Shown here: positions 1-64,000 of the stretch, piece by piece | Layout: each line of letters starts with the position of its first letter | Position numbering within the stretch: the stretch's first letter is position 1 | Source: Thiohalospira halophila DSM 15071 | Lineage (GTDB): Bacteria > Pseudomonadota > Gammaproteobacteria > Thiohalospirales > Thiohalospiraceae | Direction: 5' to 3' | Assembly (NCBI RefSeq): GCF_900112605.1 | Contig: NZ_FOMJ01000009.1 | Location: 50,241-114,240 of the forward strand | DNA length: 64,000 nt | Translations under genes and position numbers: made by a program | The notes under the pieces: model-generated | The model's database searches: none | What the model was told of the DNA's origin: nothing | The model's input: only the letters and a program-made list of their open reading frames with translations

Positions 1-111
1 GCCGGCCAGGAGCAGGGCGGCCCCCGGCAGTGCCAGCCGACGGGCCCGCACGCACCAGGTCAGTGCATAACGGGCGGTGGTGGCACATACTCGGTGCACG
101 GCCACGCCCAT
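1..111 (-). CDS. N-terminus of an unknown membrane-like protein, cut by the window edge (tentative)
   Basis: A minus-strand frame opens with ATG at 111 and stays open to the window edge, giving 37 residues. It starts MGVAVHRVCATTARYALTW and becomes hydrophobic (LALPGAALLLAG), as in a signal anchor or first membrane helix. No family is recognisable from so short a piece and there is no strong ribosome binding site. A GTG just upstream is an alternative start. It would be divergent from the sensor gene at 256. Chance open frames are common at this GC content, so confidence is low. Confidence 0.3.
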   Translation of the reverse strand, partial: MGVAVHRVCATTARYALTWCVRARRLALPGAALLLAG

Positions 112-150
112 CACGTCGCCCCCGGCCCCGCAGAGTGGCCCGGAGGATGC

Positions 151-166
151 TGGCACGACACCTGCA
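151..166 (+). promoter_or_regulatory. Candidate sigma-54 (RpoN) -24/-12 promoter
   Basis: The sequence TGGCACGACACCTGCA matches the sigma-54 consensus TGGCAC-N5-TTGC with one mismatch. The GG (152-153) and GC (164-165) doublets have the required 10-bp spacing. Transcription would start near 177, 79 bp before the sensor gene. No upstream activator site was identified. The match is seen in the sequence; use as a promoter is inference. Confidence 0.4.
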
Positions 167-176
167 CGGGAGTGAG

Positions 177-244
177 TGCGGACGGATTCCGCCATCTCTC
201 ATCTCCTGCAGTCTTTCGGGGTGCTTCGGCACCCCGCTCTTTTT
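177..244 (+). ncRNA. Candidate short transcript or attenuated leader upstream of the PDC sensor gene
   Basis: From the predicted RpoN start (about 177) the sequence folds into a small hairpin (GCGGA 178-182 with TCCGC 188-192), then a C/U-rich linker, then a terminator hairpin with a TTCG loop and a T tract. That gives either a free RNA of about 68 nt or a leader that attenuates the gene starting at 256. Which of the two cannot be told from sequence. Confidence 0.3.
217..244 (+). terminator. Rho-independent terminator
   Basis: An 8-bp stem (CGGGGTGC 217-224 with GCACCCCG 229-236) closes a TTCG tetraloop and is followed by CTCTTTTT. It lies only 11 bp upstream of the next start codon, so it ends an upstream transcript or attenuates the sensor gene. 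Confidence 0.7.
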
Positions 245-255
245 CGGGAGCTACC

Positions 256-1227
256 ATGAGTACCCTCAGCTACATCGCCCTGATGGAACGCTTCCAGGAA
301 CACCGCGCCACGGTCCGCGACCTCCTGACCTCCATCATAACCGGCCTCTCCGATGCGCGCCTGCTGGAGGATGCCAGCATCCGCCGGCGGGCGCTGCACG
401 ATATCCGGCAACACTACCCCTTCGTGAAACTCCTTTACACCCTCGATACGGAGGGACGGCAGACCAGCGACAACGAGGTCGAGGAGCGCACCGGGGACGA
501 GGAGCAGGCCCGCGGTCGGGACCGCAGCCATCGCCCCTACTTCACCGCTGCCCGGGAGTCCGGGGGCCCCGCGATCACCGATCCCTATCTCTCCAGCGCC
601 GACCACCACCTCTGCCTGAGCGCGGCCACGCCGGTCTACACCGAGGAGGGACAACCCGCCGGCTACGTGGTCATCGACTGCGACCTGGCGGAGATGGTCG
701 CCTTCCTCATGGGCGACGGGGGCCGGCGGCGCTTCCAGCCGCTGTTCAAGGGGATCTACGGGCTCATCGTCGGCGGGCTGATGGCGGTGGTGGCCGCCCT
801 GCTGGTCGCCGCCGGCCTGGAGGTGGCCGCCATGGTCCAGAACGGGAGCGAGGCCGGCATCGACCGCCACCTGCGCCCCTTCACCGCCATCATCTTCCTG
901 ACCCTGGCGCTGGCGGTCTTCGACCTGGGCAAGACCATCCTCGAGGAGGAGGTCCTGATGCACAAGGACATCTTCCGCCACTCCTCCACCCGGCGAACCA
1001 TCACCCGCTTCGTCGCCGCCATCCTCATCGCCGTCTCCATCGAGGCGCTGCTGATGATGTTCAAGGCGGCCCTGGGAGATGGCAGCGGGATCATGGGGGC
1101 GGTCTGGATGATGTTCACCGCGGTGGGGCTGCTGGTCGGACTCGGGATCTACGTCTACCTGGGTGCCCGGGCGGAGACCATCCTCCTGCGCACCGCCCGC
1201 CAGGGCCGGCGGGAAGGCGCGGAGTAG
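256..1227 (+). CDS. Membrane protein with PDC/Cache-like sensor domain
   Basis: The 323-residue protein has an N-terminal soluble part (about 1-155) resembling a PDC/Cache ligand-binding domain: a helix, then strand patterns such as KLLYTLDTEG and AGYVVIDCD. Four membrane helices follow at about 167-192, 207-226, 250-269 and 279-303. There is no kinase, cyclase or methyl-accepting domain, so any signal output is unknown. The start at 256 was chosen because upstream in-frame codons overlap the terminator hairpin. The preceding sequence carries an RpoN-like promoter. Similar proteins are annotated as PDC sensor domain proteins or general glycosylation pathway protein; the latter name is not supported by anything seen here. 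Confidence 0.7.
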   Translation: MSTLSYIALMERFQEHRATVRDLLTSIITGLSDARLLEDASIRRRALHDIRQHYPFVKLLYTLDTEGRQTSDNEVEERTGDEEQARGRDRSHRPYFTAARESGGPAITDPYLSSADHHLCLSAATPVYTEEGQPAGYVVIDCDLAEMVAFLMGDGGRRRFQPLFKGIYGLIVGGLMAVVAALLVAAGLEVAAMVQNGSEAGIDRHLRPFTAIIFLTLALAVFDLGKTILEEEVLMHKDIFRHSSTRRTITRFVAAILIAVSIEALLMMFKAALGDGSGIMGAVWMMFTAVGLLVGLGIYVYLGARAETILLRTARQGRREGAE

Positions 1228-1231
1228 GCGT

Positions 1232-1549
1232 TCACCCCTGGGCGGCGTGGAGCACGGCGACGCCGCCCACCACCAGGAAGATCCCCAGGAGCTTGAGGCC
1301 GGTCATCGCCTCGCCGAAGGCGGCCACCCCGATGAGGGCGATGAGCACCGTCCCCGCCCCGGCCCAGACGGCGTAGGCGATGCCCACCTCGATGTGGCGC
1401 AGCGCAAAGGTCAGCAGCACGAAGGAGGCGCCGTAGAAGACGAAGATGAGGACCGAGGGCACGGGGCGGGTAAATCCCTCGGCCAGTTTCATGCTGGTGG
1501 TACCGGCCACCTCCAGGAGGATGGCGGCGGCGAGCAGGAACCAGCCCAT
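1232..1549 (-). CDS. Small multidrug resistance (SMR) family exporter
   Basis: This 105-residue protein has four hydrophobic helices and the SMR hallmarks. The membrane glutamate at position 13 (LLEVAGTTSMKL) binds substrate and protons, and the YAVWAGAG motif begins helix 3. SMR proteins act as inner-membrane dimers exporting quaternary ammonium compounds or guanidinium. The length is typical. The ribosome site GGAGG lies just before the start. It converges with the upstream sensor gene, leaving 4 bp between the two stops. Substrate subtype (EmrE-like or Gdx/SugE-like) cannot be settled by reading. Confidence 0.88.
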   Translation of the reverse strand: MGWFLLAAAILLEVAGTTSMKLAEGFTRPVPSVLIFVFYGASFVLLTFALRHIEVGIAYAVWAGAGTVLIALIGVAAFGEAMTGLKLLGIFLVVGGVAVLHAAQG

Positions 1550-1602
1550 GGGGGCCTCCGGGGTGCCGAAACGAACCCCATGGTAGCAGCGACTTGCCGG
1601 GG

Positions 1603-2487
1603 TCAGGACTCGGCGGCCATGGCCGCCAGGCTGGCGAGGATACCCTCGATGTAGTCCGGGTAGTTCAGCTCCACCGCCAGTTCCTGCCGCAATCGGGTAG
1701 TGTCCAGCCGCCGGGACTCCAGCAGGAAGTCCAGCATCCCGCGGGAGATCCGCCGATGGGCCTCGGCCAGTCCCACTCGGGGTGGCCGGGGCAGGCCGGC
1801 GGCGTCGGCCACGGCATCGAAGTACTCCGCCATGGGGCAGGGCACCCCGTCGGCCACATTGTAGACCCCCGGCGGGGCCCCGACCTCGCCGGCGCGGGCA
1901 CAGGTGGCAGCGAGATCCTCGGCGTGGATCCGATTGGTCACCCCGCTGTCGGCCGGCTCGAGGATGGGCTCACCGCGCTGCAGCCGCTCCAGCGGCAGCC
2001 GATCGGGGCCGTAGATCCCGGAAACGCGGAGGATAATGGTCTCCACGCCGCGTTCCCCGGCCCAGTCGGTAAGCGCCCGCTCCGCGTCCAAGCGGCGGTG
2101 GCCGCGATCACTGGTCGGTCGCAACGGCGCGGTCTCGTCCACCCACTCGCCACCGCGATCGCCGTAGACCCCCGAGGTGGAGATGAGGACCACCCGCGCC
2201 GGCTCCTCCCCTGGGGCGATGGCGGCCAGGTAGTCGCGCAGGCGCGGATCCTGCCGGCCCCGGGGCGGCGGCGGGGCGAACCAGTAGAGGGTGCCACCGG
2301 GCTCCGGGCGCTGGGCATCACCACCGCGATCCAGGTCGGCGGCCACGGCGCGGCACCCATCGGCCGTGGCGGCCGCCGCGCTGGCCTCGGAGCGGACCAG
2401 GCCGACCACCTCGTCACCGCGCTCAACCAGCCGCCGCCCGGTGCGGCGCCCGATGTCGCCACAGCCGACGATGAGCACACTCGCCAT
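1603..2487 (-). CDS. NAD(P)-dependent epimerase/dehydratase-like SDR protein (YeeZ-like)
   Basis: The 294-residue protein begins with a Rossmann dinucleotide-binding motif (VLIVGCGDIGRRTG, residues 4-17). It continues as an extended short-chain dehydrogenase fold with the segment LISTSGVYGD around residues 95-105 and RVSGIYGP further on. The fold is that of nucleotide-sugar epimerases, but the compact size and GCGDIG motif resemble the YeeZ group, whose reaction is unknown. GAGAGGAAAAGG precedes the ATG. It is divergent from the flavo-iron-sulfur reductase gene at 2574. Confidence 0.75.
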   Translation of the reverse strand: MASVLIVGCGDIGRRTGRRLVERGDEVVGLVRSEASAAAATADGCRAVAADLDRGGDAQRPEPGGTLYWFAPPPPRGRQDPRLRDYLAAIAPGEEPARVVLISTSGVYGDRGGEWVDETAPLRPTSDRGHRRLDAERALTDWAGERGVETIILRVSGIYGPDRLPLERLQRGEPILEPADSGVTNRIHAEDLAATCARAGEVGAPPGVYNVADGVPCPMAEYFDAVADAAGLPRPPRVGLAEAHRRISRGMLDFLLESRRLDTTRLRQELAVELNYPDYIEGILASLAAMAAES

Positions 2488-2573
2488 GCCTTTTCCTCTC
2501 CCGCGCGGCTACCCGATAATGGCTCCCAGTTGAATTAGTCTAGTAGAGTCAGCCCCTGCGTCGAGGAGCCCCC

Positions 2574-3584
2574 ATGTCCCATCAGGTCCGAGTGGAACCC
2601 AGCGGCCACACCTTCGAGGTGGCCACCAACGAGACGGTGCTCAATGCCGCCCTGCGCCACGGTCTCGCGCTACCCTACAGCTGCCGCAACGGCACCTGCG
2701 GCACCTGCAAGGGGCGGCTGCTGGAGGGGGAGGTGGCCTACGCCGGCCAGCCGCCGGCGCTCACCGACGAGGATGAGGCCAACGGCCTGGCGCTCTTCTG
2801 CCAGGCCGAGGCCATCAGCGACCTCACCATCGAGGTTCGCGAGGTGGGGGCGCTCACCGAGATCCCGGTGCGTACCATGCCGGCCCGGATCCAGCAGATG
2901 GAGCGGCTGGCCGACGACGTCATCCGCCTGGGCCTGAAGGTGCCGCAGAACGAGCGGCTCCAGTTCCTCGCCGGCCAGTACGTCGATCTCCTCCTGCGCG
3001 ATGGCCGCCGGCGCAGCTACTCCCTGGCCAATCCGCCCCACGACGACGCCCTGCTGGAATTCCACGTCCGCCACATGCCGGGCGGGCGCTTCACCGACGC
3101 CCTGTTCAACGGCGACTACAAGGAGAAGGACATCCTCCGGCTGGAGGGCCCGCTGGGGAGCTTCTTCTGGCGGGAGGAGTCGGAGGGACCGGCGATCCTG
3201 GTGGCCGGCGGCACCGGCTTCGCCCCCATCAAGGCCATCGTGGAGCACGCCCTGGCCGAGGAGACCGAGCGCCCGCTGCACGTCTACTGGGGGGTCCGCG
3301 CCCTGCGGGACCTCTACCTGGGCACCCTGGCGGAGCAGTGGGCCACCGAACACGCCAACGTCACCTTCACCCCGGTCTTCTCGCAGCCCGAGGGCGACAG
3401 CGGTGGCGCGCGCACCGGCTACGTCCACGAGGCGGTCCTGGCCGACTTCCCGGACCTGTCCGGTTTCGAGGTCTACGCCAGCGGGCCGCCGGCCATGGTG
3501 GAGGCGCTACGGGAGAGCCTGCCCGGGCAGGGGCTGGACCCGGAGCGGCTCTACGCCGACGCCTTCGAACCGGCGGGGGACTGA
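2574..3584 (+). CDS. 2Fe-2S/FAD/NAD(P)H oxidoreductase, CDP-6-deoxy-delta-3,4-glucoseen reductase-like
   Basis: The 336-residue protein is modular. A plant-type ferredoxin domain holds cysteines C37, C42, C45 and C76. A ferredoxin-reductase FAD domain follows (RSYSLANPP near residue 143), then an NAD(P) domain (VAGGTGFAPIKA near 210-222). Such proteins pass electrons from NAD(P)H through FAD to an iron-sulfur cluster and on to a partner oxygenase or reductase. The annotated name comes from AscD/E3, but no deoxysugar cluster is nearby, so the partner is unknown. GAGGAG precedes the ATG. Its last 34 bp overlap the end of hemY on the opposite strand. Confidence 0.82.
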   Translation: MSHQVRVEPSGHTFEVATNETVLNAALRHGLALPYSCRNGTCGTCKGRLLEGEVAYAGQPPALTDEDEANGLALFCQAEAISDLTIEVREVGALTEIPVRTMPARIQQMERLADDVIRLGLKVPQNERLQFLAGQYVDLLLRDGRRRSYSLANPPHDDALLEFHVRHMPGGRFTDALFNGDYKEKDILRLEGPLGSFFWREESEGPAILVAGGTGFAPIKAIVEHALAEETERPLHVYWGVRALRDLYLGTLAEQWATEHANVTFTPVFSQPEGDSGGARTGYVHEAVLADFPDLSGFEVYASGPPAMVEALRESLPGQGLDPERLYADAFEPAGD

Positions 3585-4786
3585 GCCGCCAGGTCGTCAC
3601 TGCCGGTGGCCAGGGCGGCCTCGACCCCGCGCCGCCAGTGCTTGATGGCCGCCTCGTTCTCACCCAGGCGCTCCAGGAGAACAGCGAGCTCGCGGTGGGT
3701 CTCCACCCGGGACTCTGTGTCGAGGCTCGTCTCCAGGTAGTGGCGCGCCTTGCCCCAGAGCTCCCGGCGGAAGGAGAGCCGGCCCAGGGTCAGCAGCAGG
3801 TCCGCCTCGCCCTCGTGGCCGCGCAGCCACTTCTCCGCCACCGAGAGCTGGTGCGCCGGGTCGGCGCCGTGGACCAGGCCGTAGAGCCGCACCACCGCCG
3901 GGTCCCAGTGGTGCTTGAGCCAGCGCCGCAGGACCACCTCGGCGTCACCACCGCCGCCCAGGCGGTGGAGGGCGGCGGCATAGCGCCCCACCAGCGCCGC
4001 CTCGCTGCGCCGCTGGCGCGGGATGGCATCCCAGACGTCCAGTAGCTCCTCGCGACGCCCCCCGGCCTCCGCCCTCTCCAGGCGGTGGGCCCAGGTGGTC
4101 CGCTCCAGCTCCACCAGCTCCTCGTTACCCAGCGCCTGGCGCTTGCGCAGCTCCGGCAGCAGGTCCGCCAGCTCCGTCCAGGCCCCCTGGGCCCGGTAGA
4201 GGCGGGCCAGGAGGGCGAGGACGTAGCGGTGGCGCGGGGCGATGGAGCGCAGATGGAGCAGGGAGGCCAGGGACTCCTCGTACTGGCGGTGGGCGAGCTG
4301 CAGCTCGGCCCGGGTGAGCAGCACCGCCAGGTCGGCATCGGGCTCGCTGCGGTGGGCGCGGTTGAGGTAGTCGTCCCGCCGCTCGTGGGCGTGCTGGCGC
4401 TGAGCAGCCCGGGCGGCCCCGATATAGGCAGGCAGGGAGTGGCTCCCGCGCCGGGCGGCCCGCTCCAGGTGCCGCTCGGCGGCCGGCCAGCGCCCCTCGG
4501 CGAACTCGATCTCCCCGCGCCGGAGCAGCCCCATGCCGCGCAGGGTCCGGCGGCGGCGGCGCCAGTGGCGCAGCGTGCCGGGGGCATCCAGGAGGTTGGC
4601 CGCCAGCCGCACCAGGGAGTAACCGACGATGAAGGCGAACAGCGCCGCCACCACCGCCACCGTGAGCGACATCTCCACGCTCCACGGCCCCCGGGCCAGG
4701 AGGAGATAGCCGGGATCGCGGTGGGCCCAGATCGCCACCGCCGTGGCGCCGGCGATGACCAGCAAAAGCAGCAGGAGGCGCCTCAT
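3551..4786 (-). CDS. hemY: HemY-type inner-membrane TPR protein
   Basis: The 411-residue protein starts with two hydrophobic helices (about 2-18 and 38-63) followed by a soluble helical region rich in paired helices typical of tetratricopeptide repeats. This is the arrangement of proteobacterial HemY_N proteins. It is not protoporphyrinogen oxidase, which shares the symbol in Gram-positives. It is thought to organise late haem synthesis at the membrane; the precise role is unsettled. Its ATG overlaps the hemX stop in an ATGA junction, so the two are translationally coupled. It is last in the hemC-hemD-hemX-hemY operon. Confidence 0.85.
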   Translation of the reverse strand: MRRLLLLLLVIAGATAVAIWAHRDPGYLLLARGPWSVEMSLTVAVVAALFAFIVGYSLVRLAANLLDAPGTLRHWRRRRRTLRGMGLLRRGEIEFAEGRWPAAERHLERAARRGSHSLPAYIGAARAAQRQHAHERRDDYLNRAHRSEPDADLAVLLTRAELQLAHRQYEESLASLLHLRSIAPRHRYVLALLARLYRAQGAWTELADLLPELRKRQALGNEELVELERTTWAHRLERAEAGGRREELLDVWDAIPRQRRSEAALVGRYAAALHRLGGGGDAEVVLRRWLKHHWDPAVVRLYGLVHGADPAHQLSVAEKWLRGHEGEADLLLTLGRLSFRRELWGKARHYLETSLDTESRVETHRELAVLLERLGENEAAIKHWRRGVEAALATGSDDLAAQSPAGSKASA

Positions 4787-6186
4787 GGCGCGTCACCCCC
4801 CTGGATCCCGTCCAGAACCTCCAGCGCCCGGCCGGGGTCGGGGCGCTCGTACTCGAGTTCGGCACCCGCCAGCTCCTCCAGGCTCGCCAGGGCCGCCTCG
4901 GTGGCCGCGGCGCTGGTGTCGAAGTAGCGCTCCACCCACATCCGGGCCTGCTCCAGGGTGTCGCGCCAGGTCCCGGTCTCGCCTCGCAGCAGGGCGACCC
5001 GGGCGCTCTCCAGCTGGAGCTGCAGGTTCAGGCGCAGGTTCTCCTCCTGCTCCGGTGCCACCAGGGGGCGGACGTCCTCGTCGTGGCGGCGCACCACCAC
5101 CAGCTCCGAGAGGGCGTCGCCCACGGCCGCCACGGCCCCGCGCCAGCCGGAGACCGGCTCGGTGGGACCGTTGGCCTCCGGCCGGGGTGCGCCGCCAGGG
5201 CGGCGCAGGGGGAGATCGTCCACGGCGGCGCTGACGCCGGTGAGCCGCGCGGCGAGCCCCGGGACGTCCGGCGGCTCCACCGCGGCCACCTCCTGGCGCA
5301 CCGTGGCGATGGCCTCGCGCAGGGGCTGGTAGCGCGCACCGCCCAGGTCGGCCAGGCGCTCGTCGGCGGCGGCCAGGGCGGCATCCACCGCCGGCCAGTC
5401 GGCTGCCAGGGCCGCCCGCTGATCGGCCAGGGTCAGGAGGTGGCGAACGGCGGCGAGCTGCCACTCCTCGCTGCCCCGACCCACCTGCTCGGCCAGGCGC
5501 TCCAGCTCGGTGTTGGTCGCTTCCAGCCCCTCACTGACATCCTCGGCGCGGGCGGCGCTGCCGGCGGCCGCCTCCCGCGCGGAGCGGGCGGTATCGCCCA
5601 CCTCCTCCAGTCGGCCCTGGAGGCGGCGGATGGCGGTCTCGCGGTCGGCCAGGGTCTGCTCCAGCTCGGCCTGCTGCTGCCAGAGCTGCCAGCCGAACCA
5701 GCCGCCGGCCCCGGCGGCACCGGCCACCAGGACCAGGAGGACGACCAGGGCGGCGGTCAGGCCGCGACCGGAGGCCGGACCGGCACTCTCCCCCTCGGCC
5801 GAGGTGGTCGCGCCGCCACCGGAACGACCGGTCGCCTTCGTCGTGGACCCGCCCCGGTTGCCCGCCTTCCGGCCGGTGGACTTCGCGCCACGCCCCCCCT
5901 TGGTGCTGGACGTGCTGCCCCCGCCACTCTTGTCGCCTGCGGCGGCACCGTTGCCTGCAGAGCCCTTGCCCGCCGCACCGGAACCGCCAGCGCCGCGCTT
6001 GCGATTGCCGGACGACTTCTTCTCCTGCCCCTTGGGGGCCGCCTGCTCGGAGGTCGCTTCGGACCCGGAGCTCTCCGCATCCTCACGGGCCGGGGTGGAG
6101 GGCGCCTCCGGAGTCCTCTCTGCCGTCGGCTTGCCGCCGGTATCGCCGGCCTCCGCGCCGCGCCCCTGGGTATCCTCTTCGCTCAT
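4783..6186 (-). CDS. hemX: HemX-like membrane protein (uroporphyrinogen-III C-methyltransferase-like)
   Basis: The 467-residue protein has a long low-complexity N-terminus (about 1-125) rich in Ser, Gly, Lys, Thr and Ala, one membrane helix at about 143-168, a coiled-coil stretch (about 172-240), and a helical C-terminal HemX domain. Although often annotated as a methyltransferase, no SAM-binding methylase domain is visible, as is usual for HemX. It probably acts with HemY as a membrane scaffold for haem synthesis. It overlaps hemD by 4 bp (ATGA) and hemY by 4 bp, supporting one polycistronic unit. Confidence 0.85.
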   Translation of the reverse strand: MSEEDTQGRGAEAGDTGGKPTAERTPEAPSTPAREDAESSGSEATSEQAAPKGQEKKSSGNRKRGAGGSGAAGKGSAGNGAAAGDKSGGGSTSSTKGGRGAKSTGRKAGNRGGSTTKATGRSGGGATTSAEGESAGPASGRGLTAALVVLLVLVAGAAGAGGWFGWQLWQQQAELEQTLADRETAIRRLQGRLEEVGDTARSAREAAAGSAARAEDVSEGLEATNTELERLAEQVGRGSEEWQLAAVRHLLTLADQRAALAADWPAVDAALAAADERLADLGGARYQPLREAIATVRQEVAAVEPPDVPGLAARLTGVSAAVDDLPLRRPGGAPRPEANGPTEPVSGWRGAVAAVGDALSELVVVRRHDEDVRPLVAPEQEENLRLNLQLQLESARVALLRGETGTWRDTLEQARMWVERYFDTSAAATEAALASLEELAGAELEYERPDPGRALEVLDGIQGGDAP

Positions 6187-6977
6187 GTCGGTACCTCTCC
6201 CGCGCCCTGCCGCCAGCGAATCAGGGCATCCACAATGGCCTCGTCGGCCGCGGCCTCGGCCACTACCGGCTCCACCTTGAAGCCCAGCTCCCGGGCCAGT
6301 TCGCGCTGGTTCTCGCTTACTACCACCAGCGGGGTCTTCTTCAACCAGTACTGGCCGAGTTTCCCGACCATGTCAAAGAGGTTCCGCAGCCCCTCGCCGC
6401 TGGTGATGGTGATGACGTCGATATCCCCGCGCGCCCAGGCGCGCTGGAGAGCGCCCAGGTCCGCCGGGGGCCGGCCCCGGCGGTAGGCCTCGGCGTAGGT
6501 CACCTCGGCCCCGCGCTCGGTGAGGGTGTTGCCCAGGAATTCCCGGCCGCCATCGCCGCGAAAGATCACCACCCGCTTGCCGGCCACATCCTGCATGCCG
6601 GGCTGGGCCAGCAGCGCCTCGCTGTCGAACTTCTGCCTGGGGAAGATATCCGGATCGCGGCCGATGAAGTGGCGCAGCTCCACCGCGGAGCGCCGGCCCA
6701 CGGTGGCCAGCTGCAGGCCCGAGGGGAGCTCCCGCCGGGCCTGGATGAGGTTCATGGCCTTGTTCACCGCATTGGGGCTGATGAATACCGCCAGGTCGAA
6801 GTCGTCCAGGCGGTCGATGATGGCGTTGAGGGGACCGCTGTCCTCGGGATCCAGGATCTCCAGGACGGGGAAGCGCCAGGGATGCCCGCCGGCCTCCTCG
6901 ATCCGCTGGGACAACTCCTCGGCCTGATGGGCCGGGCGCGTGACCATGATGCCCAGGCCCGCGAGTTCGTCAGCCAT
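6183..6977 (-). CDS. hemD: Uroporphyrinogen-III synthase
   Basis: The 264-residue protein has the two-domain HemD layout, beginning [14 protein letters not shown] and containing [15 protein letters not shown] and later [11 protein letters not shown], which are family landmarks despite low overall conservation. It cyclises hydroxymethylbilane with ring-D inversion. The ATG at 6977 was chosen because ATGGCTGA overlaps the hemC stop by 8 bp, giving direct coupling. The frame is open further upstream, but only inside hemC. It is followed by hemX with a 4-bp overlap. Confidence 0.9.
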
Positions 6978-7899
6978 TACCGTAGACCTCCTTGAGGATC
7001 TCGCCCGCGCCCCGGGCCAGCAGATCGTCCGCCACCCGCACACCGATGGCCTCCGCCTCCGCCACCGGGCCGCGCGCCTCGCTGCGAATGACCTCGCCCC
7101 CCTCGGGGCGGCCCACCAGGGCGCGCAGGTGGATCTCGTCGCCTTCCACCTCGGAATAGCCGCCGATGGGGACCTGGCAGCCGCCCTCCAGCCGGGCATT
7201 CAGCGCCCGCTCGGCGGCGATGCGCGGCCGGGTGGCGGCATCGTCCACCGCCGCCAGCAGTTCGTTGACCCGTTCGTCGTCCACGCGGCACTCCACGCCC
7301 ACCACGCCCTGGCCGATGGCCGGCAGGATCACCTCCGGCTCCAGCGGCGTCCGGATCCGCTCGGCAAAACCGAGCCGCCGCAGACCGGCGCAGGCGAGGA
7401 TGATGGCGTCGTAGTCGCCGGCGTCCAGCTTGGCCAGGCGGGTGTTCACGTTGCCGCGCAGATCCCGGATCTCGAGATCCGGCCGCCGGGCGCGCACCTG
7501 GGCCTGGCGGCGCAGGCTGGAGGTCCCGACCACGGCCCCCTCGGGCAGCTCGTCCAGGTGGTCGTAGTGGTTGCTCACGAAGGCGTCCCGGGGGTCCTCC
7601 CGGGGGCAGATCACCGCCAGATGGAGCCCCTCCGGGAACTCGATGGGGACATCCTTCATGGAGTGGACGGCGATATCCGCGCGCCCCTCCAGCATGCCGT
7701 TCTCCAGCTCCTTCACGAACAGCCCCTTGCCGCCGATCTTGGCCAGCGGCGAGTCCAGGACCCGGTCCCCCTGGGTGGTCATGCGGACCAGCTCCACCTC
7801 CAGCCCGGTATGCAGGGCCTGAAGCCGGTCACGGACGTATTCCGCCTGCCACAGGGCGAGGGGACTCTTGCGGGTGGCGATGCGCAGGGGCTCGGACAT
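6970..7899 (-). CDS. hemC: Porphobilinogen deaminase (hydroxymethylbilane synthase)
   Basis: The 309-residue enzyme polymerises four porphobilinogens. Visible hallmarks are the start [16 protein letters not shown], the catalytic aspartate D83 (VHSMKD), the arginine-rich substrate site ([10 protein letters not shown]), and cysteine 241 ([10 protein letters not shown]), which carries the dipyrromethane cofactor. Length and order match E. coli HemC. It leads the hemCDXY operon and is divergent from the thioredoxin-like gene at 8115 across a 215-bp intergenic region that must hold promoters for both; no clear consensus was picked out there. Confidence 0.95.
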
Positions 7900-8114
7900 G
7901 AAAGGGGCTCGGCTGGCCGGTAGAGGCGTCTATGCTACGTCGGCGCCCGTGTCCCGGGCAATCGCCCGGCACGGCGGGGCGCTACCGATTCGCTCACCGG
8001 AACTCCTCCGAAACTGAGCGGCCAGCGTGAAGGTGAACCCGGGGTGGTCTGTCGTTGTCCATCCCTGCAGGATACAACGTCGGCCCACCGGCGGAACGGA
8101 GGAGTCCAACGACC

Positions 8115-8579
8115 ATGTCAATCATCCGCGCAAAGACCCTGGCCCTGCTGACCACCCTGCTGATGCTCGCCGCCTGGAGCGGCCACGGCGCCGCCGAAGG
8201 ACTCACCGCAGCCGGCGACCTTCGCGACCTGGACCCGGACCAGCCGGTGATCCTCGCCTTTACCGCCGATGACTGCCCCTATTGCGAGTACGTGAAGGAG
8301 AGCCACCTCGTTCCCATGCGCAAGCGTGGGGAGGCCGTGACCATCCGGGAGGTGGACGTCGGCAGCCACCGCAACCTCACCACTTTCGCCGGTGAGACCG
8401 TCAAACAGCGCGACCTCGGCGACGGCTACAGCGTCCGGGTAACCCCCACGCTGGTCTTCCTCACCCCCGAGGGGGACGTGGCTGCCGAGAACCTGGTGGG
8501 CGTGACCTCGCGGGACTACTACGGCCTCTACCTGGAACGCCGGGTAGAATCGGTCCGCGAGGCCATGGCGGGAGAGTAG
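8115..8579 (+). CDS. Secreted thioredoxin-fold protein
   Basis: The 154-residue protein has a signal peptide (about 1-27, MSIIRAKTLALLTTLLMLA then HGAAEG) and a thioredoxin domain with the redox motif C54-P-Y-C57, plus a cis-proline segment VTPTLVFL. Such proteins (SoxW-like or thioredoxin_2 family) act as periplasmic thiol reductants or isomerases. The start at 8115 is supported by GGAGG eleven bases upstream and by the signal peptide beginning there; an in-frame upstream ATG at 8055 lacks both. Its partner is unknown; the dsbD at 41835 could supply electrons (inference). Confidence 0.78.
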   Translation: MSIIRAKTLALLTTLLMLAAWSGHGAAEGLTAAGDLRDLDPDQPVILAFTADDCPYCEYVKESHLVPMRKRGEAVTIREVDVGSHRNLTTFAGETVKQRDLGDGYSVRVTPTLVFLTPEGDVAAENLVGVTSRDYYGLYLERRVESVREAMAGE

Positions 8580-9320
8580 TCAGCTCTTGCCGGCGGTGAA
8601 GCCGCCATCCACCAGCAGCTGCGACCCGGTGATGAAGGAGGCCTCGTCGGATAGCAGGAAGGTCACGGCACGCGCCACCTCCTCCGGCTGGCCCATGCGC
8701 CCCATGGCGTGGAGCCCGGCCAGGTAGTCCTTGGTCTCCTGATCCAGGGCGTCCAGCAAGGGCGTGATGATGTAGCCCGGGGAGACGGTGTTCACCCGGA
8801 TCCCCTTCCGGGCGTACTCCAGCGCCAGGGTCCGGGTGAGGTTGACCACGCCCCCCTTGGCGGCGGAATAGGCGGCGGTCTGGGACTGGCCGAAATTCCC
8901 AAGGATGGAGGCGCAGTTGACGATGGCCCCGCCCTCGGCGGCCTCCATGCGGGCAATGGCGTGCTTGGCCACCAGGAAGGCCCCGGTGAGGTTGATGTCG
9001 ATGACCCGCTGCCAGTCGGTGAGCGGATGCTGGGCCGAGGGGCCGATGTGGCCGATGCCGGCGTTGTTGAAGAGGCCGTCCACCCCGCCCAGGGTCGCCT
9101 CCGCGGCATCGAAGAGGGCGGTCACGGAGTCCTCGTCGGCCACATCGGTCCGCTGGTAGGTCACCTGTTCACCCAGTTCCTCGGCCAGTCCGGGCCCACG
9201 CTCATCATCGAGGTCGGCGATAATGACCCGCGCCCCCTGGATCACCAGGTCGCGAACCGTCGCCTCGCCGATACCACTGGCCCCGCCGGTGACGATGACC
9301 CTCCGCTCTGCCATGCGCAT
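8580..9320 (-). CDS. Short-chain dehydrogenase/reductase
   Basis: This is a classical 246-residue SDR: cofactor motif TGGASGIG (11-18), NNAG (85-88), and the catalytic S138, Y151 and K155 (YSAAK). The aspartate in IIADLDDE after strand 2 suggests NAD(H) preference. The C-terminus INGSQLLVDGG-type segment (ITGSQLLVDGGFTAG) is standard. The substrate cannot be inferred. The ATG at 9320 has GGGGAG at proper spacing; a second ATG two codons in is possible. Its stop abuts the end of the convergent thioredoxin-like gene. Confidence 0.85.
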   Translation of the reverse strand: MRMAERRVIVTGGASGIGEATVRDLVIQGARVIIADLDDERGPGLAEELGEQVTYQRTDVADEDSVTALFDAAEATLGGVDGLFNNAGIGHIGPSAQHPLTDWQRVIDINLTGAFLVAKHAIARMEAAEGGAIVNCASILGNFGQSQTAAYSAAKGGVVNLTRTLALEYARKGIRVNTVSPGYIITPLLDALDQETKDYLAGLHAMGRMGQPEEVARAVTFLLSDEASFITGSQLLVDGGFTAGKS

Positions 9321-9443
9321 GTCGCTACTCCCCTCTGGTTATTATGGATTTTCCATCAGGAGTGTAGCCGCCGAGCACCCCGCTGACAGGGGGTGACCGC
9401 TGCGGTACTGTCTCCTCCGAACGGATCCGGCCGAGGAGCCCCC

Positions 9444-9944
9444 ATGAGCGAGACTGCCCCCAACCCCTGGACCCAGCGCCTCATGCTCCTGGGGCTGCTG
9501 GTGCTCTGCCTGGCCACCGGGGCCGTGGGCGGAGCCATCACCCGGCCGGCCCTGGACCCCTGGTACCGGGAGCTGACCCGGCCCTTCTTCACGCCGCCGG
9601 ATATCGCCTTCCCCATCGTCTGGAATCTGCTGTTCGTGCTGATGGCGGTGGCCGCCTGGCGGGTCTGGCGGGTGGCGGGGTTCTCCTGGGATCGGGAGAC
9701 GCCGCATCCGCTGGCGCTCTTCTTCGTCCAGCTGGGGCTGAATCTGGGCTGGAGCGTGGTCTTCTTCGGCCTGCAGTCGCCGGGATGGGCGCTGGTGGAG
9801 ATCGTCTTCCTGCTCGCGGCCATCCTGGCCACCTGGCGCGCCTTCACCGAGTTCGACCGGGTGGCGGGCTGGCTCTTCGTCCCCTACATCGCCTGGGTGG
9901 GCTACGCGACCCTGCTCAACGCCAGCATCGTCTACCTCAACTAA
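9444..9944 (+). CDS. tspO: TspO/MBR family tryptophan-rich sensory protein
   Basis: The 166-residue protein has five hydrophobic helices and TspO signatures: WYRELTRPFFTPPDIAFPIVW near residues 44-64, a conserved WNLLF, LNLGWSVVFFG, and WVGYATLLNASIVYLN at the end. TspO binds porphyrins and modulates tetrapyrrole metabolism or stress responses, which suits a haem-rich neighbourhood. The start at 9444 follows GAGGAG. Its stop overlaps the end of the convergent tmcA by 4 bp. Confidence 0.9.
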   Translation: MSETAPNPWTQRLMLLGLLVLCLATGAVGGAITRPALDPWYRELTRPFFTPPDIAFPIVWNLLFVLMAVAAWRVWRVAGFSWDRETPHPLALFFVQLGLNLGWSVVFFGLQSPGWALVEIVFLLAAILATWRAFTEFDRVAGWLFVPYIAWVGYATLLNASIVYLN

Positions 9945-12106
9945 AGGCCGACGGCCAGCGCCCGCCTCAACGCCCGCCGCAGCGCCGCCACCGCCTCCCG
10001 GCGGCCGGAGAGGCCGGCTGCCGTCGCCACCTCGGTCCAGGGTCGCTGCTGCAGCACCCGCGCCATCAGGACGCGGACCCCGTCGGGCTCCAGCGCCGGC
10101 GGCGGGGCCGCCAGCAGGGCCGCCGACCAGCGCCACAAGGGGGCGGGGCGCGCCTCCGGCAGGCGCTCCCCGGCGGCCACGGCGGTGATGGTCCGGGCAT
10201 CGCCGTCCTTCGGCACCGCCACCGGCAGCCCCGCCAGCACCGCCGCCGCCAGGTCGGGGTCCAGGTCCCGCAGGGCATCCCCCAGGGCCACTGGCAGGTC
10301 GTCGGCCAGCACCGCGCGCGCCTCGATGGTGAGCGCCGACCCGGCGTCATTCAGCGGGCGCAGCATGAGCAGGGCGTGGGCGCCGGAGATGGCGCCGGGA
10401 TAGAGGGAGACCCGCACCGGCTCCAGGTCGCAGGCGCGCCAGAAGGCCAGCAGCTCCGGCTCGCCGGCAAAGCTCGCCCCCAGGTAGTCGCAGCCGGCCG
10501 CCCCGGCGGCCTCGGCCACCCCCTCCACCAGCCGCTGCCCCAGCCCGGCCCGGCGCAGTGCCGGATGCACGGCCAGGCGCAGCACCCGCGCGCCCACCCG
10601 CTCCGGCGCCTCGCCCAGGCCCAGATGGGCCGCCAGGGATTCCGGGATGAGGTGGCCGTGGGGACGCCGCCGACCGGCGGTGATGGCCGCCGCCGTCCCG
10701 GCGTCGAAGCCCCCCTCCCGGGCCCACAGGGCGACGCCAACCACGTGCCCCCCGCTGCGGGCGGTGACCACGCCGATACTCGGTGCGTCCAGGAGATTGC
10801 GCAGATCCCGGGGGCGCGTGCGGTAGTGGGCCTGGACCAGCAGGCCGAAGGCCTCGGTCAGGGCGGTCTCATCCGCCGCCAGGGCATCGCGGTCTTCGGG
10901 GGCTACCTCCGCCGCGGCCGCGGCATCCGGGGGGAGTTCGGCCTCCGCTGGTGGCTCGGCATCCAGGGCCAGGAGGCGGAAGGTCAGCGCCTCCACCGGA
11001 TCGCCGGTGGCCCAGCGCACCGGCTCGGCCAGGGTGAGCCGCCGCCAGCCCCGGCTGCCCTCGTCCAGGGCGCGGGCGAAACGAACCTCGAAGCCGCGGC
11101 CGGTACCCTCGTAGCCATGGAGCGTGGTGGCGAAGGCCAGGCGCGGATAGCGGGCCAGCAACCGCTGGAGAAGGGGTACGGGCAGGGCGGCGGCCTCGTC
11201 GACCAGGACCAGGTCGGCCTGCTCACCGCTCTCGGCCAGCTCGTCCGGGGGACGGAAGTCCAGCCGGCTCCTGTCCGGCCAGACCAGCGAACCACCCTCG
11301 CGGACCGCCCCCGACCGGGCCACTTCGGCGCGCTCGAAGGCTGCCGCCACGGCGGCCCGCCGCGGGGCGGTGAGGACCACGCGCTGCGCCCCTGCGTCCA
11401 GGCGGCGGGCGGCGGCGATGCCCAGGGCTGCGGACTTGCCGCGACCGCGATCGGCGATCAGGACCACCGGCCGTCGCCGCTGGCCGGTGGCCACCTTCTC
11501 CAGGGCGGCGACGGCGGCGGCCTGGTCGGCGGTGCGACAATCGGGGTCGGGGGGCTCGGCGGCCGGCGGTGGTGCGGGGAGATCCGGCAGTCGGGGGGAT
11601 GCCTCGCCCTCGCTCCAGACCGGCGTGGCCGAGTCGGCGGCGATGAGGTCGGCCAGGCGCCGGAGAAAACGCCCACCCACCGCCTCCGGCGGCCAGGGGT
11701 CCACGGTGATCCGCTGGCGCTGGGGATCGGGGAAGGTCGGCCAGTCCGCCAGCGGCGGCCCCAGCAGCAGGAGGAGGCCGCCGGCGGCCACGGTGCCGGC
11801 CACCGCCCCCATGGCATCGGCATCCACCCCGGCGCGCAGGTCGTAGACCACGGCGGGCCACTCTCCGCCCAGGTAATCCGTGGCCCCCTCCGGGGTCACC
11901 ACCTCCGTGCCGGCCGGTGCCTCGTTCCCGACCCAGAGGGGAGTCTCGATCCCGGCCCCGACCAGGACCGCACCGGCCTGCCGGCAGGCCCAGTCGCCAC
12001 CGCCGGTCAGGACCAGGGCGCGACGCTGGCCGACGCGGCGGGCTTCGGCCGCCAGGGCGGAGCCCAGGGCGGTGGCTTCAGGGTCATCGGGGGCACCATC
12101 ACTCAT
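9941..12106 (-). CDS. tmcA: tRNA(Met) cytidine acetyltransferase TmcA
   Basis: The 721-residue protein has the TmcA domain order. An N-terminal DUF1726-type domain is followed by an RNA helicase module with Walker A (ADRGRGKSA) and a DEAA-type Walker B (LVDEAAALP). A GNAT acetyltransferase domain then carries the acetyl-CoA loop (RRAGLGQRLVEG), and a C-terminal tRNA-binding tail completes it. It makes N4-acetylcytidine at the wobble base of elongator tRNA-Met using ATP and acetyl-CoA. The start at 12106 gives the usual short lead into the first domain (RALVLTGGGDW); no clear ribosome site is seen and an upstream start at 12193 is possible. Confidence 0.88.
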   Translation of the reverse strand: MSDGAPDDPEATALGSALAAEARRVGQRRALVLTGGGDWACRQAGAVLVGAGIETPLWVGNEAPAGTEVVTPEGATDYLGGEWPAVVYDLRAGVDADAMGAVAGTVAAGGLLLLLGPPLADWPTFPDPQRQRITVDPWPPEAVGGRFLRRLADLIAADSATPVWSEGEASPRLPDLPAPPPAAEPPDPDCRTADQAAAVAALEKVATGQRRRPVVLIADRGRGKSAALGIAAARRLDAGAQRVVLTAPRRAAVAAAFERAEVARSGAVREGGSLVWPDRSRLDFRPPDELAESGEQADLVLVDEAAALPVPLLQRLLARYPRLAFATTLHGYEGTGRGFEVRFARALDEGSRGWRRLTLAEPVRWATGDPVEALTFRLLALDAEPPAEAELPPDAAAAAEVAPEDRDALAADETALTEAFGLLVQAHYRTRPRDLRNLLDAPSIGVVTARSGGHVVGVALWAREGGFDAGTAAAITAGRRRPHGHLIPESLAAHLGLGEAPERVGARVLRLAVHPALRRAGLGQRLVEGVAEAAGAAGCDYLGASFAGEPELLAFWRACDLEPVRVSLYPGAISGAHALLMLRPLNDAGSALTIEARAVLADDLPVALGDALRDLDPDLAAAVLAGLPVAVPKDGDARTITAVAAGERLPEARPAPLWRWSAALLAAPPPALEPDGVRVLMARVLQQRPWTEVATAAGLSGRREAVAALRRALRRALAVGL

Positions 12107-12207
12107 GGCGCGAGTATCGCCGGCCGGCGGCGGCCGCCACAACCGCGCTGCTGGCATAGGCCCATGGCGACAGCTACCTTCGGGGGACAACATCAGGGAC
12201 GAATAGC

Positions 12208-12612
12208 GTGACGGACGACAACCCCTTCCAGATCCATCCGGAGGCGCGCCGTATCACCGTCGGCAGCGGCCTGGCGGTCAGCGATCACGCCCTCCGGGTG
12301 GAGCAGCCTCCGGTGATGCCGGCCTGGTATCTCCCCGCTGGCGAGGTGGATGGCCGCTTTCTGATCGCCACGAACCACTGCAGCTACATCCAGTGGGTAG
12401 GCGAAACCTGCTGGTTCGATCTCGTCGACGGTACCTCGAATGCCGCCTGGCTCCACCCGGATCCCTCACCGTTGCTGGCCGCCCTGGGTGACCGGATCGC
12501 CTTCGACCCCCACCGGGTCACCATCTACCTCGACGGAGAGCCGGCCCTCGCCTCGACGCGGTTCATGTCACCGGCGTCGCGGGGAATCGGGCCGATTCCG
12601 GCGCCTCGATGA
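12208..12612 (+). CDS. DUF427 domain protein
   Basis: The 134-residue protein matches the DUF427 pattern: a strand with AVSDHALRVEQPP, YLPAGEVDGRFL, the CxY-type core TNHCSYIQWVGETCWFDL, then NAAWLHPDPSP followed by a DRIAFDPHRVTIYLDG end. The family is small and soluble with no established reaction. It starts at GTG with an AGGGA-like ribosome site (CATCAGGGACGAATAGC) and is divergent from tmcA. The last 50 bp overlap the end of the convergent unknown gene at 12563. Confidence 0.72.
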   Translation: MTDDNPFQIHPEARRITVGSGLAVSDHALRVEQPPVMPAWYLPAGEVDGRFLIATNHCSYIQWVGETCWFDLVDGTSNAAWLHPDPSPLLAALGDRIAFDPHRVTIYLDGEPALASTRFMSPASRGIGPIPAPR

Positions 12613-13252
12613 TCAGGGCCACGCCCTCGGGGGCGATCTCGAAATGGCCGCGGGCCGAATCCCACGCCCGTTGCTGGACGTGGTCATCCGCCTCCACGAA
12701 GACCTCCTGCAGGGCTCGCCCCAGGGCGGGTCGGTCGGCGGGATCACGCCCCGTGTTCGCCCGGAAGGCGGTCCGCGCGGCCTCGTCGCCGGCCCAGCCC
12801 GCCCGGGCGAAGCCGGCCAGCAACAGCGTCCGCACCACCCCCGGTCCCAGTTCGTCCCGCAGGCGGGCCACCGCCTCCCTGGGAGACGGCTCGTCGGCGC
12901 TAGAGGCCGCCGCATCCTCCGGCAACAGGCGGCGCAGGGTCCGCGCACCGGCCAGGCCGTTCAGGAGGTCGTCATCCACCATGCGGACATAGTCCGGGGT
13001 GGGGTCCGAGCCGGTGCGCCGGGCCAGCTGGATGAGGGCGATGGCCTCGTCCACGTAGTCGGAGAGGGTGAGGCCGCAGAGGCGGTGGTCCAGGAGGTCG
13101 TGGATGAGGACCGAGGTGGGGATCACCTCCCCGGGATAGGGGGTGGCCGCGATGACCTCGGGGTCGGCCTCGGTGCCGTCGAGCTTCCAGCCCCGGGCGC
13201 CGAAGGCATCATCCCATTGCGCCCGGTAGTGCAGGCCGGCGGTGGTGGCCAT
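12563..13252 (-). CDS. Unknown soluble protein, probably controlled by the adjacent MerR-type site
   Basis: The 229-residue acidic protein is not recognised. It begins ATTAGLHYRAQWDDAFGARG and contains VLIHDLLDHRLCGL near residue 50, which has two histidines and a cysteine that could bind metal. The rest is mostly helical, with no signal peptide or membrane segment. AGGAGA precedes the ATG. A perfect palindrome lies 17 bp upstream of the start codon, beside a merR-family gene, which suggests regulated expression. The function is unknown. Confidence 0.65.
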   Translation of the reverse strand: MATTAGLHYRAQWDDAFGARGWKLDGTEADPEVIAATPYPGEVIPTSVLIHDLLDHRLCGLTLSDYVDEAIALIQLARRTGSDPTPDYVRMVDDDLLNGLAGARTLRRLLPEDAAASSADEPSPREAVARLRDELGPGVVRTLLLAGFARAGWAGDEAARTAFRANTGRDPADRPALGRALQEVFVEADDHVQQRAWDSARGHFEIAPEGVALIIEAPESARFPATPVT

Positions 13253-13269
13253 GGCGGTCTCTCCTGATC

Positions 13270-13289
13270 ATCTTACGTCCACGTAAGAT
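13270..13289. promoter_or_regulatory. Perfect 20-bp palindrome, likely MerR-family operator
   Basis: ATCTTACGT and ACGTAAGAT are exact inverted 9-mers separated by two bases. The core TTACGT-N2-ACGTAA resembles operators of MerR-family metabolic regulators such as LiuR (established knowledge). It sits between the merR-family gene and the unknown gene at 13252. A weak promoter reading left (TTGCGT, 17-bp gap, TAGATC) would place it just downstream of the -10. The symmetry is seen; the regulator assignment is inference. Confidence 0.6.
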
Positions 13290-13324
13290 CTAGACGAGAC
13301 GGCGCCGCTACGCAAGCGCCGGCC

Positions 13325-13807
13325 TCAGCCCTTCCCCTCCTCGCCCCAGAGGAGAGCAGCCAGCGGCACCCGGGGGGCCAGCCGGCGGACGGGGCAGTCG
13401 GGGCAGCCCTCGGCGGTCGGGGGACGTCGGCACTCCGCGCAGGTGGCCAACGCCGGGCCCAGCTCGTCCAGGGCGCTGCGGGTGCGCGCCACCACCTCGT
13501 CCACCTCGTCCAGACGCGCCGCCAGCCGGTCCAGCTCGGCCCGAGCGGCGGCGGTGGCGGCGGCCCCGGTGTCGGCCTCCGAGCGGGCCCCGGCCAGGGC
13601 CCGGAGGCGATCCAGCTCCACCCCCGCCCGGGTCAGCCGCACCAGGAAGGCCGCCCGGCGCTGCGCCGCCGGCCCGTAGCGCCGGGTGCCGCCCGGGGAG
13701 CGGCTGGGGGTCAGCAGCCCCTCCTCCTCGTAGAAGCGCAGGGTGCGCGGGGTGGTCTCCAGCCATTCGGCCAGGGCCCCGATGCTCAGGGTCTCCTCCT
13801 CAGCCAC
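13325..13807 (-). CDS. MerR-family transcriptional regulator with C-terminal cysteine cluster
   Basis: The 160-residue protein starts with a MerR winged helix (LSIGALAEWLETTPRTLRFY, then EEGLLTPSRSPGGTRRYG). A dimerisation coiled coil follows. The C-terminus carries four cysteines as C-X2-C-X9-C-X2-C (ATCAECRR...GCPDCPVRR), a plausible zinc or redox site. The GTG start at 13807 was chosen because AGGAGG sits six bases upstream and GTGGCTGA overlaps the preceding stop by 8 bp. An ATG five codons earlier overlaps that ribosome site. Its likely operator is the palindrome at 13270. Confidence 0.8.
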   Translation of the reverse strand: MAEEETLSIGALAEWLETTPRTLRFYEEEGLLTPSRSPGGTRRYGPAAQRRAAFLVRLTRAGVELDRLRALAGARSEADTGAAATAAARAELDRLAARLDEVDEVVARTRSALDELGPALATCAECRRPPTAEGCPDCPVRRLAPRVPLAALLWGEEGKG

Positions 13808-14270
13808 GGTCCGCCTCCTCATGCAGCCGTTGCAGGCCGCGGCGCATGCGGCGAGTATGGCTGCCCTCCCAATAGAGCCGGTCGCAGGTCGGGCACCAGC
13901 GCAGGGGGCCGGCGACATCCGCGGGCGCCCGGGCGGCCACGGCCTCCGGCGGGGTCTCCAGGGGGGTGTTGCAGAGCAGGCAGCGGGTGAAGGGGGCGTG
14001 GTACCAGTCGAGGCCCAGGCGGTCGGCCAGCTCCGCCGCGGCCGCCTCCGGCCGCTCCTGTTCCAGCAGGATCAGGCAGGGCCCGGCAGCGGCGTGCTCG
14101 GCGATCCCGGCGTCCCGGGTCACCAGCCACCGGTCCTCGGCACAGGCGCGGGCGACGACCTCCCGATCCGGGGCGCCGTCGGTGGCGATGGCGGTGTCGT
14201 AGCCCGCCGCCCGGAGCCAGCGGGCGAGCCCCTTGTACATCTCGTCACAGAGGAAGCGGTGGGCGGCCAT
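13800..14270 (-). CDS. Mut7-C RNase-domain protein (DUF82) with zinc ribbon
   Basis: The 156-residue protein begins RFLCDEMYKGLARWLRAAGYD, the PIN-like Mut7-C start with its acidic residue. It continues with WLVTRDAG, then a four-cysteine zinc ribbon (CLLCNTPL and RWCPTCDRLYW) near the C-terminus. The family is predicted to be an RNase by relation to PIN domains; substrates are unknown. It is coupled to the downstream merR-family gene by an 8-bp overlap. The start at 14270 was chosen by homology to the family start; no strong ribosome site is visible. Confidence 0.78.
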   Translation of the reverse strand: MAAHRFLCDEMYKGLARWLRAAGYDTAIATDGAPDREVVARACAEDRWLVTRDAGIAEHAAAGPCLILLEQERPEAAAAELADRLGLDWYHAPFTRCLLCNTPLETPPEAVAARAPADVAGPLRWCPTCDRLYWEGSHTRRMRRGLQRLHEEADRG

Positions 14271-14321
14271 TCGCCGACGATCGCGCCCGGCGGCTCCCAT
14301 TGCAAGGGAGGCGGGTCGGCG

Positions 14322-14846
14322 TCACTCCTGGCCGAAGGGGCGGATGAAGCCGATGCCGATGGAGTCCAGCCGTTCCTCGGCGCCCAGGGTATAGTCCATC
14401 CACTCGACGACGATGTCGAAGGAATCGGAGGGGCTGACCCGGGCACCGAAGCCGTAGGCGATGCCGTCATTGACCTCGGTGGTGTCATTCATCTCGAGCT
14501 CGGCGCGGGCCGGACCGAGCTGGGTGTAGAAGTGGATACGCTCCCACTGACCACCGAGCTGGAGGAAGAGGCCGGTGAAACGCGAGACCTGGAAGTCGCT
14601 CACCGTCTGCGAGGCGCCGGCCTGGAAGTCCACGGCGACGTTCTCGTTGAAGCGCTGGCCGATGCGGAGCATCAACCCGCTGGGGGAGTACTGGTCATCC
14701 GGCGCCTCGCGCTCGGCGAAGTCGAGATAGCTCCCACCGAAGTAGGCGGGCTCTCCGCCGCCGTCCTCTTCCTCTGCGGAAGTAGCCGCCATGGGCAGGG
14801 CCAGGGCGAGGAGCCCCAGGGTGCGCAGGAACGGGCGTGGTGGCAT
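14322..14846 (-). CDS. Outer-membrane beta-barrel protein
   Basis: The 174-residue protein has a signal peptide (about 1-22, FLRTLGLLALALPMAATSA) followed by alternating amphipathic strands (for example YFGGSYLDFAE, VAVDFQAGAS, GLFLQLGGQW, IAYGFGARVS, FDIVVEWMDYTLG) and an aromatic terminal strand GIGFIRPF. This matches small eight-strand OmpW/OmpX-like barrels. The ATG at 14846 has AGGGAGAAGG upstream. It is probably transcribed separately from the Mut7-C gene 51 bp downstream. Confidence 0.72.
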   Translation of the reverse strand: MPPRPFLRTLGLLALALPMAATSAEEEDGGGEPAYFGGSYLDFAEREAPDDQYSPSGLMLRIGQRFNENVAVDFQAGASQTVSDFQVSRFTGLFLQLGGQWERIHFYTQLGPARAELEMNDTTEVNDGIAYGFGARVSPSDSFDIVVEWMDYTLGAEERLDSIGIGFIRPFGQE

Positions 14847-14953
14847 GCCTTCTCCCTGAAAAGTCCGTACTGGTCCGCAATCTACCATGCCGCTACGGCG
14901 CCTGCACCGCCCCGTGCTATCCTCGCGCCCTCCCGCGCCCAGTGGAGAACGGA

Positions 14954-16123
14954 ATGGCCGCCGAACTGCCCGCCCCCGATGCCGACGCCGCCGCCACCAG
15001 CGACGAGCTGGTAGCCCGGATCCGCGCGGCCATCGCCGAGGCCGGCGGGGCGCTGCCCTTCCACCGCTACCAGCAGATGGCCCTCTACGAGCCGGGGCTG
15101 GGCTACTACGCCGGCGGCAGCCACAAGCTCGGCGCCGGGGGCGACTTCGTCACCGCCCCGGAGATCTCGCCCTGGTTCGGCTACTGCCTGGCCCGGGAGG
15201 CAGCACCGGTGCTCCGGGCCATCGGCGGTGACGTGCTGGAGCCGGGGGCCGGCTCCGGACGAATGGCCGCCGATGTCCTCACCGAGCTGGAACGCCAGGG
15301 CGCCCTGCCGGAGACCTACCGGATCCTGGAGGTGAGCGCGGAACTGCGCGACCGCCAGCGGCGGACCCTCGCCGAGCGGGTGCCCCACCTCGTCGACCGG
15401 GTGGCCTGGGTGGACGAACTCCCCGAGGGCTTTCGCGGCGTGGTCCTGGCCAACGAGGTCCTGGATGCCATGCCGGTGCACCGCTTCCGGATCACCGAGC
15501 AGGGCCCCGTGGAGCTGGGCGTGGCCGACACCGAGGAGGGGCTGGCGACGGTGGAGATCGGCGCCCCCGGCGCGCGGCTGGCGGCGGCCATCGAGCAGGC
15601 ACGGGAGGCCGCGGGCGGGCTCCCGGTGGGCTACGAATCGGAGATCGGCCTGGCCGCGGTGGACTGGGTCACCACCCTGGCCCAACGGCTGGAGGCCGGC
15701 CGGGTGGTGCTGGTGGACTACGGCTTCCCGCGCCACGAGTTCTACCACCCCCAGCGCGCCACCGGGACCCTCATGGGCCACTACCGCCACCACGCCCACG
15801 CCGACCCCTATCTCTACCCGGGCCTTTCCGACCTCACCGCCCACGTGGACTTCACGGCCGTGGCCGAGGCTGCCCACGGCGCCGGCCTGCAGGTGGCCGG
15901 CTTCGCCACCCAGGCCCACTACCTCATGAGCCTGGGGCTGGCCGAGGCGGCGGAGGAGGTCAATCCGGTGGACCAGCGCGCCCAGCTGGAGGCAGCGCAG
16001 GCCATGCGGACCCTCACCATGCCGGAGGAGATGGGCGAACTCTTCAAGGTGCTGTTGCTGGACCGGGGCGAACTGCCGCCTCCCCTCGGCCTCGCCCTGC
16101 GCGACATGCGCGGGCGGCTCTGA
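14954..16123 (+). CDS. SAM-dependent methyltransferase, MidA/NDUFAF7 family
   Basis: The 389-residue protein shows COG1565 landmarks: GALPFHRYQQMALYEPGLGYY at the start, DFVTAPEISPWFG, a SAM-binding motif VLEPGAGSGRMAADVL, LANEVLDAMPVHRF and VLVDYGFPRHEFYHPQR. The eukaryotic relative methylates an arginine of a complex I subunit; the bacterial substrate is not established. Start at 14954 follows GGAGAACGGA. It precedes uppP on the same strand with a 36-bp gap and may share a transcript. Confidence 0.85.
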   Translation: MAAELPAPDADAAATSDELVARIRAAIAEAGGALPFHRYQQMALYEPGLGYYAGGSHKLGAGGDFVTAPEISPWFGYCLAREAAPVLRAIGGDVLEPGAGSGRMAADVLTELERQGALPETYRILEVSAELRDRQRRTLAERVPHLVDRVAWVDELPEGFRGVVLANEVLDAMPVHRFRITEQGPVELGVADTEEGLATVEIGAPGARLAAAIEQAREAAGGLPVGYESEIGLAAVDWVTTLAQRLEAGRVVLVDYGFPRHEFYHPQRATGTLMGHYRHHAHADPYLYPGLSDLTAHVDFTAVAEAAHGAGLQVAGFATQAHYLMSLGLAEAAEEVNPVDQRAQLEAAQAMRTLTMPEEMGELFKVLLLDRGELPPPLGLALRDMRGRL

Positions 16124-16159
16124 GCCCCCCCCTAGCGCCCACCCACGTCGGAGGACCCC

Positions 16160-16960
16160 ATGGACTGGATCCAGGCCACCCTGCTCGCCCTGCTACAGGG
16201 CATCACCGAATTCCTCCCCATCTCCAGCTCCGCCCACCTCATCCTGCTGCCGGTGGTGGCGGAATGGGAGGATCAGGGGCTGGCCTTCGATGTGGCGGTG
16301 CACGTCGGCTCCCTGGCCGCCGTGGTTGCCTACTTCCGGCGGGAGCTGGCGGCCATGAGCCGGGACTGGCTCGCCTCGGTGGTCCAGCGCCGCACGGTGG
16401 GGGAGAGCCGGCTGGCCTGGGCGGTGCTGTGGGGGACGGTCCCGGTGGGCCTGGCCGGGCTGATCTTCAAGGGCTTCATCGAGGGGGAGCTGCGCGGACC
16501 GCTGGTCATCGCCACCACCACGGTGGTCTTCGGCCTGGCGCTGTGGTGGGCCGATAGCCGGGTCCGCGGGAAACGGGACGAGCACACCCTGCGCTGGCGG
16601 GATGTACTCATCGTCGGCCTGGCCCAGGCCATCGCCCTCATCCCGGGGACCTCGCGTTCCGGGATCACCATGACGGCCGGCCTCCTGGTCGGCCTCTCCC
16701 GGGAGGCGGCGGCGCGCTTCTCCTTCCTCCTGGCCATCCCGGTGATCATCCTCGCCGGGGGACTCAAGGGGGTGGATCTGGTGACTGCCGCCCGCCCGGT
16801 GGACTGGTCGGTCATTGCCGTGGGCACGGCGATGTCAGCGGCTAGTGCCTACCTCTGCATCACCGCCTTCCTCGCCGTCATCCAGCGCATCGGCATGCTG
16901 CCCTTCGTGATCTACCGGCTGGTGCTAGGCGCGGTGCTCTTCGCCCTTTTCGCCGGCTGA
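16160..16960 (+). CDS. uppP: Undecaprenyl-diphosphatase
   Basis: The 266-residue integral membrane protein has UppP (BacA) signatures: LLQGITEFLPISSSAHLIL near the N-terminus with catalytic Glu and Ser, and IPGTSRSGITMTAGL in the second half with the catalytic arginine. It dephosphorylates undecaprenyl pyrophosphate to recycle the carrier lipid for peptidoglycan and O-antigen. Length and several membrane helices match the family. A GGAGGA-type site precedes the ATG. It converges on the CBS gene with 21 bp between the stops. Confidence 0.95.
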   Translation: MDWIQATLLALLQGITEFLPISSSAHLILLPVVAEWEDQGLAFDVAVHVGSLAAVVAYFRRELAAMSRDWLASVVQRRTVGESRLAWAVLWGTVPVGLAGLIFKGFIEGELRGPLVIATTTVVFGLALWWADSRVRGKRDEHTLRWRDVLIVGLAQAIALIPGTSRSGITMTAGLLVGLSREAAARFSFLLAIPVIILAGGLKGVDLVTAARPVDWSVIAVGTAMSAASAYLCITAFLAVIQRIGMLPFVIYRLVLGAVLFALFAG

Positions 16961-16981
16961 TCCCCGCGCCGGTCGGCCCCC

Positions 16982-17590
16982 TCAGGCCGGTGCCGCCACC
17001 AGGGCCGCCTCCAGCTCCGCGAAGCTATGAGCCCGACCGTCCCCCTCCACCGGATGGCCCAGCTGCCGGGCGATCTGGGTGGAGGAGATGATCCCGCGGA
17101 TGCGCGGCGCCCCCTGGGAATCATCTACCACCAGGGCGTGCTGGCGGCCGGCCTGGCGGAGGGTGGCGACGACATCCCCCACCCGGCCGTGCTCCACGTC
17201 GTGGAGGCGCAGGGCCTGGAGGTCGGCGTGGGGCGTCATGACATCGGCCACGCGCAGCTCCTCCCGCTTGCCGCCGTAGCGCTGCAGGAAGGTCACCGGC
17301 TTCTCGCCGAGGATATCGGTGGCGGTGATGACCCCTACCACCTGTTCCTCGGCGTCCGTGACCAGCAGGAGCCGGACCCCGCCGCTGATCATCCGCTGCT
17401 CGGCCTCGTGGAGCGAGGCGTCGGGGTAGGTGGTCAGCGCGGCCACCCGGTCGAGGTCGGTCATTATCTTGGTGGCCCCGTCCTCCAGGGTGACCGGTTG
17501 CATCACCGGGCGCTCCGGACGGCGGAAGGAGACCTCCGGTGGCAGGCCGATCGTGTTCAGGGCTGCGAAGCTGCGGTCGCGACGAACCAT
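16982..17590 (-). CDS. CBS-domain protein
   Basis: The 202-residue protein carries two CBS motifs, one around residues 45-95 (GVRLLLVTDAEEQVVGVITATDILG) and one around 110-180 (HALVVDDSQGAPRIRGIISSTQIAR). CBS pairs bind adenine nucleotides and usually regulate a fused or partner protein; none is fused here. The ATG at 17590 is preceded by a strong AAAGGAGG. The 121-bp gap to cydC contains an imperfect G/C-rich inverted repeat (17653-17705) that could act as a terminator. Confidence 0.82.
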   Translation of the reverse strand: MVRRDRSFAALNTIGLPPEVSFRRPERPVMQPVTLEDGATKIMTDLDRVAALTTYPDASLHEAEQRMISGGVRLLLVTDAEEQVVGVITATDILGEKPVTFLQRYGGKREELRVADVMTPHADLQALRLHDVEHGRVGDVVATLRQAGRQHALVVDDSQGAPRIRGIISSTQIARQLGHPVEGDGRAHSFAELEAALVAAPA

Positions 17591-17711
17591 GCCTCTACCT
17601 CCTTTGAGAGCCGGCATCGACTTCGGGGTCGTGGCGGCCGGCACACCACGCACCCTTCCCCCTCCTATAGACCAGGCAGCGGCACAAGGGAAGGGAGGGG
17701 TGCGGTGTTCT

Positions 17712-19391
17712 TCAGGCAGATTCGATGCGGCCGTAGGTGAGGCGATAGCGGGCATCCACGGCCGGGACCTGCTCCGGCTCGTGGGTGAGGATGAGCGCCG
17801 TCCGGCCCGCCAGCCAGGGGCCGAGGCCGGCGGCCAGGGTGGCGGCGGTGTCGGCGTCCAGGCCGGCGGTGGGCTCGTCCAGGATCACCCAGGCGGGGTC
17901 GTAGAGGACGACCCGCGCCAGGGCCAGGCGACGGGCCTGGCCGCCGGAGAGGCGCACGCCGCCCTCGCCCACCCAGGTATCCAGCCCCAGGGGGAGCTCC
18001 CGCACCTCGTCGGCCAGCGCGGCGATGGCCAGCGCCTGCCACAGCGCCGCCTCGTCCGCCTCCGGGCGGGCGATCCGGAGATTGCCGGCCACGGTATCGG
18101 CGAAGAGTTCGGTGCGCTGGGTCAGCAGGCCCAGCCGGGCGTGGAGATCGCCGGCGCGCAGCCACGCCAGCGGCACCCCGCCCAGGCGGATCTGCCCCGA
18201 GTCCGGCCGGGCCAGGCCGGTGAAGAGGTGGGCCACGCTGGACTTGCCGCTCCCCGACGGCCCCTCCAGGGTCGCACTGGTGCCGGCGGGGAGGTGGAGG
18301 TCGACATCGTCGAGGATGGTCGGCGCCGTCGGCGACCAGGCGAAGCGCACCCCGCGCAGCTCCAGGGGGCCGGACTCCGGTGGGGTAGCCGGCTCCGCCG
18401 GCTCCTTCGGGGTCGGCGCCCGGGCCACCTCGTCCAGGCGGCGGATGGCCGCCCGGGTGCGGCCCAGCTGGAACCAGGCCCCGGGCAGGGGGGTAAGCAG
18501 CTCCGCCAGCCCCAGGGTCCCCAGAACCACCAGCCCCACGCCGGGGCCATCGAGGTCGCCGGCCAGGAAGACCCCGACGGCCAGGGCGACAGCCCCCACC
18601 ACCGCCAGCTGACCGGTGAGGGTCGCCGCCGCCGCCCCCAGCGCCTCCGACAACGCCAGCCGGTGGCGCCAGCGGCGATAGTCGGCCTCCGTATCGGCCA
18701 GGGCCGCCCGGGTCGCCTCCGTGCGACCGAAGATCCGCAGCTCCGCCAGCCCGGCAAAGGCATCCAGGGCCCGGGTTCGCAGGCGGGTCTGCGCCTCGGC
18801 CAGGGCGGCTCCGGGGCGCCGGCCGCGGGCGGCGGCCAGGGCCGGTAACAGCAGGCCGGCCGCCGCCATCCACGCCACCACCGGCCAGACCACGCCGGGG
18901 GCGTACCAGGTGCCGGCCACTGCGGCGATGGTGAACCCCAGCAGCGCTGCCACCGTGGGCCCCAGGACCCGGAGGTAGAGATTGTCCAGGGCCTCGATAT
19001 CGGCGGTGATGCGGTTGAGCAGGTCGGCGGAACGGAAGCGCGCCAGCACCCGCGGCTCCAGCGGCGCCACCCGGGCGAAGAACCAGGCCCGCAGATCGGC
19101 CAGAAGCCGCAGGACCACGGCGTGGTTGGCCAGCCGTTCCACGTAGCGGCTGATCACCCGGGTCAGGGCGAAGAGCCGGATGAAGCCGGAGGGGACATAG
19201 ACGTCCAGGGTGATCACCGCCCCGGCCGCCGCCGCGATCCCCGCCAGCCCGGTGGCGGTCAGGAACCAGCCGGAGGTGGCCAGAAGCCCGGTGGCCGAGA
19301 CGGCGGTGGCCAGCAGGAGCAACGTCCCGCCCAGTAGCGAGAGCGGATAGCGCCCCACCAGCAGCCGGACCCAGGGGAGGACCTCACGCAT
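17712..19391 (-). CDS. cydC: Cysteine/glutathione ABC exporter subunit CydC
   Basis: The 559-residue fusion of six membrane helices with an ABC ATPase (Walker A GPSGSGKSS, signature LSGGQARRLALAR, Walker B VILDEPTAGLD) is half of the CydDC heterodimer. CydDC exports thiols to the periplasm and is needed for cytochrome bd assembly. The start at 19391 gives ATGCGTGA overlapping the cydD stop by 8 bp; an earlier ATG lies inside cydD. Its place after cydAB and cydD fixes the identity over other ABC exporters. Confidence 0.9.
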   Translation of the reverse strand: MREVLPWVRLLVGRYPLSLLGGTLLLLATAVSATGLLATSGWFLTATGLAGIAAAAGAVITLDVYVPSGFIRLFALTRVISRYVERLANHAVVLRLLADLRAWFFARVAPLEPRVLARFRSADLLNRITADIEALDNLYLRVLGPTVAALLGFTIAAVAGTWYAPGVVWPVVAWMAAAGLLLPALAAARGRRPGAALAEAQTRLRTRALDAFAGLAELRIFGRTEATRAALADTEADYRRWRHRLALSEALGAAAATLTGQLAVVGAVALAVGVFLAGDLDGPGVGLVVLGTLGLAELLTPLPGAWFQLGRTRAAIRRLDEVARAPTPKEPAEPATPPESGPLELRGVRFAWSPTAPTILDDVDLHLPAGTSATLEGPSGSGKSSVAHLFTGLARPDSGQIRLGGVPLAWLRAGDLHARLGLLTQRTELFADTVAGNLRIARPEADEAALWQALAIAALADEVRELPLGLDTWVGEGGVRLSGGQARRLALARVVLYDPAWVILDEPTAGLDADTAATLAAGLGPWLAGRTALILTHEPEQVPAVDARYRLTYGRIESA

Positions 19392-21087
19392 GGCCGGCCT
19401 CCTCCACCTGGCCATTGGCCACGCGGTACTGGCGCCCCAGGGCCATGAGCCGGGGATGGTGGGTGGCCAGGATGACCGTGGGACCGCCGGCCAGCGCCCG
19501 CTCCAGGTGGGTGATCAGCGCCTCCTCGCCCTCGGGGTCGAGGCCGGCGGTGGGCTCGTCCAGCAGCAGCACGGGCGCCCCCTTGAGCAGGGTCCGGGCC
19601 AGGGCGACGCGCTGCGCCTGGCCGCCGGAGAGGCCGACGCCGCCCTCGCCCACGGGCGTATCCAGCCCCTCGGGCAGCAGCCGGGCGAACTCGGCCACCC
19701 CGGCCTGCTCGGCGGCGGCCTCGACCTCGTCGTCCCCGGCCTCGGCCCGGCCCATCCGGATGTTCTCCCGGATGGAGTCGGCGAAGAGGTGGGTCCGCTG
19801 CCCCATCCAGGCCACCTGGCTCACCGGCTCCGGCTCGCCGTCACCGATGCGGACCCGGCCGCCGTCGGCCTCCAGGAAGCCGGCCAGCAGCGCCAGCAGG
19901 GTCGACTTGCCGCCGCCGGAGGGGCCGGTGAGAACCACCCGGTCGCCGGGGGCCACGGTAAGATCGGCCCCCTCCAGCCCGGCCCGGCCGTCGGGATAGG
20001 TCACCCGGACCCGCTGCAGTTCCACTCCCAGGGCGGGCATCGAGGACCGCCGGCGGGCTGGCGAAGGGGCGGGCGCCGGGGTCTCCAGCAGGGGGATGAG
20101 CTCCGCCGCCGCCCCCAGGCCGTCGGCCCGGTCGTGGTAGTGGCTGGCCAGGTCCCGCAGGGGCTGGAAGAACTCCGGCGCCAGCAGGAGGATGAAGAGG
20201 CCGGTGAAGAGATCGAGCCCCGGCGCCGGGCCGTACTCGATGTAGCCCAGCAGACCGAAGCCGATGTAGATGGCCACCAGCGCGATGGCCACGGCGGCGA
20301 AGAACTCCAGTACCGCCGAGGAGAGGAAGGCCACCCGCAGGGTCTTCATGGTGCGGGCGCGGTAGTCCTCCGCCACCGCCCGGACCTCGTCGGTGGTGGC
20401 CTCGGCCCGGTTGAAGAGCCGCAGGGTGGTCAGCCCCCGGAGCCGATCCAGGAAGTGGCCGCCGGCCCGGGCGAGGGCCGCCTGCTGACGGCGGCTGACC
20501 TCCTCCGCCCCCATGCCGACGATGGCCATGAAGACCGGGATGAGGGGGGCGGAGAGGGCCAGCAGCAGCGCCGCCAGCCAGTCCTGCACGGCCACCGCCA
20601 CCAGCAGGAGCAGCGGGATCCCCATCGCCAGCACCATCTGGGGCCGGAAGCGGGCGTAGTACCCCTCCAGGGCCTGCACCTGCTCCACGTAGCTCCCGGC
20701 CAGGGACCCGGCCGGGTACTCCGCCAGCCGCACCGGCCCCAGCCGGGCCAGGTGGTCGAAGAGCTCCTCCCGGACCGTGCCGATGATGCGGTGGGCCCCG
20801 GCCAGGCCGGCGGCATCCCGGCCCCAGCCGGCGGCGGTCCGGAGCGCGACCGCCCCGACCAGAGCGAACAGCCAGGGGGCGAGTTCGGTCAGCCCCTCGC
20901 CGTCCACCACCAGCCCGGTGATGGCCCGGGCCAGCAGGCCCGCCTGGACCAGGGTGGCCACCCCGCCCAGGAGACCGACGGCCGCCGCCAGCCTCAGCCA
21001 GCGGCGGCCGGGGGCCTCCCGGCGGTCCAGCCACTGGCGGGGCGTGGGCGCCGGCGAGGATGCCGGGGCAGATTCCGGCTCGGCCAT
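19384..21087 (-). CDS. cydD: Cysteine/glutathione ABC exporter subunit CydD
   Basis: The 567-residue ABC exporter half has an N-terminal membrane domain and a C-terminal ATPase with Walker A (GPSGGGKSTLLALL), signature (LSGGQAQRVALART) and Walker B (VLLLDEPTAGLDPEG). A proline-rich linker (about 338-350) precedes the ATPase. It pairs with CydC. It starts 9 bp after the cydB stop and overlaps cydC by 8 bp, so the four cyd genes form one operon. No CydX-sized ORF fits between cydB and cydD. Confidence 0.9.
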   Translation of the reverse strand: MAEPESAPASSPAPTPRQWLDRREAPGRRWLRLAAAVGLLGGVATLVQAGLLARAITGLVVDGEGLTELAPWLFALVGAVALRTAAGWGRDAAGLAGAHRIIGTVREELFDHLARLGPVRLAEYPAGSLAGSYVEQVQALEGYYARFRPQMVLAMGIPLLLLVAVAVQDWLAALLLALSAPLIPVFMAIVGMGAEEVSRRQQAALARAGGHFLDRLRGLTTLRLFNRAEATTDEVRAVAEDYRARTMKTLRVAFLSSAVLEFFAAVAIALVAIYIGFGLLGYIEYGPAPGLDLFTGLFILLLAPEFFQPLRDLASHYHDRADGLGAAAELIPLLETPAPAPSPARRRSSMPALGVELQRVRVTYPDGRAGLEGADLTVAPGDRVVLTGPSGGGKSTLLALLAGFLEADGGRVRIGDGEPEPVSQVAWMGQRTHLFADSIRENIRMGRAEAGDDEVEAAAEQAGVAEFARLLPEGLDTPVGEGGVGLSGGQAQRVALARTLLKGAPVLLLDEPTAGLDPEGEEALITHLERALAGGPTVILATHHPRLMALGRQYRVANGQVEEAGHA

Positions 21088-21096
21088 GGGCGGCTC

Positions 21097-22089
21097 CTAG
21101 TGGTAGCCCTCTTCCAGGCTCACCTTGCCGCGGAAGACCCAGTAGGTCCACGCGGAGTAGGCGATGATCACCGGGATGACGAAGAGCACCCCGAGGATCA
21201 GGAAGAGCTGGGCGTTGGGCGAGGAGGCCGCGTCCCAGATGGTGTGGTCCGGCGGCACCACGTAGGGCCACTTGCTCATGAGCAGGCCGGCGTAGGTGAA
21301 GACGAAGATCGCCATGGTCGCCAGGAAGGGCTGGCCCTCGTAGCCCCGGCGCAGGGACTGCCAGAGCTTGAGGGTGGCCAGCGCGGCCCCCAGCGGCAGC
21401 AGCCACAGCCAGGAGATCTCGAACCAGCGCTCGAAGGCGCGCGGATCGATCATCGGCGTCACCAGGCTCACGGCGACGAAGACCGCCACCACCCCGGCCA
21501 GCAGCCGCGGCGCCAGACGGTAGGCCCAGGCCTGGGTCTCGCCCTCGGTCTTGAGGATGAGCCAGGTGGCACCCAGCAGGGCGTAGCCCAGCACCAGGCC
21601 GACGCCGGTGAGGACGGTGAAGGGGGTCAGCCAGTCCAGCGCGCCGCCGGCGTAGGTCAGCCCCTCGGTCTCGAAGCCCTGGATGTAGGAGCCCACCACT
21701 GCGCCCTGGGCGAAGGCGGCCACCGCCGAACCCAGGAAGAAGGCGCGATTCCACAGGACCTTGGAGCGCCCCGCCTTGGCACGGAACTCGAAGGCCACGC
21801 CGCGGAAGATGAGCCCGGCGAGCATCAGGAAGACCCCGATATAGAGCGCCGGCAGGTAGACCGAGTAGACCAGCGGGAAGGCGCCCAGCAGGCCCGTTCC
21901 CCCCAGCACCAGCCAGGTCTCGTTGCCATCCCAGACCGGGGCGACGGAGTTCATCATGTAGTCCCGGGCCGTCTCGCCGGGGGCGAAGGGGTAGAGGATC
22001 CCCACCCCCAGGTCGAAGCCGTCCAGCAGGACGTACATGAAGATCCCGAAGGCGACGATGACCGCCCAGAGTACGGTGAGATCGAACAT
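21097..22089 (-). CDS. cydB: Cytochrome bd-type quinol oxidase subunit II (CioB-like)
   Basis: The 330-residue membrane protein begins FDLTVLWAVIVAFGIFMYV then LLDGFDLGVGILYPF, typical of subunit II. It contains the WDGNETWLVLGG motif. Its short length and sequence resemble the cyanide-insensitive oxidase branch (CioB). With CydA it oxidises quinol and reduces oxygen to water at the inner membrane. It lies 13 bp after cydA. Confidence 0.92.
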   Translation of the reverse strand: MFDLTVLWAVIVAFGIFMYVLLDGFDLGVGILYPFAPGETARDYMMNSVAPVWDGNETWLVLGGTGLLGAFPLVYSVYLPALYIGVFLMLAGLIFRGVAFEFRAKAGRSKVLWNRAFFLGSAVAAFAQGAVVGSYIQGFETEGLTYAGGALDWLTPFTVLTGVGLVLGYALLGATWLILKTEGETQAWAYRLAPRLLAGVVAVFVAVSLVTPMIDPRAFERWFEISWLWLLPLGAALATLKLWQSLRRGYEGQPFLATMAIFVFTYAGLLMSKWPYVVPPDHTIWDAASSPNAQLFLILGVLFVIPVIIAYSAWTYWVFRGKVSLEEGYH

Positions 22090-22102
22090 CGACGGTTACC
22101 TC

Positions 22103-23506
22103 CTAGTTCTTCGCCCCGAGGGCGTCGTTGTCGAAGGGCGTGTCACTGGCGGACAGCGGCCGCTTCGCGTTCTGCGGCTCCTCCACGTGTTCCTCGGAGT
22201 CGGGCCCGGAGCGAACAATGCGCGTGAGGTAATAGACTCCGGCGGTGAAGACCGCGGCGTAGACCGCGATGTAGCCGATGAGGGTGGCCAGGGCCATACC
22301 GCCGGTGAGCGAGGGCGTCACCGCCTGGGCCTGGGTCATCTCGCCGTAGACCAGCCACGGTGCGCGCCCGGTCTCGGTGGTAAACCAGCCGGCCACCACG
22401 GCGATGAAGGGCGCCGGGATGAACCAGGAGAGGCCGCGGAGGAAGGTCCGGTCGCGGTCGAGCTTGCCGCGCATCCGGGTCCACAGCCCCCAGAGGGCGA
22501 AGAGGATCATCAGTGTCCCCAGGCCCACCATGATGCGGAAGGCCCAGAAGGTGATCCCCACCGGCGGCCGCTCGCCCTTTGGCGCCTCGGTGACGCCGTG
22601 GACGGTGCCGTTCCACTCGTGGGTGAGGATGAGGCTCGCCAGGTGCGGGATCCCCACCTCGAAGTGGTTGGTCTCGTTCTCGCTGTCCGGGATGGCGAAG
22701 AGCAGCAGCGGCGCCCCCTGCTTGGTCTCCCAGTGGCCCTCCATCGCCGCCACCTTGGTGGGCTGGTGATGGAAGGTGTTCAGGCCGTGGTAGTCGCCCA
22801 TGAGCAGCTGCGCCGGCGCGGCGAAGAGCAGCATCCACAGGGCCATGGAGAGCGCCTTGCGGTTCATCTCCCGGGCCCGGCCGCGGACCAGATACCAGGC
22901 ACTCACCCCGGCGACCACGAAGCCGGCCGTGAGCAGCGAGGCCAGGGCCATGTGGAAGAACCGCGGCACGAAGGAGGGGTTGAAGATGGCGGCGGCCCAG
23001 TCGGTGATGTGGAAGACGCCGTCCTGCATCTCGAAGCCCGCCGGCGTCTGCATCCAGGAGTTGGCCACCAGGATCCAGAAGGACGACAGGAAGGTCCCCA
23101 GGGAGACCATGAGCGCCGAGAACAGGTGCGCCCCCTGGGGCACCTTGCCCCGGCCGAAGAGCAGCACCCCGAGGAAGGCCGCCTCCAGGAAGAAGGCGGT
23201 GATCACCTCGTAGGAGAGCACCGGGCCGAGGAAGTTGGCCGTGGCGTAGGAGAAGTTGCTCCAGTTGGTGCCGAACTGGAAGGACATCACCAGTCCGGAG
23301 ACGACCCCCATGCCGAAGACCACGGCGAAGATCTTGGTCCAGAACAGGGAGATCTGCTCGTAGATGGGATTCCCGGTCCGGTAGAGCCGCCCCTCCAGAT
23401 AGGCGATGTAGGCGGCCAGTCCGATGGTGAAGACCGGGAAGATGGCGTGGAATGAGACCACGAAGGCGAACTGGATTCGCGACAGCAGAAGCGGATCGAG
23501 CTCCAT
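22103..23506 (-). CDS. cydA: Cytochrome bd-type quinol oxidase subunit I (CioA-like)
   Basis: The 467-residue haem-binding subunit starts LLLSRIQFAFVVSFHAIFPV with the conserved haem-ligand histidine region. It contains GVVSGLVMSFQFGTNW, SYEVITAFFLEAAFLG and the GRAPWLVYGEM segment near quinol-binding loop residues. The short Q-loop region places it in the cyanide-insensitive group. The ATG at 23506 is chosen for its AGGAGG site; open frame upstream lacks subunit I homology. The 290 bp to the next gene contain short inverted repeats but no obvious FNR or ArcA box. Confidence 0.93.
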   Translation of the reverse strand: MELDPLLLSRIQFAFVVSFHAIFPVFTIGLAAYIAYLEGRLYRTGNPIYEQISLFWTKIFAVVFGMGVVSGLVMSFQFGTNWSNFSYATANFLGPVLSYEVITAFFLEAAFLGVLLFGRGKVPQGAHLFSALMVSLGTFLSSFWILVANSWMQTPAGFEMQDGVFHITDWAAAIFNPSFVPRFFHMALASLLTAGFVVAGVSAWYLVRGRAREMNRKALSMALWMLLFAAPAQLLMGDYHGLNTFHHQPTKVAAMEGHWETKQGAPLLLFAIPDSENETNHFEVGIPHLASLILTHEWNGTVHGVTEAPKGERPPVGITFWAFRIMVGLGTLMILFALWGLWTRMRGKLDRDRTFLRGLSWFIPAPFIAVVAGWFTTETGRAPWLVYGEMTQAQAVTPSLTGGMALATLIGYIAVYAAVFTAGVYYLTRIVRSGPDSEEHVEEPQNAKRPLSASDTPFDNDALGAKN

Positions 23507-23796
23507 TGGGACCTCCTGCGATTCGCCCACCCGAGGGCGAGCCGTGACGATGGGGTTGCGCCGGACCTTCTTGCAGGGACCGTGCCGACATACGGCCGGA
23601 GGGCGGTGCGCCACCAGTGGCGGTTCTCCGGGGCCCGTAAATCCCGGGTACTCGGCGCGTGAATGCCGCATTCGGCATCCGCTCGCGCCGTGCTCCCGTC
23701 AAACATGGCAGGCATCCGCGGATCTCGCAAATCGCGCCGACCGCGCGCTCCACCGCAGGGCCCGGTGCCGGCGGCGCCATCTGATACACTGGGCCC

Positions 23797-25608
23797 ATGT
23801 CCGATTTCCCCGCTGATGCCCTGGTCCTCTACAAGGGCCGCCCCGCCGCCGTGGCCGAGCCCGGCGAGAAGATCCTCCTGCGCCTGCCCGACGGCGAGAC
23901 CAAGCGCGTCCGCCCCAAGGATATCCAGCTCCTCCACCCCGGCCCGGCCGGCGACCTCACGAAGCTCGCCACGCCGGAGGGGGATCTGGAAGGCGCGCGC
24001 GAGGTCCTGGAGGGAGAGACCGCCACCCTGGCCGACGTGGCCGACCTCGCCTTCGGCGACCACACCCCGGCCACCGCCTGGGCGGCCTGGGAGGCGGTGG
24101 CCGATGGCCTGCTCTTCACCGGCACTCCCGAGGCGGTGACTGCCATTGATGGCGAGACGGTGGCGGCGGAGCGCCAGAAACGGCAGGAGAAGGCCGAGGC
24201 CGCCGCCGCCCGCGAGGCCCTGCTGGAACGGCTGAAGAAGGGCGAGTACGCCCCCGAGGATGCCGGGGCGCTGGCGGAGATCGAGCGGGTGGCCCTGGGC
24301 ACCGCCGCCCACAGCCCCCTGCTGCGCGAACTGGACCTGGCCGAGGAGCCGGAGCCGGCCCACCGGCTGCTGCTGCGCATCGGCTACTGGCAGCCCGAAC
24401 ACAATCCCCATCCCAGCCGGCTCTCCGCCCCCGAGGGCGAGCCGGCCGTAGGCGTGGCCCCGCCCGGGGAGAGCGAGCGGCGGGACCTCACCCATCTCAC
24501 GGCGCTGGCCATCGACGACGAGGGCAACCGCGACCCCGACGACGCCATCAGCTTCGACGGCGAGTGGCTCTGGGTCCACATCGCCGACGCCGCCGCCATG
24601 GCGCCGCCGGCCAGCGAGCTGGACCTGGCCGCCCGGGAGCGGGGGGCCACCCTCTACCTCCCCGAGGGCGTCCGGCCCATGCTCCCCGAGGCGGCCATCG
24701 ACCACCTGGGGCTGGGGCTCGCCAGCGAGTCCCCGGCCCTCTCCTTCGGGGTAAAGATCGCCGCCGACGGCACCCTGGAGGACGTGACGGTCACCCCCAG
24801 CCGGGTCCGGGTCACGCGGCTGACCTACGCCGAGGCGGAGAACCACCTGGACGAGGAGCCGCTGGCCTCCATCCGCCGGGTGACCGACGCCTTCCGCGCC
24901 CGGCGCATCGCCGAGGGGGCGGCCATCATCCGCATCCCCGAGGTGAGCGTAAAGGTGCGCGACGGTCGGGTGGAGCTGCGCCCGCTGCCGGACCACGTCA
25001 GCCGGCAGATCGTTACCGAGGCCATGCTGGCCACCGGCGAGGCGGCGGCCCGCTTCGCCGGCAACGAGGGGATCGCCTTCCCCTACTCCACCCAGCCGCC
25101 GCCGGAGGAGCGGCCCGAGGGCGAGGACCTGGCCAGCCAGTTCGCCTTCCGCCGCCAGATGCGCCCGGCCCGGCTGCGCTCGGCCCCGGACCACCACGCC
25201 GGCGTCGGCCTGGCCGCCTATACCCAGGTCACCAGCCCCATGCGCCGCTACCTCGACCTGGTGGCCCACCAGCAGCTGCGCGCCCACCTGGCCGGGGTCG
25301 AGACCCTGGATCAGGAGGCGCTACTGGAGCGGGTGGCGGCGGTGGACGCCGTCATGGGCGGGCTGCGCCGCAGCGAACGCCTCTCCAACCAGCACTGGAA
25401 GCTGGTCTGGCTCAAGCAGCAGGGCCAGTGGGAGGGCGAGGGCATCGTGGTGGAGACCGGCGAGCGCAAGGGCCGGGTCTTCCTGCCCGATCTCGCCTAC
25501 GAGACCGTCCTGCCGCTGCCGTCGGGCACCGCCCTCAACGACCGGCTCACCCTGCGCAACACCGGGGTCGACATCCCGGCGCTGGAGGCACGCTTCTCGG
25601 TACGCTAG
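23797..25608 (+). CDS. RNB-domain exoribonuclease (RNase II family)
   Basis: The 603-residue protein has an N-terminal SH3/cold-shock-like segment (VLYKGRPAAVAEPGEKILL) and the RNB catalytic domain from about residue 230. The metal-binding aspartate cluster is visible (AIDDEGNRDPDDAIS), as are ARERGATLYLPEG and the AYTQVTSPMRRYLDL motif. A short C-terminal S1-like region follows. RNase II-type enzymes degrade single-stranded RNA 3' to 5'. It is shorter than E. coli RNase II or R and closer to the RNB proteins of other proteobacteria. It is divergent from cydA. Confidence 0.85.
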   Translation: MSDFPADALVLYKGRPAAVAEPGEKILLRLPDGETKRVRPKDIQLLHPGPAGDLTKLATPEGDLEGAREVLEGETATLADVADLAFGDHTPATAWAAWEAVADGLLFTGTPEAVTAIDGETVAAERQKRQEKAEAAAAREALLERLKKGEYAPEDAGALAEIERVALGTAAHSPLLRELDLAEEPEPAHRLLLRIGYWQPEHNPHPSRLSAPEGEPAVGVAPPGESERRDLTHLTALAIDDEGNRDPDDAISFDGEWLWVHIADAAAMAPPASELDLAARERGATLYLPEGVRPMLPEAAIDHLGLGLASESPALSFGVKIAADGTLEDVTVTPSRVRVTRLTYAEAENHLDEEPLASIRRVTDAFRARRIAEGAAIIRIPEVSVKVRDGRVELRPLPDHVSRQIVTEAMLATGEAAARFAGNEGIAFPYSTQPPPEERPEGEDLASQFAFRRQMRPARLRSAPDHHAGVGLAAYTQVTSPMRRYLDLVAHQQLRAHLAGVETLDQEALLERVAAVDAVMGGLRRSERLSNQHWKLVWLKQQGQWEGEGIVVETGERKGRVFLPDLAYETVLPLPSGTALNDRLTLRNTGVDIPALEARFSVR

Positions 25609-25627
25609 AACCCAGGGAGGTACCGCA

Positions 25628-25981
25628 ATGATCGTCTACCCCCGTCGCGACGGCCTCATGGTCGGCCTCGCGCTGCTTGCCGGCCTCCTGCTGGGTGCCT
25701 GGTCCTTCGCCGGGCCGCCGGAGGGCGTGCTCTCGGTGGACTTCGAGAACGCCACCGACCACGCCATCCAGTCGCTGACCATCGACCACGGCAACGCCAA
25801 CACCCAGGAGCGGATCCAGCTCCTCCAGATCCCGGCGCAGACCACCCGCCACGCGGTGCTCAACCACCAGCCCGGCGCCGGCTTCAACGTCACCGTGAAG
25901 TACGCCGACGGCCATACCGTGGAGTTCTGCGCCAACCGCGGCGTGGAGGGCCGGCGCCAGTCGGTGACCCTCTACCGCTGA
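25628..25981 (+). CDS. Unknown secreted or membrane-anchored small protein
   Basis: The 117-residue protein has a hydrophobic N-terminal segment (about residues 10-28, LMVGLALLAGLLLGAWSFA) that looks like a signal peptide or anchor. A small beta-rich domain follows (VLSVDFENATDHAIQSLTID ... FNVTVKYADGHTVEFCA), with one cysteine. No family is recognised. GGGAGG precedes the ATG, 19 bp after the RNase gene, suggesting cotranscription. The last 10 bp overlap the convergent PEBP gene. Confidence 0.65.
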   Translation: MIVYPRRDGLMVGLALLAGLLLGAWSFAGPPEGVLSVDFENATDHAIQSLTIDHGNANTQERIQLLQIPAQTTRHAVLNHQPGAGFNVTVKYADGHTVEFCANRGVEGRRQSVTLYR

Positions 25982-26448
25982 TAGCTCCCCACCAGCCGGT
26001 TCATGCCGAGGATGTGGGGCTCCAGCTTCTCCAGCAGCTGCCACAGGGTCAGCCCCTCGGGCAGGTCGGTGACCCGGTCCAGGGCGATGACCCAGAAGTA
26101 GTAGCGGTGCAGCCCGTGGCCGGCCGGCGGCATGGGGCCGTTGTAGCCGATGTTGCCCATGTCGTTGATGCCGGCGGTCCCGAGGGTGGTCGCCTCCTCC
26201 AGAGAGGTGACGTCGGCAGGCAGGTTGTAGAGCGCCCAGTGGACGAAGCCGTAGGTCCCGGCGGGGGAGACCAGCGGGGCATCCGGGTCGTGGCAGACCA
26301 CGGCGAAACCGGCCGTCCCCGCCGGGGCGTCCGACCACTTGAGCGCCGGGGAGCGGTCCTCGCCCTCGCCGCTGTGGCGGGTGGGGATGACATCGCCGTT
26401 GCCGAAGGCGGGGCTGGTCAGGGTCATGTCGCTGGGTGCGAAGGGCAT
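25972..26448 (-). CDS. YbhB/YbcL-type phosphatidylethanolamine-binding-like protein
   Basis: The 158-residue protein has PEBP family motifs: LTSPAFGNGDVIPTRHSGEG, SPALKWSDAPAGTAGFAVV, CHDPDAPLVSPAGTYGFVHW (anion-binding DPDAP and HW) and a GPMPPAGHGLHRYYFWVIAL segment. Bacterial members are soluble and of unclear function, named Raf kinase inhibitor-like only by fold. The ATG at 26448 has CAGGAGG at good spacing; upstream in-frame codons belong to the intergenic region before adk. Confidence 0.88.
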   Translation of the reverse strand: MPFAPSDMTLTSPAFGNGDVIPTRHSGEGEDRSPALKWSDAPAGTAGFAVVCHDPDAPLVSPAGTYGFVHWALYNLPADVTSLEEATTLGTAGINDMGNIGYNGPMPPAGHGLHRYYFWVIALDRVTDLPEGLTLWQLLEKLEPHILGMNRLVGSYQR

Positions 26449-26644
26449 GGTTGCCTCCTGTGGATTGCCGGGGATTCGCGGGCCGCGCCACGGCGGCGCT
26501 CCCCCCGAGTATGGAACCCGCCCGGGCGGGGATGCCAATGCCGGTGAACAGACCTGGCCGGATTGACGCCACACCACCAGGGTTTTACCTTCTCCGCCCC
26601 CGCCGCGACCGGCGGCCTCCATCCGCGACAGAGTGAGAGAAGCC

Positions 26645-27301
26645 ATGCGTATCGTCCTCCTCGGTGCACCCGGTTCCGGCAAGGGGACCCAGGCCAAGAT
26701 GCTGATGGACCACTACGGCATCCCCCAGGTCTCCACCGGCGACCTGCTGCGCGCGGCCGTCTCCGCCGGCACCACGCTGGGCCAGAAGGCCAAGGCGGCC
26801 ATGGATGCCGGCGAGCTGGTCTCCGATGACATCGTCCTCGGCATGATCCAGGAGCGGCTGCAGGAGGACGACGCGGCCAACGGCTTCATCCTCGACGGCT
26901 TCCCGCGCAACCCGGCCCAGGCCGAGGCGCTGGACCCCATGCTGGAGAAGATGGGCCAGCCGCTGGACGCCGCCGTGCAGATCGATGTGGACATGGACCT
27001 GCTCATGAAGCGGATCCTCGGCCGCCGCACCTGCGCGGGCTGCGGCGCGGTCTTCAACGTCTACACCCATCCGCCCAAGGAAGAGGGCGTCTGCGACTAC
27101 TGCGGTGGCGAGCTCACCCAGCGCGGCGACGACAACGAGGAGACCGTCCGCAACCGCCTGGAGGTCTACGAGCAGGAGACCGCCCCGCTGGTGGACTACT
27201 ACCGCGGCAAGGGCCTGCTCCACACCGTCAATGGCGTGGGCGAGGTGGACGAGATCTTCGCCGCCATCACCCAGACCCTGGACGGCCTCGGCAAGGGCTA
27301 A
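26645..27301 (+). CDS. adk: Adenylate kinase
   Basis: The 218-residue long-form enzyme has the P-loop GAPGSGKGTQ (7-16), QVSTGDLLRAA, DGFPRNPAQA and a LID with four cysteines (CAGCG near 130 and CDYCGG near 150), which indicates a structural zinc site. It interconverts ATP, ADP and AMP. The start at 26645 gives the canonical MRIVLLGAPG. A TTGACG -35 box lies at 26565-26570 but the matching -10 is poor. Its stop overlaps the convergent YkgJ-like gene by 4 bp. Confidence 0.96.
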   Translation: MRIVLLGAPGSGKGTQAKMLMDHYGIPQVSTGDLLRAAVSAGTTLGQKAKAAMDAGELVSDDIVLGMIQERLQEDDAANGFILDGFPRNPAQAEALDPMLEKMGQPLDAAVQIDVDMDLLMKRILGRRTCAGCGAVFNVYTHPPKEEGVCDYCGGELTQRGDDNEETVRNRLEVYEQETAPLVDYYRGKGLLHTVNGVGEVDEIFAAITQTLDGLGKG

Positions 27302-27708
27302 TCCCTCGGGCGGGCCGCCTCCAGCAGGGTCCGGAAATCCTGTAGCGGCACCACCTGGTAGCTGCACTCCGCCGGCAATTCCCCGCCGGCGCGCACCATG
27401 GCCACCGACGGATAGTCGCGGCACAGCTGCGGCCGCCGGTCGTGGATGGTGCAGCGGCCATCTCCCCCCAGGTTGTCGCAGGTAAAGCGCAGCTCCCCGC
27501 GCCCGTTGCGATCCACCGGGCGGAACATGGCGTAAGCGGGATCCCGGCGCACCAGCCGCCGGAAGGCGCGACGACTCTTCACCGGCCGCCCGCCGCTGAT
27601 CAGCAGCACCTGCGCGCAGCAGGCCCCGCACTGGTTGCACTCCCCGGTAATGGTCAGATTGGCATCCGCCTCGCGTTTGCGTCGGCGGCGCCACCAGCGG
27701 CGGAACAT
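27298..27708 (-). CDS. YkgJ-family cysteine cluster protein
   Basis: The 136-residue protein begins with a basic stretch (FRRWWRRRRKRE) and has the YkgJ cysteine pattern: CNQCGACC near 24-31, CDNLGGDGRCTIHDRRPQLC near 76-95 and a last cysteine near 115. The cluster is thought to bind iron-sulfur or zinc; no reaction is established. It is separated from gor (divergent) by 134 bp. Confidence 0.82.
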   Translation of the reverse strand: MFRRWWRRRRKREADANLTITGECNQCGACCAQVLLISGGRPVKSRRAFRRLVRRDPAYAMFRPVDRNGRGELRFTCDNLGGDGRCTIHDRRPQLCRDYPSVAMVRAGGELPAECSYQVVPLQDFRTLLEAARPRD

Positions 27709-27842
27709 GTTCGATCCTCGATGGCTCGGGTTGCGTGGGTTGCTCGGCCCGGGAAACGCGGGGCGTGGCCCGGCCGGTCACCTGCACGGGATGACCTGCC
27801 GTTGCTAGAATGCCGGTTCCACTCGCGCAAGGGGAAGGGAAC

Positions 27843-29192
27843 ATGGCCGACCACTACGACCTCATCGCCATCGGCGCCGGCAGCGGCGGGCTCTCCGTGG
27901 CCGAACGCGCCGCCGCCCACGGCGCCCGGGTCGCCATCGTCGAGGAGGGCGCCCTGGGGGGGACCTGCGTCAACGTCGGCTGCGTCCCCAAGAAGGTCAT
28001 GTGGTACGCCGCCGGCGTGGCGGAGACCCTCCACGACGCCGCCGGCTACGGCTTCACCCTGGACGGCTGGCGCTTCGACTGGGCGACCCTGAAGGCCGCC
28101 CGGGAGAAGCTCATCGAGGGGATCACCGGCTTCTACGGCAACTGGATGGCCGACAACCACATCGACCACCTCCAGGGCCACGCCCGCTTCGTGGACGCCA
28201 AGACGGTGGACGTCGGCGGCACCCACTACACCGCCGACCACATCGCCGTCTGCCCCGGCGGCGAGCCCATGGTCCCCGACGTCCCCGGCGCGGAGCTCGG
28301 CATCACCTCCGACGGCTTCTTCGAGCTGGAGAGCCTGCCCCACAACGTCGCCGTGGTCGGCGGCGGCTACATCGGCGTGGAGCTGGCCGGCGTCCTGAAT
28401 GCCCTGGGCTGTCACGTCCGCCTGATCCTGCGCAAGGACCGGCTGCTGCCCACCTTCGACTCCCTCATCCGCGAGGGGCTCATGGAGGCGATGGCCGATG
28501 CCGGGATCACCGTCGTCCCCCAGGCGCCGGTGCAGGGGCTGGCGCAGGATGACGAGGGCCGCCTGCGCCTGGATTGCGCCGACGGCATGTGCTTCCACGG
28601 CCTGGACAAGGTGATCTGGGCCACCGGCCGCCGGCCGCGCACCGCCGAGCTGGAGCCGGAGAAGGCCGGCCTGAAGCCCGATCCCGCCGGCTTCCTGCGC
28701 ACCGACGACTACCAGGAGACCGGCGTCCCCGGGATCTACGCGGTGGGGGACGTAACCGGCCGGCCGCCGCTGACCCCGGTGGCCATCGCCGCCGGCCGCC
28801 GCCTGGGCGACCGCCTCTTCGGCAACCAGCCCGACCGCCACCTGGACTACCAGAACATCCCGACGGTGGTCTTCAGCCATCCGCCGGCGGGCACCGTGGG
28901 GCTCACCGAGGGGCAGGCGCGGGAGATCCACGGCGACGCCGTGCGGATCTACCAGACCCGCTTCACCGCCCTCTACCACAGCTTCACCGACCGCAACGAG
29001 AAGACCGCCATGAAGCTGGTCTGCGTGGGCAATAACGAGCGCATCGTCGGCTGCCACATGATGGGCATGGGGGTGGACGAGATGCTTCAGGGCTTCGCGG
29101 TGGCCATCCGCATGGGCGCCACCAAGCGCGACTTCGACGACACCGTGGCGCTGCACCCCACCAGCGCCGAGGAGCTGGTTACCCTCCGCTGA
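27843..29192 (+). CDS. gor: Glutathione-disulfide reductase
   Basis: The 449-residue flavoprotein has an N-terminal FAD motif ([17 protein letters not shown]), the redox-active disulfide [16 protein letters not shown] characteristic of glutathione reductase, a second Rossmann motif ([15 protein letters not shown]) and the C-terminal catalytic HPTSAEE. It uses NADPH to reduce oxidised glutathione. The start at 27843 follows AAGGGGAAGGGAAC. Its end overlaps aroE (convergent) by 14 bp. Confidence 0.93.
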
Positions 29193-30036
29193 TCAGCTCC
29201 TGGCGCAGGGTCGCCAGCACGGCGGCGGCGTCCGGGCGCACCCCGCGCCAGATCCGGAAGGACTCCGCCGCCTGGCCCACCAGCATGCCCAGCCCGTCGG
29301 CCAGCTCCGCCGCCCCCCGGGCGGCCGCCCAGCCCAGGAAGGCGGTGGGCTCCGCCCCGTACATCATGTCGTAGACCCGGGTCTGCTCGCCGATGGCCTC
29401 GGCGGGCAGGTCCGGCACCTCCGCGGCCAGGCTGGCGGCGGTGGCGTTGATGATGATGTCGAAGGGCCCCTGGGCGGCGGCCAGCCCGCCGCCCTCCACC
29501 AGCCCCAGGTGGCGGAAGTGGTCCGCCAGCTCCCGCGCCCGGTCCGGGGTGCGATTGACCACCAGCAGCCGCGCCGGCCCCGCCTCCAGCAGCGGGGCGA
29601 TGACCCCGCGGGCCGCCCCGCCGGCCCCCACCAGCAGGATGGAGGCCCCCGCCAGGGGCCAGCCCAGGTTCTCTGTGAGGTCGGCGACCAGGCCGGCGCC
29701 GTCGGTGTTGTCGGCGATGAGGCGGCCGTCGGCCAGCGTCAGGGTATTCACCGCCCCGGCGAGGCGGGCCCGGTCGCTCAGCTCGTCGGCCAGGGCGTAG
29801 GCGCGCTCCTTCAGGGGGACGGTGATGTTGGCCCCGCGCCCGCCGGAGGCGCCGAAGTTGCCCAGGGCCTGGGCGAGGCCACCCTGGTCCACCTGGATGG
29901 CCTCGTAGGTCAGGGCCTGGCCGGTCTGCTCGGCGAAGAGGGTATGGATCCGGGGGGAGAGGCTGTGGTCGATGGGATCCCCCATCACGGCGTAGCGATC
30001 CGGGTCGGGGCGGAAGTCGAAGGGGTCCTGGCTCAT
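29179..30036 (-). CDS. aroE: Shikimate dehydrogenase
   Basis: The 285-residue enzyme shows the AroE start [17 protein letters not shown], the catalytic lysine motif [20 protein letters not shown], the NADP motif [16 protein letters not shown] and the end region [15 protein letters not shown]. It reduces 3-dehydroshikimate with NADPH in aromatic amino-acid synthesis. The ATG at 30036 precedes the conserved start by about 16 residues; an upstream ATG at 30114 would add a low-complexity lead. Confidence 0.93.
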
Positions 30037-30144
30037 GGTCTCATCCGGTCGTTGCCTGGGGCCCGCGGGGCGGGCGGATGGGGCCAGTCTGCCACCGCCG
30101 GGCGGCGGGGCCAATCGGGTCCTCGTTCGGGCCAGCAGGGGTGC

Positions 30145-30193
30145 TTGACACGGGGGCGGGGCGCGGCAATACTAAATGCAAATCGTTGTCATT
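30145..30193 (+). promoter_or_regulatory. bfd promoter with Fur-box-like site
   Basis: TTGACA (30145-30150) and AATACT (30168-30173) are 17 bp apart, a good sigma-70 promoter. AATGCAAATCGTTGTCATT (30175-30193) matches the Fur consensus TGATAAT-C-ATTATCA at 10 of 14 arm positions and covers the start point. Fur with iron would block the promoter, fitting bfd control in other bacteria. Confidence 0.65.
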
Positions 30194-30208
30194 CGTGAGG
30201 GCACCCCG

Positions 30209-30409
30209 ATGTACGTCTGCCTCTGCCAGGGAGTTACCGACAAGCAGATCCACGCCGAAGTGGAGCGTGGCGCCGACACCTGGAAGGAGGTTCGCGAGAA
30301 CCTCGGGGTGGCCAAGCAGTGCGGCCGCTGCGGCCAGTGCGCCAAGGGCATCGTGCGCGAGGCGGTGGCCGAGAAGCACGCGGTTGCAACCCTCCCCCTG
30401 GCCGTCTAG
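30209..30409 (+). CDS. bfd: Bacterioferritin-associated ferredoxin
   Basis: The 66-residue protein has the BFD-like 2Fe-2S site with C4, C6, C38 and C41 ([10 protein letters not shown] and CGRCGQC). Bfd docks on bacterioferritin and feeds electrons to release stored iron when iron is scarce. The start at 30209 gives the canonical MYVCLC; an in-frame ATG at 30176 lies inside the Fur-box-like site. The bfr gene follows 54 bp downstream on the same strand. Confidence 0.92.
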
Positions 30410-30463
30410 CCTGAATCCCGTTCCCGCGCCAACCCGGCGCAAAGGCAGTCAGGAGATCCCCGC

Positions 30464-30931
30464 ATGAAGGGCGACAGCAAGGTCCTCGAGCACCTCAACC
30501 GCATCCTCACCAACGAGCTCACCGCCATCAACCAGTACTTCCTCCACGCGCGGATGTACCGCAACTGGGGGCTGGAGGCGCTCAACGAGAAGGAATACGG
30601 CGAGTCCATCGACGAGATGAAGCACGCCGACCAGCTCATCGAGCGGATCCTCTTCCTGGAGGGCGTGCCCAATCTGCAGGACCTGGGCAAGCTCATGATC
30701 GGCGAGGAGACCGAGGAGATGCTGCGCTGCGACCTCCGCCTGGAGGAGAAGGCGGTCCCCGACCTGCGCGCGGCCATCGCCCACTGCGAGTCCGTGGAGG
30801 ACTACGTCAGCCGCGACATCCTCACCTCCATCCTGGAGAGCGAGGAGGAGCACATCGACTGGCTGGAGACCCAGCTGGACCTCATCAAGAAGCTGGGCAA
30901 GGAGAACTACCTCCAGTCCCAGGCCGGCTGA
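30464..30931 (+). CDS. bfr: Bacterioferritin
   Basis: The 155-residue four-helix protein has the ferroxidase ligands E18, E51 and H54 ([13 protein letters not shown]), with E94, E127 and H130 in the second half, and M52, the haem-b ligand between subunits. This haem-binding set marks true bacterioferritin rather than ferritin. It forms a 24-mer storing ferric iron. AGGAGA precedes the ATG. It follows bfd, so the store and its iron-release partner are encoded together. Confidence 0.95.
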
Positions 30932-30934
30932 GGG

Positions 30935-32359
<1,425 letters not shown>

Positions 32360-33457
32360 ATGGACATTTACCGAGAATTCATCCACTTGGCTCGGCTCGC
32401 TGCTTCGGGAAGGCAGGGAGACATACGGACCTTGCTTCGGCGGGCAGCTCGTTCCGCGGACAAAGAACGCCCCGATTTCCAAGATCAGCTAAAAAGTCTG
32501 CTACAGCGCCTCCCAGAATCTGAAGGGCAGCAGCCTTATCGACGCGTTCCTCCTGACTCGAAAACCAGCCCTCAACCTGAGATGGATTCTTTGCTCCTCG
32601 AAGACTCTGCAGCGGTTGCAGAACCGACGTGGGGGCCCAACCTCAAAGGAGAACTGGATGAGATAATTGCGGAACGTGCCAAGATCGACGATCTACGTGC
32701 AGCTGGCGTTCACCCCACGCGCTCTGTTTTGTTTGTTGGGCCACCGGGTGTCGGCAAAACAATGGCCGCTCGATGGCTCGCCAAAAATACAAACCGGAAG
32801 CTCTACACGGTCGATCTAGCATCCATCATGAGTAGTTACCTCGGTCGCAGTGGGGCCAACCTGCAGAAAATCCTCTCAGCGGCCGCGAACGACACAAATG
32901 TACTATTCATCGACGAATTTGACTCGGTGGCCAAACGGCGTGGGGACGAGAGTGATATCGGCGAATCAAAGCGCCTTGTCAACGTTCTGCTGCAGTCGCT
33001 GGATAACTGGCCAGAATCGGGTCTTCTTTTGGGCGCGACCAACCACCCCGAGCTGCTAGACCGCGCTATTTGGCGCCGTTTTGACAGGGTGCTCGAATTC
33101 CCTATGCCGACCCGGGACGAGATCGTCATGTTCACGTCCAGCAAGCTGAAACTCTCAGGTTTCAAGCCGTCAAATGAAATGAGTGGTATCATCGCCGTGG
33201 GGCTAGAAGGGAGGTCTTTTGCCGACGTTGAGAACTGGCTCAATGAAGCCATACGATCGTCGATCGTCCGCGATACTCCCTTGGATACCATCCTTGCTAA
33301 GAAGGTTGCATGCCTGTTTACTAGTCAGCCGGTGTCCGAACGAGCCAAAGTCGCGACCACTCTCACTATGCTTGGCATAAGCCAAAGAGCAGCAGCAAGT
33401 CTTCTAGACCTTTCCAGAGACACCATCCGGAAATATGCAAAAACTGGCAGGGAGTGA
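32360..33457 (+). CDS. AAA+ ATPase of a two-gene AAA/S8-peptidase module
   Basis: The 365-residue protein has a helical N-terminus (1-50), a linker, and one AAA+ core: Walker A GPPGVGKT (127-134), Walker B VLFIDEFD (D185-E186), sensor-1 N228 (GATNHP) and candidate arginine fingers R239/R240 (IWRRFDR). The sequence SYLGRSGANL fits an FtsH/Spastin-like pore region. The C-terminus (about 326-362, RAKVATTLTMLGISQRAAAS then LLDLSRDTIRKYAK) looks like a helix-turn-helix. An in-frame TAG directly precedes the ATG, fixing the start; the ribosome site is weak. The peptidase gene starts 2 bp after the stop. A regulator or substrate feeder for the peptidase is inferred. Codon use is more AT-rich than neighbours. 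Confidence 0.85.
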   Translation: MDIYREFIHLARLAASGRQGDIRTLLRRAARSADKERPDFQDQLKSLLQRLPESEGQQPYRRVPPDSKTSPQPEMDSLLLEDSAAVAEPTWGPNLKGELDEIIAERAKIDDLRAAGVHPTRSVLFVGPPGVGKTMAARWLAKNTNRKLYTVDLASIMSSYLGRSGANLQKILSAAANDTNVLFIDEFDSVAKRRGDESDIGESKRLVNVLLQSLDNWPESGLLLGATNHPELLDRAIWRRFDRVLEFPMPTRDEIVMFTSSKLKLSGFKPSNEMSGIIAVGLEGRSFADVENWLNEAIRSSIVRDTPLDTILAKKVACLFTSQPVSERAKVATTLTMLGISQRAAASLLDLSRDTIRKYAKTGRE

Positions 33458-33459
33458 CT

Positions 33460-35697
33460 ATGCAAGGGAAAAAATTTCTGTTAGGGCGAGGCGAACGGCT
33501 CACAGACCAAGTCCAGGTCTCTCGAGGCGGTGGCACCAAAAATCCCCCTTATGACCTCGAAACGGCCCTCCAACGCATAGCTAACCAAGTCGAAGAAGCT
33601 GGTTCATACGCAGCCCAATTACCCGATGCGGCATGCCCCGACGACCGCGTCGTTGCTGCTATGACTATGCATCCTCGCTACATTTCCAAGAGCGACTTCC
33701 CAGTCGACCTCTGCCGAGAGGTAGGTTTAGAGCCGGTAGGGGGAAAATCCACCTACGTTACGCCCGAACAATGGGGCGTAAATACACACCCAGATAGCGC
33801 CCTCGCAGACACTTGGTACGTGTCGACCACGAGATCTGCTTTGCGTGCGTGGAGCGATAACCTTGCTCCTATGGAATTGACCCCTTGGGATGAAGGCGAG
33901 CAGGCGACTATCCAGTTGCAAAGCTTAGAATCCTTCGGCGTTCCGCGAGCCTCAGAAAAGATCAAGCCGGGTACGGAGAGCGCTTCATCTCATACCTATG
34001 AGGTCGTTCTCCATAGCGAACGCCATACTGAAGTCCTTGAGGCCTTTTTCGAATATGCCAATTTATTACAGGTTGATTTTTGGGTCAGCCAAGTTCGTTA
34101 TGTTGGCGGTATAATATTCGTCCCTCTCGAAGCTGACAAAAAACAGCTTGAAGAGATCTCGAAATTCGCATTCCTACGAGCTATCAGGCCAATGCCTGCG
34201 CTCAGGACATTCAGGCCCCCAATGCTCCGGGGCGATCTCACTCCTATACCAGAGCTCCCAGAGGAGGAAGTAAAAGACGAAGAAACCCGTGTGGCTGTTT
34301 TCGACGGAGGACTACCTCATGGCTCACCGCTCACGAAATGGGTGCAATCGATTGAACCACCAGGGATCGGCGCGGCTATTCCTGATGCCTTAGCTCACGG
34401 TGAGCAAGTTACATCAGCAGTCCTATTTGGCCATGTCACGCCAAACCGAAAACTTCAGGCTCCTTACTCGCGCATTGATCACGTTCGGGTAATCGATGAT
34501 CAGATCAATTCTGATATCGGCCTGTACCGGCTTTTGGACCGCATCTTGGAGCATCTCGACTCCGCGACCGAAAAATATCGATTCGTAAACCTAAGCTTAG
34601 GCCCCGATGTGCCGATCGAAGATGATGAAATTGATCGCTGGACGGCTGAGCTAGATGCGCGTGCAATCGGCGGAGACACTCTCTTCTCAGTGGCAGCAGG
34701 GAATACCGGTGATAGAGACTCGTTATCGCACCTAAACCGTATTCAACCTCCTTCAGATGGGGTCAATGTCCTAGCCGTAGGCGCGTGTGATGCCATCTAT
34801 GATGATGTCTGGTCTCGGTGTGATTATAGTTCCGTCGGTCCCGGGCGAACGCCGGGAATCGCCAAGCCGGATGGAGTGTCGTTCGGCGGCTCGTTTGAGC
34901 GACCTTTCGGGACGATAGCATCCGGATCAGGGGTGGGGCTAAGCGCCACACAGGGGACCAGCTTTGCTGCGCCGTTCGCATTACATACAGCCCTCGGGGT
35001 GAATGCTTTACTTGAACGAGCGATCAGTCCGCTCGGAGTCAGAGCACTCTTTGTGCATAAAGCTGATCAGGCTGAACTTCCTCCTGAAGAAGTTGGATGG
35101 GGACGATTTGAGTCCGACCCGATCACACTGCTCGAATGCGCTGATAACGAAGTTACCGTCCTCTACGAAGGAATGCTCCCTTTGAAGGAATACCTCAGGG
35201 CTCCAATACCAATCCCTACGACTGGATTGGAAGGCATGGTAGAAATAACTGCTACACTCGTGATTGCACCGGAAATAGACGCAGCTTTCACCCATGCATA
35301 CACGCGCGGTGGATTGCAAGCTGTTTTTCGACCTAATTCCAATAAATCGCAGGGAAATTCGCCAACATCACCCGCAGGGAGCGAGGATTTCTTTAGTTCT
35401 AAGCGGCTTTATAAAAGAGCAGAATACGAGCTCCGACAAGATGGTCACAAGTGGGAACCATGTTGGAAAGCATCTCGTCGAAAGCAAGGAAGTAAGCTAC
35501 ACAACCCTTGTTTTGACGTCTACTATCATACGCGTAACGAGGGGCGTAACGACCAAGATCCGGAGCCAATTCCCTACTCCCTTGTCGTAACGGTCCATTC
35601 GCCCCGGGTGAAAGACCTTTACGAGAAAACCCTGCACGCTTACTCGGACGTCCTCGTGCCACTAGAACCACAGGTGGAAATTCGCACGCAGCTATGA
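33460..35697 (+). CDS. Subtilisin-like S8 peptidase of the AAA/S8 module
   Basis: The 745-residue protein has an N-terminal region of about 270 residues without recognised domains, then an S8 fold with all catalytic residues: D282 (AVFDGG), H313 (AHGEQV), oxyanion N415 (VAAGNTGD) and S501 (GTSFAAP). About 230 residues follow the catalytic serine, including a beta-rich part and a basic Lys/Arg stretch. There is no signal peptide or membrane segment, so it should act in the cytoplasm, unlike most subtilases. The start is ATG 33460, with GGGAG seven bases upstream; a GTG at 33454 overlaps the ATPase stop but is too close to that site. Coupling to the ATPase is tight. Confidence 0.88.
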   Translation: MQGKKFLLGRGERLTDQVQVSRGGGTKNPPYDLETALQRIANQVEEAGSYAAQLPDAACPDDRVVAAMTMHPRYISKSDFPVDLCREVGLEPVGGKSTYVTPEQWGVNTHPDSALADTWYVSTTRSALRAWSDNLAPMELTPWDEGEQATIQLQSLESFGVPRASEKIKPGTESASSHTYEVVLHSERHTEVLEAFFEYANLLQVDFWVSQVRYVGGIIFVPLEADKKQLEEISKFAFLRAIRPMPALRTFRPPMLRGDLTPIPELPEEEVKDEETRVAVFDGGLPHGSPLTKWVQSIEPPGIGAAIPDALAHGEQVTSAVLFGHVTPNRKLQAPYSRIDHVRVIDDQINSDIGLYRLLDRILEHLDSATEKYRFVNLSLGPDVPIEDDEIDRWTAELDARAIGGDTLFSVAAGNTGDRDSLSHLNRIQPPSDGVNVLAVGACDAIYDDVWSRCDYSSVGPGRTPGIAKPDGVSFGGSFERPFGTIASGSGVGLSATQGTSFAAPFALHTALGVNALLERAISPLGVRALFVHKADQAELPPEEVGWGRFESDPITLLECADNEVTVLYEGMLPLKEYLRAPIPIPTTGLEGMVEITATLVIAPEIDAAFTHAYTRGGLQAVFRPNSNKSQGNSPTSPAGSEDFFSSKRLYKRAEYELRQDGHKWEPCWKASRRKQGSKLHNPCFDVYYHTRNEGRNDQDPEPIPYSLVVTVHSPRVKDLYEKTLHAYSDVLVPLEPQVEIRTQL

Positions 35698-35750
35698 TGC
35701 TGGTGCTCAGTGGCAGACTACCGAGGCTGGTAGTATCGCCGTCGCGCGCT

Positions 35751-35772
35751 GGAGGGGCGACCAATCCCCTCC
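35751..35772 (+). terminator. Hairpin after the S8 gene (possible weak terminator)
   Basis: GGAGGGG (35751-35757) and CCCCTCC (35766-35772) form a 7-bp stem with an 8-nt loop, 54 bp after the peptidase stop. No T tract follows, so termination would be inefficient or Rho-assisted. Confidence 0.3.
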
Positions 35773-35802
35773 ACAAGATTGGGGCCCGATCCCCGGACCG
35801 AG

Positions 35803-35831
35803 TGGTCAGGACTCCATTAGTGGACTATCAT
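35803..35831 (+). promoter_or_regulatory. Candidate mlaC promoter
   Basis: TGGTCA (35803-35808) and TATCAT (35826-35831) are exactly 17 bp apart. The predicted start lies near 35838, which rules out the ATG at 35830 as the mlaC start and supports the GTG at 35863. Confidence 0.5.
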
Positions 35832-35862
35832 GGATGGTCCACATCCTCATCGGAGAAGATCC

Positions 35863-36522
35863 GTGTCTCTCAAGCGCCTCTTTGCCCTCGGCCTGCTGCT
35901 GCCCGCTCTGTGGCTGGCTTCGCCGGCCGTAGCCGAGCCGCGGCCGGCGCACGAGACCCTGCAGGAGGCCACGGATGAGCTCCTCAACCGCCTGGAGGCG
36001 GAGGAGAACCAGCTCCGCGAGGACAAGGATGCGCTGCGGGAGCTGGTGGACGAGCAGCTGGTGCCGCTCATCGACTTCGAGGTGGCGTCGCGCTGGGTGC
36101 TGGGCCGCTACTGGCGGGATCTCGATGCCGAGCAGCAGGCGACCTTCCAGAAGGAGTTCCAGCGGATGCTCATCCGCTTCTACGCGGATGCGCTGCTGGA
36201 GTTCGATGCCTGGGATCTGCGCTATGACGAGATGCGCCGGGACGGGCCGGACAAGCCCTTCGCGTCGGTCCGCGCCCAGGCGGTGCCGGACGAGGGCAAG
36301 CCCATCGATGTGCGCTTCCGGCTGATCCTGCGCCACGGGGAGTGGCGGATCTTCGATGTCTCCATCGCCGGGGTCTCGGCGGTGAAGAACTACCGCTCCA
36401 CCTTCAGCCAGGTCCTGGCGAACAACGACTTCCCCACCCTGGTGGAGCGCATGCGGAACATGGACGCCGAGGACGACCCGGTGATGAAGGCCACCTCCGG
36501 CGAGGGCGAGCAGGAGGAGTGA
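35863..36522 (+). CDS. mlaC: MlaC-type periplasmic phospholipid-binding protein
   Basis: The 219-residue protein has a signal peptide (SLKRLFALGLLLPALWLA, then PAVA) and the Tol-Tol-Ttg2/MlaC fold, with LVDEQLVPLIDFEVASRWVL, YWRDLDAEQQATFQKEF, YADALLEFD and WRIFDVSIAGVSAVKNYRS. MlaC shuttles phospholipids between the outer membrane and the MlaFEDB complex. The GTG start has GGAG at suitable distance and lies downstream of the predicted promoter. No mlaF, mlaE, mlaD or mlaB is present nearby, so it is separated from the usual operon. Its end is 3 bp from the convergent 97-residue gene. Confidence 0.88.
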   Translation: MSLKRLFALGLLLPALWLASPAVAEPRPAHETLQEATDELLNRLEAEENQLREDKDALRELVDEQLVPLIDFEVASRWVLGRYWRDLDAEQQATFQKEFQRMLIRFYADALLEFDAWDLRYDEMRRDGPDKPFASVRAQAVPDEGKPIDVRFRLILRHGEWRIFDVSIAGVSAVKNYRSTFSQVLANNDFPTLVERMRNMDAEDDPVMKATSGEGEQEE

Positions 36523-36525
36523 GCC

Positions 36526-36815
36526 TCAGCCCTCGCGGCGGGTGAGCAGCGGCAGCTCGTGGCGGCGGGCGTTGGCGGCCAGAAAGGTCCCGCGCCCGCC
36601 GGCCTCGGCATCCAGCCGCTCCTTGCACTCCGAGGGCTCGCCCAGGATGGTGGCGAACAGGACCTCCAGCTCGCAGGGCTCCACCTTCACCCGGCCGAAG
36701 GGGGTCCCTTCCCCCGGCGTCCAGAACAGGTTGGGCGCCCAGCCCTTGGCCCGGATCCCCGGGCGCTGATACCAGTCGACCAGCTTCGCCTCCACGGCCG
36801 TCCTATCCGGCCCGC

Positions 36816-36819
<4 letters not shown>
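36526..36819 (-). CDS. Unknown 97-residue protein translationally coupled to uvrA
   Basis: The small soluble protein ([20 protein letters not shown] ... [20 protein letters not shown]) has two cysteines and a basic C-terminus ([14 protein letters not shown]). No family is recognised. Its ATG overlaps the uvrA stop in an ATGA junction, so it is translated with UvrA, hinting at a DNA-repair-linked role, which is inference. Confidence 0.65.
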
Positions 36820-39656
<2,837 letters not shown>

Positions 39657-39688
39657 GGTCCAAATTCCCGAAAAAAGGGCAACCTGCT

Positions 39689-39718
39689 AATATACGTCGC
39701 TCTTGCCGGAACAGGCAA
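39689..39718 (-). promoter_or_regulatory. Candidate uvrA promoter
   Basis: On the minus strand TTGCCT and TATATT are 18 bp apart, 33 bp upstream of the uvrA start. The -35 lies in a small inverted repeat (TTGCC/GGCAA, 39703-39718). No LexA palindrome of the CTG-N10-CAG type overlaps it. Confidence 0.5.
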
Positions 39719-39786
39719 AGACTCGTCGCCGCCTCCCCGTTCGCGGCCGAATTCCGTCCTGACCCCACTCTAGTACAGGGAGCCCC

Positions 39787-41145
39787 ATGAACCGGCTCGA
39801 GCGCCGCGCCACCAGCGCCCTCGCCACCATCTACGCCCTGCGCATGCTGGGGCTGTTCCTGATCCTCCCGGTCTTCGCCCTCTACGCCGAGGGGCTGGCG
39901 GGGACGACGCCGGTCCTGGTGGGCGTGGCCATCGGGATCTACGGCCTCACCCAGGCGGCGCTGCAGATCCCCTTCGGCATGGTCTCCGACCACATCGGCC
40001 GCAAGCCGGTGATCCTCTTCGGCCTGGCGCTCTTCGCCGCCGGCTCCGGGGTCGCCGCCGAGGCGGAGACCATCCACGGCGTCATCGCCGGCCGGGCGCT
40101 GCAGGGGGCGGGCGCCATCGCCGCCGCCGTGCTGGCGCTGGCCGCCGACCTCACCCGGGAGGAGAGCCGCCTGCGCGCCATGGCGATCATCGGGATCACC
40201 ATCGGCGTCGCCTTCTCCGCCTCCCTGGTGCTGGGGCCGCTGCTGGACCGCTGGATGGGGGTGCCGGGGCTGTTCTGGCTCACCGCCGTGCTGGGCGTGG
40301 CCGGCATGGGGGTGGTGATCTTCGGCGTCCCGACCGAGAGGGGCCACCGCGTCCACCGCGACGCCGAGGCGGTGCCGGGGCAGTTCGCCCGCGTCCTGCG
40401 CGACCCGGAGCTGCTGCGGCTCGACGCCGGGATCTTCCTCCTTCACCTGGGGCTGACGGCCACCTTCGTCGCCCTGCCCCTGGTCCTGCGCGACCAGCTC
40501 GAGCTGGCGCCGGTCCACCACGGCTGGCTCTACCTGCCGGTGATGGTCGTCGCCTTCGTGGCCATGGTCCCCTTCATTATTGTCGCCGAGAAGCATCGGC
40601 GCATGCGGGGCGTCTTCCTGGGCGCCATCGCCGCCGTGGCGCTGGCCGCCGCCGGCCTGGGGCTGGCCGGGCAGGCGGGCACCCTGGCCGGGGTGGCGAT
40701 GGCCCTGCTGGTCTACTTCACCGCCTTCAACCTGCTGGAGGCGAGCCTGCCCTCGCTCATCGCCAAGGCGGCCCCGGCCGGTGCCAAGGGCACCGCCATG
40801 GGGGTCTACTCCAGCGCCCAGTTCCTGGGCGCCTTCACCGGCGGCGTCGCCGGCGGCTGGGCCCACGGCGTCGCCGGTGCGGAGGGGGTCTTCGGCCTCA
40901 TCAGCGGGGCCGCCGCCCTGTGGTGGCTCATCGCCCGGGGCATGGCGCCGCCGCGCTACCTCTCCAGCCACGTGGTCGCCGTCCCCGCCGATGCCGACCC
41001 GGCGATCCTGACCCCGCGCCTGGCCGCCGTGGCCGGCGTGGTCGAGGTGGAGGTGGTCCCCGAGGAGGAGGCCGCCTACCTCAAGGTGGAGCTGGACCGC
41101 CTGGACCGCGAGGGCCTGGAGGCCGCGGCCACGGCCGCCCCCTGA
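39787..41145 (+). CDS. MFS transporter, YajR-like, with C-terminal domain
   Basis: The 452-residue protein has twelve hydrophobic helices with MFS motif A after helix 2 ([13 protein letters not shown]). A soluble C-terminal domain of about 70 residues ([20 protein letters not shown] then [17 protein letters not shown]) resembles the ferredoxin-like YAM domain of YajR. It is a drug/proton antiporter-like exporter of unknown substrate. GGGAG precedes the ATG. It sits between divergent uvrA and ssb, which are adjacent in many relatives. Confidence 0.85.
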
Positions 41146-41242
41146 GGCACCGTTTTCGACCCCCGGCCGAGTCGGTATAGTGGAACATTCGGCGTGGGAG
41201 GGAGCCCGCGCCCGTGCGGCGAACTACCCGAAGGAGAGAACA

Positions 41243-41737
41243 ATGGCATCACGTGGCGTGAACAAGGTCATCCTCATCGGCAACCTCGGCGCCGACCCGG
41301 AGGTCCGCTACACCCAGAACGGCTCCGCCGTCGCCAACCTGCGGCTGGCCACCTCCGAGCAGTGGCGCGACAAGCAGACCGGGGAGAACCAGGAGCGCAC
41401 CGAGTGGCACCGGGTGGCCATGTTCGGCCGCCTCGGGGAGATCGCCGGGGAGTACCTGAAGAAGGGCTCCAAGGTCTACATCGAGGGCAAGCTCCAGACC
41501 CGCAAGTGGCAGGCCCAGGACGGCTCCGACCGCTACACCACCGAGGTGGTCGCCAACGAGATGCAGATGCTCGACAGCCGCGGCGGTGGCGGCGGCGACT
41601 TCGGCGGCGGCCAGCAGCAGGGCGGCTTCCAGGGCGGCCAGGGCCAGCAGCAGGGGGGCGGCGCGCCCCAGGGCCAGCCGGCCCCCCAGGGCGGCGGCGG
41701 CGCCTTCGACGACATGGACGACGATATCCCGTTCTAG
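41243..41737 (+). CDS. ssb: Single-stranded DNA-binding protein
   Basis: The 164-residue protein has the OB-fold start [20 protein letters not shown], the core [18 protein letters not shown] and [15 protein letters not shown], then a Gly/Gln-rich linker (about 112-155) and the acidic tip DDMDDDIPF that recruits repair and replication partners. AAGGAGAG precedes the ATG. A -10 box TATAGT lies at 41176-41181 with a poor -35. A strong terminator follows. Confidence 0.97.
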
Positions 41738-41759
41738 GAGGGTCCGTTAGTCCGCGCAG

Positions 41760-41792
41760 AAAAAGGCCCGCTCACGATGAGCGGGCCTTTTT
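41760..41792. terminator. Bidirectional Rho-independent terminator between ssb and dsbD
   Basis: A perfect 15-bp inverted repeat (41760-41774 and 41778-41792, loop CGA) has a GC-rich core GGCCCGCTCA with A5 on the left and T5 on the right. It can therefore terminate both ssb and the convergent dsbD. Confidence 0.95.
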
Positions 41793-41834
41793 GCGTTGGG
41801 GCCCCGGTCGCCGAAGCCACCGGGACGGGCAGGG

Positions 41835-43649
41835 CTACCGGGCGTAGACCTGCTGCAGGCGCTGGTTGAAGGGCTCCGCCTCCATGAAGCCCACCACCCG
41901 CTGGCGGCTCTTCTCGTCGCCCTCGCGATCGAAGAAGAGGATGGCCGGCGGGCCGATGAGGTCGAACTCCCGCAGCAGCGCCTTGTCCTCGGCGGTGTTG
42001 TCGGTGACGTCCGCCTGGAGCAGGAGGACGTTGTTCTCCGCCAGGGTGCTCTGCACCTCGGAGTCCGAGAAGGTGTACTTCTCGAACTCCTTGCAGGAGA
42101 CGCACCAGTCGGCATAGAAGTCGAACATCACCGGCCGGTCATTGGCCGCCGCCTGCTCCACGGCGCTGTTGAGCTCCTCCACGGTGCCCACGCGGCGGAA
42201 CTCCAGGTGCTCCTCCTCGGCCGAACCGCCGCCCCCGGCGACGCTCACCGTCTGCAGCGGCCGCAGGGGGTCGCTGCCGCCGGTGGCGGCGCCGGCGAGC
42301 ATGAAGACGCCGTAGATCAGCAGGACCAGGCCCAGCCCCTTCCAGAACCGGCGCCAGCCGGAGACGCCCTCGGCCAGGGCATCCAGCGCCCCCATGTAGA
42401 CGGCGGAGACCATGAACAGGATCGCCCACAGGCCCAGGGTGACCTGACCGGGGAGGACCCGCTCCAGCATCCAGATGGCCACCGCCAGCAGGAGGATGCC
42501 GAAGACGCCCTTCACGGCGTCCATCCACGGCCCGGCCTTGGGCATGAGCTTGCCAGCGCCGGTGCCGATGGCGACCAGCGGGGCGCCCATGCCCAGGGAG
42601 AGGGCGAACAGCGCCAGGCCGCCCAGCACGGCATCACCGGTCTGGCCGATGTAGATGAGCGCCCCCATGAGCGGCGCCGCCACGCAGGGGCCGACGATGA
42701 GCGCCGAGAGGAAGCCCATGATGCCCACGCCGGTAAGCGTCCCGCCCTCCTGGCGGTTGCTCACCTCGGAGAGCTTGCCCTGGACGCTGGAGGGCAGCTG
42801 CAGGTCGTAGAAGCCGAACATGGACAGCGCCAGCAGCACGAAGATAGTGGCGAAGGTCCCCAGGATCCACGGATTCTGGAAGGCGGCCTGCAGATTCTCG
42901 CCAAAGAGGCCGGCGATGACCCCGGCGGCGGTGTAGGTCAACGCCATGGCGAGGACGTAGACCACCGACATGGTGAAGGCGCGCTTGGTGGTGATGTTCT
43001 CGCCCTGCCCCGCGATGATGCTCGAGAGGATCGGGATCATGGGGAAGACGCAGGGGGTGAAGGCGAGCAGCAGCCCCAGGCCGAAGAAGGTCAGGACGGT
43101 GAGCCAGACGCTCTGGTTGGCCAGGGAGTCGGCCAGCTGGTTCTGCTCGGAGACGGTGCCCGTGGAGGCCGCCTCGCTATCGCCGGCGGCCTGCGCCGCC
43201 TCGGCGCCGCCACCGGCCCCGACCTCCGGCAGATCCACCTCCAGCGGCTGCTCGTGGGGCGGATAGCAGACCCCGCGCGGGTCGTTGCAGCCCTGGCTGT
43301 GCAGCGTGAAGGCGACGGTCTTCGCCCCTTCCCCGCTGCGCTCCACCGGCACCGTCGCGCTGAAGGAGCCGGAGTAGGTCTTCACCTCGCCGAAGAACTC
43401 GTCCTGCTTGACCTTGGGCTCCGGCAGGTCGAGGCCCCCGAAGGAGACCCCGTCGGTGGTGCTCTCCAGCTCGAACTTGTCCTGATAGAGGTAGTAGTCG
43501 GGGTGGACCTCCCAGTTGAGCCGGATGGTCTGCCCGTCCACGGCCTCCGCCTCCACGGCGAAGGCGTCATCGGGGTCCAGGAGGTTCTGGGCGGCGGCGG
43601 GCGCGGCCGTGAGCAGCGCCGCCAGCGCGAGCATCAGCATTCGTATCAT
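41835..43649 (-). CDS. dsbD: Thiol:disulfide interchange protein DsbD
   Basis: The 604-residue protein has a signal peptide, an N-terminal immunoglobulin-like domain with the cysteine pair GCNDPRGVC, a membrane domain with FTPCVFPMIPIL and VGPCVAAPLMG, and a C-terminal thioredoxin domain (YADWCVSCKEFEKYTF). All three cysteine pairs of the electron relay are present. It carries reducing power from cytoplasmic thioredoxin to periplasmic isomerases and haem-maturation proteins. The ATG overlaps the cutA stop (ATGA). Confidence 0.95.
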   Translation of the reverse strand: MIRMLMLALAALLTAAPAAAQNLLDPDDAFAVEAEAVDGQTIRLNWEVHPDYYLYQDKFELESTTDGVSFGGLDLPEPKVKQDEFFGEVKTYSGSFSATVPVERSGEGAKTVAFTLHSQGCNDPRGVCYPPHEQPLEVDLPEVGAGGGAEAAQAAGDSEAASTGTVSEQNQLADSLANQSVWLTVLTFFGLGLLLAFTPCVFPMIPILSSIIAGQGENITTKRAFTMSVVYVLAMALTYTAAGVIAGLFGENLQAAFQNPWILGTFATIFVLLALSMFGFYDLQLPSSVQGKLSEVSNRQEGGTLTGVGIMGFLSALIVGPCVAAPLMGALIYIGQTGDAVLGGLALFALSLGMGAPLVAIGTGAGKLMPKAGPWMDAVKGVFGILLLAVAIWMLERVLPGQVTLGLWAILFMVSAVYMGALDALAEGVSGWRRFWKGLGLVLLIYGVFMLAGAATGGSDPLRPLQTVSVAGGGGSAEEEHLEFRRVGTVEELNSAVEQAAANDRPVMFDFYADWCVSCKEFEKYTFSDSEVQSTLAENNVLLLQADVTDNTAEDKALLREFDLIGPPAILFFDREGDEKSRQRVVGFMEAEPFNQRLQQVYAR

Positions 43650-43975
43650 TGTGGTGACTCCGTCGACTCATCCATCCACTGCAGGTAACCGGCGAGGCCG
43701 GCTGCGATTTCGACCGCAATGACTTCCGGGAGTTCGTAGGGGTGGAGTTCCACCAGGGTCGCCTCCAGCGCCTCCCAGGCCTTGCCGGTGGTCTTGATGA
43801 CCAGCAGGACCTCCGGGTCGGTCTCCACCTTCCCCTCCCAGGCGAAGACCGAGGTGAGCCCCGGGACGATGTTCACGCAGGCCGCCAGCCGGCGATCCAC
43901 CACGGCGGCGGCCAGCTCCCGGGCGGTGGCCTCGTCGGGGCAGGTACACAGGGCGATACGATAGTCTCCGGCCAT
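43646..43975 (-). CDS. cutA: Divalent-cation tolerance protein CutA
   Basis: The 109-residue trimeric protein shows IALCTCPDEATARELAAAVV, LAACVNIVPGLTSVFAWEGK, EVLLVIKTT and HPYELPEVIAVEI, all standard CutA1 features. It is linked to copper tolerance in E. coli, but the precise role is unclear. The start at 43975 is preceded by GGAGGAG. It overlaps dsbD by 4 bp, as the same pair is linked in E. coli. Confidence 0.93.
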   Translation of the reverse strand: MAGDYRIALCTCPDEATARELAAAVVDRRLAACVNIVPGLTSVFAWEGKVETDPEVLLVIKTTGKAWEALEATLVELHPYELPEVIAVEIAAGLAGYLQWMDESTESPQ

Positions 43976-44041
43976 GGGGCTCCTCCGTCGATGTTCCCGG
44001 GCCAACTTACGTGCCGTGAGCGGCCGGCGGCAAGCGCCGCC

Positions 44042-44070
44042 CTTGAAACCGCCCCCGGCCGCCCTCATGG
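44042..44070 (+). promoter_or_regulatory. Possible sigma-32 heat-shock promoter for fxsA
   Basis: CTTGAAA (44042-44048) and CCTCATGG (44063-44070) are separated by 14 bp and resemble the sigma-32 boxes CTTGAAA and CCCCATnT with mismatches in the second. They lie about 30 bp upstream of the fxsA start, next to groESL. Confidence 0.35.
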
Positions 44071-44099
44071 TCGGGAGTTCAACCCCAGAGAGGTACACC

Positions 44100-44564
44100 A
44101 TGCCACCGCTTCTCATCCTGCTCGCCCTCTTCGTGGGCGCACCCCTGGTGGAGCTCTACATCCTGATCAAGGTGGGCGAGGTCATCGGCGCCGGGATCAC
44201 GGTGCTCGCGGTCATCGGCACCGCGGTACTGGGCGCCTGGCTCATCCGTGCCCAGGGCCTCTCCACCCAGACCCGGCTGCGCCAGCGCCTGGCCATGGGC
44301 GAGATGCCGGCCATGGAGGTGCTGGAAGGGGCCGCCCTGCTGGTGGCCGGCATGGTCCTGCTCACCCCCGGCTTCGTCACCGATACCCTCGGCTTCCTCC
44401 TGCTGATCCCGCCGCTGCGCCGCGCCCTCATCCGGGCGGCCGCCCGCCGGGCGGTGGTCGTTCGCGGCGGCGACCCCAACGGCGGACCGGGAGGCGGGCC
44501 GCGCACCTTCGAGGGCCAGGCCTGGCCGGACGAGGACGACGAGCCCCGTTTCCCCCGGCGCTAG
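44100..44564 (+). CDS. fxsA: FxsA-family membrane protein
   Basis: The 154-residue protein has hydrophobic segments at about 3-20, 26-48 and 78-105, with the FxsA start PPLLILLALFVGAPLVELYI and the core LLTPGFVTDTLGFLLLIP. A hydrophilic Gly/Asp/Glu-rich tail follows. In E. coli FxsA affects exclusion of phage T7 by the F plasmid; the cellular role is not well defined. The start at 44100 follows AGAGAGG. It lies directly upstream of groES, as in the E. coli neighbourhood. Confidence 0.9.
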   Translation: MPPLLILLALFVGAPLVELYILIKVGEVIGAGITVLAVIGTAVLGAWLIRAQGLSTQTRLRQRLAMGEMPAMEVLEGAALLVAGMVLLTPGFVTDTLGFLLLIPPLRRALIRAAARRAVVVRGGDPNGGPGGGPRTFEGQAWPDEDDEPRFPRR

Positions 44565-44601
44565 TTGCCTGAAATGGAAGCGCAACCCCGAGCGACGGGG
44601 C

Positions 44602-44655
44602 TTGACGGCGGCCATTGCATCGCTATTATTGGCACTCGATTTCATTGAGTGCTAA
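44602..44655 (+). promoter_or_regulatory. groESL promoter with CIRCE operator
   Basis: TTGACG (44602-44607) and TATTAT (44624-44629) form a sigma-70 promoter with a 16-bp gap. The CIRCE element occupies 44629-44655: left arm TTGGCACTC, nine-base spacer, right arm GAGTGCTAA, with one mismatch to the consensus left arm. HrcA repressor bound here would cover the start point and release on heat shock. Confidence 0.9.
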
Positions 44656-44725
44656 CAGCAGCCGACCGCCGCGGTTGGCACTCCGATTCACCCAGCGTGT
44701 GAAAACCCGTTAAGGAGAGAACCCC

Positions 44726-45016
44726 ATGAAGATTCGTCCGTTGCACGACCGCGTCGTCATCCGCCGCGAAGAGGAAGAAGAGCAGACCGCCGGCGGCATC
44801 GTCCTGCCCGACACCGCCGCCGAGAAGCCCCAGCAGGGCGCGGTGGTCGCCGTGGGCGACGGCAAGCCGCTGGACAGTGGCGAAAAGCGCGCCCTCGCCG
44901 TGAAGGAGGGCGACCGGGTCCTCTTCGGCAAGTATGCCGGCAGCGAGGTCAAGGTGGGTGACGAGACCCTGATGGTGATGCGCGAGGACGACCTCATGGC
45001 GGTCCTCGAGGGCTAA
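44726..45016 (+). CDS. groES: Co-chaperonin GroES
   Basis: The 96-residue protein begins [19 protein letters not shown] and contains the mobile loop [18 protein letters not shown] that contacts GroEL. It caps the GroEL chamber as a heptamer. AAGGAGAG precedes the ATG. It is the first gene of the CIRCE-controlled operon, with groEL 66 bp downstream. Confidence 0.98.
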
Positions 45017-46744
<1,728 letters not shown>

Positions 46745-46795
46745 CGCCCACCCCCGGCTCCCGAGCCGTGCCGGGGCCCCGCGCCCCGGCCTGAG

Positions 46796-46830
46796 AGAGG
46801 CCCCCGTTCTCCGGAGCGGGGGCCTCTTTC
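46796..46830 (+). terminator. Rho-independent terminator of groESL
   Basis: The 11-bp arms AGAGGCCCCCG (46796-46806) and CGGGGGCCTCT (46817-46827) are followed by TTTCGTTTCT. The loop contains its own palindrome CTCCGGAG. Confidence 0.9.
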
Positions 46831-46879
46831 GTTTCTCCTGTCGCGTTGCGCCGCCCCGCCGGGCTGGTAGGCTGGTCCC

Positions 46880-49813
46880 ATGACCGCCGAAACCCTGCCT
46901 CCCGCCGATCCACCCCGACCCGCCACCGACCACGAGCCGGAGGCCGTTACCCGCCTGCGTCGCGAGGCCCTCTCCGCCCTGGAGGAGGCCGCGCCCGAGG
47001 CGCTGGGGCGCCTGCGCGCCGATCCGGAACTCACCGCCGACCTGGAGCGGGTCGCGCCGGCCAGCGAGTTCGTGGTCCGGGCGCTCACGGCGCGCCCGGA
47101 TCTACTGGGCGAGCTGGTGGACAGTGGCGACCTGGGCCGCGCCTACGACGAGGGCGAGTACGCCCGGCGCGTGGAGCAGGCCCTGGCGGAGGCGGCCGAC
47201 GACAATGCCCTGGGGGTGGCCCTGCGCCGTCTGCGCCGACGGGAGATGGTCCGGATCATCTGGCGCGACCTGGCCGGGCGGGCGGAGCTGGACGCCACCA
47301 CCCTGGACCTCTCGGCCTTCGCCGAGGCCTGTATCGACGGCGCCCTGGCCCACCTGGAGACCTGGCAGCGCGCGGAGATGGGCACACCCATGGGGGCGTA
47401 CAGCGGCACCATCCAGCGACTGGTGGTCCTGGGCATGGGCAAGCTCGGCGCCGGGGAACTCAACGTCTCCTCGGACATCGACCTCATCTTCGCCTTCCCC
47501 GAGGCGGGGGAGACGGCCGGGGCGACGCGGAGCGTGGACAACGAGCGCTACTTCACCCGCCTGGGCCAGCGCCTCATCCAGGCCCTGGACGCCACCACCG
47601 CCGAGGGCCGGGTCTTCCGCGTGGACATGCGGCTGCGCCCCTTCGGCGAGGCCGGCGCCCTGGTGGCCAGCTTCGACGCCCTAGAGACCTACTACCAGCT
47701 CCACGGCCGGGAGTGGGAGCGCTACGCCCTCATCAAGGCGCGGGTAGTGGGTGGCGATCGCACCGCCGGCGCCGCCCTCATGGAGCAGCTGCGCCCCTTC
47801 GTCTACCGCCGCTACCTGGACTACGGCGCCTTCGAATCCATCCGGGACATGAAGGCGCTCATCAACCGCGAGGTCCGGCGCAAGGGACTGGAGGGCAACA
47901 TCAAGCTCGGGGCCGGCGGGATCCGGGAGGTGGAATTCATCGCCCAGGCCTTCCAGCTCATCCGCGGCGGCCGCGACTCCGAGCTGCGCCGCCGGGACCT
48001 GCGCGGCGTCCTCCGGCTGCTGGCCGCCGACGACGTCCTCACCGACTACGCCGCCCGGGAGCTGGACGCCGCCTACGTCTTCCTGCGCCACCTGGAACAC
48101 CGCCTCCAGGGCCGGGCAGACCGCCAGACCCACGAGCTGCCCACCGACGCCGACGAGCGGGCCCTGCTGGCCTGGGCGATGGGGGAGGCGGACTGGGAGG
48201 CCCTGGCCCACCGCATCAGTGACGAGCGCGACGGGGTCCGCGGCCACTTCGAGCAGGTCTTCGCCGCGCCCCAGACCGAGCACGCCGAGAGCGACCCCGG
48301 CGACCTGGCCCTGGTCTGGCAGGAGGGACTGGAGCCCGAGGAGACGGACGCCGCCCTGGCCGCCGCCGGCTTCGGTGATCCGGCCACCGCCCGCGAACGG
48401 CTCTCCGCCCTGCGGCGAGGCCACGCCTATCGCGGCCTATCCAATCGCGGCCGGGAGCGGCTGGACCACCTCATGCCGCTACTGCTGGGTGCAGTGGGGG
48501 GCCGCGATGCCCCTGGCCGGACCCTGGAGCGCGCCCTGGAACTGGTAGAGCGCATCGCCCGCCGCAGCGTCTACCTGGCGCTGCTGGTGGAGAACCCCAT
48601 GGCGCTCTCCCAGCTGGTGAAGCTCTGCGAGGCCTCCCCCTGGATCGCCAAGCAGCTCGGCCAGCACCCGGTCCTCCTGGACGACCTCCTGGACCCGGCC
48701 ACCCTCTACCGCCCGCCGGATCGCACCGAGCTGGAGCGCGATGCCGATCTGCGCCTGCGCCGGGTGGCCGACGACGACCTCGAGGCGCAGATGGACGCCC
48801 TGCGCGACTTCGCCCAGACCGCCATGCTGCGCGTGGCGGCCGCCGACGTCGCCGAGGCGGTCCCCCTGATGGTAGTGAGCGACCACCTCACCCATCTGGC
48901 CGAGGTCATCCTCGATCGCGTCCTCACCCTGGCCTGGTCCCACCTCACCGCCCGCCACGGCCGGCCGAGCTGCCGGCAGGATGGCGCGGTCTGCGATACC
49001 GGCTTCGCCATCATCGGCTACGGCAAGCTCGGCGGCTGGGAGCTGGGCTACGGCTCCGATCTCGACCTGGTCTTCCTCCACGACAGCGAGACCGAGGACG
49101 AGCCCACCGACGGCGAGCGCCCGGTGGCCAGCGCCGTCTTCTTCGCCCGGCTGGCCCAGCGCATCATCCACCTGCTGGGGGCCCAGACCGCCTCCGGCAC
49201 CCTGTACGAGGTGGATGTCCGCCTGCGCCCCTCCGGCGCCGCCGGCCTGCTGGTCACCAACCTGGAGGGGTTCCGCCGCTACCAGGAGGGGAGCGCCTGG
49301 ACCTGGGAGCACCAGGCCCTGGTCCGGGCGCGGCCGGTGGCCGGGGACCCCGCCGTCGCCGAGACCTTCGAGGCGACCCGGCGGGAGATCCTCACCCGGC
49401 CCCGGGATCCGGAGACGGTGCAGACCGAGGTCCGCGACATGCGCCGGCGCATGCGGGAGACCCACGCCAGCAGCGGGAGCGACCGGTTCGACCTCAAGCA
49501 GGACCCGGGCGGGATGGCGGATATCGAGTTCATGGTGCAGTATGGTGTGCTGGCTCACGCCCATGAGCACCCGGGGCTGGTGGACTTCACCGACAACATC
49601 CGCCTGCTGGAGCGCCTGGCCGAGGCCGGCTGCCTGGCGGCGGAGGAGGCGGACTCCCTGGCCGGCGCCTATCGCGCCTACCGCGCCCGTCGTCACCGGC
49701 TGACCCTCCAGGAGGCGCCCACCGTGGTCCCGGCCACGGAGTTCGTCGACGAGCGGCGAGCCGTCCTCGCCGCCTGGCAGCGGCTCATGGGCGAGACGCT
49801 GGAGACCGGCTGA
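46880..49813 (+). CDS. glnE: Bifunctional glutamine synthetase adenylyltransferase/deadenylyltransferase
   Basis: The 977-residue protein has two nucleotidyltransferase domains, each with a G-X-G-K...D-X-D signature: VLGMGKLGAGELNVSSDIDL near 180-200 for removal of AMP, and IIGYGKLGGWELGYGSDLDL near 710-735 for addition. Regulatory helical regions lie between and after. It tunes glutamine synthetase by nitrogen status through PII. Length matches the family. The gene starts after the groESL terminator; the 5' region holds no clear promoter consensus. Confidence 0.95.
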   Translation: MTAETLPPADPPRPATDHEPEAVTRLRREALSALEEAAPEALGRLRADPELTADLERVAPASEFVVRALTARPDLLGELVDSGDLGRAYDEGEYARRVEQALAEAADDNALGVALRRLRRREMVRIIWRDLAGRAELDATTLDLSAFAEACIDGALAHLETWQRAEMGTPMGAYSGTIQRLVVLGMGKLGAGELNVSSDIDLIFAFPEAGETAGATRSVDNERYFTRLGQRLIQALDATTAEGRVFRVDMRLRPFGEAGALVASFDALETYYQLHGREWERYALIKARVVGGDRTAGAALMEQLRPFVYRRYLDYGAFESIRDMKALINREVRRKGLEGNIKLGAGGIREVEFIAQAFQLIRGGRDSELRRRDLRGVLRLLAADDVLTDYAARELDAAYVFLRHLEHRLQGRADRQTHELPTDADERALLAWAMGEADWEALAHRISDERDGVRGHFEQVFAAPQTEHAESDPGDLALVWQEGLEPEETDAALAAAGFGDPATARERLSALRRGHAYRGLSNRGRERLDHLMPLLLGAVGGRDAPGRTLERALELVERIARRSVYLALLVENPMALSQLVKLCEASPWIAKQLGQHPVLLDDLLDPATLYRPPDRTELERDADLRLRRVADDDLEAQMDALRDFAQTAMLRVAAADVAEAVPLMVVSDHLTHLAEVILDRVLTLAWSHLTARHGRPSCRQDGAVCDTGFAIIGYGKLGGWELGYGSDLDLVFLHDSETEDEPTDGERPVASAVFFARLAQRIIHLLGAQTASGTLYEVDVRLRPSGAAGLLVTNLEGFRRYQEGSAWTWEHQALVRARPVAGDPAVAETFEATRREILTRPRDPETVQTEVRDMRRRMRETHASSGSDRFDLKQDPGGMADIEFMVQYGVLAHAHEHPGLVDFTDNIRLLERLAEAGCLAAEEADSLAGAYRAYRARRHRLTLQEAPTVVPATEFVDERRAVLAAWQRLMGETLETG

Positions 49814-49864
49814 GCCCCCGAAGCGACCCCGAACAACCGAGAACCGGCAAGGAGAACCCGACCC

Positions 49865-50785
49865 ATGTCCATGGCCGATCGTGATGGCGTGATCTGGTAC
49901 GACGGCGAGCTGGTGCCGTGGCGCGATGCCACCACCCACGTCCTCACCCACACCCTCCACTACGGCATGGGGGTCTTCGAGGGCGAGCGCGCCTACGCCG
50001 CCGACGGCGGTACGGCCATCTTCCGCCTGGCCGACCACACCGACCGGCTCTTCCGTTCCGCGCACATCATGGGCATGCCCATGCCCTACGATCGGGAGAC
50101 CATCAACGAGGCCACCCGCCAGGCGGTGCGCGAGAACGGGCTGGAGAGCGCCTACATTCGCCCCATGGCCTTCTACGGCTCCGAGGGCATGGGGCTGCGC
50201 GCCACCAACCTCCAGGTCCACGTCATCATCGCCGCCTGGGGCTGGGGCGCCTACCTGGGCGAAGAGGGCATGGAGCGCGGGATCCGCGTGCGCACCTCCT
50301 CCCACAGCCGACACCACGTGAACTCCTCCATGTGCAAGGCCAAGGCCAACGGCAACTACATCAACTCCATGCTGGCCCTGCAGGAGGCGGTGAGCTGCGG
50401 TTACGACGAGGCCCTGCTGCTGGATACCGAGGGCTTCGTGGCCGAGGGCTCCGGCGAGAACCTCTTCGTGGTCCGCAACGGCGTGCTCTACACCCCGGAG
50501 CTCACCGCCGCCCTGGAGGGGATCACCCGGGAGACCATCGTCCACCTGGCGGAAGAGGCCGGGATCCCGGTGCGCGAGAAGCGCATGACCCGGGACGAGG
50601 TCTACGTCGCCGACGAGGCCTTCTTCACCGGTACCGCCGCCGAGGTGACCCCCGTCCGCGAGCTGGATGGCCGGACCATCGGCGCCGGTCGGCGCGGCCC
50701 CATCACCGAGCAGCTCCAGACCATGTACTTCGAGCTGGTCCACGGCCGGCGCGAGCCGCACCACGACTGGCTCGACCGGGTCTGA
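49865..50785 (+). CDS. ilvE: Branched-chain amino-acid aminotransferase
   Basis: The 306-residue class IV PLP enzyme contains HTLHYGMGVFEGERAY, the RPMAFYGSEGMGL segment, the PLP lysine K160 in CKAKANGNYINS, and SGENLFVVRNG. It makes valine, leucine and isoleucine from their keto acids. AAGGAGAA precedes the first ATG; a second ATG two codons in is also possible. gmhB follows after one base. Confidence 0.92.
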   Translation: MSMADRDGVIWYDGELVPWRDATTHVLTHTLHYGMGVFEGERAYAADGGTAIFRLADHTDRLFRSAHIMGMPMPYDRETINEATRQAVRENGLESAYIRPMAFYGSEGMGLRATNLQVHVIIAAWGWGAYLGEEGMERGIRVRTSSHSRHHVNSSMCKAKANGNYINSMLALQEAVSCGYDEALLLDTEGFVAEGSGENLFVVRNGVLYTPELTAALEGITRETIVHLAEEAGIPVREKRMTRDEVYVADEAFFTGTAAEVTPVRELDGRTIGAGRRGPITEQLQTMYFELVHGRREPHHDWLDRV

Positions 50786-50786
50786 G

Positions 50787-51332
50787 GTGGCCGGCGGCGA
50801 GCGCGCCGTCTTCCTGGACCGGGACGGCGTCATCAACCGGGATACCGGCTACTGCTACCGGCCGGACCAGGTGGAATTCCTGCCGGGCACCCTGGAGACG
50901 GTCGCCCGGCTGGTGGGGCTCGGCTACCGGCCGGTGATCGTCACCAACCAGTCCGGCATCGCCCGGGGCTACTACACCGAGGCCGACTTCCACGCCCTCA
51001 TGGACTGGATGGGGCAGCAGATGGCCGCGGCCGGCGCCGCCCCGGCGGGGGTCTACTACTGCCCCCACCACCCCGACGAGGACGGCCCCCACGGCGGCCC
51101 CTGCGACTGCCGCAAGCCGCTGCCGGGGATGATCCGCCAGGCCGCCGCCGAGCTGGACCTGGACCCGGCGGCCTCCCTGCTCATCGGCGATAGCGAGCGC
51201 GATGTCGAGGCGGGACGCGCCGCCGGGGTGGGGCTCAACGTCCTGCTGGCCGACCCGCCCCCGGCGGAGACCGACGCCGATGCCGTCCTGCCCGACCTCA
51301 CCGACCCCGAACGCCTGCTGGCGCTGCTGTAG
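50787..51332 (+). CDS. gmhB: D-glycero-beta-D-manno-heptose 1,7-bisphosphate 7-phosphatase
   Basis: The 181-residue HAD phosphatase has the nucleophile motif FLDRDGVIN (D11 and D13), VTNQSGIARG, a zinc-binding loop with CPHHP and CDCRKP, and IGDSERDVEAG as the last HAD motif. This set is diagnostic of GmhB, which acts in ADP-heptose synthesis for lipopolysaccharide. The GTG start, one base after the ilvE stop, is needed because the HAD strand begins seven residues later; the ribosome site is weak, suggesting coupling to ilvE. Confidence 0.92.
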   Translation: MAGGERAVFLDRDGVINRDTGYCYRPDQVEFLPGTLETVARLVGLGYRPVIVTNQSGIARGYYTEADFHALMDWMGQQMAAAGAAPAGVYYCPHHPDEDGPHGGPCDCRKPLPGMIRQAAAELDLDPAASLLIGDSERDVEAGRAAGVGLNVLLADPPPAETDADAVLPDLTDPERLLALL

Positions 51333-51389
51333 CAGCGACCAGCCGCTTTTGGGTACCATGCCGCCAACCCGGATCCGGAGAGCAAGCCC

Positions 51390-51581
51390 ATGCAAGGCCC
51401 CAAGGAGATGACCCCCAACGCCGCCCAGCGCTACGAGGTCACCCACGACGACCTCCCGCTGCACTGCCCCATGGACGGTATGAGCCTGTGGAACTCGCAC
51501 CCCCGCGTCTACCTCCCCATCGAGGAGACCGGCAAGGCGATGTGCCCCTACTGCGGCGCGGAATACATCCTCAAGGGCTGA
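51390..51581 (+). CDS. Zinc-finger (zf-CHCC) domain protein
   Basis: The 63-residue protein carries LHCPMDGMSLWNSHPRVYLP and GKAMCPYCGAEYIL, the C-H-C-C zinc site of the family related to mitochondrial NDUFS6. The bacterial role is not established. GGAGAG precedes the ATG. Its end overlaps the convergent iron-sulfur gene by 11 bp. Confidence 0.85.
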   Translation: MQGPKEMTPNAAQRYEVTHDDLPLHCPMDGMSLWNSHPRVYLPIEETGKAMCPYCGAEYILKG

Positions 51582-52812
51582 TCCCGGCCACCCCGAAGGC
51601 GCGCGCCGCCAGCTCCACCGGATGGACCACCCGGGCGGCCGGCCCGCCGGCGGCCAGGTGCAGCGCACAGCCGGGATTGGTGGTGGCCAGCCAGTCGGCA
51701 TCGGCGGCGGCCGCCACCTTCGGCGCGCGCAGCTCGGCGGCCCACTCGGGATTCTCCAGGAACCAGGTCCCCGCCGCGCCACAGCACTGGTCGTTACCGG
51801 CCAGCTCCGCGACCTCCAGCCCCGGGATACGCTGTAACAGCGCCGCCGCGGCGCCCCCGTCGCGCAGGGCATTGCGGGCGGTGCAGGGCTGGTGCACCCG
51901 CACCCGGCCGGACAGGGCCCCCGGCTCGGCGGCCCACTCGGCATCCGCCAGGAAGCGGCTCGCCTCCACCACCTCCACGCCCTCGAAGAGGGCGTAGCGC
52001 TCCGGGTACTCCGCCAGGTGGGCGCCACAGCCCGTGGCCAGGTGGATCACCGTATCGGCCCCGGTGAAGGCCGCCGCATTCTCCGCCGCCAGCCGTTGCG
52101 GCTCGTCGGCCTCCCCGGCGTGGGCATGGAGCGCCCCGCAGCAGTTCTGCCCCGGCGGCACGTCGACGGCGTAGCCCAGGCGGTTGAGCAGGCCGACGGT
52201 CAGCGCCAGCCGGTGGGCATCGGTATGGCGGGCGATGCAGCCCAGGAAGAGGGCGACCCGCCCCCGCTCCTCCCCCTCGGCGGGGTAGTGGGCCTCCCAG
52301 CGCTGCCGGGGGGGCAGGGCGGGGAGCTCCGTCAGGGCGGTCTCCAGCCCCAGTCGCCGGGCCACGCCGGTCCGGCGCGCCAGGCCGGGCAGACCCAGCC
52401 GCTGGGCCCAGCGCAGCAGGCTCATCGCCCCGGCCAGACGGCGGGGATGGGCCAGCAGCCCGTCACGTCCCAGGCGGCCCAGCCGGCGATGGGCAGTCGG
52501 CTCCGCCGGGGCGGTCATGCGGCGGCCGGCGTCGAGGATCCGGCCGTAGGGGACATCCGCCGGGCAGACCCGCTCACAGGCCCGGCAGGCCAGGCAGTGG
52601 TCCAGGTGTGCCCGACCGCGGTCGGTGAGGTCGAGCTGCCCCTCCGCCAGCCCCTGGAGCAGGGCGATCCGCCCGCGCGGGGATTCGGCCTCGCTGCCGG
52701 TGAGCCGGTAGGTGGGGCAGTGGGGCAGACACAGGCCGCACTTCACGCACCGGTCGGCCATCTCCAGGGGGAACTCGGCTCGGGCTTCCTCGTCCAGGGG
52801 GAGTCGGGGCAT
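51571..52812 (-). CDS. GlcF-like iron-sulfur protein
   Basis: The 413-residue protein has two 4Fe-4S motifs (CVKCGLCLPHCPTY near 22-35 and CLACRACERVCPADVPYG near 73-90) and two cysteine-rich CCG domains (GQNCCGALHAHAG and NDQCCGAAGTWF), the layout of glycolate oxidase subunit F. No glcD or glcE is adjacent, so the electron-donor partner is unknown and the name is only a family call. The start at 52812 is chosen by homology; its ribosome site (GAGGAA) is rather far. Confidence 0.82.
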   Translation of the reverse strand: MPRLPLDEEARAEFPLEMADRCVKCGLCLPHCPTYRLTGSEAESPRGRIALLQGLAEGQLDLTDRGRAHLDHCLACRACERVCPADVPYGRILDAGRRMTAPAEPTAHRRLGRLGRDGLLAHPRRLAGAMSLLRWAQRLGLPGLARRTGVARRLGLETALTELPALPPRQRWEAHYPAEGEERGRVALFLGCIARHTDAHRLALTVGLLNRLGYAVDVPPGQNCCGALHAHAGEADEPQRLAAENAAAFTGADTVIHLATGCGAHLAEYPERYALFEGVEVVEASRFLADAEWAAEPGALSGRVRVHQPCTARNALRDGGAAAALLQRIPGLEVAELAGNDQCCGAAGTWFLENPEWAAELRAPKVAAAADADWLATTNPGCALHLAAGGPAARVVHPVELAARAFGVAGISP

Positions 52813-52924
52813 TGCGTCTGTTCGTTCCTCGGGCAGGGAGAATTGGGAAGGGGGCGCCGGTTCATAGTACGCTATGACCCGTTTACCGTAGCACACCCGC
52901 CCACTCGCGGCCCCGGAGGAAACC

Positions 52925-53677
52925 ATGTTCCGATCCAGTCTGCCGACCCTGGCCCTGTGCCTGGCGACGAGCCCCGTCGCGGCCCAGGACGAAGTCTTCC
53001 AGGGCACCCGGGATGCCGAGCCCCTGGAACGCGTGGAGGAGCCCTCCTGGTCGGCGGAGATCGAACTGGGCATGGTGGATACCAGCGGCAACACCAACAC
53101 CAATACCACCAACGGTGGTGCCACGGTGGTCCACGAACGCGACTACTGGCGCCACCGGGGCGAGATCAGCGCCCTGCGCGCCCGGGAAGAGGGCGTGACC
53201 ACCGCCGAGCGGTACACCGCCGCCGCCAAGTCCGACTACAAGTTCCGCCCGCGGGACTACGTCTTCGTCGCCCTGCGCTACGAGGACGACCGCTTCAACG
53301 GCTACGACTACCGCGCCTCCGAGGCGGTGGGCTACGGCCGCAAGGTCCTCGACAGCGACCGTTTCGAGCTGGATGCGGAGATCGGTGCCGGCGCCCGCCA
53401 GGAACGCGTCGAGGATGGCGAGCAGACCAACGAGAGCCTGGGCCGCCTGGCCGGGGATTTCCGCTGGCAGCTCTCGGAGACGGCCAAGTTCAGCCAGACC
53501 CTGCTCATGGAGGTGGACGGCGGCACCTATACCCGCTCGGTCACCGGTCTCTCCGCCCGCGTGGTCGAGAGCCTCTCCATGAAGCTCTCCCACGAGATCC
53601 GGCGCAACACCGATGTCCCGGCGGATACCAAGGACACCGACACCGTCACCTCCATCAACCTGGTCTATTCCCTCTGA
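52925..53677 (+). CDS. DUF481 outer-membrane barrel (YdiY-like)
   Basis: The 250-residue protein has a signal peptide (RSSLPTLALCLATSPVAAQ) and the DUF481 pattern: WSAEIELGMVDTSGNTNTNT, then alternating strands such as YVFVALRYEDDRFNGYDY and FELDAEIGAGARQE, ending in SINLVYSL. Members are predicted outer-membrane barrels of unknown function, often salt-induced. GGAGGA precedes the ATG. The next gene follows after 3 bp. Confidence 0.85.
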   Translation: MFRSSLPTLALCLATSPVAAQDEVFQGTRDAEPLERVEEPSWSAEIELGMVDTSGNTNTNTTNGGATVVHERDYWRHRGEISALRAREEGVTTAERYTAAAKSDYKFRPRDYVFVALRYEDDRFNGYDYRASEAVGYGRKVLDSDRFELDAEIGAGARQERVEDGEQTNESLGRLAGDFRWQLSETAKFSQTLLMEVDGGTYTRSVTGLSARVVESLSMKLSHEIRRNTDVPADTKDTDTVTSINLVYSL

Positions 53678-53680
53678 ATC

Positions 53681-53995
53681 ATGAGCTACTACCGCCACCA
53701 CCTCTTCTTCTGTACCAACAGCCGCGACGACGGCAAGCAGTGCTGCGCCAACGCCGATGCCGAGGCCATGCGCGCCTACGCCAAGGAGCAGTGCCGGGAG
53801 CGCGGCATCCACGGCCCCGACGGCGTGCGCGTGAACATCGCCGGCTGCCTGGGCCGTTGCAGCGAGGGGCCGGTAGTCGTGGTCTACCCCGAGGGCACCT
53901 GGTACACCTACATCGACCAGGAGGACATCGATGACATCATCGAGGGACACCTGGTGGGTGGTGTCCCCGTGGAACGCCTCAAGCTCGACCCATGA
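53681..53995 (+). CDS. (2Fe-2S) ferredoxin of the thioredoxin-like type
   Basis: The 104-residue protein has HLFFCTNSRDDGKQCCAN (C11, C21, C22) and GCLGRCSEGPVVVVYPEG (C56, C60), the four-ligand site of thioredoxin-like 2Fe-2S ferredoxins. The ACIDIC tail DQEDIDDIIEGHL fits a docking helix. Electron-transfer partners are unknown. It is coupled to the hydrolase gene by an ATGA overlap and follows the DUF481 gene closely. Confidence 0.87.
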   Translation: MSYYRHHLFFCTNSRDDGKQCCANADAEAMRAYAKEQCRERGIHGPDGVRVNIAGCLGRCSEGPVVVVYPEGTWYTYIDQEDIDDIIEGHLVGGVPVERLKLDP

Positions 53996-54702
53996 CCGAC
54001 GACATCGGGCGCGCCCACCTGCATGCCTTCCACCGCTACGACGGTCTGGAAGAGGCGCCGGCCTTCGGCCCCCGGCTGATGCTGGAGGGGCCGGCGGGGC
54101 CGCTGGAGGCCCTGGTGGACGCCCCCGACAACCCACTCCCCGGCGCGCCGGTGGCCGTGGTCTGCCACCCCCATCCCCGGTATGCGGGGACCATGCAGAA
54201 CAAGGTCACCCACATGATCGCCACCGCCCTGGCCGATGCCGGGGTGGTGGCGGTGCGCTTCAACTTCCGCGGCGTGGGGCGCAGCGCCGGGCGCTACGAC
54301 GGCGGCCGGGGCGAGGCGACGGACCTCGCCGCGGTGGCCGGCTGGGCCCGGGCGCGCCTGCCGGACGCCCCCCTGTGGCTGGCCGGCTTCTCCTTCGGCG
54401 CCTACGTGGTGATGCGCGCCCAGGCGGAGCTGGAGCCGGCGCGGCTGCTGCTGGTGGCCCCGCCGGTGGATCTCTTCGACTTCACCTCGGTGGCCGACCC
54501 GGTCGCCCCGCTCACGGTCATCCAGGGCGGGCGCGACGAGGTGGTCTCGCCGCCGGCGGTCTCCGAGTGGACCGCGGCGCTGCCCGGCAAGCCCCACTAC
54601 CGCTGGATGGCCGACGCCGACCACTTCTTCCACGGCCGCATGAACCGGCTGCGGGAGGCCGTCCACCGGGAGGCCACGCATGCGATTCAGACTCAGTCTT
54701 GA
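53992..54702 (+). CDS. Alpha/beta hydrolase (COG2945-like)
   Basis: The 236-residue protein shows VAVVCHPHPRYAGTMQNKV, FNFRGVGRSAGRYDGG, the nucleophile elbow GFSFGA (S134), GRDEVVS and the catalytic histidine in ADADHFFHG. No lid domain or signal peptide is apparent. It is an intracellular serine hydrolase of unknown substrate. The ATGA overlap with the ferredoxin gene fixes the start; a later ATG at 54079 would also include the core. Its stop codon overlaps the -35 of the candidate small RNA gene. Confidence 0.82.
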   Translation: MTDDIGRAHLHAFHRYDGLEEAPAFGPRLMLEGPAGPLEALVDAPDNPLPGAPVAVVCHPHPRYAGTMQNKVTHMIATALADAGVVAVRFNFRGVGRSAGRYDGGRGEATDLAAVAGWARARLPDAPLWLAGFSFGAYVVMRAQAELEPARLLLVAPPVDLFDFTSVADPVAPLTVIQGGRDEVVSPPAVSEWTAALPGKPHYRWMADADHFFHGRMNRLREAVHREATHAIQTQS

Positions 54703-54734
54703 CAGACCCGGGGCTATATTAGAGAATCATTATC
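54699..54734 (+). promoter_or_regulatory. Promoter with Fur-box-like site for a candidate small RNA
   Basis: TTGACA (54699-54704) and GAGAAT (54722-54727) are 17 bp apart. The same -10 lies in GAGAATCATTATC (54722-54734), which matches the Fur 6-1-6 core GATAAT-C-ATTATC at 12 of 13 positions. Fur would therefore occlude the -10 and start point. Confidence 0.65.
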
Positions 54735-54814
54735 GAGGTCCGACGCATCGGACCTCGACTCCTCCATCCTCCTTTGGTGGTTTCGCGCGGCCTTCGGGTC
54801 GCGCGATTTTTTTT
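54734..54814 (+). ncRNA. Candidate Fur-regulated small RNA (about 80 nt)
   Basis: From the predicted start near 54734 the RNA would fold into three hairpins. The first is a perfect 9-bp stem (CGAGGTCCG 54734-54742 with CGGACCTCG 54749-54757). The second is a short stem (CCATC 54764-54768 with GGTGG 54776-54780) exposing the loop CTCCTTT, complementary to Shine-Dalgarno sequence. The third is the terminator ending in eight T. No ORF is present. Architecture and iron-box promoter resemble RyhB/PrrF-class regulators in concept; no sequence homology is claimed. Confidence 0.6.
54783..54814 (+). terminator. Strong Rho-independent terminator
   Basis: A 10-bp stem (TCGCGCGGCC 54783-54792 with GGTCGCGCGA 54797-54806, one G-T pair) closes a TTCG loop and is followed by eight T (54807-54814). 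The T run is on the plus strand only, so it does not serve lpxL. Confidence 0.92.
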
Positions 54815-54894
54815 GTGCCCTGCAGGGGTCGGGTCTCGAATTTTCAACTTAACCCCCGCGGCCGCTTTCGTCGGCGAGACCGGGGGTGCGCGAC

Positions 54895-55857
54895 TCAGTA
54901 GATCGGGGGCTCGCCCTTGGGGCGCGTGCGATAACGGGCGTGGAGCCAGAGGTACTGGTCCGGCGTGCGGCGGACCTCTTCCTCGATGGCGGCGTTGATG
55001 CGCGTGGCATCCTCCACGTCGTCGCCGGTGGGGAAGTCCTCCAGGGCCGGGGCCAGGCGCAGGTGCCAGCAGTTGCCCGGGCGGCGCTCCGAGTAGAGGG
55101 GGACCACGGGGGCCCCGGATGTCCTGGCGATCCGGCCGGTCATGGGCACGGTCGCCGCCAACGTCCCCATGAAGGGGGCGAAGACGGAGCGCTTGCGGCC
55201 GAAGTCCTGGTCCGGGGCGTACCAGACCACGCCCCCCCGCTTGAAGGCGCGCAGCATGGCCCGCATGTCGCGGCTCTCCGGCAGGCCGGCGAAGAGCTTC
55301 TTGCGCTGGTTGACCATGACCCGGTCGAAGACGGGATTGGTCGCCGCCTTGTAGGTGGGATAGAGGTCGGGGACGTGGCGCCGCAGGAGCCGGCCGCTGA
55401 TCTCCAGGGTGGTGTAGTGGCCGCCCAGCAGGAGGATCCCCTTGCCCTGCGCCCGGGCGGCCTCCAGGTGCTCCAGCCCCTCGATGGTGTAGCGCCGCGC
55501 CAGCCGCCGCTCCGAGGCCCACCAGGAGAGCGCCCCCTCCACGCCGCCACGCAGACCGGCGCGGAAGGCGCCGCGCTCCAGCCGGCGGCGCTCCGCCTCC
55601 GGCTTCTCCGGGAAGGCGGTGGCGAGGTTCACGCGCACGACATGGCGCCGTCCGGGCATGAGCGCCCAGCCCAGGGTCCCAAGGCCATCCGCCACGGCGC
55701 CCAGGACGGGAATGGGCACGAAGGCCATGAGCCGCAGCAGCCCCAGCCCGACCCAGGTGGGCCAGAAGCGCGGGTGGGCCGGGTGGCTCTCGGCGCGGCG
55801 GCGGTTGCGCTCCTTGCGCCGCTGCTTGCGGCGTTTCTTGCGGTCCTCGGCACTCAT
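54895..55857 (-). CDS. LpxL/HtrB-family lipid A biosynthesis acyltransferase
   Basis: The 320-residue protein has a basic N-terminus (DRKKRRKQRRKERNRRR), a membrane anchor (about 34-55) and the lysophospholipid acyltransferase core with H147 and E152 (GGHYTTLE), KAATNPVFDRVMV and WYAPDQDFG. The H-X4-E motif is that of late acyltransferases that add secondary acyl chains to lipid A at the inner membrane. It overlaps the upstream hydrolase gene by 4 bp (ATGA). Whether it adds laurate, myristate or palmitoleate cannot be told. Confidence 0.87.
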   Translation of the reverse strand: MSAEDRKKRRKQRRKERNRRRAESHPAHPRFWPTWVGLGLLRLMAFVPIPVLGAVADGLGTLGWALMPGRRHVVRVNLATAFPEKPEAERRRLERGAFRAGLRGGVEGALSWWASERRLARRYTIEGLEHLEAARAQGKGILLLGGHYTTLEISGRLLRRHVPDLYPTYKAATNPVFDRVMVNQRKKLFAGLPESRDMRAMLRAFKRGGVVWYAPDQDFGRKRSVFAPFMGTLAATVPMTGRIARTSGAPVVPLYSERRPGNCWHLRLAPALEDFPTGDDVEDATRINAAIEEEVRRTPDQYLWLHARYRTRPKGEPPIY

Positions 55858-56408
55858 CGCGGCAGCAGGGCCGTTACGGCCTTGAAGCGCTCATGGCCGG
55901 CATCGCGCAGCCACTCGAACAGGATGGATTCGGTCACGGTCACCCCCACGCCGGCGTGGGCCAACCGGGCGAGGGCGCGCTCGTGGTTGGCCGGGTCCCG
56001 GGAGCAGACGGCATCGGCGGCGACGAAGACGGTCCGACCGGTGGCGGCCAGCTCCAGGGCGGTCTGGGTGATGCAGACGTGGGTCTCCATGCCGGCCAGG
56101 ATGATCTGCTCCGAATCGCCCAGGGCCGCCTCGAAGCCGTCGGCGCGGCAGCAGGAGAAGCCGGTCTTGTCCACGGTGGGCGCCTCGGCCAGCAGCTCCG
56201 CCAGTTCCGGCTCCGTCTCCCCCAGGCCGCGCGGATACTGGCGGGTGACCAGCCGCGGGATCGCCAGCTCGGCGGCGGCCCGGGCCAGGGCGCCGGCGTG
56301 GTCGAGGACCCGGCGGCGCTCACTCTCGGCCATGGCGGCGGCCAGGCGCGCCTGGATATCGACGAAGACGAGGCGGCTGGTGGCGACGTTGCAGAGCTCG
56401 GCGGTCAT
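55854..56408 (-). CDS. Isochorismatase-family cysteine hydrolase (YcaC-like)
   Basis: The 184-residue protein has the catalytic triad of the family: D17 (VFVDIQARL), K81 (TVDKTGFSC) and C112 (GMETHVCITQT). The segment GMETHVCITQTALEL is typical of YcaC-like hydrolases, whose physiological substrate is unknown. GGAGGTT precedes the ATG. It is coupled to lpxL by ATGA and lies 15 bp after the rhodanese gene. Confidence 0.87.
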   Translation of the reverse strand: MTAELCNVATSRLVFVDIQARLAAAMAESERRRVLDHAGALARAAAELAIPRLVTRQYPRGLGETEPELAELLAEAPTVDKTGFSCCRADGFEAALGDSEQIILAGMETHVCITQTALELAATGRTVFVAADAVCSRDPANHERALARLAHAGVGVTVTESILFEWLRDAGHERFKAVTALLPR

Positions 56409-56423
56409 GGCGGAACCTCCGAC

Positions 56424-56744
56424 CTAGTAGCGCGGGGTGGCGGGATCGACGGCCTGCGACCAGCGATCGATCCCGCCGGTGAGGTTGATCACGTCGGCAA
56501 AGCCCTGGTGTTCCAGGAAGTAGGCGGCCTGGAGGCTGCGCACGCCGTGGTGGCAGAGGACCACCAGCGGCTCGGCCGGATCCAGCTCCTCCGCCGCCCG
56601 GCTCGGCAGCTCCCCCAGGGGGATGAGCGTGGAGTTCGGCAGGTGCGCGACCTCGTACTCCCAGGGCTCGCGCACATCCAGGATGCGCGGGGCCTCGCCG
56701 GCCTCCAGCCACGCCTTGAATTCGGCGGGTTCGACCTGGCGCAT
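56424..56744 (-). CDS. Single-domain rhodanese-like protein
   Basis: The 106-residue protein is a lone rhodanese domain with ILDVREPWEYEVAHLPNS, the active cysteine C64 in VVLCHHGVRS and a final NLTGGIDRWS. GlpE-like proteins of this size transfer sulfane sulfur to cyanide or thiols. The start at 56744 is 8 bp after the pcm stop, so it is likely cotranscribed; the ribosome site is weak. Confidence 0.87.
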   Translation of the reverse strand: MRQVEPAEFKAWLEAGEAPRILDVREPWEYEVAHLPNSTLIPLGELPSRAAEELDPAEPLVVLCHHGVRSLQAAYFLEHQGFADVINLTGGIDRWSQAVDPATPRY

Positions 56745-56752
56745 GGGGCGCT

Positions 56753-57415
56753 TCAGAACTGGAAGCGGTCGGGCTGCGGCGCGTTGAGCAGCGCCGGCAG
56801 GCTGGTCTCGAAGAGCCGCTCGGTGAGGTAGTTCTCCGCGTCCAGCCGGGTGATGACCTCGGCCTCCATGACGGGGTCCTCGCCCTCGATGACGAACAGC
56901 CGCCCGCCCTCGGTGAGCTCCTCGCGGAAGGCCTCGGGGAGCAGCGGCAGGGAGCCGGTGACCACGATGAGGTCGTAGGGGGCGTGACGCGGCCAACCCG
57001 TGGCGGCGTCGCCCACCTCCAGGGTAACGTTGGTGATGTCGTGATCCGCCAGCCGGCGATCGGCCTCGATCTTGAACTCGGGGATGTACTCCACCGAATG
57101 AACGTGGGCGGCGCGCTGCGCCAGCAGAGCGGTCAACCACCCGCTGCCGGTGCCCACCTCCAGCACCCGCTCGTCGGGCTGGATCTCCAGCGCCTGGAGG
57201 ATGCGCGCCTCGACCTTGGGCGCCATCATCACCTGGTCGCGGCCCAGCGGGATCTGGAGGTCGCTGTAGGCCAGGTTGCGATAGGCCTCCGGCACGAACT
57301 CGTCCCGCGGCATCTTCTCCAGAAGCCCGAGCACATCGGGATCCAGGACCTCCCAGGTCCGGATCTGCTGCTCGACCATGTTGTGGCGGGCCTGGACGAA
57401 ATTGAGTTCGGTCAT
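56753..57415 (-). CDS. pcm: Protein-L-isoaspartate O-methyltransferase
   Basis: The 220-residue enzyme shows ARHNMVEQQIRTWEVLDP, DLQIPLGRDQVMMAPKVEAR, the SAM motif VLEVGTGSGWLTALLA and VEYIPEF. It repairs isoaspartyl residues by methylation. The start at 57415 follows GAGGGG; an upstream ATG at 57457 lies in the -10 region. A good promoter lies upstream. It heads the run pcm, rhodanese, isochorismatase, lpxL. Confidence 0.9.
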   Translation of the reverse strand: MTELNFVQARHNMVEQQIRTWEVLDPDVLGLLEKMPRDEFVPEAYRNLAYSDLQIPLGRDQVMMAPKVEARILQALEIQPDERVLEVGTGSGWLTALLAQRAAHVHSVEYIPEFKIEADRRLADHDITNVTLEVGDAATGWPRHAPYDLIVVTGSLPLLPEAFREELTEGGRLFVIEGEDPVMEAEVITRLDAENYLTERLFETSLPALLNAPQPDRFQF

Positions 57416-57456
57416 CGCGAGCCCCTCGCGCGGATAAGGGTGGAAGAACGGCCGCA

Positions 57457-57485
57457 ACGGTACTGTTTTTCCGGCATTCGGGCAA
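57457..57485 (-). promoter_or_regulatory. Candidate pcm promoter
   Basis: On the minus strand TTGCCC and TACCGT are exactly 17 bp apart, 42 bp upstream of the pcm start. No operator is visible. Confidence 0.5.
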
Positions 57486-57545
57486 GTATCCGGGGCCCGT
57501 TCGGGGTTTCCCCCCGGCGCTCCTGTGCTACCCTCCGGGAGATCA

Positions 57546-59625
<2,080 letters not shown>

Positions 59626-59654
59626 CTCCGGCCTGCAATCGACAGGGAGGCGCA

Positions 59655-59684
59655 TTCGCCCTGCTGCCCGGACTGTGGTACAGT
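59655..59684 (+). promoter_or_regulatory. Candidate promoter of the DEAD-box helicase gene
   Basis: TTCGCC (59655-59660) and TACAGT (59679-59684) are 18 bp apart. The -10 is good and the -35 moderate. The predicted start near 59691 gives a leader of about 195 nt. Confidence 0.4.
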
Positions 59685-59690
59685 AGCGGC

Positions 59691-59884
59691 GTTTGTCGAG
59701 GATCGCCCCCGCATTCTATCCCGCCGGGCGATCGACGTACCTGCCGCGTTTGTCCGCGTCTCCGGTACCTGCAAACCGGTCGCGGATGGTCTTCTGCCAG
59801 GACTTCCCGAACCTGAATCCTTCGGCGGCGCCCCCTTTTCGGGGAGCGCCGCCTCCTGGCAGATGACAGTAACGTGGAGCATCC
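59691..59884 (+). promoter_or_regulatory. Long structured 5' leader of the helicase gene
   Basis: At least three hairpins are predicted: GATCGCCC/GGGCGATC (59701-59733), CCGGT/ACCGG (59762-59779), and a large element closed by CTGCCAGGA (59794-59802) with TCCTGGCAG (59854-59862). The large element encloses GGCGGCGCCCCC...GGGGAGCGCCGCC (59824-59853). A 9-bp direct repeat GCGTTTGTC occurs at 59689 and 59746. Long folded leaders are known for cold-shock RNA helicases such as csdA/deaD; control of this gene by its leader is inference. Confidence 0.5.
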
Positions 59885-61171
59885 ATGAATTTTACCGATT
59901 TCGATTTCGGCGACGCCATCCAGCGCGCCATTACCGATCAGGGCTACACCGAGCCCACCCCCATCCAGGCCGAGGCCATTCCCCAGGCCCTGGAGGGTCG
60001 TGACATCCTCGCCAGTGCCGAGACCGGCACCGGCAAGACCGCCGCCTTCACCATGCCGCTGCTGCAGCGCCTGGCCAACGCCCAGAGCGCCGGGGGCAGC
60101 CGCCGCCCGCGCGCCCTGGTGCTGGTCCCCACCCGTGAGCTGGCCGCCCAGGTGGCCGAGAGCGTGCGCACCTACGGTCGCCACCTGAAGCTGCGCTCCG
60201 TGGAGATCGCCGGCGGCGCCGCCATGGGCCCGCAGATGAAGGCCCTGCGCGAGGGCGTGGACGTCATCGTCGCCACCCCGGGCCGGCTGGAGGACCACCT
60301 CCAGCGCGGCACCACCGACCTGGGCGGCGTCGAGACGCTGGTCCTGGACGAGGCCGACCGCATGCTGGACATGGGCTTCCTGCCCGCCATCGAGCGCGTC
60401 ATCGCCAAGCTCCCCAAGGAGCGTCAGACCCTGCTCTTCTCCGCCACCTTCGCGGGCAAGATCCGCAAGCTGGCCAACGGCCTGCTGAACAACCCAGTGG
60501 AGATCGACGTCGCTCGCTCCAACGCGGCCGCCGCCTCCGTCACCCAGAGCGCCTACCACGTGGACTCCGGCCGTCGCCGGGAGCTGCTCAGCCACCTCTT
60601 CGGTGAGCACGACATGGAGCAGGTCCTGGTCTTCGCCCGGACCAAGCGCGGCGCCGACCGCCTGGCCGAGCAGCTGGACAAGGACGGCATCGCCTCCACC
60701 TCCATCCACGGCGACAAGAGCCAGGGTCAGCGCAACAAGGCGCTGGACCGGTTCCGCAAGCGCCGGATCCGCTGCCTCGTGGCCACCGACGTGGCCTCCC
60801 GCGGCATCGACATCGACGAGCTCCCCCACGTGGTGAACTTCGACCTGCCGGACAACCCCGAGGACTACGTCCACCGCATCGGCCGTACCGGCCGCGGCGG
60901 CTCCGAGGGGGCGGCCATCTCCCTGGTCTGCGCCGACCAGCGCGAGCAGTTCGGCGCCATCGAGCGCCTGCTGGGCGGCAGCATCCCGGCCGAGACCGTC
61001 ACCGGCTTCGAGCCCACCGAGAAGGCCCCGGCCCCGCGTCGCTCCAAGGGCAACGGCCGCGGCCGCGGCGGCAACGGCCGCGGTAATGGTGGTGGCGGCC
61101 AGGGTCGCGGTAACGGCGGCGGCCCCCGTCAGCGCCAGGGCGGCCCCCGCCGGGACAACAACCGGGCGTAA
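59885..61171 (+). CDS. rhlE: DEAD-box RNA helicase (RhlE-like)
   Basis: The 428-residue protein has every DEAD-box motif: Q motif PTPIQAEAIPQ, motif I AETGTGKT, VPTRELAAQV, DEAD (VLDEADRMLDMGF), SAT (LFSATF) and HRIGRTGR. The basic Gly/Arg/Asn-rich tail (about 380-428) fits RhlE and RNA binding. It unwinds short RNA duplexes in ribosome assembly and RNA decay. The RhlE assignment against other DEAD-box proteins is moderate. The start at 59885 follows GTGGAGC. Confidence 0.85.
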   Translation: MNFTDFDFGDAIQRAITDQGYTEPTPIQAEAIPQALEGRDILASAETGTGKTAAFTMPLLQRLANAQSAGGSRRPRALVLVPTRELAAQVAESVRTYGRHLKLRSVEIAGGAAMGPQMKALREGVDVIVATPGRLEDHLQRGTTDLGGVETLVLDEADRMLDMGFLPAIERVIAKLPKERQTLLFSATFAGKIRKLANGLLNNPVEIDVARSNAAAASVTQSAYHVDSGRRRELLSHLFGEHDMEQVLVFARTKRGADRLAEQLDKDGIASTSIHGDKSQGQRNKALDRFRKRRIRCLVATDVASRGIDIDELPHVVNFDLPDNPEDYVHRIGRTGRGGSEGAAISLVCADQREQFGAIERLLGGSIPAETVTGFEPTEKAPAPRRSKGNGRGRGGNGRGNGGGGQGRGNGGGPRQRQGGPRRDNNRA

Positions 61172-61240
61172 GTAACCGCCCGGCCGGCGCTACGGCGCCG
61201 GTGAGCAATGGGAGGGGCCCGTTCCGCGGGCCGCTCCCCC

Positions 61241-61274
61241 AACCCGGGATCGCAGTGCGGTCCCGGGTTTTTTT
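61241..61274 (+). terminator. Rho-independent terminator after the helicase gene
   Basis: AACCCGGGA (61241-61249) and TCCCGGGTT (61261-61269) form a 9-bp stem with an 11-nt loop, followed by further T to 61274. A second GC-rich hairpin (GGGAGGGGCCCG / CGGGCCGCTCCC) lies just before it. Confidence 0.95.
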
Positions 61275-61366
61275 ATGCTTCCTTATTCACTGGCTCGAGA
61301 TCTGACCGCTTCTTCACGAAAGAAGCGCTGTGTAGCTGTCATCCGAATGAACGCTCCTTCGATTTC

Positions 61367-62464
61367 CTATTTTTGGGTTTCATCGTTATTTTCCGGCAGG
61401 AAGAGCACCGGCTCGCCCACCTGATCTAAGTATTCGATACTCGATGCCGACTCCCGTATCTGCTGTCTAGCTGCTTCCTTAGAATCGGCATCTTTAGTTT
61501 CTTCCTCTTCCTCACCTTGTGCTTGCTCGGAAACCCTAAGCTCAATATTGAAACCACGATCGATCCTATTCGCAATCTTGTTCAGTGAGTGCCGCACTTC
61601 AGTTGCAACCTCGTTTCTTCTAGAGGAATCAAGATGGTCACCAAACTTTTCCATGAGCTCGTTCGCAAGCTCATCTAATTTTGGACTCACAATCGATGCG
61701 GCATGCTCTTCAATTCCAGCAAGCTTATCTTCAGGAACCTCGTTTGAAACTAGCTCTTTCTTGAGCTTTTTAATCTCCAACAGCTGTTTATATAGAGCCA
61801 CTATTCTCTCGACTGCAATTGCGATCGATGCACCGATTTCAGGTATATAATCGAGAAAAACGGATAGTTCACTGGACGATATTTGACGAATTTCTAACGG
61901 CTCACGCTGCCCCGTGGCAAGCTCAGAAAAAACCAGGAGAGATTTTTCGATCTCAATTAACTCTAGACCAAACCCTTTTAAATTATCCTTAACATATGAG
62001 CGCGGGATCACAATCCCCACTTCGCACTCATTTATTTCCAATTTATCTTCGCCAACACCAAAGTACTCAAGCCCACCCACCAACGCTGACAATTGAGTTT
62101 CAGTGCCACTCAAGTCCTCGTGGAGGTCTTTCATTTCCTCCAGCGCAGTTTGCGGAGTAATTTGGTTTCGCTCAAAGATAGACCTTACTCTTGCCTCGAG
62201 CTTTTTACCAAACTCCCCTGAGACACCTAGCTCCTCCATCGCATCGCGCCACGCAGGGCTAAAACCATCAACCGGCGACCCTTCCAATCTGTTGTAAAGA
62301 TTTGTTAAATGATTAGATAGTTGTTGCTGGTGGTTTGGTTGCTGGGGTTGATTGATTTGATTCTGCAGCGCCTGCACAGCCTGATTTATAAGCGATACTG
62401 ATTCAACGCGCGCCATTTCTTTCTTAAGCGCTTTGGCAATAATGTGTAGTTTTGTCGTATTCAT
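61367..62464 (-). CDS. Unknown coiled-coil protein, possible integron gene cassette
   Basis: The 365-residue acidic protein is AT-richer than its surroundings and not assigned to a named family. It is mostly helical, with a Gln/Asn-rich stretch near residues 30-50 (QNQINQPQQPNHQQQL), a hydrophobic patch around 208-222 (IGASIAIAVERIVAL), a charged coiled coil (KQLLEIKKLKKEL) and an acidic tail (GEEEEETKDADSKE). There is no signal peptide, nuclease or ATPase motif. The ATG lies 24 bp downstream of an attC-like R' box, the usual place for a cassette ORF. A hairpin (61307-61327) beyond the stop may be a terminator or decayed attC. Confidence 0.75.
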   Translation of the reverse strand: MNTTKLHIIAKALKKEMARVESVSLINQAVQALQNQINQPQQPNHQQQLSNHLTNLYNRLEGSPVDGFSPAWRDAMEELGVSGEFGKKLEARVRSIFERNQITPQTALEEMKDLHEDLSGTETQLSALVGGLEYFGVGEDKLEINECEVGIVIPRSYVKDNLKGFGLELIEIEKSLLVFSELATGQREPLEIRQISSSELSVFLDYIPEIGASIAIAVERIVALYKQLLEIKKLKKELVSNEVPEDKLAGIEEHAASIVSPKLDELANELMEKFGDHLDSSRRNEVATEVRHSLNKIANRIDRGFNIELRVSEQAQGEEEEETKDADSKEAARQQIRESASSIEYLDQVGEPVLFLPENNDETQK

Positions 62465-62487
62465 GATCTAGCTCTAAGCCCCCGAAA

Positions 62488-62544
62488 ATCTAACCGTAGT
62501 TCGGAGCCGCTCACTGGCGCGTCGGCTCCTAGCGCTTGTTAAAG
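62488..62544 (-). repeat. attC-like integron recombination site (57 bp)
   Basis: On the minus strand the site runs from CTTTAAC (62544-62538), a 6/7 match to the R'' core RYYYAAC, to GTTAGAT (62494-62488), a full match to the R' core GTTRRRY. Between them GGAGCCG and CGGCTCC form the inner L arms with a 13-nt loop, flanked by AAGCGCTA and GAACTACG. Size, order and imperfect symmetry fit an attC. It sits exactly between two same-strand ORFs and contains the upstream stop codon. Confidence 0.65.
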
Positions 62545-62885
62545 CGTTTTTCCGTCCACCTACTAACCAAGACTTCTTTGTTTGAAAATACAAAGAAGTC
62601 CTCTTCCTTCAAACCACGAAACCGAACCGCGGTGTGCGACCCCCACCCCAGTCGAAAAACTACTGCACCTTTGAGAAAAAGGAGCTCATCTGCTGCAGGA
62701 TTACTTTCATCTTGGGGGTCTCTGTCACTTTCGCTCACGGTTAGACGCACAAACGCTGCCGAATTCCTCAAAGAGCGACCTTCACTTTCTCAATACGAAC
62801 GCCACTCGCTTGCATCGTCATCTGGGAAAGAAAGCTGAGCGCGCCAGAAAGCACCAGTGGTAAAACAATAACAAAAACTGATCAT
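62529..62885 (-). pseudogene. Small ORF with an in-frame stop, ending in the attC-like site
   Basis: A 119-codon frame opens at ATG 62885, meets TGA at 62792-62790 after WRSY, and continues in the same frame to a TAG at 62529 inside the attC-like site. Both halves read like one protein (FWRAQLSFPDDDASEWRSY, then ESEGRSLRNSAAFVRLTV). The downstream part could also start at TTG 62771 after GAAGG, giving 80 residues (ELLFLKGAVVFRLGWGSH). It is either a nonsense-mutated cassette gene or a short gene with a rare start. No family is recognised. Confidence 0.4.
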
Positions 62886-62933
62886 TCTCCATTTGACCAG
62901 CCTCTTCCCTTTTACTTTTCGGATCGCCGGACA

Positions 62934-63899
62934 CTAACTGTCGGGTCCCGGGTGATTCCGTGGCTTTCGATGAAATAGATCGGGCCGCTCGGCGTACCAG
63001 CTTTTCATCGCCTGAATGGGCGGCTGGTGGTCCAGGGCCTTCTGCGGTAGGTGGTGATTGTACAGATGCACGTACCGCTTGAGCGTCTGCTCCAGACTGG
63101 CCCGGCTGTCGAAGTGGTGCGTCGCCAGGACCTCGCTAATGCGGCCGTTGAAACGCTCCACCATGCCGTTGGTCTGCGGCGTTTTCGGCCGGGTCAGCCG
63201 GTGCTCGATGCCCAGGGCCTCGCAGAGCTGGTCGAACTCGTGGTCACCGGAGGCGCCCTTGGCTCGCACCCCGAACAGCCGGTCGGTGAACTCCTTGCCG
63301 TTGTCGGTGAGCAGGGTCCGGATACGGACCGGGCAGGCCTTGTGCAGCTTGCGCAGGAAGCGCCGGGCCGTCGAGGCGCTCTTGTCAGCGCAGATGTCCA
63401 CAAACACCCAGCGAGTGGCCCGGTCGATGGCGACAAACAGATACCGCCGCCGGTCCTCGTCAGCCATCTGCGGGAGGTACTTCACGTCGACATGCAGATA
63501 GCCCGGGTCGTAGGCCTGGAAGGGCTTGGACGGCCGCCGCGGCTTCGCCTCGGTGGGCATGGTCGAGATCCCGTGGCGTTTGAGCAGCCGATGGACCGCC
63601 GAGCGGGAGGCGTTCTCGTTGAGGAACTCCCGGGTGACGGCGAGCATGTCCTCCAGGGACAGCCACAGCGTCCGGCGCAGGGCCACCACCACCGCCTCCT
63701 GCTCCGGCGTCAGGGTCGTACGCAGCCGGTGGGCCGTATGCGAGCCGTCTTCGGTGGTCTCTCGTTTGCGCCAGCGGCGGATGGTGTCCTCGGAGACCCC
63801 GAACTCCCGGGCCAGCTCCCGGACCGGCTTGTCCGAGGCCTGGATGGCCGCCCGACGGGCCGGCGTGGTGGTCGCGTTCTTGTGCAACCGGATGTCCAT
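62934..63899 (-). CDS. IS481-family transposase
   Basis: The 321-residue protein has an N-terminal helix-turn-helix (KPVRELAREFGVSEDTIRRW), a second DNA-binding region and an rve integrase core with DDE residues: D in LHVDVKYLP, D in LLTDNGKEF and E in NGMVERFNGRISE. It ends YNHHLPQKALDHQPPIQAM, typical of IS481. The reading frame is intact. Its stop codon TAG lies 3 bp beyond the left inverted repeat and so comes from the target DNA. Confidence 0.93.
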   Translation of the reverse strand: MDIRLHKNATTTPARRAAIQASDKPVRELAREFGVSEDTIRRWRKRETTEDGSHTAHRLRTTLTPEQEAVVVALRRTLWLSLEDMLAVTREFLNENASRSAVHRLLKRHGISTMPTEAKPRRPSKPFQAYDPGYLHVDVKYLPQMADEDRRRYLFVAIDRATRWVFVDICADKSASTARRFLRKLHKACPVRIRTLLTDNGKEFTDRLFGVRAKGASGDHEFDQLCEALGIEHRLTRPKTPQTNGMVERFNGRISEVLATHHFDSRASLEQTLKRYVHLYNHHLPQKALDHQPPIQAMKSWYAERPDLFHRKPRNHPGPDS

Positions 63900-64000
63900 C
63901 AGGCCCGTCTCCGTAGCTGGTCCAGGAAGTCCCGCATCACGGCGCGACTGGTGAACAGTGCCCGGCGCCGGCGGTCAATGCAATCGTCGGGGACATGACA
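62939..64000 (-). mobile_element. IS481-family insertion sequence, right end at the window edge
   Basis: The ends are imperfect inverted repeats beginning TGTC: the left end TGTCGGGTCCCGGGTGATT at 62939 and the right end, read inward, TGTCATGTCCCCGACGATT at 64000, matching at 13 of 19. The element is 1062 bp with one transposase. The flank next to the left end, read outward, is GTTAGT, like the NCTAGN-type targets of IS481. The right flank is outside the window, so the target duplication cannot be checked. Confidence 0.8.

Follow-up and report, generated by a model that had tools for sequence, protein, structure and literature searches.

We analysed a 64,000-nt stretch of DNA (the window) from Thiohalospira halophila DSM 15071 (GCF_900112605.1), corresponding to positions 50,241-114,240 of contig NZ_FOMJ01000009.1 on the forward strand. 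Two genes lie between hemB and mlaC, an AAA+ ATPase gene (ietA) and, 2 bp downstream on the same strand, an S8 peptidase gene (ietS), in agreement with an earlier note on this DNA, whose two open reading frames were both recovered (Table 1). Translation of ietS could also begin at an in-frame GTG (33454) that overlaps the ietA stop, which would give 747 aa; direct reading located GGGAG just 5' of the ietS ATG. Chance open reading frames were rejected on the basis of family matches and conservation.

Table 1. Features of the ietA-ietS locus (window coordinates)
Feature	Position	Strand	Basis
hemB-ietA intergenic region, low GC (0.548)	31946..32359	+	One promoter-like match at 32274-32302; count of such matches near chance
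ietA: AAA+ ATPase, IetA-type, 365 aa	32360..33457	+	ORF; PADLOC IetA 1.6e-66; Pfam AAA 5.1e-32
IetA N-terminal three-helix domain, residues 3-50, predicted	32366..32509	+	Model m9ac1a5e9c7c7: helices 3-16, 19-36, 38-50
IetA AAA+ core and lid, residues 93-322, predicted fold like Vps4, PAN, FtsH	32636..33325	+	
Walker A GPPGVGKT, residues 127-134	32738..32761	+	Sequence; G127, G130, G132, K133 in 120/120 best-hit rows
Presumed pore loop 1, YLG (aromatic-hydrophobic-Gly), residues 160-162	32837..32845	+	
IetA C-terminal helix-turn-helix, residues 325-364, predicted	33332..33451	+	Model helices 325-337, 342-349, 353-364
ietS: S8 (subtilisin-like) peptidase, IetS-type, 745 aa from ATG	33460..35697	+	ORF; PADLOC IetS 3.6e-48; Pfam Peptidase_S8 4.4e-16
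IetS N-terminal domain, residues 1-165, HPRYISKSDFP motif at 71-81	33460..33954	+	H71, P72, R73, W105, G106 in 120/120 best-hit rows
Propeptide-like domain, residues about 176-250, predicted, N-terminal to catalytic domain	33985..34209	+	
S8 catalytic domain, residues 262-559	34243..35136	+	Fold; catalytic residues in 120/120 best-hit rows
S8 catalytic codons D282, H313, N415, S501	34303-34305, 34396-34398, 34702-34704, 34960-34962	+	
IetS C-terminal beta-rich domain, residues 560-745, predicted	35137..35694	+	Model

The pair had been described as more AT-rich than its surroundings. GC content was indeed 0.48-0.56 per 500 bp over 32000-35499 vs 0.64-0.75 elsewhere, except for an edge interval (35500-35999) at 0.61, and GC3 was 0.57 in ietA and 0.49 in ietS vs 0.90-0.98 in seven flanking genes. 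Among the neighbours, bacterioferritin, porphobilinogen synthase (HemB), AroE, glutathione reductase and UvrA scored above their curated cut-offs; the MlaC call reached 79.6 bits, under its cut-off of 195. Housekeeping genes lie on either side of the pair on the contig; hence, this is no plasmid setting. In six fetched same-family contigs, trhP occupies the hemB-mlaC slot, and a genome search that included a positive control did not find trhP in T. halophila; this comparison is one of same-family contigs, the genomes searched including no other member of the same genus. The proposal of undisturbed hemB and mlaC promoters found no support: promoter-like sites were near the shuffle mean (4 vs 2.5, sd 1.9; terminator-like sites, 0 vs 3.3), and the site lacks the trhP of relatives. 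No convincing direct repeats flank the pair, and we found no RNA families in 31800-36000 and no tRNA genes within the window. The PADLOC scan of the seven flanking genes (27810-41145) gave no credible defence gene; its sole match, UvrA ('mad' and other models), was read as an ATPase cross-match. The pair was likely gained by horizontal transfer.

The search against defence models that the earlier note had proposed matched both proteins in PADLOC. PDLC02196 (1.6e-66) and three further IetA models matched the ATPase, and PDLC02197 (3.6e-48) aligned IetS residues 16-727 with positions 17-730 of a 749-position profile. In the broad PADLOC sense the pair is an IetAS system, as both models match, the ATPase gene is directly upstream on the same strand, and the Ser protease and Walker residues are intact. 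The best NCBIfam matches, IteA (187 bits, cut-off 510) and IteS (123.8 bits, cut-off 900), did not reach the equivalog cut-offs. Under the same IteS model, the Acidovorax and Dongshaea proteins scored 1058 and 1002 bits, respectively, while the window IetS and five other scanned members of its branch all fell under the cut-off. Branch members are about 31-84% identical to the window pair, and the curated IteA/IteS equivalogs about 25%; in the tree, the two labelled IteS proteins lie beyond a long branch, with an exact placement that is not firm. Given the distance of the window branch from the curated equivalogs, function is carried over at approximately 25% identity to labelled proteins. On sequence grounds, the assignment of the pair as a divergent IetAS-type operon, a known named family rather than an undescribed system, is well supported. 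The type pair is ietA/ietS of pTiC58, as cited from Yamamoto 2009. There is also a naming gap, in that the branch lies below the IteS cut-off and its annotated plasmid records mostly read just 'S8 family peptidase'.

Residue conservation was assessed in two 120-row alignments, each consisting of the window protein and 119 of the best 120 of 1144 IetS or 2620 IetA matches; candidates were picked by shared 5-residue words, and one partial own-contig record was left out of each. The Walker, sensor and arginine-finger candidates named in the earlier note proved intact, with K133, D185, E186, N228, R239 and R240 of IetA invariant among these best hits. From the AAA motif order, we take YLG at 160-162 to be pore loop 1; position 160 is F or Y in 111 of the 120 best-hit rows, and L161 and G162 are present in all of them. 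The closest folds of the IetA model are those of the translocating ATPases Vps4, PAN, Rpt and FtsH. The N-terminal helices were unmatched in the structure comparison, which has no bearing on novelty, and hydropathy over 19-residue segments peaked at 0.19 within the 60 N-terminal residues. At the C-terminus, R343, R353 and T355 occur in 120/120 best-hit rows, with the invariance of R353 and T355 confined to this set (the Methylovirgula protein has SRDAIRT here, and IetA proteins further away differ again). Pfam HTH_23 was detected at E <= 0.01 in 62 of the 120 best-hit IetA rows, and none of the Pfam HTH families matched the window's own IetA at E values up to 0.1. By eye, the presumed recognition helix varies from branch to branch; its 8 columns were chosen after the alignment was seen, and over the C-terminus as a whole (323-365) the average is just 0.53.

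The S8 catalytic residues had likewise been noted as intact, and D282, H313, N415 and S501 were invariant in the 120 best-hit IetS rows, window included. The lack of a secretion signal was also upheld: within the 60 N-terminal residues, the hydropathy of 19-residue segments peaked at -0.09 in IetS vs 1.96 in the signal-bearing MlaC. A secreted subtilisin was rejected because this hydrophobic N-terminus is absent. Queried with the IetS sequence alone, the PDB gave no match, and with the IetS alignment it gave subtilisin-type proteases only; KP-43 and SubHal align with the IetS model over residues 270-712. The N-terminal region was unmatched in the structure comparison, a result without bearing on novelty, and its 'KS..P' core was also seen by eye in the alignment of two NCBI-labelled IteS proteins.

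Across the 369 genomes of the class, own genome included, a search at E <= 1e-20 gave a single full-length match, the window's own. At E <= 1e-5, an IetS match was present in 38 plasmid records (72,556 searched) and in 11 phage records (50,697 searched), and some relatives are phage or prophage cargo. The IetA search, which is less specific than the IetS search, matched 604 plasmid records at E <= 1e-20. In all 23 plasmid records compared, drawn from 25 with a near-full IetS match, an ietA match lies directly upstream of the ietS match on the same strand, and the two genes are adjacent in 13/13 loci with measured junctions, window included (gaps of -32 to +30). With the PADLOC IetS model, matches were found in 14 of 37 genomes (own included) and in 6/14 controls, mostly partial matches to the S8 domain; one of the matches among the 37 genomes (G008:C65) scored 84.5 bits. 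Upstream of ietA, no operator or palindrome was shared across 13 loci, and no 9-mer was common to more than 3 of them. The best palindrome of the window (6-bp arms) was inside the shuffle range, and that of PfAC08 (10-bp arms) was over its shuffle maximum of 8. Because the palindrome search across the 13 loci gave no shared operator, it yields no verdict either way on autoregulation by the helix-turn-helix.

Published relatives suggest how the pair may act. In syn3A, knockout of the ATPase gene was lethal and knockout of the whole pair viable, as described in PMC6755753, and the mycoplasma AAA-ATPase/subtilisin-like pair is presented as a confirmed toxin-antitoxin (TA) in PMC8562856. PMC5006074 describes SgiT as toxic in E. 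coli and SgiA as protective; under its own promoter, SgiAT gave no post-segregational killing, and the promoter was without SOS induction in Salmonella (PMC9927553). The family models treat IetAS as anti-phage, PMC10732053 counts ietAS with the systems that respond to the core replication machinery of phages by becoming active, and a table row of PMC10286901 on functional phage proteins in phage escape includes it. For P. aeruginosa, PMC11878078 describes an association of IetAS with resistance that is correlative, and lysogens of that phage as not obtained; the mechanism is called unknown in PMC9958689 and PMC11878078.

In these relatives the protease is toxic alone and the ATPase neutralises it, as in a type II toxin-antitoxin pair, and phage replication proteins are given as the trigger. 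By analogy, we consider it probable that IetS, a cytoplasmic protease, is kept from poisoning the cell by the ATPase, and that a phage replicating in the cell interferes with this and sets the protease free. The IetA ring would grip IetS, keeping the protease inactive or propeptide-inhibited during ATP turnover; if IetA were lost or diverted, IetS would be free to cut host (or phage) proteins, and the freed protease would arrest the cell ahead of phage release. We infer the restraint, the trigger and the anti-phage role in this host from those relatives. The earlier note had proposed a self-contained regulated protease, plausibly abortive and anti-phage. This agrees with the IetAS family, and relatives have been described as a toxin-antitoxin or element-stability module. 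The prospect that the pair is already a named system with a different role holds for the name, and the role overlaps rather than contradicts.

The same restrained protease could be a maintenance (addiction) module that does no real work against phages in this host and is retained because gene loss frees the longer-lived protease. The Ti plasmid pair described as a stability/incompatibility system (cited in PMC8562856) and the SGI1 pair (PMC5006074) point this way, as do the homologues on plasmids and the isolation of the pair among the housekeeping genes scanned. However, we regard this reading as rather unlikely, since the window pair sits on a contig with housekeeping genes on both sides, some relatives are carried by phages or prophages, and ietAS is listed as anti-phage with a phage-replication trigger in PMC10732053. 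It is possible, but unlikely, that the IetA helix-turn-helix docks on nucleic acid or a phage-made replication structure and that this contact, rather than antitoxin turnover, frees the subtilisin; if true, the IetAS branch of the window would be a DNA-sensing, AAA+-gated protease switch. Also unlikely is an ATP-dependent protease machine in which the IetA ring unfolds and feeds IetS (cf. HslU/HslV and single-chain FtsH), the ATPase activating rather than restraining. The conserved aromatic pore loop and the translocating ATPases as nearest folds favour such a machine. However, the active site of a subtilisin is open and not enclosed in a sequestered chamber. In addition, ATPase removal in relatives frees toxicity instead of abolishing it, as described in PMC6755753 and PMC5006074. 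A housekeeping regulated protease of this lineage, as the position between two conserved housekeeping genes might suggest, is highly improbable and was rejected on distribution: the homologues, found on plasmids and phages, are not the fixed housekeeping neighbours contemplated in the earlier note, the single full-length match at E <= 1e-20 in the 369 class genomes is the window's own, trhP fills the slot in six same-family contigs, and GC3 is unlike that of the flanks.

The IetAS family gains a concrete predicted domain map. The analysis adds a putative built-in propeptide-like domain in IetS, a presumed aromatic pore loop with which IetA could grip substrate, and a predicted helix-turn-helix, a DNA-binding-type fold, at the IetA C-terminus. 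Also added is the hemB-mlaC site, where the six same-family contigs hold trhP.

The likeness to IetAS (NF042959/NF042956) consists of gene order, both enzymes, and the N-terminal, S8 and C-terminal regions of IetS. SgiAT of Salmonella Genomic Island 1, which PMC5006074 describes as a single operon with the AAA-ATPase antitoxin gene ahead of the subtilisin-type toxin gene, functional as a TA in E. coli, shows 50% identity of SgiA to the IetA, and 36% identity of SgiT to the IetS, encoded by pTiC58; it is likened here by published description, not by sequence, and sits on a mobilizable island, unlike the window pair. Mycoplasma TA132/133, described in PMC8562856 and PMC6755753 as an ATPase of 353 aa encoded ahead of an S8 protease of 757 aa, belongs to another host and is similarly compared through its published description. 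The pro-subtilisins ProN-Tk-SP (3afg) and KP-43 (1wmd) share an N-propeptide and a C-terminal beta domain with the predicted IetS, whereas IetS has an extra N-terminal region of approximately 165 residues, a cognate ATPase gene and no export signal.

We searched both proteins against defence models, a check that the earlier note had proposed, and PADLOC assigned the first to IetA through four models (1.6e-66) and the second to IetS (3.6e-48, residues 16-727). In NCBIfam, the ATPase matched best to 'anti-phage ATPase IteA' (187 bits against a cut-off of 510) and the peptidase to 'anti-phage peptidase IteS' (123.8 bits against 900). Given the PADLOC names and the NCBIfam scores under cut-off, the pair belongs to IetAS in the broad sense and not to the NCBI equivalog. 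Scanned members of its branch were all under the curated NCBI cut-offs. Reportedly, the anti-phage screen usually credited for ietAS is that of Gao 2020. A maximum-likelihood tree was built from 39 IetS proteins and carries its own warning that the placement of long rows is unsure. In it, the window IetS grouped with the database relatives P0001 (84% identical; 100/99) and P0003 (100/100), and two NCBI-labelled IteS proteins stood together across a long branch. Against the closest PADLOC IetS model, seven window-side proteins scored 109-180 bits (the window protein 162, and six others), and the two IteS proteins scored 980 and 937.

The window pair is a real, intact member of this known family. 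Both open reading frames lie where the earlier note had read them. The four catalytic residues that it had named in the peptidase (D282, H313, N415 and S501) are present under those numbers and invariant in a 120-row alignment including the window protein; likewise, the ATPase motifs that it had called intact (Walker lysine, Walker B DE, N228 and R239/R240) are invariant in the corresponding IetA alignment. These alignments comprised the window protein and 119 of the best 120 listed matches (of 1144 for IetS and 2620 for IetA). IetS showed no hydrophobic N-terminus, in agreement with the claimed lack of a secretion signal. The AT-rich character of the pair was also borne out: GC per 500 bp was 0.48-0.56 across the pair vs 0.64-0.75 outside, except for one edge stretch at 0.61, and third-codon-position GC was 0.57 in ietA and 0.49 in ietS vs 0.90-0.98 in seven flanking genes. 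The protein-database records for the window's contig start late (P0122, 288 of 365 aa; P0002, 618 of 745 aa); thus, N-terminal domains are lost from both.

Positions and lengths of the two genes in the window
Gene	Product	Position	Length (residues)
ietA	AAA+ protein	32360-33457	365
ietS	S8 peptidase	ATG 33460, end 35697	745

We compared the hemB-mlaC site, which the earlier note had suggested might vary in relatives. Besides the window's genome, seven same-family genomes had a hemB match; contigs L016-L021 were fetched for six of them, and the seventh was left out with hemB at the very edge of its contig. The tRNA uridine hydroxylase gene trhP adjoined hemB in all six, with mlaC on its far side in four; the copy in contig L019 was over cut-off. 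In two other-family contigs (L022 and L023), trhP was not beside hemB. A search with NF011996 found no trhP in the window's genome (0 matches); it matched 13 of 20 genomes (9 over cut-off) and 8 of 14 controls (1 over cut-off), and this absence was not unique, as six others of the 20 also lacked a match. The position of trhP in kin and its absence from the window's genome indicate that ietAS occupies the slot held by trhP in kin, i.e., the hemB-side slot at 31946-35829. The pair was probably acquired horizontally.

Distribution was examined as well. At E <= 0.001, a set of 95 genomes that includes the window's own yielded one match besides that genome, an N-terminal fragment; in a set of 369 from the class, again counting the own genome, E <= 1e-20 gave two fragments in addition to the window's match. 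Two more full-length pairs, one in a gammaproteobacterial MAG and the other in Onishia taeanensis, came from a pattern-limited search across species genomes. In one same-family genome (L058, G008:C65:2441-3799), a partial IetS-model match of 84.5 bits fell in an open frame of 849 residues, which could encode either a distant IetS or a different S8 protein. For plasmids, 38 of 72,556 records had an IetS match at E <= 1e-5, and 25 of these covered at least 80%; for phages, the figures were 11 of 50,697 and 8. Coordinates of the IetA and IetS matches, compared for 23 of the 25 plasmid hits, placed the ATPase directly upstream of IetS on the same strand in every case; of the other two, the Acidovorax record has iteA adjacent, and the Klebsiella record, outside this count, has neither gene annotated in the stretch. 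On plasmids H13 (CP000475.1) and H19 (NZ_CP077309.1), ietS gave a two-piece match with transposase genes annotated beneath. The Pseudomonas phage PfAC08 record (OR818368.1; L039 216-3526) has the names swapped: its notes label the ATPase IetS and the peptidase IetA.

We viewed 13 window-side plasmid contexts among the 25 records with a near-full match, without a control set; therefore, no enrichment is claimed. Four, all alphaproteobacterial plasmids (L040, L046, L051 and L061), carried genes for multiubiquitin and a ThiF-family protein no more than 6 kb from the pair, on either side of it, with HTH and ImmA/IrrE genes also in the set. One context placed the pair amid prophage genes, with lysis genes on one side and terminase genes on the other, and another had a caspase-family gene nearby. 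In the viral contig L052, the pair lay beside phage-type ORFs and was followed by other ORFs (12383-13832) that look, by motif, like a CBASS-type nucleotidyltransferase (CD-NTase) and a SLATT-like membrane protein.

Two papers call the mechanism of ietAS unknown (PMC9958689, PMC11878078), and a third, citing another paper, includes ietAS in a list of systems activated by the phage core replication machinery (PMC10732053). We infer that IetA would act as an ATP-driven ring that holds IetS in an inactive state, perhaps because it keeps the propeptide-like domain in position. Interference by a phage would lift this restraint, and the freed IetS would cleave proteins so that the cell stops. The predicted helix-turn-helix of IetA (residues 325-364) and propeptide-like domain of IetS (residues ~176-250) merit tests. 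In a literature search for IetA and IetS with helix-turn-helix, the term was absent from the best-matching paper (PMC5006074), which is weak evidence, with key papers outside the search. The proposed restraint fits the anatomy of the window pair and its published relatives, in which toxicity lies with the protease and the ATPase serves as antitoxin (PMC6755753, PMC5006074, PMC8562856). In syn3A, knockout of the ATPase only is described as lethal and the double knockout as viable (PMC6755753); SgiT without SgiA is toxic to E. coli in < 30 minutes (PMC5006074); and the mycoplasma pair behaves likewise, as protease toxin and ATPase antitoxin (PMC8562856).
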